Source: an uncultured Alcanivoracaceae bacterium (lineage in GTDB: Bacteria > Pseudomonadota > Gammaproteobacteria > Xanthomonadales > Marinicellaceae). From it: a stretch of 51,405 nt of DNA. Every line of letters starts with the position of its first letter. The first letter of the stretch is position 1. Below, piece after piece: positions 1 to 51,405 of this stretch. The position numbers and the translations under genes are program-made. The stretch lies in the NCBI GenBank assembly GCA_947311585.1, contig CAMZLQ010000002.1:1-51405 (forward strand). Direction: 5' to 3'. The notes under the pieces were generated by a model, which had not been told where the DNA came from, did no database searches, and saw nothing but the letters and a program-made list of their open reading frames with translations.

Positions 1-1461
1 CAGTGAAACCCATGTGGCACCTGAGGCAACATTGAGCATGGCATTTAATAATGGCCAATCTGATACGGCATCTGAGCCGTCAACCATGCTTTCGGTTTCA
101 CGGTTTGGGCTGGCAACAGATCCTGAGTCTAGGTGGTCACGCCCGATAACAACGGGGGCTGATAATTCGCCATTGCGTACCATTTCATTGAATGCCAAGC
201 CTAATTTGTCGCGTAACCCTAAGCCGACCCAGCAGATACGTGCGGGTAAGCCTTGAAATTGGATGCGTTCACGAGCCATGTCTAACCAGTTGTGCAGATG
301 AGGGTCATCGGCGATAATTTCTTTGACTTTGGCATCGGTTTTGTAAATGTCTTCGGGGTCGCCTGATAAGGCCGCCCAACGAAAGGGTCCAATGCCTCGG
401 CAAAATAATGGGCGAACATAAGCTGGGACAAATCCAGGGAAGTCAAAGGCATTTTTTAGGCCTTCGTTATAGGCTTCTTGGCGGATATTGTTGCCGTAAT
501 CAACAGTAGGAATGCCTTGTGAGTGAAAATCGAGCATGGCTTGCACTTGCACACGCATGGATTTGCGGGCTTGTTTTGCCACTTCTTCGGGATTGGTTTT
601 AATGGTTTCTCGCCATTGTTCGACACTCCAATCTTGCGGTAAATAGCCATTAACGGGGTCGTGTGCGGAGGTTTGGTCGGTGACTAAATCGGGTCGAATG
701 CCATCAGCGTACATTTGTGGAAAAATATCAGCGGCATTGCCAAGTAGCCCTATTGAGATGGCTTCGCCATTTTCTAAGGCGTGGTTTAACATGTCCATGG
801 CTTGTGCTATTGAATAGGCTTTTTTATCCACATAGCCAGTTTTTAGGCGAAAATCGATGCGGGTTTCATCGCATTCTACCGCTATCATGCTGTAACCTGC
901 CATGGTTGCTGCCAAAGGTTGAGCTCCACCCATGCCGCCTAGACCGCCCGTTAATATCCACTTGCCCTTGGTGTCGCCATCAAAATGTTGTCGCCCAGCT
1001 TCAACAAAGGTTTCATAGGTGCCTTGCACGATGCCTTGAGAACCGATATAAATCCACGAACCAGCGGTCATTTGTCCGTACATCATCAAACCTTTTTTAT
1101 CCAGTTCGTTAAAATGTTCCCAATTTGCCCAATGTGGCACAAGGTTTGAATTAGCAATCAACACCCGTGGCGCATCTTTGTGGGTTCTAAACACGCCAAC
1201 TGGTTTTCCAGACTGAACCAGTAATGTTTCATCATCTTCCAAATTTTGCAAACTCGCAACAATTTGGTCATAACATTGCCAGTTGCGTGCCGCCCGTCCT
1301 ATGCCACCATAAACCACTAATTCTTCTGGGCGTTCGGCAACTTGGGCATCTAAATTATTCATCAACATCCGCATCGGAGCTTCGGTTAACCACGATTTAC
1401 AGCTTAGTGTTGTGCCTATTGGGGCTTTAATTTTACGGGTTTTGTCTATTCTTGAGTTCAT
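1..1461 (-). CDS. hutU: Urocanate hydratase, partial (runs off the left edge)
   Basis: Reverse-strand translation from ATG at 1461 reads [69 protein letters not shown], typical of HutU. The frame stays open to the window edge. Confidence 0.95.
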
Positions 1462-1931
1462 GTGTTTATCTCGTTAAAACGGGTTAAGAGTGCTTTTTGT
1501 TTTAAGGCGTTTATCGCATCATTTAATACGTGGTGTAAATTGGCACCGATTTCGTCACTTAAATGTTCGTAAACGGTATTTAATGAGTTTTGATTTAATA
1601 ATGTGGCTTGTTCTCTGCCTTCAGTGGTTAAATGATAAGTGGTTCGGCGTTTATCATTTTCGTCACTTTTAGCAGTTACTAACCCCAATTGAATCAGTTT
1701 GGGGATTTTTTGTTTAATCAATTGGTGCGATTGTTTTAAGTGTTTGGCTAAATCGGTAATGGATAAATCATCGAATTTATGCAAATAATGTATCACCGAG
1801 CATGACTTGACTGGCACTACTATCCCCAGTGACTCATAAATAGGTTTAACCTGATCACGAATCAAGTTGCTTAAATCATCGGCTTGTTTACCGATAAAGG
1901 CATCGGATATTTTTTTTAATTTTGTTGGCAT
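1458..1931 (-). CDS. MarR-family winged-helix transcriptional regulator
   Basis: 157 aa with a MarR-like wHTH pattern ([52 protein letters not shown]). ATGA overlap with the hutU start. Confidence 0.85.
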
Positions 1932-1942
1932 CAGTTAATAAT

Positions 1943-1966
1943 GTAATATGTTTCGCAATATATTAC
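1943..1966. promoter_or_regulatory. Candidate operator palindrome upstream of the MarR-hutU operon
   Basis: GTAATATGTTTCGCAATATATTAC is near-palindromic and lies 12 bp upstream of the regulator start codon. Confidence 0.6.
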
Positions 1967-2054
1967 CTAATTGAAATATTTTGTCAATAAAAATTTAACT
2001 TTACAAAATATCAGGATTAAATTACAATGAACTCGAAATGCCTAAAGTGAAATA

Positions 2055-2333
2055 ATGGAACTTGAAATATCAGAAAAGGCAACATACGATTTAAAAAGGT
2101 TAAAAAAATTCATTTCGATAAAAAACTCAATTGCGGCTAATAGAATAGCTAAGAAACTGGCAAAAGGAATTAGGAGTTTACTCAAAAACCCAGAAATGGG
2201 AATAAAAGTAAAAGATGCAACAAACCCAGATATTACTAGAGACATCTTTAATCTTGATTATCAGATTAGGTATTCCTATACAAAACATTTCTTAGTGGTG
2301 CTAAGAGTTTGGCTCCAAAAGGAGGATAGATAA
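2055..2333 (+). CDS. RelE/ParE-family toxin-like protein (no antitoxin gene seen)
   Basis: 92 aa with ParE-like pattern: ATYDLKRLKKFI...AANRIAKKL...LLKNPEMG...YQIRYSYTKHFLVVLRVWLQKEDR. Confidence 0.75.
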   Translation: MELEISEKATYDLKRLKKFISIKNSIAANRIAKKLAKGIRSLLKNPEMGIKVKDATNPDITRDIFNLDYQIRYSYTKHFLVVLRVWLQKEDR

Positions 2334-2488
2334 ATGTTCCCGTGAAATTTTCTAGAGTATGAAACCTGTCATGACAAGCCACACGTTATTAAATAGATTT
2401 TTATTACTGCCACAATTCATCATAAATTCAGCATTAATTTGCTATACTTGTCTATTATCATATCTTTTACTAAAAATTAAATACACCA

Positions 2489-5400
2489 ATGAAAAATTTT
2501 CTTATTCTTTTTGCCATCCTCTTTGTTTCATCGTGTTCTGATGACTCACTTCAATCAAATAAATCTAACGAGGCTGTACAAAAACTTACTCAGCCTCAGT
2601 CGATACCGAGTAATAACAGCTTAAAACGTGAAAAAATAAACTACTCTGATTTAACCGAGTTTAAAGTGCTAAGCATCACCGAAGGTTTGTTTGAAAATGC
2701 ACCGGCTTTACAAGTCAACCTGACCTTACCTGTGGATGATCAGCAGAATGTGGATAGTTTGATAAAAGTATATACAGGCAAGGAAAGCAATCAATTAGTA
2801 AAAGGCGGTTGGATTTACGATGAAAGCAATTCATCCATGTATTTTCCTTTTATCGAAGCCGATACGCATTATAAAGTGCTTGTGGATAAGGATTTACTGT
2901 CAATAAACGGTAAAAAAATCAGTAATGGTTTTACTAAAGACCTCAATACTCGCCCTTACCAAAAAAGTGTACGTTTTGTTTCAAAGGGTTCAACTCTACT
3001 AAAAGACAGCAATGTTTTACCGATTGAAGCGGTTAATGTTGAAGCTGTTGATTTAAAGTTTTGGCGCATCAATCCCGACAAATATGCCCAGTTTTTACAA
3101 ATGAATTACCGTAATGAAATTTACACATTAGAACGAATGTATAAAATTGCTAAGGTGGTGTATACCGCTGAGTTTGAGTTGAAAAGCGAAAAAAACAAAC
3201 GAGCACAACACGATATAAACATCAAAAACATTGAACAAGTGCAAAAGTCTGGTTTGTATTTTGTCACCATGACACCACATGATATGTATTCGTATAATAT
3301 TCAAAACACCTGGTTTGTCAGTACGGATATTGGTTTGCATACACGTAAATATGCAGAATCTCTGGTGGTTTTTACTCATCAGTTGCCACAAGCACAAGCT
3401 TATGAGGGTATTACCATTAAGTTAGTCGGTAAGGACGGTGGTATTATTGAACAGACTCAAACAGATGATGAAGGTTTCGCTGAAATTAAATCCCCTGATT
3501 TAAAAAAGGCACATTTTGTTTTGGCTCAAAAGGGTGATAATTTTAATATTGTTCGCTTGAATCAACCCAAAATGGATTTGTCTGAATTTAATTTATCCTC
3601 ACGCCCTTATCATCCACAAGAATTGTTCTTGTATGCACCGCGTGATTTATACCGCCCGGGTGAAACCATTAATATCAATGGCTTATTACGAGATGCTGAT
3701 GGAAAAAAAGTTAAAGCTTCACCCATAAAAGTCGAAATAAAACGACCCGATTACCGCAGTTTTAAGTCTTTTACGTGGGCGGGAGATGACAGTTCACTCT
3801 ATAGCTCGGAATTCAGCGTGCCAAAGGATGCTTTAACGGGTGAATGGATATTTATTGCAACCTTGGGTAATACGGATAAATTTGAATACAAATTTTCGGT
3901 GGAAGATTTTTTACCTGAACGCTTGAAGTTGGATTTAAAATCCCACGATAACAAAAAACACATCAATGCAAACGATGAAAGCCTTATTGATGTGCAAAGT
4001 GATTACCTTTATGGTTCACCTGCTGCCAATAACCGTTTTGATGCCACTGTTTCTGTTGGCAACCAAACGCGTTTGTTTGATGAATTTAAAGACTATGAGT
4101 TTGGTTCAGGCAGTTACCACGATTATGATTTAAATTTCGATGTGCCGCAAGCGAAGTTGGATGAAAAAGGTTTTGCGTCCTTGACTATTCAAAATCAATG
4201 GAAAGACACTAAATTCCCATTGCGAATTAAAACTTATGTCAATGTCTACGAATCAGGTGGTCGCCCAATCTCTCGCCGCGTTGTGCAAACTATTTGGCCA
4301 CACGAAACCGCTATTGGCGTGCGACCATCATGGCTGCAAAATGATGCTGATTATGCCAGCCCAAACAGCAACAATGAAATCGAATTAATTGCCGTTAATC
4401 AACAAGGCGAAAAGGTTGATATGAATAATGTTGATGTGTTATTAATTCGTGAAAATGACCAACGTTATTGGCATTGGGGCGATGATGGCTGGAGTTACAA
4501 TCGTTCCCAGACCAATGTTGCGGTTTTTGATACCGTAATAAATTTAAAAAAGAATCAAGTCAATAAAGTGACCTTGCCAGTGGATTATGGTAATTACCGA
4601 GTGGAAATTCGGGATGCCAAGCAAACACTTATCAGCAGTTATCAGTTTTTCTCTGGTTGGAGTTGGTACGATGCGGAAAATGCCAATGGGGAACGCCCCG
4701 ATCAAGTACAGTTATCATGGAACAGTGACACAATCACACAAGGAACCGATGCTCAATTAACGATTACTGCGCCTTATGCCGGATTGGCAATCATAACGGT
4801 TGAAAGTGATGAGCTGTTATTCAAAAAAGCTGTGCAATTAAGTTCAGCCGAACAAACTGTAGGTATTGCTATTGATAACAGTTGGAATCGCCACGATTTA
4901 CATGCCAGTGTTATGGTAATACAAAAAGGCGATAGCAAACGCAAACACCTTCCGGCTCGTTCTTTTGGTGTCATTGCACTGCCGCTTGATCGTGATGATA
5001 GGAAAATAACACTGGAAATTGACCATCCAGAAAAAATCTTGCCAGAATCTAGCGTGACTGTAACAGTTAAAGCAACAGATTTGCACAGCCAGAGCAGTTT
5101 TGTGACTTTGGCAGCCGTTGACACAGGTGTGTTAAATGTCAGTAATTTTAAAACGCCTAATCCTTTTTCGTGGTTGTTTGCTGCTCGAAAATACAGTGCT
5201 GAATTGCGCGATATGTATGGTTCGATTATTGCCTATGGCGAGGGTCAATTGGCTCGACAAAAATTTGGCGGTGATGCTGATATTAACCGAGGAGGGGATG
5301 CGGCTCAATCCGATGTGCAAATTGTCTCTTTATTTACCGAAAAAGTTGCCTTTGATGCCAATGGCGAAGCGAAAATAAAACTCGATATTCCTTATTTTAA

Positions 5401-7426
5401 TGGAGAAATTCGTTTAATGGCAATGGCTTATAACGAAATTCAGGTTGCCAGTATTGAATCGCGCATGAAAGTCGCGGCTCCAATTGTGGTATCCAGCGCA
5501 ATGCCAAGATTTTTAGCCAAAGGCGATGAATCTTTTGCAGTCATAGATGTGCAAAATACCGAAGACTTTACTCAAATAATGCAACTAAATTTAACGGCTG
5601 ATAAATACCTTGGTGAACAAAAAATATCGCAAACTATTGAACTAAAAGCCCAAGAAAAACGAGTCGTAAAACTACCGATTAGGGCAACAACTCACCGAGG
5701 GTTGGGCGCCGTAACGGTTAAAGCGAAAATAACAGGCAAAAACAACTATTCTTTAGAGCGTGATTGGAAGCTTGGTATTCGACCTGCTTCTGCTGCGGTA
5801 ACCACGAGTCAATTAGCGGTTATTGAGCCAGGAAAATCAATAAAAATTGCTCAAAAACCATTAGATTTTTATGAAGATGATGGTTTGAAATCCATCTTAA
5901 AAGTATCCAATACACCAATTTTGGATGCAAATGCTCATTTACAGCATTTAATTCAATACCCTTATGGTTGTTTAGAACAGACCACCAGCCGTGCTTGGCC
6001 TTTGATGCAAGTAGAACAAAGTGATTTGAATCTATTTAGCAATAATAAAGCGGTCGAAATATTCGAAAAACGCACTCAATTGATTGAAAATGCCATCAGT
6101 AGAATAGTCGGTATGCAACGCTACGATGGCAGTTTTGGCTTATGGAGTAATAATTCCCCAGAAGAAAGGTGGTTGACAGTTTATGTTTCAGACTTTCTGA
6201 TAAAAGCCAAAGCCAAGGGTTATAACGTCCCTGAAACGGTATTGAAAAAAGCCATCAAACGCATGCGAATCTATGTACGTAAAAGTCTAAGACCTCGCTC
6301 AGACTTGGCACAATACTTAAGCTCCAAAGAACACTATTTGGTCGCTTATAAAGCTTATGCATCTTATGTATTGGCTGGAATTAAGCAAGTTAACTTGCAA
6401 GATGTGCGTCAAGCCTATGATAAACAAGCCAAGTTCAGTAAAACCGCTTTACCATTAGCTCATTTTGCCGCAGCTTTAGAATTGATGGGAGATGAAAGAC
6501 GAGCCAATGAAGCATGGCTTGCGGCAGTTGATTTTAAAACGGATGCTCAGGGTTATTATTACTATGGTGATTATGGCACAACGATTCGCGATACTTCACA
6601 AGTCATTTTGCTTGGTATGGACAGCCTGTTAACTGAAAAACTAGCAAAAACACCCAATGCATTATTTCCACAATTGCTTGATGAGCTTAAAGGAAAACGC
6701 TGGGTGTCAACTCAAGAACGGGGCAGTTTATTTCGGTTAGCCAAGGCTCTTGAAAAGAATAAAAATAACAATGAGTGGCAGTTAGATTTAAATCGAAACA
6801 ACCACACTGATGGCTTTAAACAATCCAATGATTTAAGTAAGTTATGGTTGGCTAAAGAGGCTAAAGTGCCTTTATTATTAACAAATACAGGCAAGCAAAC
6901 CTTATTTGTGGATTACAAAACGCAAGGTTATCGCAAGGATAATAGTTTTAGCAATAATGGTATAATCATTAAACGCCATTATTACGACACCAAAGGCAAT
7001 AAGAAAAACATCAAACAGTTAAAAACAGGCGAAATGATTTTGGTGCACGTAGAGGTGAGTTTGGATAAAAAAGACAAGAACCGCAGCTATTTACCTGATG
7101 CCATGCTGATTGAATTATTGCCTGCTGGTTTGGAACTGGAAAACCAAAATCTTGAGCATTCATTTAAGTTAGATGATATACAAATTGATAAAAAATACAT
7201 TTACCAATGGCAAAACAACACCCATATCAAACACCAAGAATTTCGAGATGACCGTTACATTGCCGCCTTGGCTTTATCAAAATACCGAACAAGTCATGTT
7301 TTTTACCTTGCTCGCGCCGTTACTCCAGGGAAATACACCATTCCATCGACATTGGTCGAAGACATGTACCATCCTGAAGTCCGTGCGATGAGTGCAGAGC
7401 AGGGGAAGATGGAGGTTGTTGAGTGA
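2489..7426 (+). CDS. Bacterial alpha-2-macroglobulin family lipoprotein (YfhM-like)
   Basis: 1645 aa; signal peptide with lipobox-like FVSSC; MG-domain text (YAPRDLYRPGETININGLLRD); thioester motif YPYGCLEQTTSRAWP. Confidence 0.93.
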   Translation: MKNFLILFAILFVSSCSDDSLQSNKSNEAVQKLTQPQSIPSNNSLKREKINYSDLTEFKVLSITEGLFENAPALQVNLTLPVDDQQNVDSLIKVYTGKESNQLVKGGWIYDESNSSMYFPFIEADTHYKVLVDKDLLSINGKKISNGFTKDLNTRPYQKSVRFVSKGSTLLKDSNVLPIEAVNVEAVDLKFWRINPDKYAQFLQMNYRNEIYTLERMYKIAKVVYTAEFELKSEKNKRAQHDINIKNIEQVQKSGLYFVTMTPHDMYSYNIQNTWFVSTDIGLHTRKYAESLVVFTHQLPQAQAYEGITIKLVGKDGGIIEQTQTDDEGFAEIKSPDLKKAHFVLAQKGDNFNIVRLNQPKMDLSEFNLSSRPYHPQELFLYAPRDLYRPGETININGLLRDADGKKVKASPIKVEIKRPDYRSFKSFTWAGDDSSLYSSEFSVPKDALTGEWIFIATLGNTDKFEYKFSVEDFLPERLKLDLKSHDNKKHINANDESLIDVQSDYLYGSPAANNRFDATVSVGNQTRLFDEFKDYEFGSGSYHDYDLNFDVPQAKLDEKGFASLTIQNQWKDTKFPLRIKTYVNVYESGGRPISRRVVQTIWPHETAIGVRPSWLQNDADYASPNSNNEIELIAVNQQGEKVDMNNVDVLLIRENDQRYWHWGDDGWSYNRSQTNVAVFDTVINLKKNQVNKVTLPVDYGNYRVEIRDAKQTLISSYQFFSGWSWYDAENANGERPDQVQLSWNSDTITQGTDAQLTITAPYAGLAIITVESDELLFKKAVQLSSAEQTVGIAIDNSWNRHDLHASVMVIQKGDSKRKHLPARSFGVIALPLDRDDRKITLEIDHPEKILPESSVTVTVKATDLHSQSSFVTLAAVDTGVLNVSNFKTPNPFSWLFAARKYSAELRDMYGSIIAYGEGQLARQKFGGDADINRGGDAAQSDVQIVSLFTEKVAFDANGEAKIKLDIPYFNGEIRLMAMAYNEIQVASIESRMKVAAPIVVSSAMPRFLAKGDESFAVIDVQNTEDFTQIMQLNLTADKYLGEQKISQTIELKAQEKRVVKLPIRATTHRGLGAVTVKAKITGKNNYSLERDWKLGIRPASAAVTTSQLAVIEPGKSIKIAQKPLDFYEDDGLKSILKVSNTPILDANAHLQHLIQYPYGCLEQTTSRAWPLMQVEQSDLNLFSNNKAVEIFEKRTQLIENAISRIVGMQRYDGSFGLWSNNSPEERWLTVYVSDFLIKAKAKGYNVPETVLKKAIKRMRIYVRKSLRPRSDLAQYLSSKEHYLVAYKAYASYVLAGIKQVNLQDVRQAYDKQAKFSKTALPLAHFAAALELMGDERRANEAWLAAVDFKTDAQGYYYYGDYGTTIRDTSQVILLGMDSLLTEKLAKTPNALFPQLLDELKGKRWVSTQERGSLFRLAKALEKNKNNNEWQLDLNRNNHTDGFKQSNDLSKLWLAKEAKVPLLLTNTGKQTLFVDYKTQGYRKDNSFSNNGIIIKRHYYDTKGNKKNIKQLKTGEMILVHVEVSLDKKDKNRSYLPDAMLIELLPAGLELENQNLEHSFKLDDIQIDKKYIYQWQNNTHIKHQEFRDDRYIAALALSKYRTSHVFYLARAVTPGKYTIPSTLVEDMYHPEVRAMSAEQGKMEVVE

Positions 7427-7448
7427 AGTTATTGATTTGGAATGCAAG

Positions 7449-7490
7449 GAACACAGAGGTTCGCAGAGTAGACGCAGAGATGCACTGAGT
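7449..7490. repeat. Short degenerate CRCAGAG-type tandem repeat
   Basis: CACAGAG (7452), CGCAGAG (7462), CGCAGAG (7473) and GCACTGAG (7482), spaced about 10-11 bp. Confidence 0.6.
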
Positions 7491-7497
7491 TTTTTTA

Positions 7498-7829
7498 TGA
7501 AATTAATTATATCTTATCTTGTTTTGTTTGTACTCTTAGTTGGTTTTATAATTTCATTGATGTTACTACAAGATTGGTGGTTAATGATTGTTGTTAAGGA
7601 TCAGACATTAATAAACAGTTACCATTTTGGAGCTGAATCTATGATTGCCAATGGTGGTTTTATTTACCGTAGTAAAAATATTTATGCTTGGTATACATTT
7701 TCAGAAGCAATACTCTGTATAATTGGATTTATTTCTGCGATAGTTGGAGTTGTAAAAAAGATCGAAAGACTCAATAATATTGCTTTTATAATTTTACTGA
7801 TATTAATTATTGAATTATTATTAATCTAG
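7498..7829 (+). CDS. Small membrane protein of unknown function
   Basis: The ORF track starts at 7392, but its first ~35 codons overlap the alpha-2-macroglobulin gene and the repeat. The internal ATG at 7498 gives MKLIISYLVLFVLLVGFII..., with clear TM segments. Confidence 0.6.
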
Positions 7830-7834
7830 TAGTT

Positions 7835-7920
7835 CTGTAAGATGGACTTGCCCACCACCAGTGTTTCAGTAACTCCGATAATCTGATAGTATTAAATTGG
7901 TGGGCAAGCCCACCTTACAG
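7835..7920. repeat. Palindromic intergenic REP/MITE-like element
   Basis: 23-bp arms CTGTAAGATGGACTTGCCCACCA / TGGTGGGCAAGCCCACCTTACAG, inverted with 2 mismatches, 40-bp centre. Confidence 0.75.
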
Positions 7921-8068
7921 GTTATACTATGAAATATTCTGGCATAGTTTAAATTTTAATATTGAATTATTGAGTATAAATGGTAATCAAGGAGGCTTAG
8001 ATTTATAATTTCTCGCTTTTAACCCGAATATATCATGTTAAATAGATGACATCAATAGCAAAACCAAT

Positions 8069-8776
8069 ATGAAAAACACTGTAACAATTATTCCCGTCAT
8101 TACCGTTGATGGCCCTTCGGGCGTAGGCAAGGGCACGACAGCCTCATTATTATCTAATTATTTAGGATGGCATTTACTTGATAGTGGTGCTATTTACCGT
8201 GCATTAGCTTTGAAAGTGTTGAATACAGATGCCGAGATTTCAGATGTTGAAACTTTGGTTGAGTTAGCAATAAATCTGCAACTAAGTTTTGAATCAGTCA
8301 TTGGTGAACCGACCTTGGTTTATTTGGATGGAGATTGTGTTAATCATGATTTGCGTACCGAATCTTGCGGAAATATTGCCTCAATTATTGCCGTTATTCC
8401 AGAGGTAAGAGCGGCATTATTGCAACGTCAAAAGGACTTTAGAGTGGCGCCAGGGCTTGTTGCTGATGGACGCGATATGGGCACGGTTGTTTTCCAAGAT
8501 GCACAAATTAAGTTCTATTTAACCGCAAGTGCAGGGGAAAGAGCAAAAAGACGCTTGAAACAGTTGAAAAACAAGGGTGTAGATGCTAATATCCGCGCTC
8601 TTGAAAAAGAGATAGGTGCTCGAGATGCCCGAGACAGTAATCGCAAGGCTTCTCCTTTGGTTCCTGCAGATGATGCCATTAGCATTGATACCAGTAACTT
8701 AAGTATTGATGAGGTGTTTCAGTTTTGTAAAAACATTATTGAAAAAACAGGGCTAAAGAACGCATTTATTACATAA
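8069..8776 (+). CDS. cmk: Cytidylate kinase
   Basis: 235 aa; VDGPSGVGKGTTASLL P-loop, VADGRDMGTVVFQDA; followed by rpsA and ihfB. Confidence 0.95.
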   Translation: MKNTVTIIPVITVDGPSGVGKGTTASLLSNYLGWHLLDSGAIYRALALKVLNTDAEISDVETLVELAINLQLSFESVIGEPTLVYLDGDCVNHDLRTESCGNIASIIAVIPEVRAALLQRQKDFRVAPGLVADGRDMGTVVFQDAQIKFYLTASAGERAKRRLKQLKNKGVDANIRALEKEIGARDARDSNRKASPLVPADDAISIDTSNLSIDEVFQFCKNIIEKTGLKNAFIT

Positions 8777-8790
8777 ATTTTTTAGTGGGG

Positions 8791-8818
8791 TGTTGAAATG
8801 GTTCAACATTCTTTTTTT
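8791..8818 (+). terminator. Rho-independent terminator or attenuator between cmk and rpsA
   Basis: TGTTGAA-ATGG-TTCAACA hairpin followed by TTCTTTTTTT. Confidence 0.65.
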
Positions 8819-8824
8819 AAACGA

Positions 8825-8876
8825 GTATCAACCTATATTGATACGGAAACATTTTAAACACAACTCTTTGTGTTTA
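8825..8876 (+). promoter_or_regulatory. Structured rpsA 5' leader with two perfect hairpins
   Basis: GTATCAA(8825-8831)/TTGATAC(8838-8844), then TAAACACAA(8855-8863)-CTCT-TTGTGTTTA(8868-8876), ending 14 nt before the ATG. Confidence 0.6.
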
Positions 8877-8890
8877 TAGAGCATATTTAT

Positions 8891-10555
8891 ATGAGCGAAA
8901 ATTTTGAACAGCTGCTTGAAGTCGATTTATCAGCAAAAAAACTAATTCCTGGAACTATCATCAAAGGTGTCGTGCTTGATATCGAAAATGGCTTTGCTAT
9001 TGTTGATGCGGGCCTTAAATCTGAAGGTGTTATTTCACTGGACGAATTTAAAAATGATTCGGGTGAATTAGAATTAGAAATTGGTGATGAAGTTGATGTT
9101 GCCCTTGAGAAGTATGAAAATGGTTACGGCCAAACAATTCTTTCTCGTGAAAAAGCCAAACGTATGTTGGTTTGGGAGCAATTACAAGTAGCGCATGACA
9201 ATGAAGCCATTGTTATGGGTAAAATTACAGGTAAAGTACGTGGTGGTTTCACTGTTGACATGGATGGAGTAAGGGCTTTCTTACCAGGTTCATTGGTCGA
9301 TGTACGCCCTGTTAGAGATCCTGCTTACTTAGAAGGAAAAGATTTAGAATTCAAAGTCATCAAATTGGACAAACGTCGTAACAACGTTGTTGTTTCACGT
9401 CGTGCTGTTGTTGAGACAGAATACTCTGAAGATCGTGAGAAGTTACTAGAAACATTAGTTGATGGCGCTATCATTAAAGGTATCGTTAAAAACTTAACCG
9501 ATTACGGTGCTTTCTTAGACTTAGGTGGAATTGATGGTTTACTGCATATCACTGATATGTCTTGGAAACGTTTCAATCACCCATCAGAAGTTGTTGAGAT
9601 TGGACAAGAGCTTGAAGTTCGCGTGCTTAAATTCGACAAAGAGAAAACACGTGTATCATTAGGTCTTAAGCAATTAGGTGAAGATCCATGGAAAGATATA
9701 GCGCGCAGACAACCTGTTGGCTCTCGAATCTTTGGTCGTGTGACTAATATCACTGATTACGGTTGTTTTGTTGAAATTGAAGAAGGAATCGAAGGATTAG
9801 TCCACGTTTCTGAAATTGATTGGACTAACAAAAACATCAATCCAGCTAAGGTTGTACAACCTGGTGATGAAGTTGAAGTGGCTATTCTTGACATTGAAGA
9901 AGAGAAACGTCGTATTTCATTAGGCATGAAACAATGTCAACCTAATCCTTGGGATGCATTTGCTGCAACTCATGAGAAAGGTGATGTGGTTACGGGTAAA
10001 ATTAAATCAATTACTGATTTTGGTATATTTATCGGTCTTGACGGTGGTATTGATGGTTTGGTTCACTTATCTGATATTTCTTGGAATGAAGCCGATGACG
10101 TGGCTATTCGTAAATACAAGAAAGGTGATACCGTTGAAGCGATGTTATTAGTTGTTGACTCTGAGCGTGAACGCATTTCATTAGGCATCAAGCAATTAGC
10201 ACAAGACCCATTTGGTTCTTTTGTTGCAGCTAATCCTAAAGGCAGTATTGTTAAAGGAATCGTTAAAGAAGTTTCTGAGAAAGCGGCAATTGTTGAACTT
10301 GAAGATGGCGTATTGGGTCAGATTAAAGCTCAAGACGTGGCTAAAGAAAGAACTGACGATGTCACAGCAGTGTTTAAAGAAGGTGATGAAGTTGAAGCTA
10401 AATTTGTCGGAATGGACAGACGCAGTAAGATGTTAACACTTTCTATTAAAGCAAAAGAATTTGATGAAATGAACAAAGTTCTTAAAGACTATAAAGATGC
10501 CAGCACGAGCACAACAAGTCTTGGTGACTTATTGAAAGAAAAAATGGATAAATAA
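8891..10555 (+). CDS. rpsA: 30S ribosomal protein S1
   Basis: Multiple S1 repeats ([36 protein letters not shown]...). Likely start is ATG at 8891 ([10 protein letters not shown]), not the GTG at 8870 inside a hairpin. Confidence 0.97.
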
Positions 10556-10624
10556 TTATTCTAATTTTCATCAATAATATTGGTTTTTACTAATTAAGGT
10601 TCAAGTAATTGAATTTGAAATAAA

Positions 10625-10661
10625 AAAAGCGCCTAATTTCGGTTAGGTGCTTTTCTTTTTT
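10625..10661 (+). terminator. Rho-independent terminator after rpsA
   Basis: AAGCGCCTAA-TTTCGG-TTAGGTGCTT stem followed by TTCTTTTTT. Confidence 0.85.
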
Positions 10662-10681
10662 GTAAAACTGTTTATAATTAA

Positions 10682-10993
10682 ATGATGAATAGCGTTACAC
10701 GATCTGAACTCATCAATATCTTAAGTGCAAAATTATCCGACTCAGGCTTACTGAAATCGGATGTTTCTCTATCGGTAAAAGAACTCATTAACACCATGAG
10801 TACCGCCATATCAAATGGCGATAGAATTGAAATTAGAGGCTTTGGTAGCTTTACTCTACGTGAAAGAAAACCCCGCATGGGTCGTAACCCTAAGACCGGC
10901 GAATCTGTTGCGCTCGGTGTCAAATATGCGCCTCACTTTAAACCAGGAAAAGACCTTAAAGAAAGGGTTATGGATTCAATAAAGTTAAAATAA
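10682..10993 (+). CDS. ihfB: Integration host factor subunit beta
   Basis: HU/IHF fold: [28 protein letters not shown]...[15 protein letters not shown]; located after rpsA. Start may be the second ATG. Confidence 0.93.
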
Positions 10994-11062
10994 AAACACC
11001 CTTAGTTTTTAACATTTTCTACTGTCGCTAATTCCGAAATAGAAGCACGAATTATAGTGCAA

Positions 11063-12652
11063 TCACTTATTTAATCCTTCTGTCGTATTATGGAATTGGA
11101 TATTTGGAAAGCGTTCTTGGGTTAATTGCAGATTAACATAAGTTGGTGCGATATAAACCAAATGTCCATGGGCATCTTCGGCTAAATTAGCAACCGCTTT
11201 ATTTTTAAAGTTAGCCAGTTCTTTCTCATCCTTGGCACTAATCCAGCGGGCGGTAGCAACATTGACATTCTCGAACAAAGTTTCTACGTTGTATTCGCGT
11301 TGCAATCGGTAGGCTACGACTTCAAATTGCAGTACACCAATGGCTCCCAAAATTAAATCATTGGACATGGTTGGTTTAAAAAACTGTGTAGCTCCTTCTT
11401 CAGATAATTGTGCAAGACCTTTTTGCAAGGCTTTGAGTTTTAAAGGATCTTTTAAACGTGCTCGACGGAATAGTTCTGGGGCAAAACTAGGAATACCAGT
11501 AAATTTTAATTCTTCACCCATAGTAAAAGTATCACCAATACTAATGGTTCCATGGTTATGAATGCCGATAATATCGCCCGTATAAGCGTGCTCTAAATGT
11601 TCTCTTTGTTCTGCAAGAAAGGTCAGGGCATTTGGTATTTTTAGCTCTTTTCCTGTTCGCACTTGTTTAACTTTCATTCCTTGAGTAAATTGACCTGAAC
11701 ATATTCTCATGAAGGCAATTCTATCACGGTGTTTAGGATCCATGTTAGCTTGGATTTTAAACACAAAACCCGTAAAATCGTGCTCGTCAGGTTCAACTAT
11801 GCGTGTTTCGGTTGCATGAGGTTGTGGAGCTGGTGCGTGTTGTGCAAAGGCATCCAATAATGGCTCAACACCAAAATTATTAATAGCAGAACCAAAGAAA
11901 ACGGGAGTTAATTCACCACGTAAGTAAGCGGTTTTATCAAATTGGTGTGATGCTCCTTTTACGAGTTCGATTTCTTCTCTAAAATCCTCTGCTTCATCGC
12001 CTAAGGCTTCGTCCAGTTTAGGGTTGTCTAAACCTTGAATTATATCGGCTTTTTGTGTTTCGTAGTTTTTACCTGATTCGTATAGTAAAACTGTGTCGTC
12101 AATAAAGTGATAAACACCTTTCAATCTTTTGCCCATGCCAATGGGCCACGTGATTGGTGCGCATTTAATTTTTAAAATATCCTCAACTTCGTCCATTAAT
12201 TCGATTGGGTCTCTTCCTTCTCTATCAAGTTTGTTGATAAAAGTAAAAATAGGAGTCGTTCTTAAGCGACAGACTTCCATTAATTTAATGGTACGTTGTT
12301 CCACACCTTTGGCGCAATCTATTACCATTAAGGCAGAATCAACAGCGGTAAGGGTTCGGTAGGTGTCTTCGGAAAAGTCAGCATGTCCTGGTGTATCAAG
12401 TAAGTTTATTGTGCAACCTTTGTAAGGAAATTGCATAATAGAGGAGGTCACAGAAATACCTCTTTCTTTTTCCATTTCCATCCAATCTGATGTTGCTCCT
12501 TTGGCTGTTTTATTTGACTTAACAGCTCCTGCAACATTTATCGCCCCTCCAAAGAGAAGAATTTTTTCAGTTATGGTGGTTTTACCAGCATCTGGGTGCG
12601 AGATGATAGCAAACGTCCGCCTGTTTTGCATTTTGTGTTGCATTTCTGACAT
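11063..12652 (-). CDS. prfC: Peptide chain release factor 3
   Basis: 529 aa GTPase: [28 protein letters not shown]..., [45 protein letters not shown]. Confidence 0.96.
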
Positions 12653-12777
12653 GTTGTAAGTGTAAATTTTAAAGAGGGGTACTTTATCATGATTTTGTTA
12701 TTAATGTGTAATAGCTATTTGATATTTTGCATATTAGTGTGTTATATTTGTTAACTTTATAATTCCCCATTTTTCGC

Positions 12778-14616
12778 ATGTTAAAAGTAATCTTCTTGTG
12801 TTTAATAAACACAATAGCTTTTGCTCAATTAAAATTTGAGCTAGCAAAAGAGCATTCAATAGTTAAAGGCAGTTCTGTAACAGATTTTACTCCTCATGGT
12901 ACTCAGCCGTTTTTGTCTTTTGGAATCGAGTCATCAAGTGGTTGTGGAGATTGTCATGGTGGTTTGCCTGCTATTCCTGAAGATAACACTTATATGCCAT
13001 ATCCTACTTGGGCAGGCTCAATGATGGCAAATGCAACGCGTGATCCCTTGTTTTGGGCTGCTGTGGATATTGCTAATAATGATATTCCTGGCGTAGGTGA
13101 TTTTTGTATTCGTTGCCATACTCCAACTGGTTTTTATGCTGGAAGAACAAAGGATGGCAATGGCACTATGAGTTATGCAAACGGCTGTGAACTTACAGGT
13201 AATATGACTTCAATTGAATCAAAAATTAATGATTATCAAGGAGTGACTTGTCATTTTTGCCATCGTCAAGAAACCAATGGTCCAACCGGTGAACCATTGT
13301 TAATGAAAAATTCTAATGTTTGGATTGATGATAATAGTTGCGATAACCCAAATAGTAGTAGCTTTGGTCCGTGCCGAAAGGGTCCTTATGTTCAACCTCT
13401 TAATATTCCTCACGAATGGAAATATTCTGACTTTGTTAAAAAAGGTGAGTTTTGCGGTTCGTGTCACAATGTTTCTTCACCAGAAATTACCACAAATGGA
13501 GTCACAACAATTGCAAGAACATTAATTGATGAAAATGGAGTTGATACCGGTGTTGCAATGCCAATTGAACAAACCTTTAATGAATGGAAAGCCAGTAGTT
13601 TTGCTCAAGGATTCTTTAGCAATAATTTTGAAACAACTCTGCCTCAATTGGATGATATAAATACAACTTGTCAAGATTGTCATATGCCTCAAGCAACTGA
13701 TCCAAATGCTCGGGCGTGTTCTTTTAATGCAGCTGGTGCTAGGGCTGGCAACCTTAAAACTCACGAGTTTGCTGGTGGAAATAGTTGGATGCCAGAAGTT
13801 TTGAAAAATTTATATGGAAATGCATTGGATAATGGAAGCTTTAGTCGTTCAGATGCTTTTGATAGAACCATCGCATCCGCTTTGGATATGTTGCAAAACA
13901 AAAGTGCTTTATTAGATTTATCAGTGGTTTCAAATACAGCAACGCAAGCCGTAATTAATGTGAAAATAACAAATTTAACAGGGCATAAATTACCAACGGG
14001 CTATCCAGAAGGGCGAAGAATGTGGATTAATGTTCAAGCTAAAGATGCAAATGATAATTTGATTTTTGAAAGTGGACACTATGATTCCGTTACTGCTGTG
14101 TTAACTGAAAATAACACAAAAATCTATGAATCTTTACAGGGAATATGGAATCCCACATTAAACATTTGTGAAACTGAACAAGGTGGCAGCAAAGTGTTTC
14201 ATTTTGCTTTAAATAATTGTATTGCTAAAGACAATAGAATTCCTCCGCTAGGATTTATTGGAGGGAATGATATAAAAATTAAACCACGTGCTTACAGCTA
14301 TCCAGTTAGAGCTGGTTTCCCTAGTCAGTTGGTAAATTATGATGAAACTCAATACACTATTGCTATCCCAAATGGTTCAGTATTGCCTATTTCTATAAGG
14401 GCTTCATTAAAATACCAAACAGCAAGTAAAGAATACATTGATTTTTTAGATACAGAAAGTACTGCAAATGCAACCCCTTCAGAAAATGCTTTGTGTAATC
14501 GCGTTCAAACCGTTGGTCCTGCCAATCAAAGTCGCTCATCATTTATGAAATCACAATGGCAGAACAATGGAAAATCTGCCCCAGTTGACATGGTTAGTCA
14601 AACAATACAACTATAG
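12778..14616 (+). CDS. Exported multiheme (five CXXCH) cytochrome c
   Basis: Signal peptide MLKVIFLCLINTIAFA; CGDCH, CIRCH, CHFCH, CGSCH and CQDCH motifs; C-terminal GHKLPTGYPEGRRMWINV. Confidence 0.9.
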   Translation: MLKVIFLCLINTIAFAQLKFELAKEHSIVKGSSVTDFTPHGTQPFLSFGIESSSGCGDCHGGLPAIPEDNTYMPYPTWAGSMMANATRDPLFWAAVDIANNDIPGVGDFCIRCHTPTGFYAGRTKDGNGTMSYANGCELTGNMTSIESKINDYQGVTCHFCHRQETNGPTGEPLLMKNSNVWIDDNSCDNPNSSSFGPCRKGPYVQPLNIPHEWKYSDFVKKGEFCGSCHNVSSPEITTNGVTTIARTLIDENGVDTGVAMPIEQTFNEWKASSFAQGFFSNNFETTLPQLDDINTTCQDCHMPQATDPNARACSFNAAGARAGNLKTHEFAGGNSWMPEVLKNLYGNALDNGSFSRSDAFDRTIASALDMLQNKSALLDLSVVSNTATQAVINVKITNLTGHKLPTGYPEGRRMWINVQAKDANDNLIFESGHYDSVTAVLTENNTKIYESLQGIWNPTLNICETEQGGSKVFHFALNNCIAKDNRIPPLGFIGGNDIKIKPRAYSYPVRAGFPSQLVNYDETQYTIAIPNGSVLPISIRASLKYQTASKEYIDFLDTESTANATPSENALCNRVQTVGPANQSRSSFMKSQWQNNGKSAPVDMVSQTIQL

Positions 14617-14624
14617 GAAAAATA

Positions 14625-15221
14625 ATGAAAAAATTAGCTATACTTATTCTTGTCATGCTATTAGACTTTAGTGCGAATGCAAAGGAAATTAAAATTCGTC
14701 CCTTTAATGAAGCGGATTTACCACAAAAAGCTTTATCTATATCTTATAAGAAAAATGGCGATATTAAGGAACTGGTCATGAGTCAATGGGTTGATAGAAT
14801 TAAGACTAAAGATGGTATGGTTTATAGAAAATACCAACAAGGCTATAATTATAAGAAGAAAAAAGGTTTTTTAAAGGTGTTTAATCTTGAGGGAGAGCTG
14901 TTAAATAAAAAATGGAGTAAAAAAATAGATGGCGGTATAACAAAAGAGGAATTGTTAATTGCCTATGATTTGTTTAAAAAGAATAAAGATGTTTTTGAAC
15001 ACATGCAAAAAACAAACTTATCAATCACTTTACATGGCGGTTTTAATTACCAAGATGATAAAAAATGTAAACCAGGCAGTAGGTGTGTACATATTTTTGC
15101 ATCGACGGCTGAAAATGCCATTTTGGCTCACTCTATCATTAGACTATCGGATGCTAAAGTTGTTTACCCTGAATACGATATGGAAAGTAATAGTAAAATA
15201 ACACATGTTAAAGGCATGTAA
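14625..15221 (+). CDS. Exported 198-aa protein; tentatively cystatin-like N2/N3-type domain of a copper-amine-oxidase-like system
   Basis: Signal peptide MKKLAILILVMLLDFSANA. GGITKEELLIAYDLFKKN...CKPGSRCVHIFAS...AHSIIRLSDAKVVYPEYD resembles CAO N-domain text (LTxEEI..., final VDLxxGKVV). CDS certain; domain call is by eye. Confidence 0.55.
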   Translation: MKKLAILILVMLLDFSANAKEIKIRPFNEADLPQKALSISYKKNGDIKELVMSQWVDRIKTKDGMVYRKYQQGYNYKKKKGFLKVFNLEGELLNKKWSKKIDGGITKEELLIAYDLFKKNKDVFEHMQKTNLSITLHGGFNYQDDKKCKPGSRCVHIFASTAENAILAHSIIRLSDAKVVYPEYDMESNSKITHVKGM

Positions 15222-15242
15222 TAAAAATAAAGAGAATATAAA

Positions 15243-16379
15243 ATGAAAAATACTGTATTTATGACATTAATGTTGTACTCAATTCTATCCTTTGCGGGAA
15301 CTCCTGCATGTACGGGGCCAGGAGAGGTTAAAGTTAGTTGGCCGACAAATGATCCTATTTGGGAGTTGTGCTACCTCACTCCAAGCAATAGTTCCGCAGC
15401 AGATGGCTCAAGTTTGGAAATTCGAGATGCCTATTTTAATGGTTTTTATGCTATTGAAAGAGCTCACATTCCGATGCTTTTTGCAAACTATACCACTTCA
15501 ACTTGTTATCGAGATTGGAAAAACACAAACTCTGAGTTTTTAAAAGCAGATAAAATTGAAAACCCAACAAGACCAGCTATTACCACATGTGATGTATCAA
15601 CTAGTCCAGATCAAGTTGTCTTTAATTGTCCATTTAAAGATTTGTCAACAGCAGATCCTAATGATAATGTTGGAAATGCCGCAGATTGCATGACAGGAGT
15701 TCAAGTTGAAAAGTATGCAGACAGAGTGGTCTTAACCACAAATCATTCAGCAGCTTGGTACAAATACTCATCTCGATATACTTTTTATCTTGATGGGCGT
15801 GTTGTTCCTCGATTTGGATTTGGTAACAGTAACGGAACAAACTCAGCCATAACGCATTGGCATCACGCTTATTGGCGTATCAATTTTGATATTGATGGAC
15901 CTGATAATGATGAAGTCTTCACTAATAATGATTTAATGACTACGGAATTTTTTGACTTTAGGAATCAAAGAAGAAATACGACATGGACAGTAAAAGATAG
16001 TGTCACAGGAAGAGGTTTTAGAGTGGAGGCGTCTCCAGAAGATTATTTGGTTAATGTTAATGAACCACCTCACAACCCCAGTAGCTACCACAATACAGAT
16101 ATAATGGTAACTAAATATAAGTTAGCTGTTGGCAACTCGATTCCTGAATACTCCGATACACCAGGTCAAAATAATTTAGGGAATTGTAACATGAACGAAA
16201 ATGCCTTAGTCAATGGCGAATCTATAGCGAATGAGGATGTGGTATTTTGGTATCGTGCAGCGGTCAATGACATCGCTAATCAAGGTTTGGTTTGTAAATT
16301 TGCGGGCCCTATATTTTATCCTGTTGGAGATTGGCAGCTTTCACAATACAGCTTGGTATTTGATAACGGTTTTGAATAA
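15243..16379 (+). CDS. Exported copper amine oxidase catalytic-domain-like protein with divergent cofactor motif
   Basis: Signal peptide; GSSLEIRDAYFNGFYAIERAHIPMLFANY...YRDW; VVLTTNHSAAWYKYSSRYTFYLDGRVVPRFGFG; THWHHAYWRINFDIDG (HxH copper-ligand region of CAOs); VVFWYRAAVNDIA. Confidence 0.7.
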   Translation: MKNTVFMTLMLYSILSFAGTPACTGPGEVKVSWPTNDPIWELCYLTPSNSSAADGSSLEIRDAYFNGFYAIERAHIPMLFANYTTSTCYRDWKNTNSEFLKADKIENPTRPAITTCDVSTSPDQVVFNCPFKDLSTADPNDNVGNAADCMTGVQVEKYADRVVLTTNHSAAWYKYSSRYTFYLDGRVVPRFGFGNSNGTNSAITHWHHAYWRINFDIDGPDNDEVFTNNDLMTTEFFDFRNQRRNTTWTVKDSVTGRGFRVEASPEDYLVNVNEPPHNPSSYHNTDIMVTKYKLAVGNSIPEYSDTPGQNNLGNCNMNENALVNGESIANEDVVFWYRAAVNDIANQGLVCKFAGPIFYPVGDWQLSQYSLVFDNGFE

Positions 16380-16402
16380 GCTCCAATAAGTATTTCCTTT
16401 CT

Positions 16403-16432
16403 AAAAGCCACAATTATTAATTGTGGCTTTTT
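16403..16432 (+). terminator. Rho-independent terminator after the redox locus (possibly bidirectional with gpmI)
   Basis: AAAAGCCACAATT-ATT-AATTGTGGCTTTTT. Confidence 0.85.
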
Positions 16433-16457
16433 AATGCATTGATTTTATTCAGTAATA

Positions 16458-18008
16458 TTATTCAGAAGAATGAATAAACAGTGATTTCCCTGTCATTTCT
16501 TTAGGTATATCAAGTTTTAGCATATCTAATAGTGTTGGAGCGACATCACTAAGTGAGCCATCTAGTAACTTAACCTTCCTTTCCCCAAAGTAAATACAAG
16601 GCACAGGATTGGAGGTATGGGTGGTGGATGGGTTTTCATTAACACTCATTTGTTCAATATTTCCGTGGTCGGCAATTATAATGGCTTCACCATTGACCTG
16701 TTTTAATGCAGATAGTATCTGGCTTAATGCAGAATCAATGGATTCAACTGCTTTGACCGCCGCTTTAAAGTTTCCTGTGTGCCCGACCATATCAGCATTG
16801 GCAATATTAAGTGCAATTAAATCGTATTTATTTGACTGGATAATCTTTATTAACTGCTCTGTTAATTCTGGCAGTGACATCTGTGGTTTTAAATCATAAG
16901 TCGCTACATCACGAGGTGAGGGAATAAGGATTCTATCTTCTTTATCAAACGGTTTTTCACGACCGTTATTAAAAAAGAACGTGACGTGGGCATATTTTTC
17001 TGTTTCTGCAATGCGTAATTGCTTGAAGCCTGCTTTTGATACGACTTCTCCTAAGGAATTTTTGCAAACTTTGGGTTGGTAAATGATGTTGCATTTATTT
17101 CTGAATCTAATGTCGTATTCAGTCATTATGGCCAATGAATCTAATCTTGGGATAGCCCAATTAAGTTCTGAATCAAGCTGATTTAAGAAACAGCTTGTTA
17201 ATTGGCGCATTCTATCTCCACGGAAGTTAAACAAGAAAACTGAGTCATTGTCTTTGATGCACGTATCGATTGTGGCATCCGTTTCAATTGTACAAGGTTT
17301 TATGTGTTCATCTGATAAACCATCGCGATAGGCGGAGCTAAGGGCTTGCTTAACCGATGAAAACCCGGTGCCAATACATTGGGTGTATAAATCCCATGCA
17401 ATTTTTGTCCTATCCCATCGATTATCTCTATCCATGGCATAAAAACGACCAATAACAGAGACGATGCTGACATTGTTTAGTTGTTTGATCTGAGTTTGAA
17501 ATTCATTGATTTGTTTTTTAGCGGCATTGACAGAAGTATCCCTACCATCTGTAATTGCGTGAACAAAAATAGGTACATGTAATTCATTAAGAAGTTTACA
17601 CAGGCTAATGGCATGATTTATATGGCTGTGAATACCTCCATCAGACAACAAGCCAATAAGGTGAATAGCTCGGCTATTAGAGCTTTGTTTTACAAAATTT
17701 TTATAAGCAGCTTTTGATTGGAAGTTGTTGTTTTTTATGTCATTGGTGATTTTGACCAATGATTGCTCTATAACTCGTCCAGTTCCAATGGTGATATGAC
17801 CGACTTCTGAATTACCCATTTGTCCATCTGGAATGCCTACGAAGTTACCATCAGAGCGTAACTCTGAATGAGGGCAGTGTGAATTTAATTTATCTAAAGT
17901 CGGCGTGTTTGCCATGTATATGGCATTTTCATCAGTATTTTCACCGATTCCAAAACCATCTAAAATACACAAAAGCTTATTTTTATTCTGTTTCACATTA
18001 CAATCCAA
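16458..18008 (-). CDS. gpmI: 2,3-bisphosphoglycerate-independent phosphoglycerate mutase
   Basis: 516 aa; LLCILDGFGIG, GQMGNSEVGHITIGTGRVIEQ, HAITDGRDT, ADHGNIEQM. Confidence 0.95.
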   Translation of the reverse strand: MDCNVKQNKNKLLCILDGFGIGENTDENAIYMANTPTLDKLNSHCPHSELRSDGNFVGIPDGQMGNSEVGHITIGTGRVIEQSLVKITNDIKNNNFQSKAAYKNFVKQSSNSRAIHLIGLLSDGGIHSHINHAISLCKLLNELHVPIFVHAITDGRDTSVNAAKKQINEFQTQIKQLNNVSIVSVIGRFYAMDRDNRWDRTKIAWDLYTQCIGTGFSSVKQALSSAYRDGLSDEHIKPCTIETDATIDTCIKDNDSVFLFNFRGDRMRQLTSCFLNQLDSELNWAIPRLDSLAIMTEYDIRFRNKCNIIYQPKVCKNSLGEVVSKAGFKQLRIAETEKYAHVTFFFNNGREKPFDKEDRILIPSPRDVATYDLKPQMSLPELTEQLIKIIQSNKYDLIALNIANADMVGHTGNFKAAVKAVESIDSALSQILSALKQVNGEAIIIADHGNIEQMSVNENPSTTHTSNPVPCIYFGERKVKLLDGSLSDVAPTLLDMLKLDIPKEMTGKSLFIHSSE

Positions 18009-18157
18009 AGGTTAAATTATACTGGAATTATAGCATTTGCCTACAATGCGTGTATGAAAATTCCTACGTGTCCTTAAGAATTATGCTTATTTATTCTACT
18101 CCATAAAAGTTTACAATGGTTCACATTCTTAATTAACACTATTACGGGGACAAGATA

Positions 18158-18343
18158 ATGGCTAAAAAAGAAGAGTTACAGAAAAAAGCACGCTACTTAC
18201 AACGACTATTAGTACAACTCTCATTTACGACAAAAAATGAAAGAACAGCACTTTATTCGAGTACTTTGGAATCATTAAAAGATGTTCAAACTCAACTAAT
18301 TAATCTAAAACAAGTAAATAGGGTATGCCATCATGAAAGATGA
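18158..18343 (+). CDS. Small charged coiled-coil-like protein
   Basis: 61 aa ORF with 11-bp overlap to the next ORF. GGGGAC at 18146-18151, 6 nt before the ATG, could serve as a weak RBS. Confidence 0.5.
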   Translation: MAKKEELQKKARYLQRLLVQLSFTTKNERTALYSSTLESLKDVQTQLINLKQVNRVCHHER

Positions 18344-18518
18344 ATTGAATGAATTGCTCAATGAAATCGAACAAATTATTACTAAAGTTGCAGCCTTTGA
18401 TAAAGAGGAAATTAGGTTTTCCTATAAAGAAAGAAATGACTTAACCCGCTTATTTCATCATAAAATCAATCAAGTAAAAGCACTAAAAAGAAGAAGTTTG
18501 GTGAGTTTAGCAAGTTAG
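18333..18518 (+). CDS. Small charged coiled-coil-like protein, possible distant paralogue of 18158-18343
   Basis: 61 aa; shared F(S/T)xK-(N)ER-x-x-L pattern with its neighbour. Confidence 0.45.
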   Translation: MKDELNELLNEIEQIITKVAAFDKEEIRFSYKERNDLTRLFHHKINQVKALKRRSLVSLAS

Positions 18519-18529
18519 CTACAATTCAT

Positions 18530-18554
18530 ACAGCTACCATAAAATGGTAGCTGT
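18530..18554. terminator. Perfect hairpin between convergent genes
   Basis: ACAGCTACCAT-AAA-ATGGTAGCTGT stem; no strong T tract. Confidence 0.45.
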
Positions 18555-18575
18555 GTATCCTATCAGAGTTGAGGG

Positions 18576-20174
18576 TTAGCTAGTTGTTACACCTTGTTTA
18601 AGAAGGTATTCTTGGTAAGTTCCACGATGGTCGTGCACTTTACCTTCTTCAATTTCAATAATACGTGTCGCAATTGAGGAAACAAATTGCCTATCATGCG
18701 AAACAAAGATTAATGTGCCTTCGTAGTTTTCTAATGCCAAGTTTAATGATTCGATAGATTCCATATCCAAGTGATTGGTTGGCTCATCCATAAACAAGAT
18801 ATTGGGTTTTTGTAGCATAATTTTACCAAACATCATGCGTCCTTTTTCTCCACCAGATAAAACATTAAGCTTTTTGCGTGAATCTTCTTTTGAAAACAAT
18901 AAACGTCCCATAACACTGCGTACAGCCTGTTCATCATCTTCTGGTTTTTTCCATTGCATCATCCAATCAAAGGCAGTAGTATTTTCAACAAATTCTGCCA
19001 TATTATCTTGCTTGAAATAAGCGACTTCTGCATTTTCAGACCACTTAACCGAACCACTATCTGGCTTAATGGTTTCTGTCATGCAATTAAGTAAAGTTGT
19101 TTTACCAATACCGTTTGCGCCGATTATGGCAAGTCTTTCGCCAACCTCAAGGGTAAATGACAGGTCTTCAAATAAATTTTTGCCATCAAATCCTTTCGTT
19201 ATGTCTTTTATACTGATGGCATTCCTGAATAATTTTTTCTCTTGCTCAAAAACTATATAAGGATTAACACGAGAGGATGGTTTAATGTGATGCAGTTGAA
19301 TTTTATCCAGTTGTTTTTGTCTTGACGTGGCTTGTTTGGCTTTTGATGCATTGGCTGAAAATCGGCTAACGAATTGTTTTAATTCGGAAATCTGAGCTTT
19401 CATCTTCGCATTTTCATTTTGTAAGCGTTCACGTGATTGCGTAGCAGCGGTCATGTATTCGTCATAATTACCAGGGAATAAACGCAAGGTGTTGTAATCC
19501 AAATCAACCATGTGAGTACACACTGAATTAAGGAAATGCCTATCGTGAGAAATAATAATCATGGTGGCTTTTCTAGCATTTAGTGTATCTTCCAGCCAGC
19601 GAATGGTATTGATATCCAAGTTATTGGTTGGCTCATCAAGTAATAAATAATCAGGTTCTCCAAATAGTGCTTGAGCTAAAAGTACCCGTAATTTCCAACC
19701 TGGAGCCACTTCGCTCATAGGTCCATAGTGCTGTTCTTCAGGAATTTCCAAACCCATCAATAATTCACCAGCACGAGCCTCGGCAGAATAGCCGTCCATT
19801 TCGGCAAATTCTGTTTCTAAATCGGCAACTCTAATCCCGTCTTCATCTGACATTTCGGCTTGATTATAAATTTTGTCACGGGCTTCTTTAACCGCCCAGA
19901 GCTTTTTATCACCCATAATGACTGTATCCAATACGGAATACTCTTCAAAAGCGTATTGATCCTGCCCTAAAATCCCAAGTTTTTCATGCTCGCCATAGGA
20001 AACAGTGCCATTAGTTGGCTTTAATTCTCCTGTGATGATTTTCATGAAAGTGGATTTTCCCGATCCGTTGGCTCCGATTAAACCATAGCGATTGCCATTG
20101 CCAAATTTCATGGAAATGTTTTCAAAAAGAGGTTTTGAACCGAATTGTATGCCGATATTTGCAGTAACTATCAT
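18576..20174 (-). CDS. ybiT: ABC-F family ATPase, YbiT-like
   Basis: Two ABC domains; [46 protein letters not shown]...[21 protein letters not shown]. Confidence 0.85.
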
Positions 20175-20297
20175 AATTGTGTCTGTGTGGTGTTGCTTAA
20201 AAAGGGCGCGATTATACCTTTTGTTGTGCCTAAAATGAATGGATAAGATTCATTTGCCCTTAATTTTATGACTAATAGCCTATTGGCAATACAAAAT

Positions 20298-20340
20298 AGT
20301 GACCATTAAGCTTACTGAAGTAAGTACAGTAATGGTCACT
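20298..20340 (-). terminator. Long imperfect hairpin downstream of the RND permease
   Basis: Outer stem AGTGACCATTA/TAATGGTCACT; inner stem CTTACT/AGTAAG. Confidence 0.5.
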
Positions 20341-20344
20341 AATA

Positions 20345-23300
20345 TTAAGTTTTGATTGGAAATCGTGATAAGTACCAAAAATATAAGACTGGTATCAATA
20401 TCAAGGTCAAAGCAGTTGATACCAGTATACCACTTATTAATGATACAGCTAATCCGTTAAATATAGGATCATCTAAGATAAAGAAGGCTCCCATCATGGC
20501 AGCAACACCCGTAAGAATAATGGGTTTAGCACGAACTTTAGCTGAGTTGATGACTGCCTCGCTTAAAGGAGTGCCAGCGGTGACTTGCATTTTGATGAAG
20601 TCCACCAATAGAATAGAGTTTCTGACAATAATACCAGCCAAAGCAATCATACCAATCATTGATGTTGCGGTAAATTGAGCACCAGCAATCCAGTGACCAG
20701 GCATTACGCCAATGATTGTTAAGGGAATAGGTGCCATGATAATCAAGGGCACAAAGTAGGAGCTAAATTGCGCAACAATAAGCAAATAAATTAATATCAG
20801 ACCTATGCCATAAGCTATGCCCATGTCTCGAAATGTTTCGTAAGTAATTTGCCATTCTCCATCCCATTTTAAGCTGGGTTTGGTGACAAATTGAGGAGCC
20901 TGAATAAACTGTTGTTCAACGTGACCTTCATCCTCAATAATGTCGACTAACTCAAACATGCCATAAAGTGGAGAATCCTGAAACCCAGACATGTCAGCCG
21001 TAACAAATGTTACGGGCAATAAATCTTTGTGGTAGATGGTTTGTTGCCAGTTAGCTTGCTCAACATTGACGACTTCATCCAAAATTACACGACCTCCATT
21101 GCTGGTTTGAATAGGAATATTCAATAAAGTTTGCCAATCATTTTGTCTATTAGCAGGAATTTCCATGCGAATAGGAACGCTGTATTTATTGTTGGGGTTG
21201 TGCAAATAACTGATGTCATTTCCACTTAATGCGGTTTGAATGGTTTTGGCTATTTGGGCTTGAGAAACACCTAATTGGCTGGCTTTTGCTCGGTCTATAA
21301 CAATAATTTGACGCAGAGTAGCGCTTTCGATTGAAGTGTCAATATCAACAATGCCATCAGCCTTATGAAAGGCTTTTTCTACGGCGAGTGCTGTTTTTGT
21401 TCTTGCTTCATCAGATTGTCCGTAAATTTCAGCGACTAAAGGCGATTGCACAGGAGGTCCTGGTGGCACTTCAATGATTTTAGCTAAGGCGTCGTGTCGT
21501 TTAGCAATTTTTGTAATTTCATCTCGAATAGCAACAGCCACTTCGTGAGACTTTCGTTTTCTATCGTGTTTATCCACCAAGGTGATTTGAATGTCTCCCA
21601 TGTTAGGTCCTTGCCTGAGGAAATATTGGCGAACCAATCCATTGAAATTAATTGGTGAGGCTGTTCCTGCATATGCCACCATGTGTTCGATTTCAGGAAT
21701 GCTCTTAAGGTATTGACTGATTTCTAGCATCACTTGATTAGTACTTTCTAAGGTTGTGCCTTCTTTGGTATCGACAACGATTTGAATTTCTGATTTGTTA
21801 TCAAACGGAAGCATTTTTAAGATGACATTTTGGCTGGGTACGAGCATAACCGAAATAAACATTAAAAACACCACGCCAAAAACAAGTAAATAGCGATTAA
21901 GTTTGCCTTTTTTATTGTTGCCCAAGAAAGGGCTCATGAGTTTGTTGAAAATACTCTTTTTGTCTGTATTTTCTTCACTGTGATGGATTTTATCCCCAAT
22001 GATTTTTCTAAATAACCACGGAGTGACTATCAAGGCAATCAATAAAGACAATAACATGCCCATGGAAGCATTAATTGGAATAGGGCTCATGTAAGGACCC
22101 ATTAAACCCGTTACAAATGCCATTGGCATCAAGGCAGCAATAACGGTAAAAGTGGCTAAAATTGTTGGTCCGCCGACTTCATCTACCGCTATTGGGATGA
22201 GTTCGGATAATTTTTTCTTGCCCTGACTCAAATGGCGATGAATATTTTCTACAATTACTACGGCATCATCAACTAAAATACCAATGGAGAAAATTAAGGC
22301 AAATAAGGATACCCGATTCAAGGTGAATCCATATGCCCAAGAAGCAAATAGTGTCACGGCTAAAGTGATGGAAACGGCTAGTCCAACGACAATGGCTTCC
22401 TTCCAACCCAAAAAGAAAATAATCAATAACACGACCGAAGCGGTGGCAAACACCAGTTTGGTCATTAATTTTTTGGCTTTTGCATCGGCAGTTGCACCAT
22501 AGTTTCGGGTAATTTCGACGTGAACATCGCCAGGAATATGGGTTTTTTTCAATTGTTCGCCTGCATTAATCACGGCATTGGCAATATCCACAGCATTAGT
22601 GCCTGCCTTTTTGCCAATGGCAATAGTAACAGCTGGGGTAAAGTCAGGGTGTTTCTTGCTGTTGTTGCCTTTCCACGCCTTACCCGCAGTCATCCACACA
22701 TAAGTTTCTGGCGTATCAGGCCCGTCGGTAATGGTTGCAATATCTGTTAAATAAACAGGCAAGCCATTGCGTACAGCAACAACGAGTTCCTTAATATCAT
22801 CCACATTGGCAAGTAAAGTTCCTGTTTCAACAGGAGTTGTTTGGTTGTTTTGAGTAATATAGCCAGAGTGGGTTGCTATGTTGTTCATTTTTAGGGCATT
22901 TTCGATGGCACTAAAGTCTAAATTATAGGCAGATAAATCTTCAGGATTAAGGACAATATGCACCACATGACTTGGACCACCTGTTGTTTCAACAATACGC
23001 GTGTTGGGAATGCGTTTGATTTCAGCCTCTAATGCGTGCGCGACTTGTTGCAATTCATAGCTGCCTTTATCTGGATTTTCACTCCATAGTGTTGCCGTCA
23101 CAATGGGCACGTCATCGATTCCCATCGGTTTAATTAAGGGTTGAGATGCACCAAGTGAGTAGGGAAGCCAATCGCTATTGGATTGAATTTCATTATAAAG
23201 GGCAACGATGGCATCTTTGCGTTTAACCCCGACTTTAAATTGCACACTAACGATAGACATGCCTGGGCGTGAAACCGAATAGACGTGCTTAATGTTTTCT

Positions 23301-23536
23301 ATTGAATCTAACACTTGCTCAGCAGGGTAGGAAATTAAATTTTCCACCTCTTTAGCACTGGCTCCAGGTAAAGCAATATAAATGTTGGCAAAGGTAACAT
23401 CTATTTGGGGCTCTTCTTCTCGTGGTGTGATGAAAATAGCAAATACACCCAATAAAACTGCAACTAACGCAATTAATGGGGTTATCGGGTTGTTTTGAAA
23501 TTTATCAGCTAATCGTCCTGAAATTGAAAGTTTCAT
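20345..23536 (-). CDS. RND-family efflux transporter permease subunit
   Basis: 1063 aa AcrB-type: FIMKPMGIDD-type porter text, GILVDDAVVIVENI, SIGMIALAGIIVRNSILLVDFI. Confidence 0.93.
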   Translation of the reverse strand: MKLSISGRLADKFQNNPITPLIALVAVLLGVFAIFITPREEEPQIDVTFANIYIALPGASAKEVENLISYPAEQVLDSIENIKHVYSVSRPGMSIVSVQFKVGVKRKDAIVALYNEIQSNSDWLPYSLGASQPLIKPMGIDDVPIVTATLWSENPDKGSYELQQVAHALEAEIKRIPNTRIVETTGGPSHVVHIVLNPEDLSAYNLDFSAIENALKMNNIATHSGYITQNNQTTPVETGTLLANVDDIKELVVAVRNGLPVYLTDIATITDGPDTPETYVWMTAGKAWKGNNSKKHPDFTPAVTIAIGKKAGTNAVDIANAVINAGEQLKKTHIPGDVHVEITRNYGATADAKAKKLMTKLVFATASVVLLIIFFLGWKEAIVVGLAVSITLAVTLFASWAYGFTLNRVSLFALIFSIGILVDDAVVIVENIHRHLSQGKKKLSELIPIAVDEVGGPTILATFTVIAALMPMAFVTGLMGPYMSPIPINASMGMLLSLLIALIVTPWLFRKIIGDKIHHSEENTDKKSIFNKLMSPFLGNNKKGKLNRYLLVFGVVFLMFISVMLVPSQNVILKMLPFDNKSEIQIVVDTKEGTTLESTNQVMLEISQYLKSIPEIEHMVAYAGTASPINFNGLVRQYFLRQGPNMGDIQITLVDKHDRKRKSHEVAVAIRDEITKIAKRHDALAKIIEVPPGPPVQSPLVAEIYGQSDEARTKTALAVEKAFHKADGIVDIDTSIESATLRQIIVIDRAKASQLGVSQAQIAKTIQTALSGNDISYLHNPNNKYSVPIRMEIPANRQNDWQTLLNIPIQTSNGGRVILDEVVNVEQANWQQTIYHKDLLPVTFVTADMSGFQDSPLYGMFELVDIIEDEGHVEQQFIQAPQFVTKPSLKWDGEWQITYETFRDMGIAYGIGLILIYLLIVAQFSSYFVPLIIMAPIPLTIIGVMPGHWIAGAQFTATSMIGMIALAGIIVRNSILLVDFIKMQVTAGTPLSEAVINSAKVRAKPIILTGVAAMMGAFFILDDPIFNGLAVSLISGILVSTALTLILIPVLYFWYLSRFPIKT

Positions 23537-23539
23537 GTT

Positions 23540-24526
23540 TTAACTCCCTGTTTTTTCAGAAAGGGGGTTGAGTAGAATTTCTTCATTTGCTGATAAGCCA
23601 GAGATAACCTCGATGTTATCGCCATAAGATGAACCCAATTTGATGTGTCTTAAAATTTTATTATTGCCACTTTTAACGTAAACCATGGTTAGTTCACTGC
23701 GGTGAATCACCGCATTGTGCGGAATAATTATGGTATTTTTTTCACCCACTTTTAAAGCGACTTTAACTGTCATGCCTGGAAATAATGAAGTTTCTCCAGT
23801 TTCTAAATCTATGCGCGTTTTAAAAGTTCGAGACAGTCGGTCAGCATAAGGAAAAACAGTAATACTCTTAGGGTTAAATTGTTTGCCATTAATGATGACT
23901 TTAGCTTGTGGATTGGTTTTGGCTTGATTAATTATTTTTTCTGGAATATAGGTAACAACGCGAAGTTTATTTAAACTTAATCCTTCCATAATAGGTGTGC
24001 CAGGGCTAACTACTTCACCTTGTTCAACAAAACGTTTGGTGACAATGCCATCATAAGGTGCACGAATTACAGTGTATTCCTGTTGCTTTTTTGCACTGAC
24101 AACTGCAGATTGCGCAGCTTTATAACGTGCCTCTAAGGCGTTTTTATTTGATAGAGCCTGATCTAATTGACTTTTAGCCACAAGTTTTTTAGCATAAATA
24201 TCTTTGATGCGTTCATAATCGGTCAGGGCTTGCTCAAAGGCAATTTTTGCCGCTTTTGCATTCGATAAAGCTTGATTTAGTGCAGCTTTTTGTTCGGTAT
24301 TGGTAAATTCTACAAGAATCGACCCTTTGGCTACAAAGTCATCCACATCGTAATGCAATTTTTCTACACGACCAGCTGTTTGTGATGATACGGTGGCTTT
24401 ATTAACGGCTTCGACTTCACCATTAAGTTGTCTAAAGCTATCTATAGTTTCAATTTTTGTTTGATACCATTGTGCAAAAGTAGTTGTTTGTACAAGAGTT
24501 AAAATTAATAGTGTTATTGTTTTCAT
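23540..24526 (-). CDS. RND efflux periplasmic adaptor (MFP) subunit
   Basis: 328 aa; signal peptide, GEVEAVNKATVSSQTAGRVEKLHYDVDDFVAKGSILVEF, APYDGIVTKRFVEQGEVVSPGTPI. Confidence 0.92.
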   Translation of the reverse strand: MKTITLLILTLVQTTTFAQWYQTKIETIDSFRQLNGEVEAVNKATVSSQTAGRVEKLHYDVDDFVAKGSILVEFTNTEQKAALNQALSNAKAAKIAFEQALTDYERIKDIYAKKLVAKSQLDQALSNKNALEARYKAAQSAVVSAKKQQEYTVIRAPYDGIVTKRFVEQGEVVSPGTPIMEGLSLNKLRVVTYIPEKIINQAKTNPQAKVIINGKQFNPKSITVFPYADRLSRTFKTRIDLETGETSLFPGMTVKVALKVGEKNTIIIPHNAVIHRSELTMVYVKSGNNKILRHIKLGSSYGDNIEVISGLSANEEILLNPLSEKTGS

Positions 24527-24543
24527 AGCATACTCTAGGGATG

Positions 24544-24567
24544 TTATATTAGAAAATGCTAATATAA
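24544..24567. promoter_or_regulatory. Candidate repressor operator in front of the RND operon
   Basis: Perfect inverted repeat TTATATTAG-AAAATG-CTAATATAA, 17 bp upstream of the adaptor start codon. Confidence 0.55.
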
Positions 24568-24679
24568 TGATTTTTAAATAAATTTCAAGTTGATTGTAAC
24601 ATAAGATTAAAAATTATAGAAAATTATTAAAATTGTTGTAGGATAGAGAATTTAACGCGATATCAAACTAAATAGACAC

Positions 24680-25861
24680 ATGATTACAGAATTAAAGAAT
24701 AAAGTTCTTGAAGATTTATCAGAGTTAATTATTCAAAATGCCGAGACAATTATAACTGCTAACAAAAGAGATTTGTCCAATTGTTCACAAGATGATGAAG
24801 CACTTTATGATAGGCTTAAAGTTAATGATGCCAAAATAAAAGGCATGCAACTATCTGTGCTAAAAGTTAAACAAATGAATGACCCGGAAGGTCAGGTATT
24901 ATACAGTCACCAAAAGGAGCCTGATTTGTTGATTGAAAATCGTGTTGTTCCGTTTGGAACAATATTGATTATTTATGAATCTCGACCCGATGTCACCATA
25001 GAAGCAGCCATAACAGCTTTTAAAGCAGGCAATAAAATTTTACTCAAAGGGGGGAAAGAAGCCAGAAATACCAATTTAGTATTAACAGATTTATGGCAAC
25101 ACGCTTTAGAAAAAAATGGACAAGATAAACATGCCGTACAATACTTAGATTATGACCGTCAGCAAACACAAGAATTAATTCAAAGTAAAGAGCTTAAAAT
25201 AGATGTGATTATTCCACGCGGAGGGGAGCAATTAATCAATTCTATACGTGAAAATACCGATATTCCAATGATAATATCAGGGCGCGGTAATAACTTTATG
25301 TTTATTGATGAAAATGCTGATTTTGATATGGCAATTAAAATAATACTTGATGGAAAAACGCGAATCAGTGTCTGCAATGCTTTGGATAAAGTTTATATTC
25401 ACCCGTCTCATGCTGCTGATAAATTGCAAAAATTAATTGCAGCATTGATTAACAATCAAATAGAAATAGTTGCAGATGATGCCATAGCCGCATTAAATAA
25501 CAGAATAAAACCAATAAAAAATAACAAGGTCTTTTATGAAGAATTTTTAGCCAGCAAAATATTATTGGCACAAGTTGACAGTATGGAACAGGCTATTGTT
25601 GGAATTAATCAGTATTCAGGCGGGCATTCGGCAGTTATTGTCACCAATGATAAAATAAAAGCACAGCAATTTCAGCACTCGGTGGATTGTGCAGCGGTCT
25701 ATCACAATGCCTCCACACGTTATACCGATGGCGGTGAGTTTGGTTTAGGTGCAGAAATTGCTATAAGCACGCAAAAACTGCATTTTCGAGGACCTGTTGG
25801 GCTTAACGAATTGGTTACAAATAAGTGGTTTATTTCTGGAAATGGTAATGTTCGTGGGTGA
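24680..25861 (+). CDS. proA: Glutamate-5-semialdehyde dehydrogenase (gamma-glutamyl phosphate reductase)
   Basis: 393 aa; PFGTILIIYESRPDVTIEAAITAFKAGNKILLKGGKEA, PRGGEQLI, YTDGGEFGLGAEIAISTQKLHFRGPVGL. Confidence 0.94.
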   Translation: MITELKNKVLEDLSELIIQNAETIITANKRDLSNCSQDDEALYDRLKVNDAKIKGMQLSVLKVKQMNDPEGQVLYSHQKEPDLLIENRVVPFGTILIIYESRPDVTIEAAITAFKAGNKILLKGGKEARNTNLVLTDLWQHALEKNGQDKHAVQYLDYDRQQTQELIQSKELKIDVIIPRGGEQLINSIRENTDIPMIISGRGNNFMFIDENADFDMAIKIILDGKTRISVCNALDKVYIHPSHAADKLQKLIAALINNQIEIVADDAIAALNNRIKPIKNNKVFYEEFLASKILLAQVDSMEQAIVGINQYSGGHSAVIVTNDKIKAQQFQHSVDCAAVYHNASTRYTDGGEFGLGAEIAISTQKLHFRGPVGLNELVTNKWFISGNGNVRG

Positions 25862-25864
25862 TTT

Positions 25865-26626
25865 ATGAAAAAAACCTTAATTCTTAAAATTGGTTCATCA
25901 ACTTTAACCGCAGGTTCAAACCGCATTTCCCGCGGCAAAATTGAGGACATAGCGCGTCAATTAGTGCGACTTCGCCAAGATTATAATATCGCTATTGTTT
26001 CTTCAGGAGCCATTGCCACGGCTCAACATTTTATTGCTGTCAATAAGTGGAAAAAATCCGAATCAAAACAAGCACTTGCTGCAATTGGGCAACCCATTTT
26101 AATGCAAATTTATAACGAGATATTTCGTGACTTTGGACTACCCATGGCACAATGTTTAGTTACTTATAGAGATTTTGATAACCCAGAAGCACAAGATAAT
26201 ATATTAAACACACTGACTGACTTATTTGAAAACGATTTTATTCCAATCATCAATGAAAATGATACTATCGCAATTGATGAACTGGTTTTTGGTGACAATG
26301 ATAAATTGTCTGCCTATGTTGCCAACTTACTTAAAGCTGATTTACTTATGCTTGCCTCAGATATTGATGGTTTATTTGATAAGAACCCACAAAAGTACGC
26401 AGATGCTCAATTAATACCCGAAATTACTGACATAAGCCTTTGCATGCAGTACATCGATGAAAACACTAACAATAAACTTGGTACCGGTGGCATGACCTCT
26501 AAGATTCAGGCTGCTGAAATATGTTCTCGAGCCAAAACTCAGATGTGGATAGTTAACGGTGGAAAAAGAAATTTCATACTTGATTCAATTAACTATAAAA
26601 CGGCTCATACAAGGTTTGTTTTTTAA
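25865..26626 (+). CDS. proB: Glutamate 5-kinase, short form without PUA domain
   Basis: 253 aa; LKIGSSTLT, VSSGAIATA, ENDTIAIDELVFGDNDKLSAYVANLLKADLLMLASDIDGLF, GTGGMTSKIQAA. Confidence 0.92.
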   Translation: MKKTLILKIGSSTLTAGSNRISRGKIEDIARQLVRLRQDYNIAIVSSGAIATAQHFIAVNKWKKSESKQALAAIGQPILMQIYNEIFRDFGLPMAQCLVTYRDFDNPEAQDNILNTLTDLFENDFIPIINENDTIAIDELVFGDNDKLSAYVANLLKADLLMLASDIDGLFDKNPQKYADAQLIPEITDISLCMQYIDENTNNKLGTGGMTSKIQAAEICSRAKTQMWIVNGGKRNFILDSINYKTAHTRFVF

Positions 26627-26759
26627 CTGGCAAAGAATATTTTTCTTTGCATTTAAATTGTGAAATAGTAAGAAGTTGTCTAATCATGTATAATAACCAT
26701 ATAAAAAGAATCCCTACATAGCGATTAATGGAATTAAAATAACTGAAAAGATCAGAAAA

Positions 26760-27140
26760 ATGAGTGAAGAACCTGTTAAATACGACTCACAAAAGCCAGA
26801 GAAAAAATACCCGATTTTACGATCATGGATTTATTATATTCTCGCTGTATTATTGCTTTATTTGTCTTATAAATTCTTGTTGGGCTTAGAACATGCAGGA
26901 ATTATAGATAGCCGAAAAAACAAAGGCTGGGTACTTGTTCTCGTTGGTATTTATCTCATAATTGGCATCGCCCTTAATGTGTTAATAACAAGAAAATTAA
27001 TGGATGAACAATACATCGAATACCACCACTTGTCTAATACGATTGGTAACATATTCAGAGACAAAATTAGTTTTATGCTTTTTTGGGTATTCAAGTATCC
27101 AATCCTATTAGTGCAAATAGCTGCAATCCAAAGGTTTTAA
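26760..27140 (+). CDS. Small membrane protein of unknown function
   Basis: 126 aa with about three predicted TM segments. Confidence 0.6.
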   Translation: MSEEPVKYDSQKPEKKYPILRSWIYYILAVLLLYLSYKFLLGLEHAGIIDSRKNKGWVLVLVGIYLIIGIALNVLITRKLMDEQYIEYHHLSNTIGNIFRDKISFMLFWVFKYPILLVQIAAIQRF

Positions 27141-27193
27141 GAAAAAGGATAATAGTTAGGGGGGCATCCTTTTAGGTGAGTTTGTTTTCTTTT

Positions 27194-27766
27194 TTAATTG
27201 TCAAAATACCCTGTTTTTCTGGAGCCTTCAAAATCTTCGTGAATGTCTTCTAAGGCAATTGTAAAACCTGTTTTCATTTCTTTTACAAAGCGTTTGAGTG
27301 CGTGTTCGACACAGGGAAAGGCAATATTATCCCAAGGAATATCCTTAGGATAATATAGTTTTACATCCAAGCTTTCAGCAGTGGCTGTGAAGTGTTTGAC
27401 ATCCAACTGCGCTCTAAAAATGGTGTAAACCTGTGAGTTGCTAATGGTGTTGTAGATGCCAAAAAACTCGACATTTTTGAGTTTTGCTTCGGTTTCTTCA
27501 AAACACTCACGGCGAGCACCCGCTTGCACGGTTTCGCCTAATTCCATAAATCCAGCAGGTAAAGTCCAAGTTCCGTAACGTGGCTGGATTGCACGTTTAG
27601 CTAATAATATTTGGCCCTCGTGTTCAACAATCACACCCGTGATAATCTTTGGGTTTTGATAATGAATAGCCTTGCATTGAGTGCAAATAGCGCGTTTGTG
27701 GTCATCGGATGCTGGGATTTTATATTCCACTTTGGCACCACAATAATTGCAAAATTTTATTTTCAT
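27194..27766 (-). CDS. NUDIX hydrolase with N-terminal zinc ribbon
   Basis: CNYCGAK...CTQCKAIHYQNPKIITGVI; NUDIX box GFMELGETVQAGARRECFEETEAKL. Confidence 0.92.
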   Translation of the reverse strand: MKIKFCNYCGAKVEYKIPASDDHKRAICTQCKAIHYQNPKIITGVIVEHEGQILLAKRAIQPRYGTWTLPAGFMELGETVQAGARRECFEETEAKLKNVEFFGIYNTISNSQVYTIFRAQLDVKHFTATAESLDVKLYYPKDIPWDNIAFPCVEHALKRFVKEMKTGFTIALEDIHEDFEGSRKTGYFDN

Positions 27767-27775
27767 GTCTTTTGC

Positions 27776-30580
27776 TTAATCTCCCTCTTCTTCGATACGC
27801 GCCAATCGGACTCCACGTTCGTCTTTTATTAATTGCATGGAATCTAAATGGCTGTTTTCTTCCTCAACGATAACATTAGAAATAATATTCTCAGGTGTTG
27901 CTGTTGTTGATTTTTGATTCTCAGGGTTGAAATGTATGATTTGTTTCCAACAGCGAGTAATATTATCGCCAAATATCAAGACTAAATCATTTTCATTTGC
28001 GGTTGATAAGGCGTATTCTACGGCTTGTGTCTCATCGGCAATTATCTGAATTTTGTTTTCTGCAACGCCAGAATCTAATAACTGTTGTTGCAACATCAAA
28101 GGCACTTCTCGCTCATCACGTCCACGGCGGTTATCATCGGCTTTTAAAATGTAATTGTCAAAATGCCCTGCAGCTTCTGCCGCGATGGCTTTGATGTCTT
28201 CATCGCGTCTATCACCTGGAGCCGCTAAAATAACCGTTTTTTCACCTTTGACTTCAAATCGGTTGATGGTTTGGCAAACCACTTTAATGGCGGCTTGGTT
28301 ATGACCGTAATCCAGTATAACTTTGTAAGGGTGTTCATCGTATTGATTCATGCGTCCTGGGGCTTGGAAGAAGGTGGCATCAAAGGTTCGTAGTCCATGT
28401 CTAATTTCATCCAAATCTTTTTTCATCGAATAGGCAAGGGCAGCAGCAAACATGGCATTTTGTACATTGTGTGTGGCTTTGCCTTCAATGGTTGCAGGAA
28501 TTAAGTGCGTCCACAATAAAGGAATGTGTGCGCCATTATCGTAAATGGTAATCATATCGCCGTTGATGCCTTGCTCAAGTACAAATGCCATGCCACCGTG
28601 TTTAATGTGTTCTTTTACCAGTTGGTGACCTGGATTCATGGTGACATAACAGACTTTTTCTGCTTGGGTATGGTCAGCCATTTCCAGACACAATTGATCA
28701 TCAGCATTAAGCACAGCAACATCTTTTGCCACTTCTACAACAACACGTTTGGCTTCGGCTAATTGTTCTAAGGTGTTGATTCCTCGAATCCCCAAATGGT
28801 CTGATGAAATATTTAAACAGGCAGAGACATTGGTTGAGCTATAACCCAATCCAGCGCGAACAATGCCGCCTCTAGCGGTTTCTAAAACGGCAATATCGAC
28901 TGTTGGGTCACGCAAAACAATATGCGATGCCATGGGACCTGTCATGTCACCTTTTACGGTTAATCGCCCATCAATATAGACACCTTCGGTTGCCGTATTG
29001 CCAACGATATGTCCGCACGTTTTTAAAATGTGTGAGAGCATTCGTGCCGTGGTTGTTTTGCCGTTTGTTCCTGTAATTGCAGCGATAGGGATGCGACTTG
29101 GCGTGCCTTCAGGGAATAACATGTCGATGACCTTGCCGGCTACGTCTCGGGGTTTTCCTTCTGAGGGTGCTACGTGCATTCTAAAACCGGGTGCGGCATT
29201 GACTTCACAAATACCACCGCCAATATCTTTGTAAGATTGAGATATATCATCAGTTAAGAAATCAACACCACCAACATCCAAACCAACGGCTAAAACAGCA
29301 CGTTCTGCCATTGCTCGATTATCAGGATGCACTTCATCGGTGACATCAATTGCCGTTCCACCAGTTGAAAGGTTAGCAGTTGAACGCAAATAAAAGACTT
29401 CGTCCTTTGGTAAAACAGTGTTTTTTGAGTATCCTGCTTGTTCAATGAGTAATTTAGCTTGCCTATCGAACTCTAAATTGGTTAGGACTTTTTCGTGTCC
29501 AACACCTCGTCTTGGATCTGAGTTAACGATTTCAACCAACTGCTCAATGGTGTGATTGCCATCACCAACAACATGCCCTGGGACGCGTTTTGCCACAGCC
29601 ACTAATTCGCCATTAACCACTAACATTCTGTGGTCATAACCCGTAATCATTGATTCAATTAAGATAGCTCGGGAGTTGCCTTTTTCACGTGCAAAGGCAA
29701 AAGCGGATTCGATTTCATTGTCTTCGTTTATATCAATGGTAATTCCTCTTCCATGGTTTCCATCTAAGGGTTTCACCACTACAGGATAACCCATGCGTCG
29801 CGCCATTCGTATCGCTTGTCGTGGCGAATAAACCAGCTCTTGTCGTGGTAATGGTAATCCTAAGTCTTTGAGTAATTTGTGTGTATCTTCTTTATCGCAT
29901 GAAATTTCTACCGCAATGTGGGTGGTTTTTGAGGTAATAGTGGCTTGAATACGTTGTTGAAATTTGCCATGACCAAATTGCACTAAAGAGTATTCGTTTA
30001 ATCGTAACCATGGAATACCGCGAGCTTCAGCGGCTTTTACTATTGAAGCCGTTGAAGGGCCGAGTTCCTTTCGTTGGGCGAAACGAATAAAAGTAGTTTT
30101 TTCGTCCTCAAAATCAAAATCACTATCAATGACATCTTGCAGTTGTGATTGTAATTCACTAGGCATTAAAGAGTAGAGCAGTTGTCTAGCAATTCGGGCG
30201 GCCTCCAATCCAACATCACGCTGTTTGTATTGGAATACCATGTTGTAACAACCTGGTTGATCATCTATAGAGCGAGTTTTACCAAAAGTGACATCAGATC
30301 CTGCCATGTTTTGCAATTCTAAAGTTGCGTGCTCTAAGATATGCCCCATCCATGTGCCACCGTCTTCACGTAAACGACGAATAAACCCGCCTTCGACACC
30401 ATAAGAGCAGCCGTGTTCTTTTAAGCATGGTAAGCTTTGGATTAAACCATTAATAAATTCATCACCAATTTTAGCCGATGGCCATTGTTCTAAAATACCC
30501 AAATCCAATTGCTGCCTGATTACAGGAAAATGGGCGTATAAATTGGGTCCAACATAAACATTGGTTGATAATATTTTCAT
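27776..30580 (-). CDS. cphA: Cyanophycin synthetase
   Basis: 934 aa; MKILSTNVYVGPNLYAHFPVIR..., ATP-grasp DGNHGRGI, Mur-ligase ITGTNGKTTTARML. Confidence 0.95.
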   Translation of the reverse strand: MKILSTNVYVGPNLYAHFPVIRQQLDLGILEQWPSAKIGDEFINGLIQSLPCLKEHGCSYGVEGGFIRRLREDGGTWMGHILEHATLELQNMAGSDVTFGKTRSIDDQPGCYNMVFQYKQRDVGLEAARIARQLLYSLMPSELQSQLQDVIDSDFDFEDEKTTFIRFAQRKELGPSTASIVKAAEARGIPWLRLNEYSLVQFGHGKFQQRIQATITSKTTHIAVEISCDKEDTHKLLKDLGLPLPRQELVYSPRQAIRMARRMGYPVVVKPLDGNHGRGITIDINEDNEIESAFAFAREKGNSRAILIESMITGYDHRMLVVNGELVAVAKRVPGHVVGDGNHTIEQLVEIVNSDPRRGVGHEKVLTNLEFDRQAKLLIEQAGYSKNTVLPKDEVFYLRSTANLSTGGTAIDVTDEVHPDNRAMAERAVLAVGLDVGGVDFLTDDISQSYKDIGGGICEVNAAPGFRMHVAPSEGKPRDVAGKVIDMLFPEGTPSRIPIAAITGTNGKTTTARMLSHILKTCGHIVGNTATEGVYIDGRLTVKGDMTGPMASHIVLRDPTVDIAVLETARGGIVRAGLGYSSTNVSACLNISSDHLGIRGINTLEQLAEAKRVVVEVAKDVAVLNADDQLCLEMADHTQAEKVCYVTMNPGHQLVKEHIKHGGMAFVLEQGINGDMITIYDNGAHIPLLWTHLIPATIEGKATHNVQNAMFAAALAYSMKKDLDEIRHGLRTFDATFFQAPGRMNQYDEHPYKVILDYGHNQAAIKVVCQTINRFEVKGEKTVILAAPGDRRDEDIKAIAAEAAGHFDNYILKADDNRRGRDEREVPLMLQQQLLDSGVAENKIQIIADETQAVEYALSTANENDLVLIFGDNITRCWKQIIHFNPENQKSTTATPENIISNVIVEEENSHLDSMQLIKDERGVRLARIEEEGD

Positions 30581-30631
30581 TCGTTATTTCTCTCTCTTTA
30601 TTGTTGCTAAACTGTTTCTCTTAATGTTTCT

Positions 30632-31450
30632 TTACTCCGCAAATGCTTCTCGTGTATTAATGTCGTATTTTGCCCCTTCACCCAATACATGTACAGTCAT
30701 ACCAATCAAAGTGAGGTTTTCCCTGTGGCGAGCATCATGCATGGAAGAATGGGTTAATCGGGCAGGGTCGACAACGGTAATGCTGCCTGCACCCACCACT
30801 TCAAAAATACCTTGTGGATTAATAAAGGCAGCGGTGTCTTCATCAATACCAATTCCCGATATAAAAGGATTGTAGGATAGAGCTGTCATTAAACGACCAA
30901 TTCTATCACGTTGCCTAAAGTGTTGGTCAACAATGAGTTTATTGGTTAACCCCAGTCCCGGAGCCATGGTTGCTCCATCTTCTGTCGGTGTAGGGCCGGC
31001 TTTTCCGCCTGCTATCATGTGTTCGGTAACAATAGCAGCACCAGCGGATGTGCCCGCAACGTGAATCCCATTTGCATTGAGTGACCGAATAAGTTTTGCA
31101 ACGGGTGTTCCTCCCAAAATTGTGGACAAACGCAATTGATTTCCACCAGTAATAAAGATACCCGTAGCCCGTTTTAACTTGCCTTGGATGCGGTCTTTAA
31201 AACAATCTTCACGTTCATCCACTCTTATGTACATGGCTTTGCCGCCCAGGCGTTCAAAAATTTCCACGTATCGCGGTCCAGTATCAGCCAGTTGTGATGC
31301 CGTTGGGATAATTAAAATCTTGGCTTTTTTGCCACCTGATAATTCCCAAAAGCGTTTAAGAATTGTCATGTCGTTTTCTTTGTCTTCAGCACCGCCAATT
31401 GGAATTATCCAACCACGGTCTACGTTTTGTACAGCTTCTGCTGGGCACAT
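30632..31450 (-). CDS. cphB: Cyanophycinase
   Basis: 272 aa; WIIPIGGAEDKEND, ITGGNQLRLS, nucleophile GTSAGAAIVTEHMI. Confidence 0.94.
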   Translation of the reverse strand: MCPAEAVQNVDRGWIIPIGGAEDKENDMTILKRFWELSGGKKAKILIIPTASQLADTGPRYVEIFERLGGKAMYIRVDEREDCFKDRIQGKLKRATGIFITGGNQLRLSTILGGTPVAKLIRSLNANGIHVAGTSAGAAIVTEHMIAGGKAGPTPTEDGATMAPGLGLTNKLIVDQHFRQRDRIGRLMTALSYNPFISGIGIDEDTAAFINPQGIFEVVGAGSITVVDPARLTHSSMHDARHRENLTLIGMTVHVLGEGAKYDINTREAFAE

Positions 31451-31516
31451 ATATTTTCCTCTTATAAATTATTATATTTCCGTAAATAGAAATTCCCCCT
31501 AATTCACGGCAATGTT

Positions 31517-32680
31517 TTATTGTTCAAAACCACCTTTTTTAATGGTTTTATAATTCTTTTGATGCCATTTTCCTAATGCCATCACGGATTCTATTTTGTT
31601 TTCATTGTCCAATATGATTAAGTCGGCATCTTTACCAACTTCAAGAGTTCCTTTGTTGTTTAAACGCAATAATTTTGCCACATTGCTGGTAAATACTGGC
31701 ATGACTTCATCCAATTTATAGCCTTCATCCAATAATTCTTTAAGTGTGTCACTCAGTAATGTGCAACGACCATAGTCCAAATGCAGCAATTCACCTTGTG
31801 CATCAAAATGCGGCAAACAACCACCGCCATCAGATGAAATAGTGAACTTTTCTTTATTAAAGCCACCTTTCATGTAAATTCTAAAGGATTCGGCTGCGGA
31901 ATATTCGTCATCACTATCGGTAGCAGGAAAAGCAGTGACGTCAATGTTAATACCACGCTTTGTGAGTTCACAGGCTTGCTCGAATAATGGTATATTACGA
32001 TTGCAATGAGTTGGATTTAAAACACGGGCTGGTATTTCGGTTTCCTCGAGTAACTTTTCAATCAAATCCAATTTACGAGAACCATCACCTAAATGAAAAT
32101 GCACAATACCCGCCTTCCCAGTCATGAGTCCAGCGACATGCACATCACCTGCGATGCGAGCGATTTCATCAAAAGTTGGTTGCGAGGAACGGTGGTCAGA
32201 GATAGCAAGTTCTCCCACGCCAATAATCGGTTCAATATGAACCATGTCTTTGCGAACACTGCCAGTTAATGTTGATAAAGGAATGTGATAACCACCGGTA
32301 TAACACCAAGCACTCAAACCTTCTTCGCGCAGCGCATAAACCTGAGCAATAACTGATGAGGTATTGCGTGTGGTGTCATCTGTTCCAAGTAAGCCAATGA
32401 CCGTTGTGACACCTGCTTTTGTGTATTGCGATAAATGCAGAGCAGGGACTTTGGTTTTAAATCCAGCCTCTCCACCACCGCCTGTAATGTGCGCATGGGC
32501 ATCAATAATGCCAGGAACAACTCTTTTGCCAGCAAAGTCATGGTCGCTAGCAAGTAAACTTGAATCAATCACAATTGCTTTTGTGCTGATTTTAACAATT
32601 TTTCCAGCCGCAACCAAGATATTACAAACCCCTTGACTGCTGGGCGAATAGAGAGTGACATTATTTAATCGATGAAGCAT
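31517..32680 (-). CDS. iadA: Isoaspartyl dipeptidase (beta-aspartyl peptidase)
   Basis: 387 aa amidohydrolase: VVPGIIDAHAHITGGGGEAGF, HFHLGDG, ISSDGGGCLPHFD. Confidence 0.92.
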   Translation of the reverse strand: MLHRLNNVTLYSPSSQGVCNILVAAGKIVKISTKAIVIDSSLLASDHDFAGKRVVPGIIDAHAHITGGGGEAGFKTKVPALHLSQYTKAGVTTVIGLLGTDDTTRNTSSVIAQVYALREEGLSAWCYTGGYHIPLSTLTGSVRKDMVHIEPIIGVGELAISDHRSSQPTFDEIARIAGDVHVAGLMTGKAGIVHFHLGDGSRKLDLIEKLLEETEIPARVLNPTHCNRNIPLFEQACELTKRGINIDVTAFPATDSDDEYSAAESFRIYMKGGFNKEKFTISSDGGGCLPHFDAQGELLHLDYGRCTLLSDTLKELLDEGYKLDEVMPVFTSNVAKLLRLNNKGTLEVGKDADLIILDNENKIESVMALGKWHQKNYKTIKKGGFEQ

Positions 32681-33134
32681 TTCTGAAATGGTGTTTAGTA
32701 AATTGTTATGTTACAACAAGCAGAAATTGAACTCTAGGAATTTTAGTTAAATCCTAATGATGAATTGATTTTTACCCAAATCACTATATAAACACACTAA
32801 CCAAATCCCTGAAAATTGAAGTAAAATTCTTGGTTTTTTAAATCGATGGAGTTGGAGCATTTGATTAGAGTTCAATCTTCTGTTAAGTTATTTACATGAT
32901 ACTATTACCAACATTAAAGTTAGTTGAAATTCAACAATACTTTATTGGGCAAACGGTAAAATCAAATACTCTGATCCAAATGGCACAAAGCTAACGGTTG
33001 CTAGCATGATTTTGATGTTTTTGAAAACCTTTATATATCTTTGTTTCATGCGGTTTTCAAGTATGAAAAAGTGGCTTAGCTTAGCAGTATTCATATCTGC
33101 TCCTTTGACTCCTTTAACTGTAATGATTTAAAAC

Positions 33135-33521
33135 ATGAAAAAACTTATTGAAAATAGAAAAACATTTACGTTGTTATGGTTGCCAATCATATTTGCTCTT
33201 TATTATCTTGATGAAACAGTCTCAATCTCAAGAAATAAACAGCTAGTTGTGGGAATGCTGTCATTTATTTTTTATCTGCTTATCTCTTGTCGTTTACTGC
33301 TTTTAAATTTCAACCGTAAATTATTGTATGGTTTTATATTTATAATTACCATTCATTTTATAATGGGAATGATAGGTTTTTTAATTAATTCAAGTAATGT
33401 TATATTTTCATTAGTTTCGATTAACGCTATGGCTGTTATCATTTTAGTCTTGGTTTGTTATCTACTAATACTATATTGCTGTTTGTATGCTATTTTTACA
33501 AAAAATAGAGCAATGATATAA
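33135..33521 (+). CDS. Small membrane protein of unknown function
   Basis: 128 aa with multiple hydrophobic segments. Confidence 0.5.
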   Translation: MKKLIENRKTFTLLWLPIIFALYYLDETVSISRNKQLVVGMLSFIFYLLISCRLLLLNFNRKLLYGFIFIITIHFIMGMIGFLINSSNVIFSLVSINAMAVIILVLVCYLLILYCCLYAIFTKNRAMI

Positions 33522-33705
33522 GGAAGCTGTCATCGAAATTAGTCCTGAATTACGGTATTATGTCGCGGGGTTAATATAAGGATTTAGCTTTAATACTAAT
33601 AGAGTTAAAAATATTCACAAACATGTCCTATTTTGTTACTTAATTTCGTATTGATTAGTAAGTGGCAAGATAATTGCCTTTTATGCATAAATATAGTTCG
33701 ATTTA

Positions 33706-33721
33706 AGTGATGGAAGTCACA
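33706..33721. promoter_or_regulatory. CRP/Clp-like binding site candidate
   Basis: AGTGA-TGGAAG-TCACA versus CRP core TGTGA-N6-TCACA, about 190 bp upstream of the autotransporter start. Confidence 0.3.
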
Positions 33722-33910
33722 AAAAAAATAAAAGTGCATTTTTTATGTGGGATTAATTTTGGCAAATAGGTATTGTGAGTGAAACGTTAAAGTCATGGTA
33801 AATAGTGTTCAATTGGCTCTTACAATAAAAATACTACAACATTTGTAGGAAATTTGCCATAGTCACACCACATAAGGTCAGTGTATAATGAATACCAATG
33901 GGGAATATCT

Positions 33911-36900
33911 ATGAAAAAAATTATAATTAAACTATTACTTATTTGTTATTTGAGTGCCACAACTTTAGCCGTGAATGCTATTGATTTAGAGATAACTAAT
34001 GCTTCAATATCACCTGATCCTTTGGTTGCAAATACGCCGTATGTTATTTCAGCTACTTTTGAAAACTTAACTGGGGCAAATTTACCTCAAGATGCACAGT
34101 TTGTAGATGTTTCTATTACAGGTTTTAATTTGACTAATATTGACGTTGGTAATCCTATCGCTGCTAACTCAATTGGTTGGAGTTGCAGTTATAATCAATT
34201 CACTAATAGTATTGATTGTTCACAATCATTTAGCACAGGTGGTTTTTCGCCTGGTACCACTCAGGCTTTTAGTGTGCAGATAAATCCAGGATCAGCTGTT
34301 GTTAACCCAGATAATTTTCATATTGAAATGTTTGATAATGGACTTGGAGATGAAACGCCTCCAAATAACAAAGTAGATGTTCCTGTTGGCGTAGCTTCAC
34401 CTAACAGTATTACTATAACTAAAGCTTCCAACCAATCAAGTTATGTTTTAGGTGATGATGTTATTTACACCATAACAGTTGAAAACACATCTCTGACAGA
34501 TAGTTTTTTTGATTTAGAAATTACTGATGTATTACCTGCTAATTACCTTGATTTAAGCTCTTCAAATGTATCGGTAGTAGTCAATAATTTAATTGGTACA
34601 TCTACCTTTACATGTGTATTTGGGGCCATAATTGATGCGGTTTCTTGTGATAATATAACATCCAGTAACTTTTTTAATCCGGGAGATAGGGTTGAGATTG
34701 TCATCACCACAACTGCAAATGCATTAGGGAACTCGATTCCAAATACAGCAATTTATTCAAGTCTCTCTTTTGCTGTTAGTGGAAGTTCATCTCCCGCCTT
34801 AATCGATATTACACAAGCTACACCTGTAATTAGCCCTACATCACTCTCGGTTCAAAAGAGTGTGTCCCAAAATGGTGTGCAGGTCAGTGAAATTGAAAAA
34901 GGTTCGTCTTTCCAATACGAGGTTGTGGTGACTAATACAGGCAATTCGGCTCTCTACAGTTTCTCGGTTATTGATTCTATGCCTCAAGGAGTTGTTGTGG
35001 ATAATATTGTCACACCTGCTGGTATGACCTGCAATAATCAAGGACAGACTTATTCGTGTAATTATCCCCAGTCATTAGCAACGAATTCTTCTTTGCAGAT
35101 TATTTATCAAGTCACGGATGCGAGTGATGCTAATACAACTTCTTTGTTAAATACGGTTAGAGTCGTGAGTTTTAATGCTCAGGAAAAATCAGATGAAGTG
35201 CTTGTTGATTTAATAGGTATTAACCCTAACCCTAATAGCAGTTACACGTTAGAAATAAATGATGATGTTGATCCAGTCGAAAAAGGTGTTGATTATAATT
35301 ATACAGTGACGTTAAATAATACTGGGAATACCGCAGTAAATGCCGTTGATTTTGATATTGATATTCCATCCAATTTAAATGTAAATTCTGTTGTTACCTC
35401 TGGTGTCAATTGTTCTGCAATAAGTTCTGGATTAAATTGTCAATCAACCCAAACAAATTTTGTTTTAAATCCTGGTCAACAAATGGAGGTCGTAACAATC
35501 AATGTTATTAGTGATGCATTTGTGGGTGATGTCTTTGTTCAAGTATCTGCCAATGGAAGTGTAGCAATATTAGATACAGAAACGACAACAATTATCGAGC
35601 CTATTGTCAGTAAAGCAGATTTGTCTGTGGCAATACTTAACACTCAAATGGTAACTCAAGGTGGAAGTACCCGTTTTGATGTGGCGATACAAAATACCGC
35701 TTTATCAGCAGTTAAACCTATTGTATCTATAGAGTTAAGCGGACTTATCGAAAATGTCAGTATTGTACAAAATAGTATTTGGGATTGTAATGTTAATGGT
35801 GTTAATACCAGCTGTGAGTTTCTTGGAGATAATATGCAAACAGGGCACAGTTCCACAATTCAGGTTAATATTGATTTAGCTCGGGTGAGTTTGCAGTCAG
35901 AAGACATTGCAATTTCAGCAACGATTCTCTCAACCACCGAAGATGAAAACAATGCAAATAATTCTGCAACAGCACTTATTAGTGTAGATGGTACACCAAC
36001 TGAGGGAGACATATTATCTGCACTTCGTTCTGCACTTGATGGAAAGGCAAATCAACAGGTTAATCGAGCAATTCAAAATGTAGCAAGTTATTGTGAGGTC
36101 AGTTACTTTAAGGCGTTAGAGGGTTTATGTTCTGATTTGTATGAAACAGCATTAAATGGTGATGGCGAAACGATTAATACTGTGATGGAACAAATTACCC
36201 CCAATGAAGTTATTGGTCAGTCAACTTCCATTGCAGAAATTGCAACGGCACAGTTTAGAAACATTGGTTCTCGACTGTCTCAATTAAGAGCAGGTGGGGG
36301 CAGTGGTTTTAGTTCTACAGGATTAAATGCAACTTATGGAAATGGTAGCCTGCCAATTGGGATGCTGGCATATTTAAATAATTCAGCGGATGAATCATCA
36401 GGTATTGACGTAAAAAATGATTTTATTTCACCTTGGGGATTCTTTGTAAATGGTACGATTTCAATGGGTTCACGTGATGCCACAGGTAGAGAACTTGGTT
36501 TTGACTTTGATTCCTACGGTTTAACAGCTGGTGTGGATTACCGTTTGTCAGCTAATAAAGTTGTTGGTGTGGCTTTAGGCTATGCTAATTTTGATTCAGA
36601 TATTGATGGTCAAGCCAAATTAAAATCAACAGGCTTAACTTTAACTGGGTACGGATCTTTTTACGTCAATGACAATTTTTATGTTGACGCTCGTATCAGT
36701 GTTGCCAAACCTGACTTTGATCAGTCTAGAAAAATAGAATTTACTCTTGGAGATACAACAGTCTCAAGGGTGGCAAGTGGTTCGACTTCAAGTAATCAAT
36801 ATTCCGTTGCCATGAGTGCAGGGTATAACTTCTACAAAAATTCTTGGAATATTACGCCAAATGGTTCTTTTCGATACATCAATACATCAATTGATGGCTT

Positions 36901-37279
36901 TACCGAAACTGGAGCAGGGGGATTTAATTTTAATTATTCTAATCAAGATTTAGAATCCATGATTTGGTCGGCAGGTATTAGGGTATCAAAAGCAATAAGT
37001 TTAAAAAATGGTGTAATAACACCTCAGTTTGATTTTGATTATAACTACGAGAGTTTAAATGATGGTAACGATATAGAAGCACGATTTGTTACAGCACCTT
37101 TAGGTGAAGTGTTTATTATTGAAACAGATTCGCCTGATCGAACTTATGGATCTGCAGGTCTAGGTTTTGCCTATATTTCATCCAATGGCAAACAAGCATA
37201 TATAAATTATAGAAGTGTACTTGGGCTAGAAGGATTTAGCCGAGGGACATTTAATCTAGGGGCAAGGTTTGAATTTTAA
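33911..37279 (+). CDS. Autotransporter: DUF11/CARDB-type repeat passenger with C-terminal outer-membrane beta domain
   Basis: Likely start ATG at 33911 (MKKIIIKLLLICYLSATTLAVNA). Repeats such as NTGNSALYSFSVIDSMPQG; C-terminus with alternating beta strands ending GTFNLGARFEF. Confidence 0.85.
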   Translation: MKKIIIKLLLICYLSATTLAVNAIDLEITNASISPDPLVANTPYVISATFENLTGANLPQDAQFVDVSITGFNLTNIDVGNPIAANSIGWSCSYNQFTNSIDCSQSFSTGGFSPGTTQAFSVQINPGSAVVNPDNFHIEMFDNGLGDETPPNNKVDVPVGVASPNSITITKASNQSSYVLGDDVIYTITVENTSLTDSFFDLEITDVLPANYLDLSSSNVSVVVNNLIGTSTFTCVFGAIIDAVSCDNITSSNFFNPGDRVEIVITTTANALGNSIPNTAIYSSLSFAVSGSSSPALIDITQATPVISPTSLSVQKSVSQNGVQVSEIEKGSSFQYEVVVTNTGNSALYSFSVIDSMPQGVVVDNIVTPAGMTCNNQGQTYSCNYPQSLATNSSLQIIYQVTDASDANTTSLLNTVRVVSFNAQEKSDEVLVDLIGINPNPNSSYTLEINDDVDPVEKGVDYNYTVTLNNTGNTAVNAVDFDIDIPSNLNVNSVVTSGVNCSAISSGLNCQSTQTNFVLNPGQQMEVVTINVISDAFVGDVFVQVSANGSVAILDTETTTIIEPIVSKADLSVAILNTQMVTQGGSTRFDVAIQNTALSAVKPIVSIELSGLIENVSIVQNSIWDCNVNGVNTSCEFLGDNMQTGHSSTIQVNIDLARVSLQSEDIAISATILSTTEDENNANNSATALISVDGTPTEGDILSALRSALDGKANQQVNRAIQNVASYCEVSYFKALEGLCSDLYETALNGDGETINTVMEQITPNEVIGQSTSIAEIATAQFRNIGSRLSQLRAGGGSGFSSTGLNATYGNGSLPIGMLAYLNNSADESSGIDVKNDFISPWGFFVNGTISMGSRDATGRELGFDFDSYGLTAGVDYRLSANKVVGVALGYANFDSDIDGQAKLKSTGLTLTGYGSFYVNDNFYVDARISVAKPDFDQSRKIEFTLGDTTVSRVASGSTSSNQYSVAMSAGYNFYKNSWNITPNGSFRYINTSIDGFTETGAGGFNFNYSNQDLESMIWSAGIRVSKAISLKNGVITPQFDFDYNYESLNDGNDIEARFVTAPLGEVFIIETDSPDRTYGSAGLGFAYISSNGKQAYINYRSVLGLEGFSRGTFNLGARFEF

Positions 37280-37313
37280 GTCAAATCACCCACTTTTAAC
37301 CAAGGGGAACACT

Positions 37314-39296
37314 ATGAAAAAAGAAACGATAATAGCAAAAAAGAGTAAAACAAATAAGCTATCATTAATCAGCTTACTTTGTTTGATAATTGTTGGTAGT
37401 GGTGCACCTATTGAACAATCGTTTGCCAGAGGTAAAATCACACCTGACCAGTTGTATATTGTGGATTGTTTGTTGCCACCTCAAGTGAGACAATTGGGCT
37501 CAAACTATACTTATTTGGCTCCACGAAAACCGGCTCGGTTAAGTGCGCGTGATTGCGCGGTTAGAGGTGGAGAGTACGTGGCGTACGATAAAGCCAGTTT
37601 TTCCAGTGTTGCTAAAATGTGGTTGCCAGAAGCACAAGGCGGAAACCCAAAAGCTCAATCCTACCTCGGTGAGTTGTATGAGAAAGGTTTGGGTGGAACA
37701 CCTGATTATAAAGCTGCTGCGATGTGGTATCAAAAAGCGGTGGATCAAGGTTATACGCCAGCCATGTTGAATTTGGGTAATTTATATGAGCAAGGGTTGG
37801 GTGTAGAACAAGATAAAACAAAAGCCATTAACCTTTACCGACAAGCCTCAGGGATTACGGATTCAAATTTAGAGATTGTTACTGAACAAAATTTGCGAGA
37901 AAGGCGTGCAAAAGAACACCAAAGAATTCAGTTGCTCAAACAAGTCTCTGGGTTAAGAAAACAATTGTCAGAAGTAAAAAGTGATTACGACTTAACTAAA
38001 CGTTATGTTGAACAATCAAATATAAAACTCAAAGATTTACAAGCACAACTAAAAAACAATAAAGGTAATAACTCAATCTTGCAAAAAATTGCTAATTTAA
38101 AGGCGGAATTAAATAATAAAAACAATGAGTTATCTAAACAAAATAAAGTAATAAACACCTTGGTTTCTAAAGTGAGTGAACAAGCAACGCGTGATGATGT
38201 GGCGCAAAACACTAAAGAATCGGGCATTAGCATTCTAAATCCAGATGTATTTTTAACACGTGGCATTAACACAATGGCAATGCCTGCAGATGCAGTTAAA
38301 TTTAAGTTTATGGCAAGTGTCACCCCTCCAGAAGGCGTTGTTGCTCTAAAAGTTAATAATCAAGACTACACAAAAACCATGACGGATGGAGGCGTTTTTG
38401 AAAGCACAGTTGAACTAAAAAATGGAGACACACCTGTAAGTATTGTTGCCATTAGAAAAGATGGCACACGAAACATCGAACAGTTTGTTGCAATTAGGAA
38501 TCAGTTCAAACCAGTAAAAGCTCGTAAATTTGATGAGTTATTTACTCGACGTTTACGCAATGATTTGGGTGATTATTTTGCTTTAGTTATTGGTAATGAT
38601 GAATACAATAATTTGGATAATTTGCAAACCGCATCATCAGATGCCAAGGAAATTGCGAAAATTTTAAAGAAACGTTATGGATATAAGGTTAAATTATTAA
38701 TTAATGCGGATAAAATGACGATGTTAAAAGCATTAACTGATTACAATAAAAAATTAGGCAAGTTTGATAACTTAATGGTTTATTACGCAGGTCATGGTTT
38801 AATTGATGAGAAGACAAAGCAAGGGTATTGGATACCTACCGATGCCTCTGCAACAGATAAATCCACTTGGATTGCAAATAAACGCATCAGTGATTTTATG
38901 GCAAATATGAAAGCCAAGCATGTAATGGTTGTAGCGGACTCGTGTTACTCTGGTACTCTTTCTGGCTCTGCCATTTCGCCGTTACCTGATGATATTGAAA
39001 GTGAAGACATTTTATTTACTTCGCGTGTAAAAGCTCGAACAGTTTTGACTTCTGGTGGCTTGCAACCAATCTTAGATAGTGGTGGCAATGGTCATTCAAT
39101 ATTTGCCTCAGCTTTTATTGATACCTTAAATGAGAATGATGGTGTTATGGAAGGATACCGTTTGTATAAAGCCATGAGTCAGCAAGTTAAATTACGTTCA
39201 AGCTTAGCGGGTTTGGAACAAGTTCCTGAATACAGTGCAGTCAAACACGCAGGGCATGAGGGCAGTGAGTATTATTTCTTACCAAAGAAAATTTGA
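37314..39296 (+). CDS. Exported Sel1-repeat/coiled-coil/caspase-like (peptidase C14) protein
   Basis: Signal peptide; Sel1 repeats (AQSYLGELYEKGLGGTPDYKAAAMWYQKAVDQGY); caspase-fold ALVIGNDEYNNLDNLQTASSDAKEIAKIL, His motif VYYAGHG, Cys motif VADSCYSGT. Confidence 0.9.
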   Translation: MKKETIIAKKSKTNKLSLISLLCLIIVGSGAPIEQSFARGKITPDQLYIVDCLLPPQVRQLGSNYTYLAPRKPARLSARDCAVRGGEYVAYDKASFSSVAKMWLPEAQGGNPKAQSYLGELYEKGLGGTPDYKAAAMWYQKAVDQGYTPAMLNLGNLYEQGLGVEQDKTKAINLYRQASGITDSNLEIVTEQNLRERRAKEHQRIQLLKQVSGLRKQLSEVKSDYDLTKRYVEQSNIKLKDLQAQLKNNKGNNSILQKIANLKAELNNKNNELSKQNKVINTLVSKVSEQATRDDVAQNTKESGISILNPDVFLTRGINTMAMPADAVKFKFMASVTPPEGVVALKVNNQDYTKTMTDGGVFESTVELKNGDTPVSIVAIRKDGTRNIEQFVAIRNQFKPVKARKFDELFTRRLRNDLGDYFALVIGNDEYNNLDNLQTASSDAKEIAKILKKRYGYKVKLLINADKMTMLKALTDYNKKLGKFDNLMVYYAGHGLIDEKTKQGYWIPTDASATDKSTWIANKRISDFMANMKAKHVMVVADSCYSGTLSGSAISPLPDDIESEDILFTSRVKARTVLTSGGLQPILDSGGNGHSIFASAFIDTLNENDGVMEGYRLYKAMSQQVKLRSSLAGLEQVPEYSAVKHAGHEGSEYYFLPKKI

Positions 39297-39308
39297 TTAT
39301 AAGTTATA

Positions 39309-39540
39309 GAGACCTTTGCATAACTCGTGGTACGTGTTAAAAAGTTGCAAAAAACACCACTCTGCGTTAAAAAATTCGCAAAAAATCCTTCTGGAAAGGA
39401 TTTTCACGTTAGCCCACGCATGTGGGTGAGTATCATGGATGATACGAATAAATAGCGGGCTATTTGACTCATTTTTTGCCTTGATTGGAGCTTTTTTATT
39501 CTTTTTTCAATCATCCCAGAGTTAGTTATGCAAAGGTTTC
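39309..39540. mobile_element. 232-bp MITE with terminal inverted repeats and 5-bp target duplication
   Basis: TIRs GAGACCTTTGCATAACT / AGTTATGCAAAGGTTTC (1 mismatch), flanked by direct TTATA (39304-39308 and 39541-39545). No ORF inside. Confidence 0.85.
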
Positions 39541-39556
39541 TTATATTGTTAGCATT

Positions 39557-39586
39557 AAAAAAGGTTGGGAAATCCCAACCTTTTTT
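39557..39586. terminator. Bidirectional rho-independent terminator (lpdA side)
   Basis: AAAAAAGGTTGGG-AAAT-CCCAACCTTTTTT. Confidence 0.9.
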
Positions 39587-39609
39587 ACTTTGCGAAAGAA
39601 TAAGAAACT

Positions 39610-41031
39610 TTAATTCATCTTATGAATTGCACGTTTATCAACACTTAATGCCGCTTCATGTACCGCTTCAGAAAGAGTTGGGTGCGCATGAATAATGCGT
39701 GCCAAATCCTCAGCACAACCTTGAAACTCCATAGTTACTACACATTCAGCAATCAATTCAGATGCGTTGGCACCAACAATATGAGCGCCAAGTAACGTAT
39801 CTGTTTCTTTATCAGCCAACAATTTAACCATACCCTGTGGTTGGTTCATGGCAACAGCTCGACCAATAGCTGCAAACGGGAAAGTGCCGACGTTATATTC
39901 TACGCCTTCATCTTTGAGTTGTTGTTCTGTTTTACCAACCCATGCCATTTCTGGTTCTGTATAGATAACCCAAGGAACAGTATTAAAATCTATATGTCCA
40001 TGTTGACCAGCGATGCGTTCTGCAACGGCAATTCCTTCTTCACTGGCTTTGTGAGCTAGCATAGGGCCACGTACTACATCGCCAATTGCCCAGATGTTAC
40101 TTGCTGTGGTTTGGCATAAGTCATTGACTTGAATTTGACCACGGTCAGTTAATTCAACACCGCAATTTTCACTCAGTAAGTTTTCAGTATTCGATTTACG
40201 ACCCACGGCAACCAATAGCTTATCGAATATTTCTGTGGATTGTTCGCCATTTTTCTCAAAAGTTACTTCGACTTTACCATTGACAATGTTAGCCGCTTTG
40301 ACAAATGTCTTTAAGCGAATATCCATTTTTTGTTTTTTAAATTCGCGTCCAGCCACTTTTGCGATGTCTTTATCTGCTGCGGCGAGTAGTGTGTCCATTG
40401 CTTCAAATATGACTATTTGAGAACCCAAACGCCCCCAAACACTTGCCATTTCAAGTCCGATGACTCCTGCACCAATAATGCCAAGTTTTTTTGGTGTTTC
40501 ATCGATATTCAATGCACCTGCATTATCGACTATTAAATCATTATCAATAGTAACATTTGGAATAGAAAAAGGAGTAGATCCTGTTGCGATAATTATATTT
40601 TTAGCTGTTACTGTGGTGCTTTTTTCACCTTGGGTAAGCTTGACTTGATTATTGCCTAATAAAGTAGCTGTTGCATGGGAAGCCTTAACTTTATTGGCTT
40701 TAAATAATCCCGCAATACCACCGGTAAATTGTTTGACAATGGCATCTTTTCGGCCAATCATTTTATTTACGTCAATCTTTGCATTTTCAAAGCTTATGCC
40801 ATGATTATGGTAATCGTGTTGCATGTGAGCAAAGTTTTTTGAGGAATCAAGCAAGGCTTTTGAAGGAATGCAGCCAACATTTAAGCAGGTTCCACCAAGG
40901 GCTGGTTTGCCATCTTTACCAATAAAATTATCAACACATAAAGTGCTTAAACCCAATTGTGCAGCTCGAATGGCAGCAACGTAGCCACCAGGGCCTCCAC
41001 CAATAACGACGACATCGTATTGTTCTGACAT
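39610..41031 (-). CDS. lpdA: Dihydrolipoyl dehydrogenase
   Basis: MSEQYDVVVIGGGPGGYVAAIRAAQLG; GGTCLNVGCIPSKALL redox disulfide; likely start at 41031. Confidence 0.95.
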   Translation of the reverse strand: MSEQYDVVVIGGGPGGYVAAIRAAQLGLSTLCVDNFIGKDGKPALGGTCLNVGCIPSKALLDSSKNFAHMQHDYHNHGISFENAKIDVNKMIGRKDAIVKQFTGGIAGLFKANKVKASHATATLLGNNQVKLTQGEKSTTVTAKNIIIATGSTPFSIPNVTIDNDLIVDNAGALNIDETPKKLGIIGAGVIGLEMASVWGRLGSQIVIFEAMDTLLAAADKDIAKVAGREFKKQKMDIRLKTFVKAANIVNGKVEVTFEKNGEQSTEIFDKLLVAVGRKSNTENLLSENCGVELTDRGQIQVNDLCQTTASNIWAIGDVVRGPMLAHKASEEGIAVAERIAGQHGHIDFNTVPWVIYTEPEMAWVGKTEQQLKDEGVEYNVGTFPFAAIGRAVAMNQPQGMVKLLADKETDTLLGAHIVGANASELIAECVVTMEFQGCAEDLARIIHAHPTLSEAVHEAALSVDKRAIHKMN

Positions 41032-41041
41032 GTTATTTCTC

Positions 41042-42211
41042 CTAAAGGTTAAGCAATAAACGAGCGGGATCTTCCAACGCGTCTTTGATTGCAACTAAGA
41101 ATAAAACAGCATCCTTTCCATCAATAATACGGTGATCGTAAGTCAAAGCAATATACATCATTGGACGTGCAACAATCTCGCCGTCGAGGACAACTGGGCG
41201 TTGTTTTATTGTGTGCATGCCTAAAATAGCACTTTGTGGTGCATTGAGTATTGGTGTTGACATTAATGAACCGAAAGTTCCTCCATTGGTAATGGTGAAT
41301 GTTCCGCCTTGTAAATCATCCATGCCTAACTTTCCATCGCGTGCGGCAATGGCATAGTCCATGATTTGTCTATCAATATCGGCTAAGCCCATGGTGTCTG
41401 TGTATTTAAGTACTGGCACAACCAAACCACGTGGTGAGGCAACAGCAATACCGATGTGATGATTTTTGTTGTAAATTATATCGGACCCTTCGGTTGCGGC
41501 ATTTATGATTGGAAATTTCTTCAACGCTTCTGTTGCGGCTTTAACAAAGAAGGACATTAGACCCAATTTAACACCATGCTCGGCAATAAATTCTTCTTTG
41601 TATTTCTTACGAATATCCATAACGGCCTGCAAATCAACTTCATTAAAGGAAGTCAACATCGCCGCTGTGGATTGTGCTTCAATCATTCGGTTAGCCACCA
41701 TTTGACGTAAACGACTCATTGGCACACGTTCTGTTGCTGGCGTGTTGGCAACATCTAATGCATTGGGTTTTGTGATTCTTCCACCGCGACCAGTGCCTGT
41801 TATTTGTGATACATCAATGCCGTTTTCACTCATTATTTTACGAGCAGCAGGAGAGGCTCCCGCAGTATTTGTGTTCGTTTGAGGGGTTGGAGCAGCTGCT
41901 GTTGGAGTTGGTGAGGAAGCAGGAGCAGCATCAACTGGTGTAGCACTTTCTTGTGCTACCTCAGCAGGAGCTTCCCCTTCTTCAAATTTCGCCAATACTT
42001 GATCGGATAATACGGTTTCTCCTTCACCTTGGATTATTTCTTTTAAATAACCATCGGCAGGGGCAGGCACTTCTAGTACCACTTTGTCGGTCTCTAAATC
42101 GACAATATTTTCGTCTCTGGCAACAAAATCACCGGGTTGTTTGTGCCATGTGGCAACGGTTGCATCAGCTACTGACTCAGGAAGAACAGGAACTTTAATT
42201 TCAATACTCAT
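41042..42211 (-). CDS. sucB: 2-oxoglutarate dehydrogenase E2, dihydrolipoyllysine succinyltransferase
   Basis: Lipoyl domain ([17 protein letters not shown]), E3-binding and catalytic domain ([15 protein letters not shown]). Confidence 0.95.
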
Positions 42212-42214
42212 TTT

Positions 42215-45064
42215 TTACTCCGCATCGATGTTGGAACCACGTTGCCCATTAATGGCTTCGTGAACTAATTGTGTTTGTTGTTTGGCATGTGCTTTTGATG
42301 AACCCACAGCAGGAGAGGGCGAATGCGCTCGTCCAGCATAATGTAAGAACTTATTGCCATGCTTGTGATTTTTAATGCAATATTTTAAATGGTGGCGAAT
42401 TTGGAACCATGCACCTTGATTGATGGGCTCTTCTTGGCACCAGATGAAGACATTGCAATTCTTATAATTGTCTATGTAATTAATTAACAGTTTACGTGGG
42501 AATGGATAGAGTTGTTCTACACGTAAAACAGCGACTTTTTCATTTGGGTTGGCTTCTAACTCATTGATTATGTCATAATAAACTTTGCCCGCACATAAAA
42601 TAACACGTTCGACCTTATCATTTTTTACGCGTCTATCAGGAATAACATTTTGGAACTCTCCCTCCAACAATTGGGATTTGTCGGACGCAGCGCCTTTGTA
42701 TCGCAACAGACTTTTGGGTGTCATAACTATCAAAGGTTTGCGGACTTTTCGTAACATTTGTCTGCGCAACATATGAAACATTTGAGCTGGGGTTGATGGT
42801 ATGCACACTTGCATGTTATTAACCGCACACAATTGTAAATACCGTTCTAAACGAGCTGATGAATGCTCCGGCCCCTGACCCTCAAAACCATGAGGTAAGA
42901 ACATAACCAGTCCACAAAAACGTCCCCATTTGGCTTCTCCAGAGGAAATGAATTGATCAATAACAACTTGTGCACCATTAGCAAAATCACCAAATTGTGC
43001 TTCCCATACAATCAAAGCGTTGGGTTCGGATGTTGAATAACCGTATTCAAAAGCCAAGACAGCCTCTTCAGATAAGACGGAATTAATGATAGAAATGCGC
43101 GCTTTGTCTTTTTCTAAACTTTTAAGTGGCATATAGGATTCATCTTGAGTAACATTATGAATCACTGCATGGCGATGGAAAAAAGTACCGCGTTGTGAAT
43201 CTTGCCCATCAATCCTGATTTGATAGCCGTCATTTAAAATGCTTGCATAAGCCATGGTTTCTGCAAAGCCCCAATCCATTTTCAACTCACCATCCATCAT
43301 TTTCACACGATCTTGGTAGATTTTTTTAATGCGGTTATGGGGTTTAAAATGTTCAGGAATTGCAGTGATTGCCTTCGAAAAACGTGCAAATTGTTCTGTA
43401 TTTATAGTGGTATCAACCTTATCAGACAGGTGTCCGCCAATATAAGGAGACCAGTCTACATGGTACTCGTCTTTGACCATGGCTTTAGAGAGTTCAACAA
43501 CAGGGCGACCTTCATCCAGTGAATCGCGGTAACCTTCGACTAAAATTTCTGCGTGCTCTTTAAATATGACTCCCTGGGCTATTAATTTGTCCGCATAAAT
43601 TTGACGTGGAGACGGGTGTTTTTTAATTATCTTATACATAATAGGTTGAGTTGCAGAAGGCTCATCCGCTTCATTATGACCATGTTTGCGGTAACACACC
43701 AAATCAATTACCACATCTTTGTGAAACTTCTTTCGGAAATCTGCCGCTATTTTGGTAATATAAGCAACCGCTTCGGGATCATCTCCATTAACATGAAAAA
43801 TGGGTGCCTGCACCATTTTGGCAACTTCGGTACAATAACCAATAGTGTCTTGGTCTAAAGCATGAGTGGTAGTAAATCCAATTTGGTTGTTGATCACAAT
43901 ATGTATAGTTCCGCCAACGAAATAACCCTCATCTTGTGACATGTTAAACAATTCCATGTTAACACCTTGTCCTTCAATGGCGGCATCACCATGAATTAAG
44001 ACGGGTAACACTTGCTTACCAAAAACGTCATTATTACGTCTGAATTGGCGTGCTTTAGCCGAGCCCAATACCACTGGGTTGATGATTTCTAAGTGAGATG
44101 GATTAAACGCTAATGCGACATGCACATCGCCCGCTTCGGTAGGTATGTCAGAAGAAAAGCCCATGTGGTATTTGACATCGCCAGAATTAACATTGTCGTA
44201 TTCTTTATCATAAATACCATCAAATTCTTTGAATAAATCTTGAGCAGATTTGCCCAAAGTATTAACCAGAACATTCAAGCGTCCACGATGAGCCATTCCG
44301 ATAACAATTTCTTTAATGCCTTGTTTTCCAGCATGCAAAATAAGTTCGTTTAGCTGAGGAATGAGTGAATCGCCACCTTCAAGTGAAAAACGTTTTTGAC
44401 CCACATATTTGGTGTGAAGGTAACGTTCCATGCCCTCTGCTTTAGTGAGCTCCTCCAGTAAACGGTGTTTTTCATCTTCATTTATAGGAAACTTGTCTTG
44501 TACTGACTCAATGCGTTGCTGAATCCATTCACGTTGTTCAATGTCATTAATATGCATATACTCATAACCAACATGTTTGGTGTAAGTGTTTTTAAGTACA
44601 GCAATAATATCCTTAAGTTTCATGCGATTATCTGCAACAAGAGACCCTGTTGAAAAGGTTGTTTCCATATCCGAATCAACTAAATTATGATAGCTGGGAT
44701 CCAAATCAGAAACGGCAGGACGAGGGCGGTAATGTATTGGATCAACATCCGCTTGTTTATGCCCTGCCACACGATAGGAGTTAATTAAACGCAGTACAGC
44801 CGCTTCTTTTTGCATGTCTTCGGCGGAATGAATAGCCGATTCTGCCATAGGTGGCAACTGTGCTGCGGCTTCAAATTGCTCGAGAATAGGTAAATGACGT
44901 ATATCTTTACCTGTGTTATCGGTTAATTTATCAAAAACTGCTTGCAGTTCCTTTGATACGCTGTTTCTATCGACCAAATAATCATCATAAAACGATTCGA
45001 GCCAACTCGAATTAGTACCAAAAAATGGCGAAGACTGTTGTTGTGTTTTTATCCAAGATGTCAC
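42215..45064 (-). CDS. sucA: 2-oxoglutarate dehydrogenase E1 component
   Basis: 949 aa; RFSLEGGDSLIPQL, GMAHRGRLNVLVNTLGK, HGDAAIEGQGVNMELFNMS, HGFEGQGPEHSSARLERYLQL. Confidence 0.96.
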   Translation of the reverse strand: MTSWIKTQQQSSPFFGTNSSWLESFYDDYLVDRNSVSKELQAVFDKLTDNTGKDIRHLPILEQFEAAAQLPPMAESAIHSAEDMQKEAAVLRLINSYRVAGHKQADVDPIHYRPRPAVSDLDPSYHNLVDSDMETTFSTGSLVADNRMKLKDIIAVLKNTYTKHVGYEYMHINDIEQREWIQQRIESVQDKFPINEDEKHRLLEELTKAEGMERYLHTKYVGQKRFSLEGGDSLIPQLNELILHAGKQGIKEIVIGMAHRGRLNVLVNTLGKSAQDLFKEFDGIYDKEYDNVNSGDVKYHMGFSSDIPTEAGDVHVALAFNPSHLEIINPVVLGSAKARQFRRNNDVFGKQVLPVLIHGDAAIEGQGVNMELFNMSQDEGYFVGGTIHIVINNQIGFTTTHALDQDTIGYCTEVAKMVQAPIFHVNGDDPEAVAYITKIAADFRKKFHKDVVIDLVCYRKHGHNEADEPSATQPIMYKIIKKHPSPRQIYADKLIAQGVIFKEHAEILVEGYRDSLDEGRPVVELSKAMVKDEYHVDWSPYIGGHLSDKVDTTINTEQFARFSKAITAIPEHFKPHNRIKKIYQDRVKMMDGELKMDWGFAETMAYASILNDGYQIRIDGQDSQRGTFFHRHAVIHNVTQDESYMPLKSLEKDKARISIINSVLSEEAVLAFEYGYSTSEPNALIVWEAQFGDFANGAQVVIDQFISSGEAKWGRFCGLVMFLPHGFEGQGPEHSSARLERYLQLCAVNNMQVCIPSTPAQMFHMLRRQMLRKVRKPLIVMTPKSLLRYKGAASDKSQLLEGEFQNVIPDRRVKNDKVERVILCAGKVYYDIINELEANPNEKVAVLRVEQLYPFPRKLLINYIDNYKNCNVFIWCQEEPINQGAWFQIRHHLKYCIKNHKHGNKFLHYAGRAHSPSPAVGSSKAHAKQQTQLVHEAINGQRGSNIDAE

Positions 45065-45141
45065 TTTATTGCCCTGTTTACAGAAAAGTTTTCAAAAGGC
45101 TATTATAACCAAATAAAAGATAGGATTAATCAAAAAGAGAT

Positions 45142-46749
45142 TTAATTGCAAAAATAATCCGATAATTCATCAGAAAAATAAATAAGGGCATTTTTGATTG
45201 GTAATGGGATTCCTCCACCGTGTGCACACAAAGAGCCTTGTTCTAAAGTATTGAGTAAATCAGTAAATAATTCTGCATCAATTTTTTGTTTATTTTTAAT
45301 TGCATTAAGCAATAATTCTTCACCTCTTTTGGTGCCTAATCGACAAGGAAAGCATTTGCCACAACTTTCATAAGCAGCAAATTCAAATAGGTGGTGCAGG
45401 TATTTAATCATTGGAAAATCAACAGGAATGCCGACAACAGAAGCATGACCCAGCAAAAAACCATTATTAGAAAAAGATTCAAAATCTAGTTGTAAGTCAT
45501 TGATTTTATTGATTGGAATGATGCCACCTAGCGGGCCTCCAATTTGCAATGCTTTAATGTCTTTTGCAAAACCACCGCCACATTGTTCAAAAACATCAAG
45601 TAATGTTCTACCCATTTCCACTTCATAAATGCCTGGATGAGTAAAACAGGAATCCAGTGAAATCAATTTGGTTCCTTTAGATTTATCTGTGCCAATTGCG
45701 TTATAAAATTTGCCTCCTTTTGTGGTGATGCTGTAGAGACAGGCTAAGGTTTCCACGTTGTTGACAACCGTGGGTTTATTAAAGAGCCCTTGTTGAGTCG
45801 GGAAGGGTGGACGCACACGAACTTCAGGTCGTTGACCTTCGATAGAATTAATTAAAGCGGTTTCTTCACCACAAATATAAGCCCCTTGTGCTGAGATAAT
45901 TTTAAATTTAAAGTCAAAATTTATTGATTCAATATAAGGGGCAAGTTGTTCTATGTTGTTTTTGATGGTTGCGATTGACTCAGGGTATTCTGCACGAATG
46001 TAAAGTATTCCATGGTCAGCACCGATTATATAAGCCGAAGCCAAAATACCAAATAAGACCAAAAGAGGTTGCTGTTCTAATAAATACCGATCCGAATAAG
46101 CACCCGCATCGCCTTCATCGGCATTGCAGATGATGTACTTTTGATCTGATTCAGCATTCATTGCTGAATCCAGTTTAAAGCTTATGGGAAACCCTGCACC
46201 ACCTCGACCTCGCAAACTGGATATTTTGAGCTCTCCAAGAATCTCATTTTTGCCTTCAGTCATTAAGGCGTCAAAAGCGTTTATAAATTGGTCAATACTA
46301 ATGGCTTTTCCTGTCAAAATTTGCGTACCTAAATTTCCAACCCTGTAATTATCTTTTACGGTATTTTTATTATCCATAACAACATTAATTTCAGCAGAAT
46401 CCAACCCTGAATAATTGCGACCTTGGTAATGGAAAGCTGAGTTTTCATGGCAACGACCCAAGCAAGTCATGTGCCCAATTTGGGATGAGTCAAAATGTTG
46501 TTCTAAGTGTTGTGTTAATTGTTTTTGTGTACCCGCACACAAACAAGCCGAACCATTGCAGACATACACTTTTTTATCTCTATTTTCTGCTTTTAGAAAA
46601 TCGTAAAAACTCACTGCACCATTGACCGAAGCTTTGCCAATTAAAAATTCGCGTGCAACTGCCTCTGTGTCAGGATTATTAGCGAAGCTTTCAAATAAGT
46701 TATCATCTAAACCCTTACGAGCCGATAGTTCGGAAATGTTTTTTGACAT
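45142..46749 (-). CDS. Fused NuoE/NuoF-type NAD-linked subunit (FdsB-like formate dehydrogenase beta subunit)
   Basis: N-terminal 2Fe-2S motif (VCNGSACLCAG...CLGRC); NuoF core (SSLRGRGGAGFPISFK, NADEGDAGAYSDR, GEETALINSIEG); 4Fe-4S motif ESCGKCFPCRLG. Confidence 0.85.
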   Translation of the reverse strand: MSKNISELSARKGLDDNLFESFANNPDTEAVAREFLIGKASVNGAVSFYDFLKAENRDKKVYVCNGSACLCAGTQKQLTQHLEQHFDSSQIGHMTCLGRCHENSAFHYQGRNYSGLDSAEINVVMDNKNTVKDNYRVGNLGTQILTGKAISIDQFINAFDALMTEGKNEILGELKISSLRGRGGAGFPISFKLDSAMNAESDQKYIICNADEGDAGAYSDRYLLEQQPLLVLFGILASAYIIGADHGILYIRAEYPESIATIKNNIEQLAPYIESINFDFKFKIISAQGAYICGEETALINSIEGQRPEVRVRPPFPTQQGLFNKPTVVNNVETLACLYSITTKGGKFYNAIGTDKSKGTKLISLDSCFTHPGIYEVEMGRTLLDVFEQCGGGFAKDIKALQIGGPLGGIIPINKINDLQLDFESFSNNGFLLGHASVVGIPVDFPMIKYLHHLFEFAAYESCGKCFPCRLGTKRGEELLLNAIKNKQKIDAELFTDLLNTLEQGSLCAHGGGIPLPIKNALIYFSDELSDYFCN

Positions 46750-46892
46750 TGGATAAGTTGGGTCTTAAATAGTTATATTAAAGTTTCTATTATAACAATA
46801 GAGTTTCTAATTCTAAACTTGAAAATGGAATTATATTGACAATTTAAAAGTGTTACCTTAATGTAAGGAAAGATTCAACTAAAGAGAATGCT

Positions 46893-47036
46893 ATGAATGC
46901 ATCAACTTTAACAACAAAAGAACAGGTAACAATTCCCAAAAATGCAAGGGATTTGTTGAAAGTAGAAAAAGGAGATAGAGTTGAATCATTTATCAACAGG
47001 GAAGAATATTTGTTAATTAATCATTTGGTTGTGTGA
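46893..47036 (+). CDS. Short AbrB/MazE-type antitoxin-like protein (not in ORF track)
   Basis: Reads MNASTLTTKEQVTIPKNARDLLKVEKGDRVESFINREEYLLINHLVV* (47 aa), matching SpoVT/AbrB domain text. Confidence 0.7.
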   Translation: MNASTLTTKEQVTIPKNARDLLKVEKGDRVESFINREEYLLINHLVV

Positions 47037-47316
47037 ATTCGTTTGGGTTATGAAACAATGTTGTAACTCTTTAAAACTAAAAATAGTTAAAATTATTGCG
47101 ATGATATTATCAACCGATTTATTTAAAATACAAAATTCTCAAGTAATAAGGCATGCTTTAAAAGAATATAAAAAAGGTGGTGCAGATTTTGCAGATTATG
47201 TGGTGGGAAGAATTAATAATTATAATCAATGGAAGTACACTATAATATTTGATAAAAAAGCAAGTTTGTTGAATTCATTTGAACTGCTTGCTGTAAACTC
47301 TGAGGGTCTTTATTAA
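47029..47316 (+). pseudogene. C-terminal remnant of a PIN-domain (VapC-like) toxin
   Basis: VIRHALKEYKKGGADFADYVVGRINNYNQWKYTIIFDKKASLLNSFELL matches the PIN C-terminal half (DFaD..., TFDkkA). The N-terminal half with the first catalytic Asp is not recognisable. Confidence 0.65.
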
Positions 47317-47936
47317 TGAAAAATATTTCTTCAACTCTGCGACTAATTTTGATTTTATGCATACCTGCTGTTTATTCTAAGTCCTTTGTTGCTTTAGATG
47401 TTGATTTAAAAGAATATATAGCAGAAGTCTCACCTTATATAAAACAGTATCCTCCACATTTTAAGAGTAAAAAACAACAAAAAAAAATAACCAAAAAAAC
47501 TAAAAAAATAATTAGGAAGTTAAATAAACTGGACTTGAGTAAAGAGAATTCAGGTGATTTTTTAATTGATGCAGCACAAATTTATGCAATGGCACATAAT
47601 TTAGATTTGGGAACTGGGTCAAAAGCAAGAGAAACCTTTGTTTTAGCTCTTAAATTGCAACCTGATAACAGTAAGGCTAATTATTTATATGGTATGTTCT
47701 TAATTTCTACCAACTTATATCAGTTAGAAAGTGAAAAATATTTACAAAAAGCCTATTCTTTAGGTATAGAAGATGCATTGTTTTCTTTGGGGATTTTGGA
47801 GTTAGGCAAAGGAAATAAGAAAAAGGGGATTAGTCTTTTAGAAGAATATTTAAAAAAGAATCCAGATAATTCTTATACCAAGAAACTAATAGATGCCGCC
47901 AAAACAAACAAAATAAAGTTTAATAAAAGCAAATGA
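47316..47936 (+). CDS. Exported TPR-like protein
   Basis: Signal peptide MKNISSTLRLILILCIPAVYS; TPR-like helices (ARETFVLALKLQPDNSKANYLYGMFLI). Confidence 0.65.
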   Translation: MKNISSTLRLILILCIPAVYSKSFVALDVDLKEYIAEVSPYIKQYPPHFKSKKQQKKITKKTKKIIRKLNKLDLSKENSGDFLIDAAQIYAMAHNLDLGTGSKARETFVLALKLQPDNSKANYLYGMFLISTNLYQLESEKYLQKAYSLGIEDALFSLGILELGKGNKKKGISLLEEYLKKNPDNSYTKKLIDAAKTNKIKFNKSK

Positions 47937-48751
47937 CATGTATTTCTATATTAAAATTTGAGGTTATCAAACACACCCCGCAAAGAGTAACTAAACTACA
48001 AGATTCAATCGCTATTGAATCTCCATTAGAAATACGTCTTGGTCACGATAAGGATAGTTTTCAAACCCTTGCTATTACCTTATGCTCACCTGACGAAATT
48101 GAAGATTTGGTTTATGGTCAATTATACAGTGAAGGCATTATCACCCAATGCAGTGATGTATTAAGTATTCAGGTGTTTGATAATGAACTGGGCTTAATTG
48201 CAGAGGTAATTCTATTAAAATCAATAGCTTATAATAAATACTTAAATAAACGTCACGGTATGATTCATGCCAGTTGTGGGGTTTGCGGAAAAACTGAAAT
48301 TGATGATTTACTAACCTTTCAATACACAAAAAACAAACAGCCAATTAAAAGCTTATCCATACGCGAAATTTGCATGTTACCTGAAAAACTTTGCCAATCT
48401 CAGCTCGCCTTTAAAGAAACAGGTGGCGTGCATGCTTGTGCTTTGTTTGATGAAACAGGAGAATTGTTGTTGCTTAAAGAAGATGTCGGGCGGCACAATG
48501 CTTTGGATAAATTAATTGGTCGAGCCTTGTTGCAAAAATTATTGCCATTATCCAATAAAACGATACTGCTTAGTGGGCGAGTTAGCTTTGAATTGGTGCA
48601 TAAAGCATTGATTTCGGGAGTTACAACTCTTGCTGCCATTGGTGCACCTTCGTCCTTAAGTATTGAGATTGCGCAGGCAAATAATTTACGGTTACTTGGT
48701 TTTGTGAAAAACACTGGTTTTAATGAATATTGCAATGGTAAAATAAGGTAA
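47933..48751 (+). CDS. fdhD: Formate dehydrogenase accessory sulfurtransferase
   Basis: 272 aa; HASCGVCGK, FKETGGVHACALFD, KEDVGRHNALDKLIG, LLSGRVSFELVHKALISG. Confidence 0.94.
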   Translation: MTCISILKFEVIKHTPQRVTKLQDSIAIESPLEIRLGHDKDSFQTLAITLCSPDEIEDLVYGQLYSEGIITQCSDVLSIQVFDNELGLIAEVILLKSIAYNKYLNKRHGMIHASCGVCGKTEIDDLLTFQYTKNKQPIKSLSIREICMLPEKLCQSQLAFKETGGVHACALFDETGELLLLKEDVGRHNALDKLIGRALLQKLLPLSNKTILLSGRVSFELVHKALISGVTTLAAIGAPSSLSIEIAQANNLRLLGFVKNTGFNEYCNGKIR

Positions 48752-49332
48752 TGAAATTACAAATTAAATTGATAGTTGTTTTACTGATTGTAAGTGCTTG
48801 GGTTGATGCACAACCTCGTGTGCGACCTGATAACTGGGCTCAGCTCATTATTAATGCAGAATTGGAAAATTTTTACCGAGTCTCTGACAAGCTTTACCGC
48901 AGTGAACAACCCGATAAGAAAGCTTTTAAAGAATTACAAAGCATGGGCATTACGCAAGTGCTAAATTTACGCAAGCACCATACTGACAGGGATGAAGGCA
49001 GAAATACTGCAATTAAACTTTATCACTTGCGTATGAGTGCTCGAAAGCTAACAGAATCTCAAGTATTTGATGCACTTAAAGTTATAAAAGAATCCCAAGG
49101 TCCAATTCTTATTCATTGCTGGCATGGTTCGGATAGAACCGGGGTTGTTGCAGCGGCTTACCGCATGGTCTTTCAGAATTGGACTGCTGCTCAAGCCATT
49201 GATGAGTTTAAAAATGGTGGTTTTGGTTATCATGAGTGGGCATTTCCCAATTTAGAAGAGCTGCTCAATCAGTTAAATGTAAAAAAAATACAAACGGCAT
49301 TAGCTTTAAATCTAAAAAACACTCAGAAGTAA
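48751..49332 (+). CDS. Exported dual-specificity/tyrosine phosphatase-like protein
   Basis: Signal peptide; LYRSEQPDKKAFKELQSMGITQVLNLR; P-loop HCWHGSDRTG. Confidence 0.85.
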   Translation: MKLQIKLIVVLLIVSAWVDAQPRVRPDNWAQLIINAELENFYRVSDKLYRSEQPDKKAFKELQSMGITQVLNLRKHHTDRDEGRNTAIKLYHLRMSARKLTESQVFDALKVIKESQGPILIHCWHGSDRTGVVAAAYRMVFQNWTAAQAIDEFKNGGFGYHEWAFPNLEELLNQLNVKKIQTALALNLKNTQK

Positions 49333-49339
49333 TATAACT

Positions 49340-50017
49340 ATGTTTGAAAAAATAAAACAAAAAATACAGCAATCCATTGAAAATGCTATCGATTTACAAC
49401 AAAAAAAACAAGCAAAATTAGCCGAACATTATAATGATGAAATCGCATCCAAAACCCAATGGTCAGCCTTAAAAAAAGGAGGGACAAACTTTAAAACACA
49501 CAAGCTAGTTCAACAATCTTCAAGCGTGTTAAAATACCAATTATCAACTGGAGGTCTATTGTTTATCGGTGTATTTGGACTGATTGGGGCAGGTGTTATG
49601 ATTGCAGGATTATATGTGTTATTCACCACTTCTGAAATGTCGAGTTTATTTTTGGTGCTTTTTGGCTTAATTTTTTTTAGCGTTGCTGTTGTGATGTATT
49701 TGACCATGGGAAAACCAATCTATTTAGATCGTTCAATCGGCATGATGTATAAGGGCAACAACCCGCCTAAACTTTCAGGAATGCAAGATGAAAATGATAA
49801 CGTGTACCTTAACAATATCCATGCTGTTCAAATTATAAAAGAATACGTGCGCTCGAATAAAAGCAGTTATTACAGTTACGAAATAAACTTAGTCATGAAA
49901 GACGCAACTCGGGTTAATGTTATTGATTTTGGCAATTATAAACAGATTAAAAAAGACGCTAAAATTATTTCACAATTTTTAGTTAAACCCCTTTGGGATT
50001 CGGTTGAATTAAGTTAG
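49340..50017 (+). CDS. Membrane protein of unknown function
   Basis: 225 aa; amphipathic N-terminus, two TM segments. Confidence 0.6.
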   Translation: MFEKIKQKIQQSIENAIDLQQKKQAKLAEHYNDEIASKTQWSALKKGGTNFKTHKLVQQSSSVLKYQLSTGGLLFIGVFGLIGAGVMIAGLYVLFTTSEMSSLFLVLFGLIFFSVAVVMYLTMGKPIYLDRSIGMMYKGNNPPKLSGMQDENDNVYLNNIHAVQIIKEYVRSNKSSYYSYEINLVMKDATRVNVIDFGNYKQIKKDAKIISQFLVKPLWDSVELS

Positions 50018-50027
50018 GGTTAATCAA

Positions 50028-50333
50028 TTATTCAACCAGAACAATATAGCTTAAATAGATACCAAGTGGAAGCAAAACAAGGTAGATATTAATTGCTTTT
50101 TGGTAGGATTTTTTTAAATTTTTATCTTCAATATTAACGCGCATGCTGTTAAGCCAAATTAATTCCATTATTTGTAAAAATACCACTAATAAAATAAAAA
50201 CAGTAGAAAATATACCGAGCAGATAGGCCCAATCTTCACCCTTGAAAAAATAGGCAACAGTTGCTGTAATAATGGCAATGATGATAAAAATCATTAAGGC
50301 TGTACGTAGTGGTGTAAAGGCTGTTTGTGTCAT
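50028..50333 (-). CDS. Small membrane protein of unknown function
   Basis: 101 aa with about three TM segments. Confidence 0.55.
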   Translation of the reverse strand: MTQTAFTPLRTALMIFIIIAIITATVAYFFKGEDWAYLLGIFSTVFILLVVFLQIMELIWLNSMRVNIEDKNLKKSYQKAINIYLVLLPLGIYLSYIVLVE

Positions 50334-50395
50334 TTAATTAATATAATCAGAGTAAGCGCAAATCTTAACACAGTATAATCAAATTGTGAAAAGGC

Positions 50396-51349
50396 TTATT
50401 TCCAAACAACTAGATTTTTGCCTTTGCTCTTTGCTTTATAAAGATTGTTGTCAGCTAAGCTTAGCATTTTGTCCATGGAATGGAATGATTCATAACTACT
50501 GGCAGCTCCAATACTAATAGTAATATTGAAGTTTTTATTATCAAAGTTGGTAAATACGTGTTTTTGCGTTAGTAAACGAATATTTTCTGCAAATGCAAGG
50601 TTTTCTTTAGAGGATGCATTTGGTGTTATAATTAAAAATTCTTCACCTCCAAACCGGACGATACAGCTTTTTTGTTTAGCGTTGTTTTTAAGAATTGATG
50701 CCAACTTTTGTATAACTGCATCACCAACCTGATGACCGTAATTATCATTGATTTTTTTAAAATCATCAATGTCAATCATAAGGACTGAACAATGGTGAAA
50801 GTTATTTGATTTTTGTTTGTCATGAAGAAAGGTGTTTTTCCATATTTCATAACCTCGACGATTGTAGACCTGAGTTAAATGATCATAAAGTGTTTGTTCG
50901 TGTATTTTTTTTGCAAACTTGTAATTGTCTCTCTCATTATCTAGAGCCTTAAATGCAAGAATTAAAGCAAAAACAAATGCCCCAAGAGAACGAATAAAAA
51001 TATTGTTTATGTATTCATAATTTTCTTCTGAGAAGAGGTACAGAATAAAAAAAGACAATAAAACGCCAACGGTTAAGGATACGACGAGTTGAAGTTTTGT
51101 ATAAAATGCTGAAATAATAATCATAACCAGAAGGAAATACTCCTAGGCTAAAGCAACATAAAATATTTTCCCATTAATTTGGGTGTGTAAATACATATAA
51201 GTACACAATGTTATGAAACCAAGAGGCATTAATAATCGAGGAATTGAGCTGTTGTATTTGTTCGAATGTATTAGGTAAAGAATTATAATTAAAGGGGTGC
51301 AAGCAATAAAGAGTATGTAAACTAAACTGTGTAAGTTAGTTTTAGACAT
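50396..51349 (-). pseudogene. Membrane-anchored GGDEF diguanylate cyclase interrupted by an in-frame TAG stop
   Basis: ORFs 51143-51349 and 50396-51124 are in the same frame (954 nt in total). The upstream ORF encodes TM helices, the downstream one TM helices plus GGDEF (IVRFGGEEFLIITP). Confidence 0.7.
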
Positions 51350-51405
51350 TTTTAATTCTGTCCTCGAATTCTATCACAAAACGGTTCAATGCAGGTTTCC
51401 ATCTA

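Follow-up and report, generated by a model that had tools for sequence, protein, structure and literature searches.

Three co-oriented genes, here g1, g2 and g3, in the window (the whole stretch of 51,405 nucleotides of an uncultured Alcanivoracaceae bacterium that was analysed) encode an exported pentaheme c-type cytochrome and, as sequence comparisons and structure models support, a copper amine oxidase (CAO) architecture in two polypeptides. The genes are predicted to form a three-gene exported redox unit, and our best guess, made with somewhat less than even confidence, is that the whole constitutes a cytochrome-coupled dehydrogenase operating outside the cytoplasm.

Locus layout and export signals

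All three genes lie on the + strand (12778-16379) and are followed by a terminator, with a spacing of 8 nt between g1 and g2 and of 21 nt between g2 and g3, so that the coordinates agree with the three co-oriented genes and the gaps described in an earlier note on this DNA.

12778..14616, +, g1, exported pentaheme c-type cytochrome, 612 aa, with five CXXCH motifs and a profile match to ExtKL-like cytochromes
14625..15221, +, g2, exported 198-aa protein, predicted counterpart of the CAO N2/N3 (cystatin-like) domains by fold and profile matches
15243..16379, +, g3, exported 378-aa protein with the CAO catalytic-domain fold by AlphaFold, Foldseek, hhalign and PF01179
16359..16379, +, C-terminal tail of g3, F-x-x-G-F-E-stop, found also on other proteins of the genome
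16403..16431, +, intrinsic terminator, 13 bp stem, -14.9 kcal/mol, z = -5.9

Read by eye, the N-termini of g1, g2 and g3 each possess a short basic and hydrophobic stretch leading to an A-x-A-like site, in line with the signal peptide previously assigned to each protein; outside the Marinicella group, the g2 homologues mostly have a lipobox-like L-x-x-C in place of this site. The strong terminator said to close the locus is borne out by its stem and z score, and was overlooked by a consensus scan because the stem is A+T-rich.

A copper amine oxidase fold in two polypeptides

The AlphaFold model of g2 (pLDDT 90.3) has exclusively CAOs as its best 12 Foldseek matches in the PDB (prob 1.0, E ~2e-3), and hhalign aligns g2 with real CAOs (82%, E 1e-5, TynA 189-307) as well as with the N-terminal part of the fused relatives (92%, E 5e-7); in distant homologues, g2 and g3 are fused into a single protein of ~530 aa. 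For g3, the best 50 PDB matches listed by Foldseek for the AlphaFold model (pLDDT 84.9, pTM 0.87) are all CAOs, with a lowest E of 5e-13, and profile-profile comparison by hhalign against the CAO profile gives 98.6% and E 5e-16. PF01179 reaches 25.5 bits on g3 (E 8e-6), which is under the 27-bit gathering cutoff, and a PF01179 search of the bacterium's own genome likewise stayed below its threshold, so that automatic annotation would probably miss the protein; several g3 relatives exceed this cutoff, with up to 44.9 bits. A search of the PDB with the single g3 sequence gave no match, and the g3 profile search reached CAOs weakly, the fused relatives being needed for the link.

The YRDW, HxH and FDIDG landmarks noticed earlier in gene 3 are located at residues 89-92, 205-207 (HWH) and 215-219. 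Both folds and the fused homologues agree with what the earlier note had proposed for the two proteins, namely a cystatin-like N2/N3 domain in gene 2, a CAO catalytic domain in gene 3 and thereby a CAO split in two polypeptides. Some g3 homologues end in Ig, BACON or cadherin-like repeats, which are typical of surface proteins.

Kept and changed residues in the g3 active site

The active site of g3 was assigned by profile alignment.

15489..15491, +, Tyr83, aligned with the CAO Tyr hydrogen-bonding topaquinone O4 (HPAO-1 Tyr305), kept in all groups
15513..15515, +, Asp91 (CYRDW), aligned with the catalytic-base Asp (TynA precursor D413), kept in all groups
15756..15764, +, Trp172-Tyr173-Lys174, with Tyr173 the topaquinone precursor Tyr by alignment and Trp172 in place of Asn
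15855..15863, +, His205-x-His207, aligned with copper ligands one and two
16089..16091, +, His283, invariant in the g1-linked clade only, Gly/Ser/Ala elsewhere
16269..16271, +, Asp343, where CAOs have the third copper His

From Actinomycetota to Gammaproteobacteria, nearly all members of the family keep Y83, D91, Y173, H205 and H207. The topaquinone consensus T-x-x-N-Y-D/E reads W-Y-K in g3, with the Tyr kept and the consensus lost, and the whole family departs from it in the same manner, Asn being replaced by Trp and Asp/Glu by Lys/Arg/Met/Gln. Also the three-His copper site is altered in g3, where the set is H205, H207 and D343. Asp occupies this third position in 44/44 cytochrome-linked homologues with a readable site, while outside the Asp clade 33/35 homologues retain the third copper His (fused 24/25, split 9/10); L137, the one exception among the fused proteins, is also without the base and the precursor Tyr. 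His283 and Phe80 are further positions altered in the g1-linked clade only. As the His to Asp replacement maps to a single change on the tree, the match between Asp and cytochrome counts as one switch in one clade, and its reading as repeated evidence was rejected.

In characterised CAOs both this Asn of the consensus and the third His of the copper site are described as strictly conserved, and upon an Asn-to-Ala change at the equivalent position of HPAO-1 only 5-10% of the topaquinone remains (PMC3382800). As one of the three copper His is lost, topaquinone may not form in g3 and, because the third ligand and the topaquinone consensus are altered, the label 'copper amine oxidase-like' does not justify the reading 'amine oxidase'. 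Judged from the alignment, g3 departs from a standard CAO. The CAO-like reading of the earlier note stands with respect to fold and most catalytic residues, but the Asp as third ligand and the W-Y-K in the consensus had both been missed.

The pentaheme cytochrome g1

Exactly five CXXCH motifs were counted in g1 (C56, C110, C158, C226 and C298), the number given earlier.

12943..12957, +, heme motif 1, CGDCH, residues 56-60, C, C and H invariant in 39 g1 homologues
13105..13119, +, heme motif 2, CIRCH, residues 110-114, heme-binding C, C and H invariant
13249..13263, +, heme motif 3, CHFCH, residues 158-162, heme-binding C, C and H invariant
13453..13467, +, heme motif 4, CGSCH, residues 226-230, heme-binding C, C and H invariant
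13669..13683, +, heme motif 5, CQDCH, residues 298-302, heme-binding C, C and H invariant
13933..14076, +, C-terminal region around GHKLPTGYPEGRR, residues 386-433, with Tyr409 at the MccSep/ExtKL selenocysteine position

ExtKL-like pentaheme cytochromes match g1 over the full length (hhalign, prob 99.6, E 4e-24), and the Ig-like region at its C-terminus finds matches in NF040886 (E 1e-9) and in PDB 9wt8 and 5ze8. With 37.6 bits against NF040886, the ExtKL equivalog, g1 is far under the 250-bit cutoff and hence not ExtKL itself. On the basis of these profile matches, g1 is a member of the superfamily of ExtKL and T. tepidum c552 pentaheme cytochromes. In common with ExtKL, T. tepidum c552 (5ze8) and MccSep it possesses five CXXCH motifs in register and a C-terminal Ig-like domain with G-H-x-x-P-x-G. 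While MccSep carries a selenocysteine after this stretch, g1 has none at that position of the G-H-x-x-P-x-G-U motif but Tyr409, which is invariant in 39 homologues; and while ExtKL is situated in the ext cluster, g1 neighbours a CAO-fold protein. Candidate distal heme ligands are H159 (36/39 homologues) and H212, H329, H403 and H475 (39/39), which would suit an electron-transfer cytochrome. For ExtKL, c552 and MccSep a kinship to archaeal nanowire cytochromes has been suggested (PMC11976967).

Linkage and distribution

Among 300 surveyed genomes of the order Lysobacterales, g3 is present in 37, in 36 of which g1 is found alongside. Nearly all of the homologous loci examined in Lysobacterales keep the order g1-g2-g3, down to ~40% identity, with g1 immediately upstream of g2 in essentially every one; given this recurrence, chance does not account for the gene set. 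The linkage between cytochrome gene and g3, on whose conservation the earlier note had made its reading depend, is thus upheld, but g1 is not dedicated to g3, as 20 of the 56 genomes with a g1 orthologue are without g3. For the same reason, g1 need not be the acceptor of g3, and the pair g2-g3 has the look of a module that makes use of a shared cytochrome.

At sites of the same type, g1 is found alone or with another gene, g4. The g4 family was considered as a lysyl-oxidase relative, upon a K-H-A-F...C-x-D-x-Y pattern read by eye, and as a divergent g3; loose Pfam, PDB and profile comparisons were empty for the former, and for the latter the BLAST grouping arose solely from common C-terminal repeat domains (hhalign 1.3%), so that both assignments were rejected. 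Next to one Asp-bearing Holophagae member lies another pentaheme cytochrome of the ExtKL-like type, which speaks for the dehydrogenase reading; two further Asp-bearing loci of the Holophagae type, where the surrounding ~8 kb contains no cytochrome, speak against it. The split-CAO family spans many bacterial phyla and appears undescribed; searches of the openly accessible literature yielded no relevant paper on a CAO together with a multiheme cytochrome or on a g1-g2-g3 operon.

Discussion

We infer a course of reaction in which metal binding and identity, Tyr173 modification, substrate and electron direction are all deduced. g2 as the N2/N3-type and g3 as the catalytic subunit would jointly rebuild the CAO architecture, with a metal held by g3 at the His-His-Asp site beside Tyr173, which would probably be turned into a quinone or radical cofactor by oxidation. 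A primary amine or similar substrate would be oxidised by g3 via the base Asp91, and the electrons would pass to the pentaheme g1 instead of O2, which would make the unit a cytochrome-coupled dehydrogenase.

Retention of most catalytic residues could also belong to an ordinary O2-using topaquinone CAO with variant ligands and a merely co-transcribed g1, the two functions being separable since g1 occurs alone or with g4; this is unlikely, as the strictly conserved Asn and third copper His are both altered and g1, present in 36/37 g3 genomes, so consistently precedes g2 in Lysobacterales. The His-His-Asp set resembles a 2-His-1-carboxylate site. Together with the family-wide loss of the topaquinone consensus, it is compatible with a quinone-free metalloenzyme that binds Fe, Mn, Zn or Cu, uses Tyr173 as a ligand without modification or as a radical, and is supplied with, or relieved of, electrons by g1 for a different reaction. 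Such a different role is in line with the gene of the superfamily member ExtKL being part of a Geobacter cluster implicated in selenite and tellurite reduction (PMC5877670), but the quinone-free alternative is improbable, since the base Asp and the topaquinone-positioning Tyr, unneeded without a quinone, are kept.

A non-catalytic binding or scaffold protein on the CAO fold that docks on the pentaheme cytochrome finds precedent in the fused relative L137 without catalytic residues and in the C-terminal repeats of some g3 proteins; given a near-invariant active-site set over very distant phyla, we regard it as quite improbable. The diheme MauG makes the quinone cofactor of methylamine dehydrogenase, and g1 might similarly act in maturation, converting Tyr173 or an adjacent residue into a quinone by oxidation because g3 has lost the copper/Asn site for self-processing. 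The changed self-processing determinants and the almost constant presence of the cytochrome fit, but g1 belongs to the ExtKL/c552 superfamily and matches neither MauG nor peroxidases, the Asn is missing from relatives without g1 too, and g1 persists in genomes without g3; sequence support for MauG-like maturation being none, we hold this for very improbable.

A cytochrome-coupled dehydrogenase would depart from the usual view of CAOs, in which the enzymes depend on O2 and neither the cofactor motif nor the three-His copper site varies. With CAOs (PF01179 with PF02727/PF02728; E. coli TynA, Arthrobacter AGAO, yeast HPAO-1) g3 shares the beta-sandwich fold, precursor Tyr, base Asp, partner Tyr and His-x-His, and g2 an N2/N3-like fold; but g2-g3 differs from CAOs in being divided into two exported proteins, in having Asp as third copper ligand, in the Trp-Tyr-Lys/Arg that the g3 family has in place of Asn-Tyr-Asp/Glu and in its linkage to a pentaheme cytochrome. 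The proposed logic of an exported quinone enzyme delivering electrons to heme is that of quinohemoprotein amine dehydrogenase and methylamine dehydrogenase, which derive their quinones from protein residues and use cytochrome or cupredoxin acceptors. These two enzymes are unrelated to g2-g3 in fold and cofactor precursors, and family searches gave no match of g1, g2 or g3 to either family.

It is possible, if doubtful, that g3 stands for a widespread branch of the CAO fold with a rebuilt site (Trp-Tyr, His-His-Asp) and a cofactor unlike, or made unlike, topaquinone, which in Lysobacterales acts as a two-subunit dehydrogenase on a nanowire-related pentaheme cytochrome and passes electrons from amine-type substrates directly to heme. 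By keeping the base and the precursor Tyr and altering self-processing and copper residues, the g3 family provides a natural experiment on the requirements for topaquinone, and the pentaheme link makes a dehydrogenase mode of the CAO fold testable. In addition, g2-g3 would be the first partner for a branch of the ExtKL/c552 pentaheme family, itself poorly understood.

Gene layout and carboxy-terminal tail

Three genes lie on the forward strand between prfC-like and gpmI-like housekeeping genes (flanks assigned by reading), and no competing gene was found on the opposite strand.

Features of the locus
12778-14616, + strand: g1, pentaheme cytochrome c with exactly five CXXCH motifs
14625-15221, + strand: g2, 198-aa exported protein, 8-nt gap after g1
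15243-16379, + strand: g3, 378-aa exported protein, 21-nt gap after g2
16403-16431, + strand: terminator 3' of g1-g2-g3 (-14.9 kcal/mol, z -5.9)

The co-oriented genes, their gaps, the five heme motifs and the closing terminator described in the earlier note are borne out, as are its signal peptides, each N-terminus being signal-peptide-like as judged by eye. The source genome comprises 2.24 Mb and is incomplete (85%); the nearest loci are from Lysobacterales MAGs, and Marinicella falls in the same group.

The g3 protein ends in F-x-x-[GDE]-F-E-stop (16359-16379), a tail shared by many other proteins, several of them visibly exported (examples at loci L149, L151, L154, L156, L157 and L161). 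Tail sites number 27 in the genome of the window versus 3 for a control pattern, 24-33 versus at most 5 in five Marinicella-group genomes and 16 versus 0 in comparison genome G002, while none was found in comparison genome G001. The tail, for which no established name was found, resembles a signal for sorting or anchoring.

A split copper amine oxidase-like protein

By predicted fold and profile, g3 is a copper amine oxidase (CAO) catalytic domain, as had been proposed. At 25.5 bits it scores slightly under the cutoff of Pfam PF01179; this model matches 31 of 40 g3 homologues (E up to 0.1), and its cutoff is clearly exceeded by distant fused relatives holding g2 and g3 in one chain (44.9 bits). 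The best 50 PDB matches listed for its AlphaFold model (pLDDT 84.9, pTM 0.87) are all CAOs (best E 5e-13), and in a profile-profile comparison it aligns over 274 columns with TynA and seven annotated primary-amine oxidases (98.6%, E 5e-16). The g2 model (pLDDT 90.3) has CAOs as its 12 best PDB matches (probability 1.0, E about 2e-3 to 1e-2, TM 0.47-0.57), and the g2 profile aligns with TynA 189-307 (82%, E 1e-5), so that on model and profile g2 is the predicted counterpart of the CAO N-terminal part. In the fused relatives, the first ~220 aa also align with the g2 profile (92%, E 5e-7), so that the product of a single gene in many relatives is here divided between two, in agreement with the split CAO suggested earlier.

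Profile alignment places Y83 on the CAO Tyr that bonds to topaquinone, D91 on the catalytic base, Y173 on the topaquinone-precursor Tyr and H205 and H207 on two copper His; in every group almost all members keep these residues. CAOs feature T-x-x-N-Y-D/E and three strictly conserved His, and an Asn-to-Ala change leaves 5-10% topaquinone (PMC3382800). The aligned active site of g3, in contrast, departs from that of a CAO, with Trp172 replacing the Asn preceding the precursor Tyr, Lys174 (Lys/Arg/Met/Gln across the family) rather than Asp/Glu following it, and Asp343 where CAOs have the third copper His. Asp343 occurs in 44/44 g1-linked proteins with a readable site; outside the Asp clade, His is retained by 24/25 fused and 9/10 split proteins. 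The tree needs a single His-to-Asp change, on the branch to Holophagae plus Lysobacterales, and two changes for g1 presence; as this is one lineage, the match is an association, not a cause. Changes confined to the g1-linked clade also affect other positions, most notably Phe80 and His283. An acidimicrobial fused relative (L137:2863-4512) has lost base Asp, precursor Tyr and third metal ligand and is probably a pseudoenzyme.

Distribution of the family

Homologues of g3 occur in 37/300 genomes of the order, and g1-g2-g3 is the rule in the 36 neighbourhoods fetched, where gene ends often overlap; two g2-g3 pairs are found at L045 and L056-L058 and two g1 copies at L044, L059 and L060. A wider scan with one genome per species found 121 relatives, of which 80 were kept. 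Its Lysobacterales loci have g1-g2-g3; g2-g3 without g1 occurs in some Acidobacteriota, Rhodothermota/Bacteroidota, one myxococcal MAG and one cyanobacterium, and a single ~515-580 aa protein in Actinomycetota, Bacillota, Nitrospirota, Chloroflexota, a Geobacter MAG and other Acidobacteriota. In the plasmid collection, homologues are either labelled hypothetical protein or left unannotated. A Dokdonella MAG g3 is broken by an apparent frameshift (L111:7971-9197), fused relatives of Nonomuraea and other Actinomycetota (L136-L146) lack an evident signal peptide and often adjoin a beta-lactamase-fold protein (F5), and a Chloroflexi MAG encodes a 21-CXXCH protein (L122:1425-3068) close to its fused relative.

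The cytochrome and its partners

Matches to NF040886 (ExtKL), the selenoprotein MccSep (9wt8) and T. tepidum c552 (5ze8) fall in the C-terminal region of g1, which carries an invariant Tyr409 at the position of the MccSep selenocysteine. Full-length g1 aligns, five hemes in register, with ExtKL-like pentahemes from neighbouring loci (99.6%, E 4e-24), two of which match NF040886 (4e-16 and 1e-13). ExtKL, c552 and cable-bacterium pentahemes have been grouped in a paper that also notes a proposed kinship with archaeal nanowire cytochromes (PMC11976967). Four loci have a second, more ExtKL-like pentaheme near g2-g3; the two tested carry a carboxypeptidase-regulatory-like domain on the N-terminal side.

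Cytochromes and g4 proteins near the operon
L084:1309-3057, L098:3585-5249, L102:4521-6176, L107:6118-8133: second ExtKL-like pentaheme
L106:9321-11372, L093:11152-13167, L175:1118-2950: g4 examples

The conserved cytochrome linkage expected in related genomes was found: g1 orthologues occur in 56/300 genomes of the order, g3 in 37/300 and both in 36/300, as read off two separate genome lists, so that g1 accompanies g3 in 36 of 37. Where g3 is absent, a solitary g1 occupies the same Marinicella site (L185, L188, L192) or g1 adjoins g4 (L195, L196, L198-L200, L202), and the L063 genome keeps g1 with a 96-aa g3 remnant. The g4 family (exported, 600-700 aa) has conserved N-D-Q-H-P and K-H-A-F-x-T-x-N motifs and Cys, and gave no family match in Pfam or NCBIfam and no credible PDB match. 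It flanks the operon in 21/80 scanned loci, often occurs next to g1 whether or not g2-g3 is there, and is unlinked to g1-g2-g3 in the window's own genome.

Proposed function

Beyond the observed architecture, fold, conserved residues, substitutions and linkage, g3 would bind a metal, carry a cofactor derived from Tyr173, act on a substrate and pass electrons to g1, a plausible, putative acceptor. Such a cytochrome-coupled dehydrogenase is favoured over all rivals, although tentatively, at somewhat below even chances. That g2-g3 is instead an O2-using oxidase is unlikely, and a quinone-free g3 metalloenzyme is given the same low standing; a non-catalytic role of g2-g3 is less probable still, and maturation of the cofactor by g1 the most improbable.

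New here are the breadth of the family, the altered g3 active site, as aligned, and the asymmetric linkage of g1 and g3. In our reading, g2-g3 forms a module dependent on g1, and g1 is a carrier that serves more than one partner.
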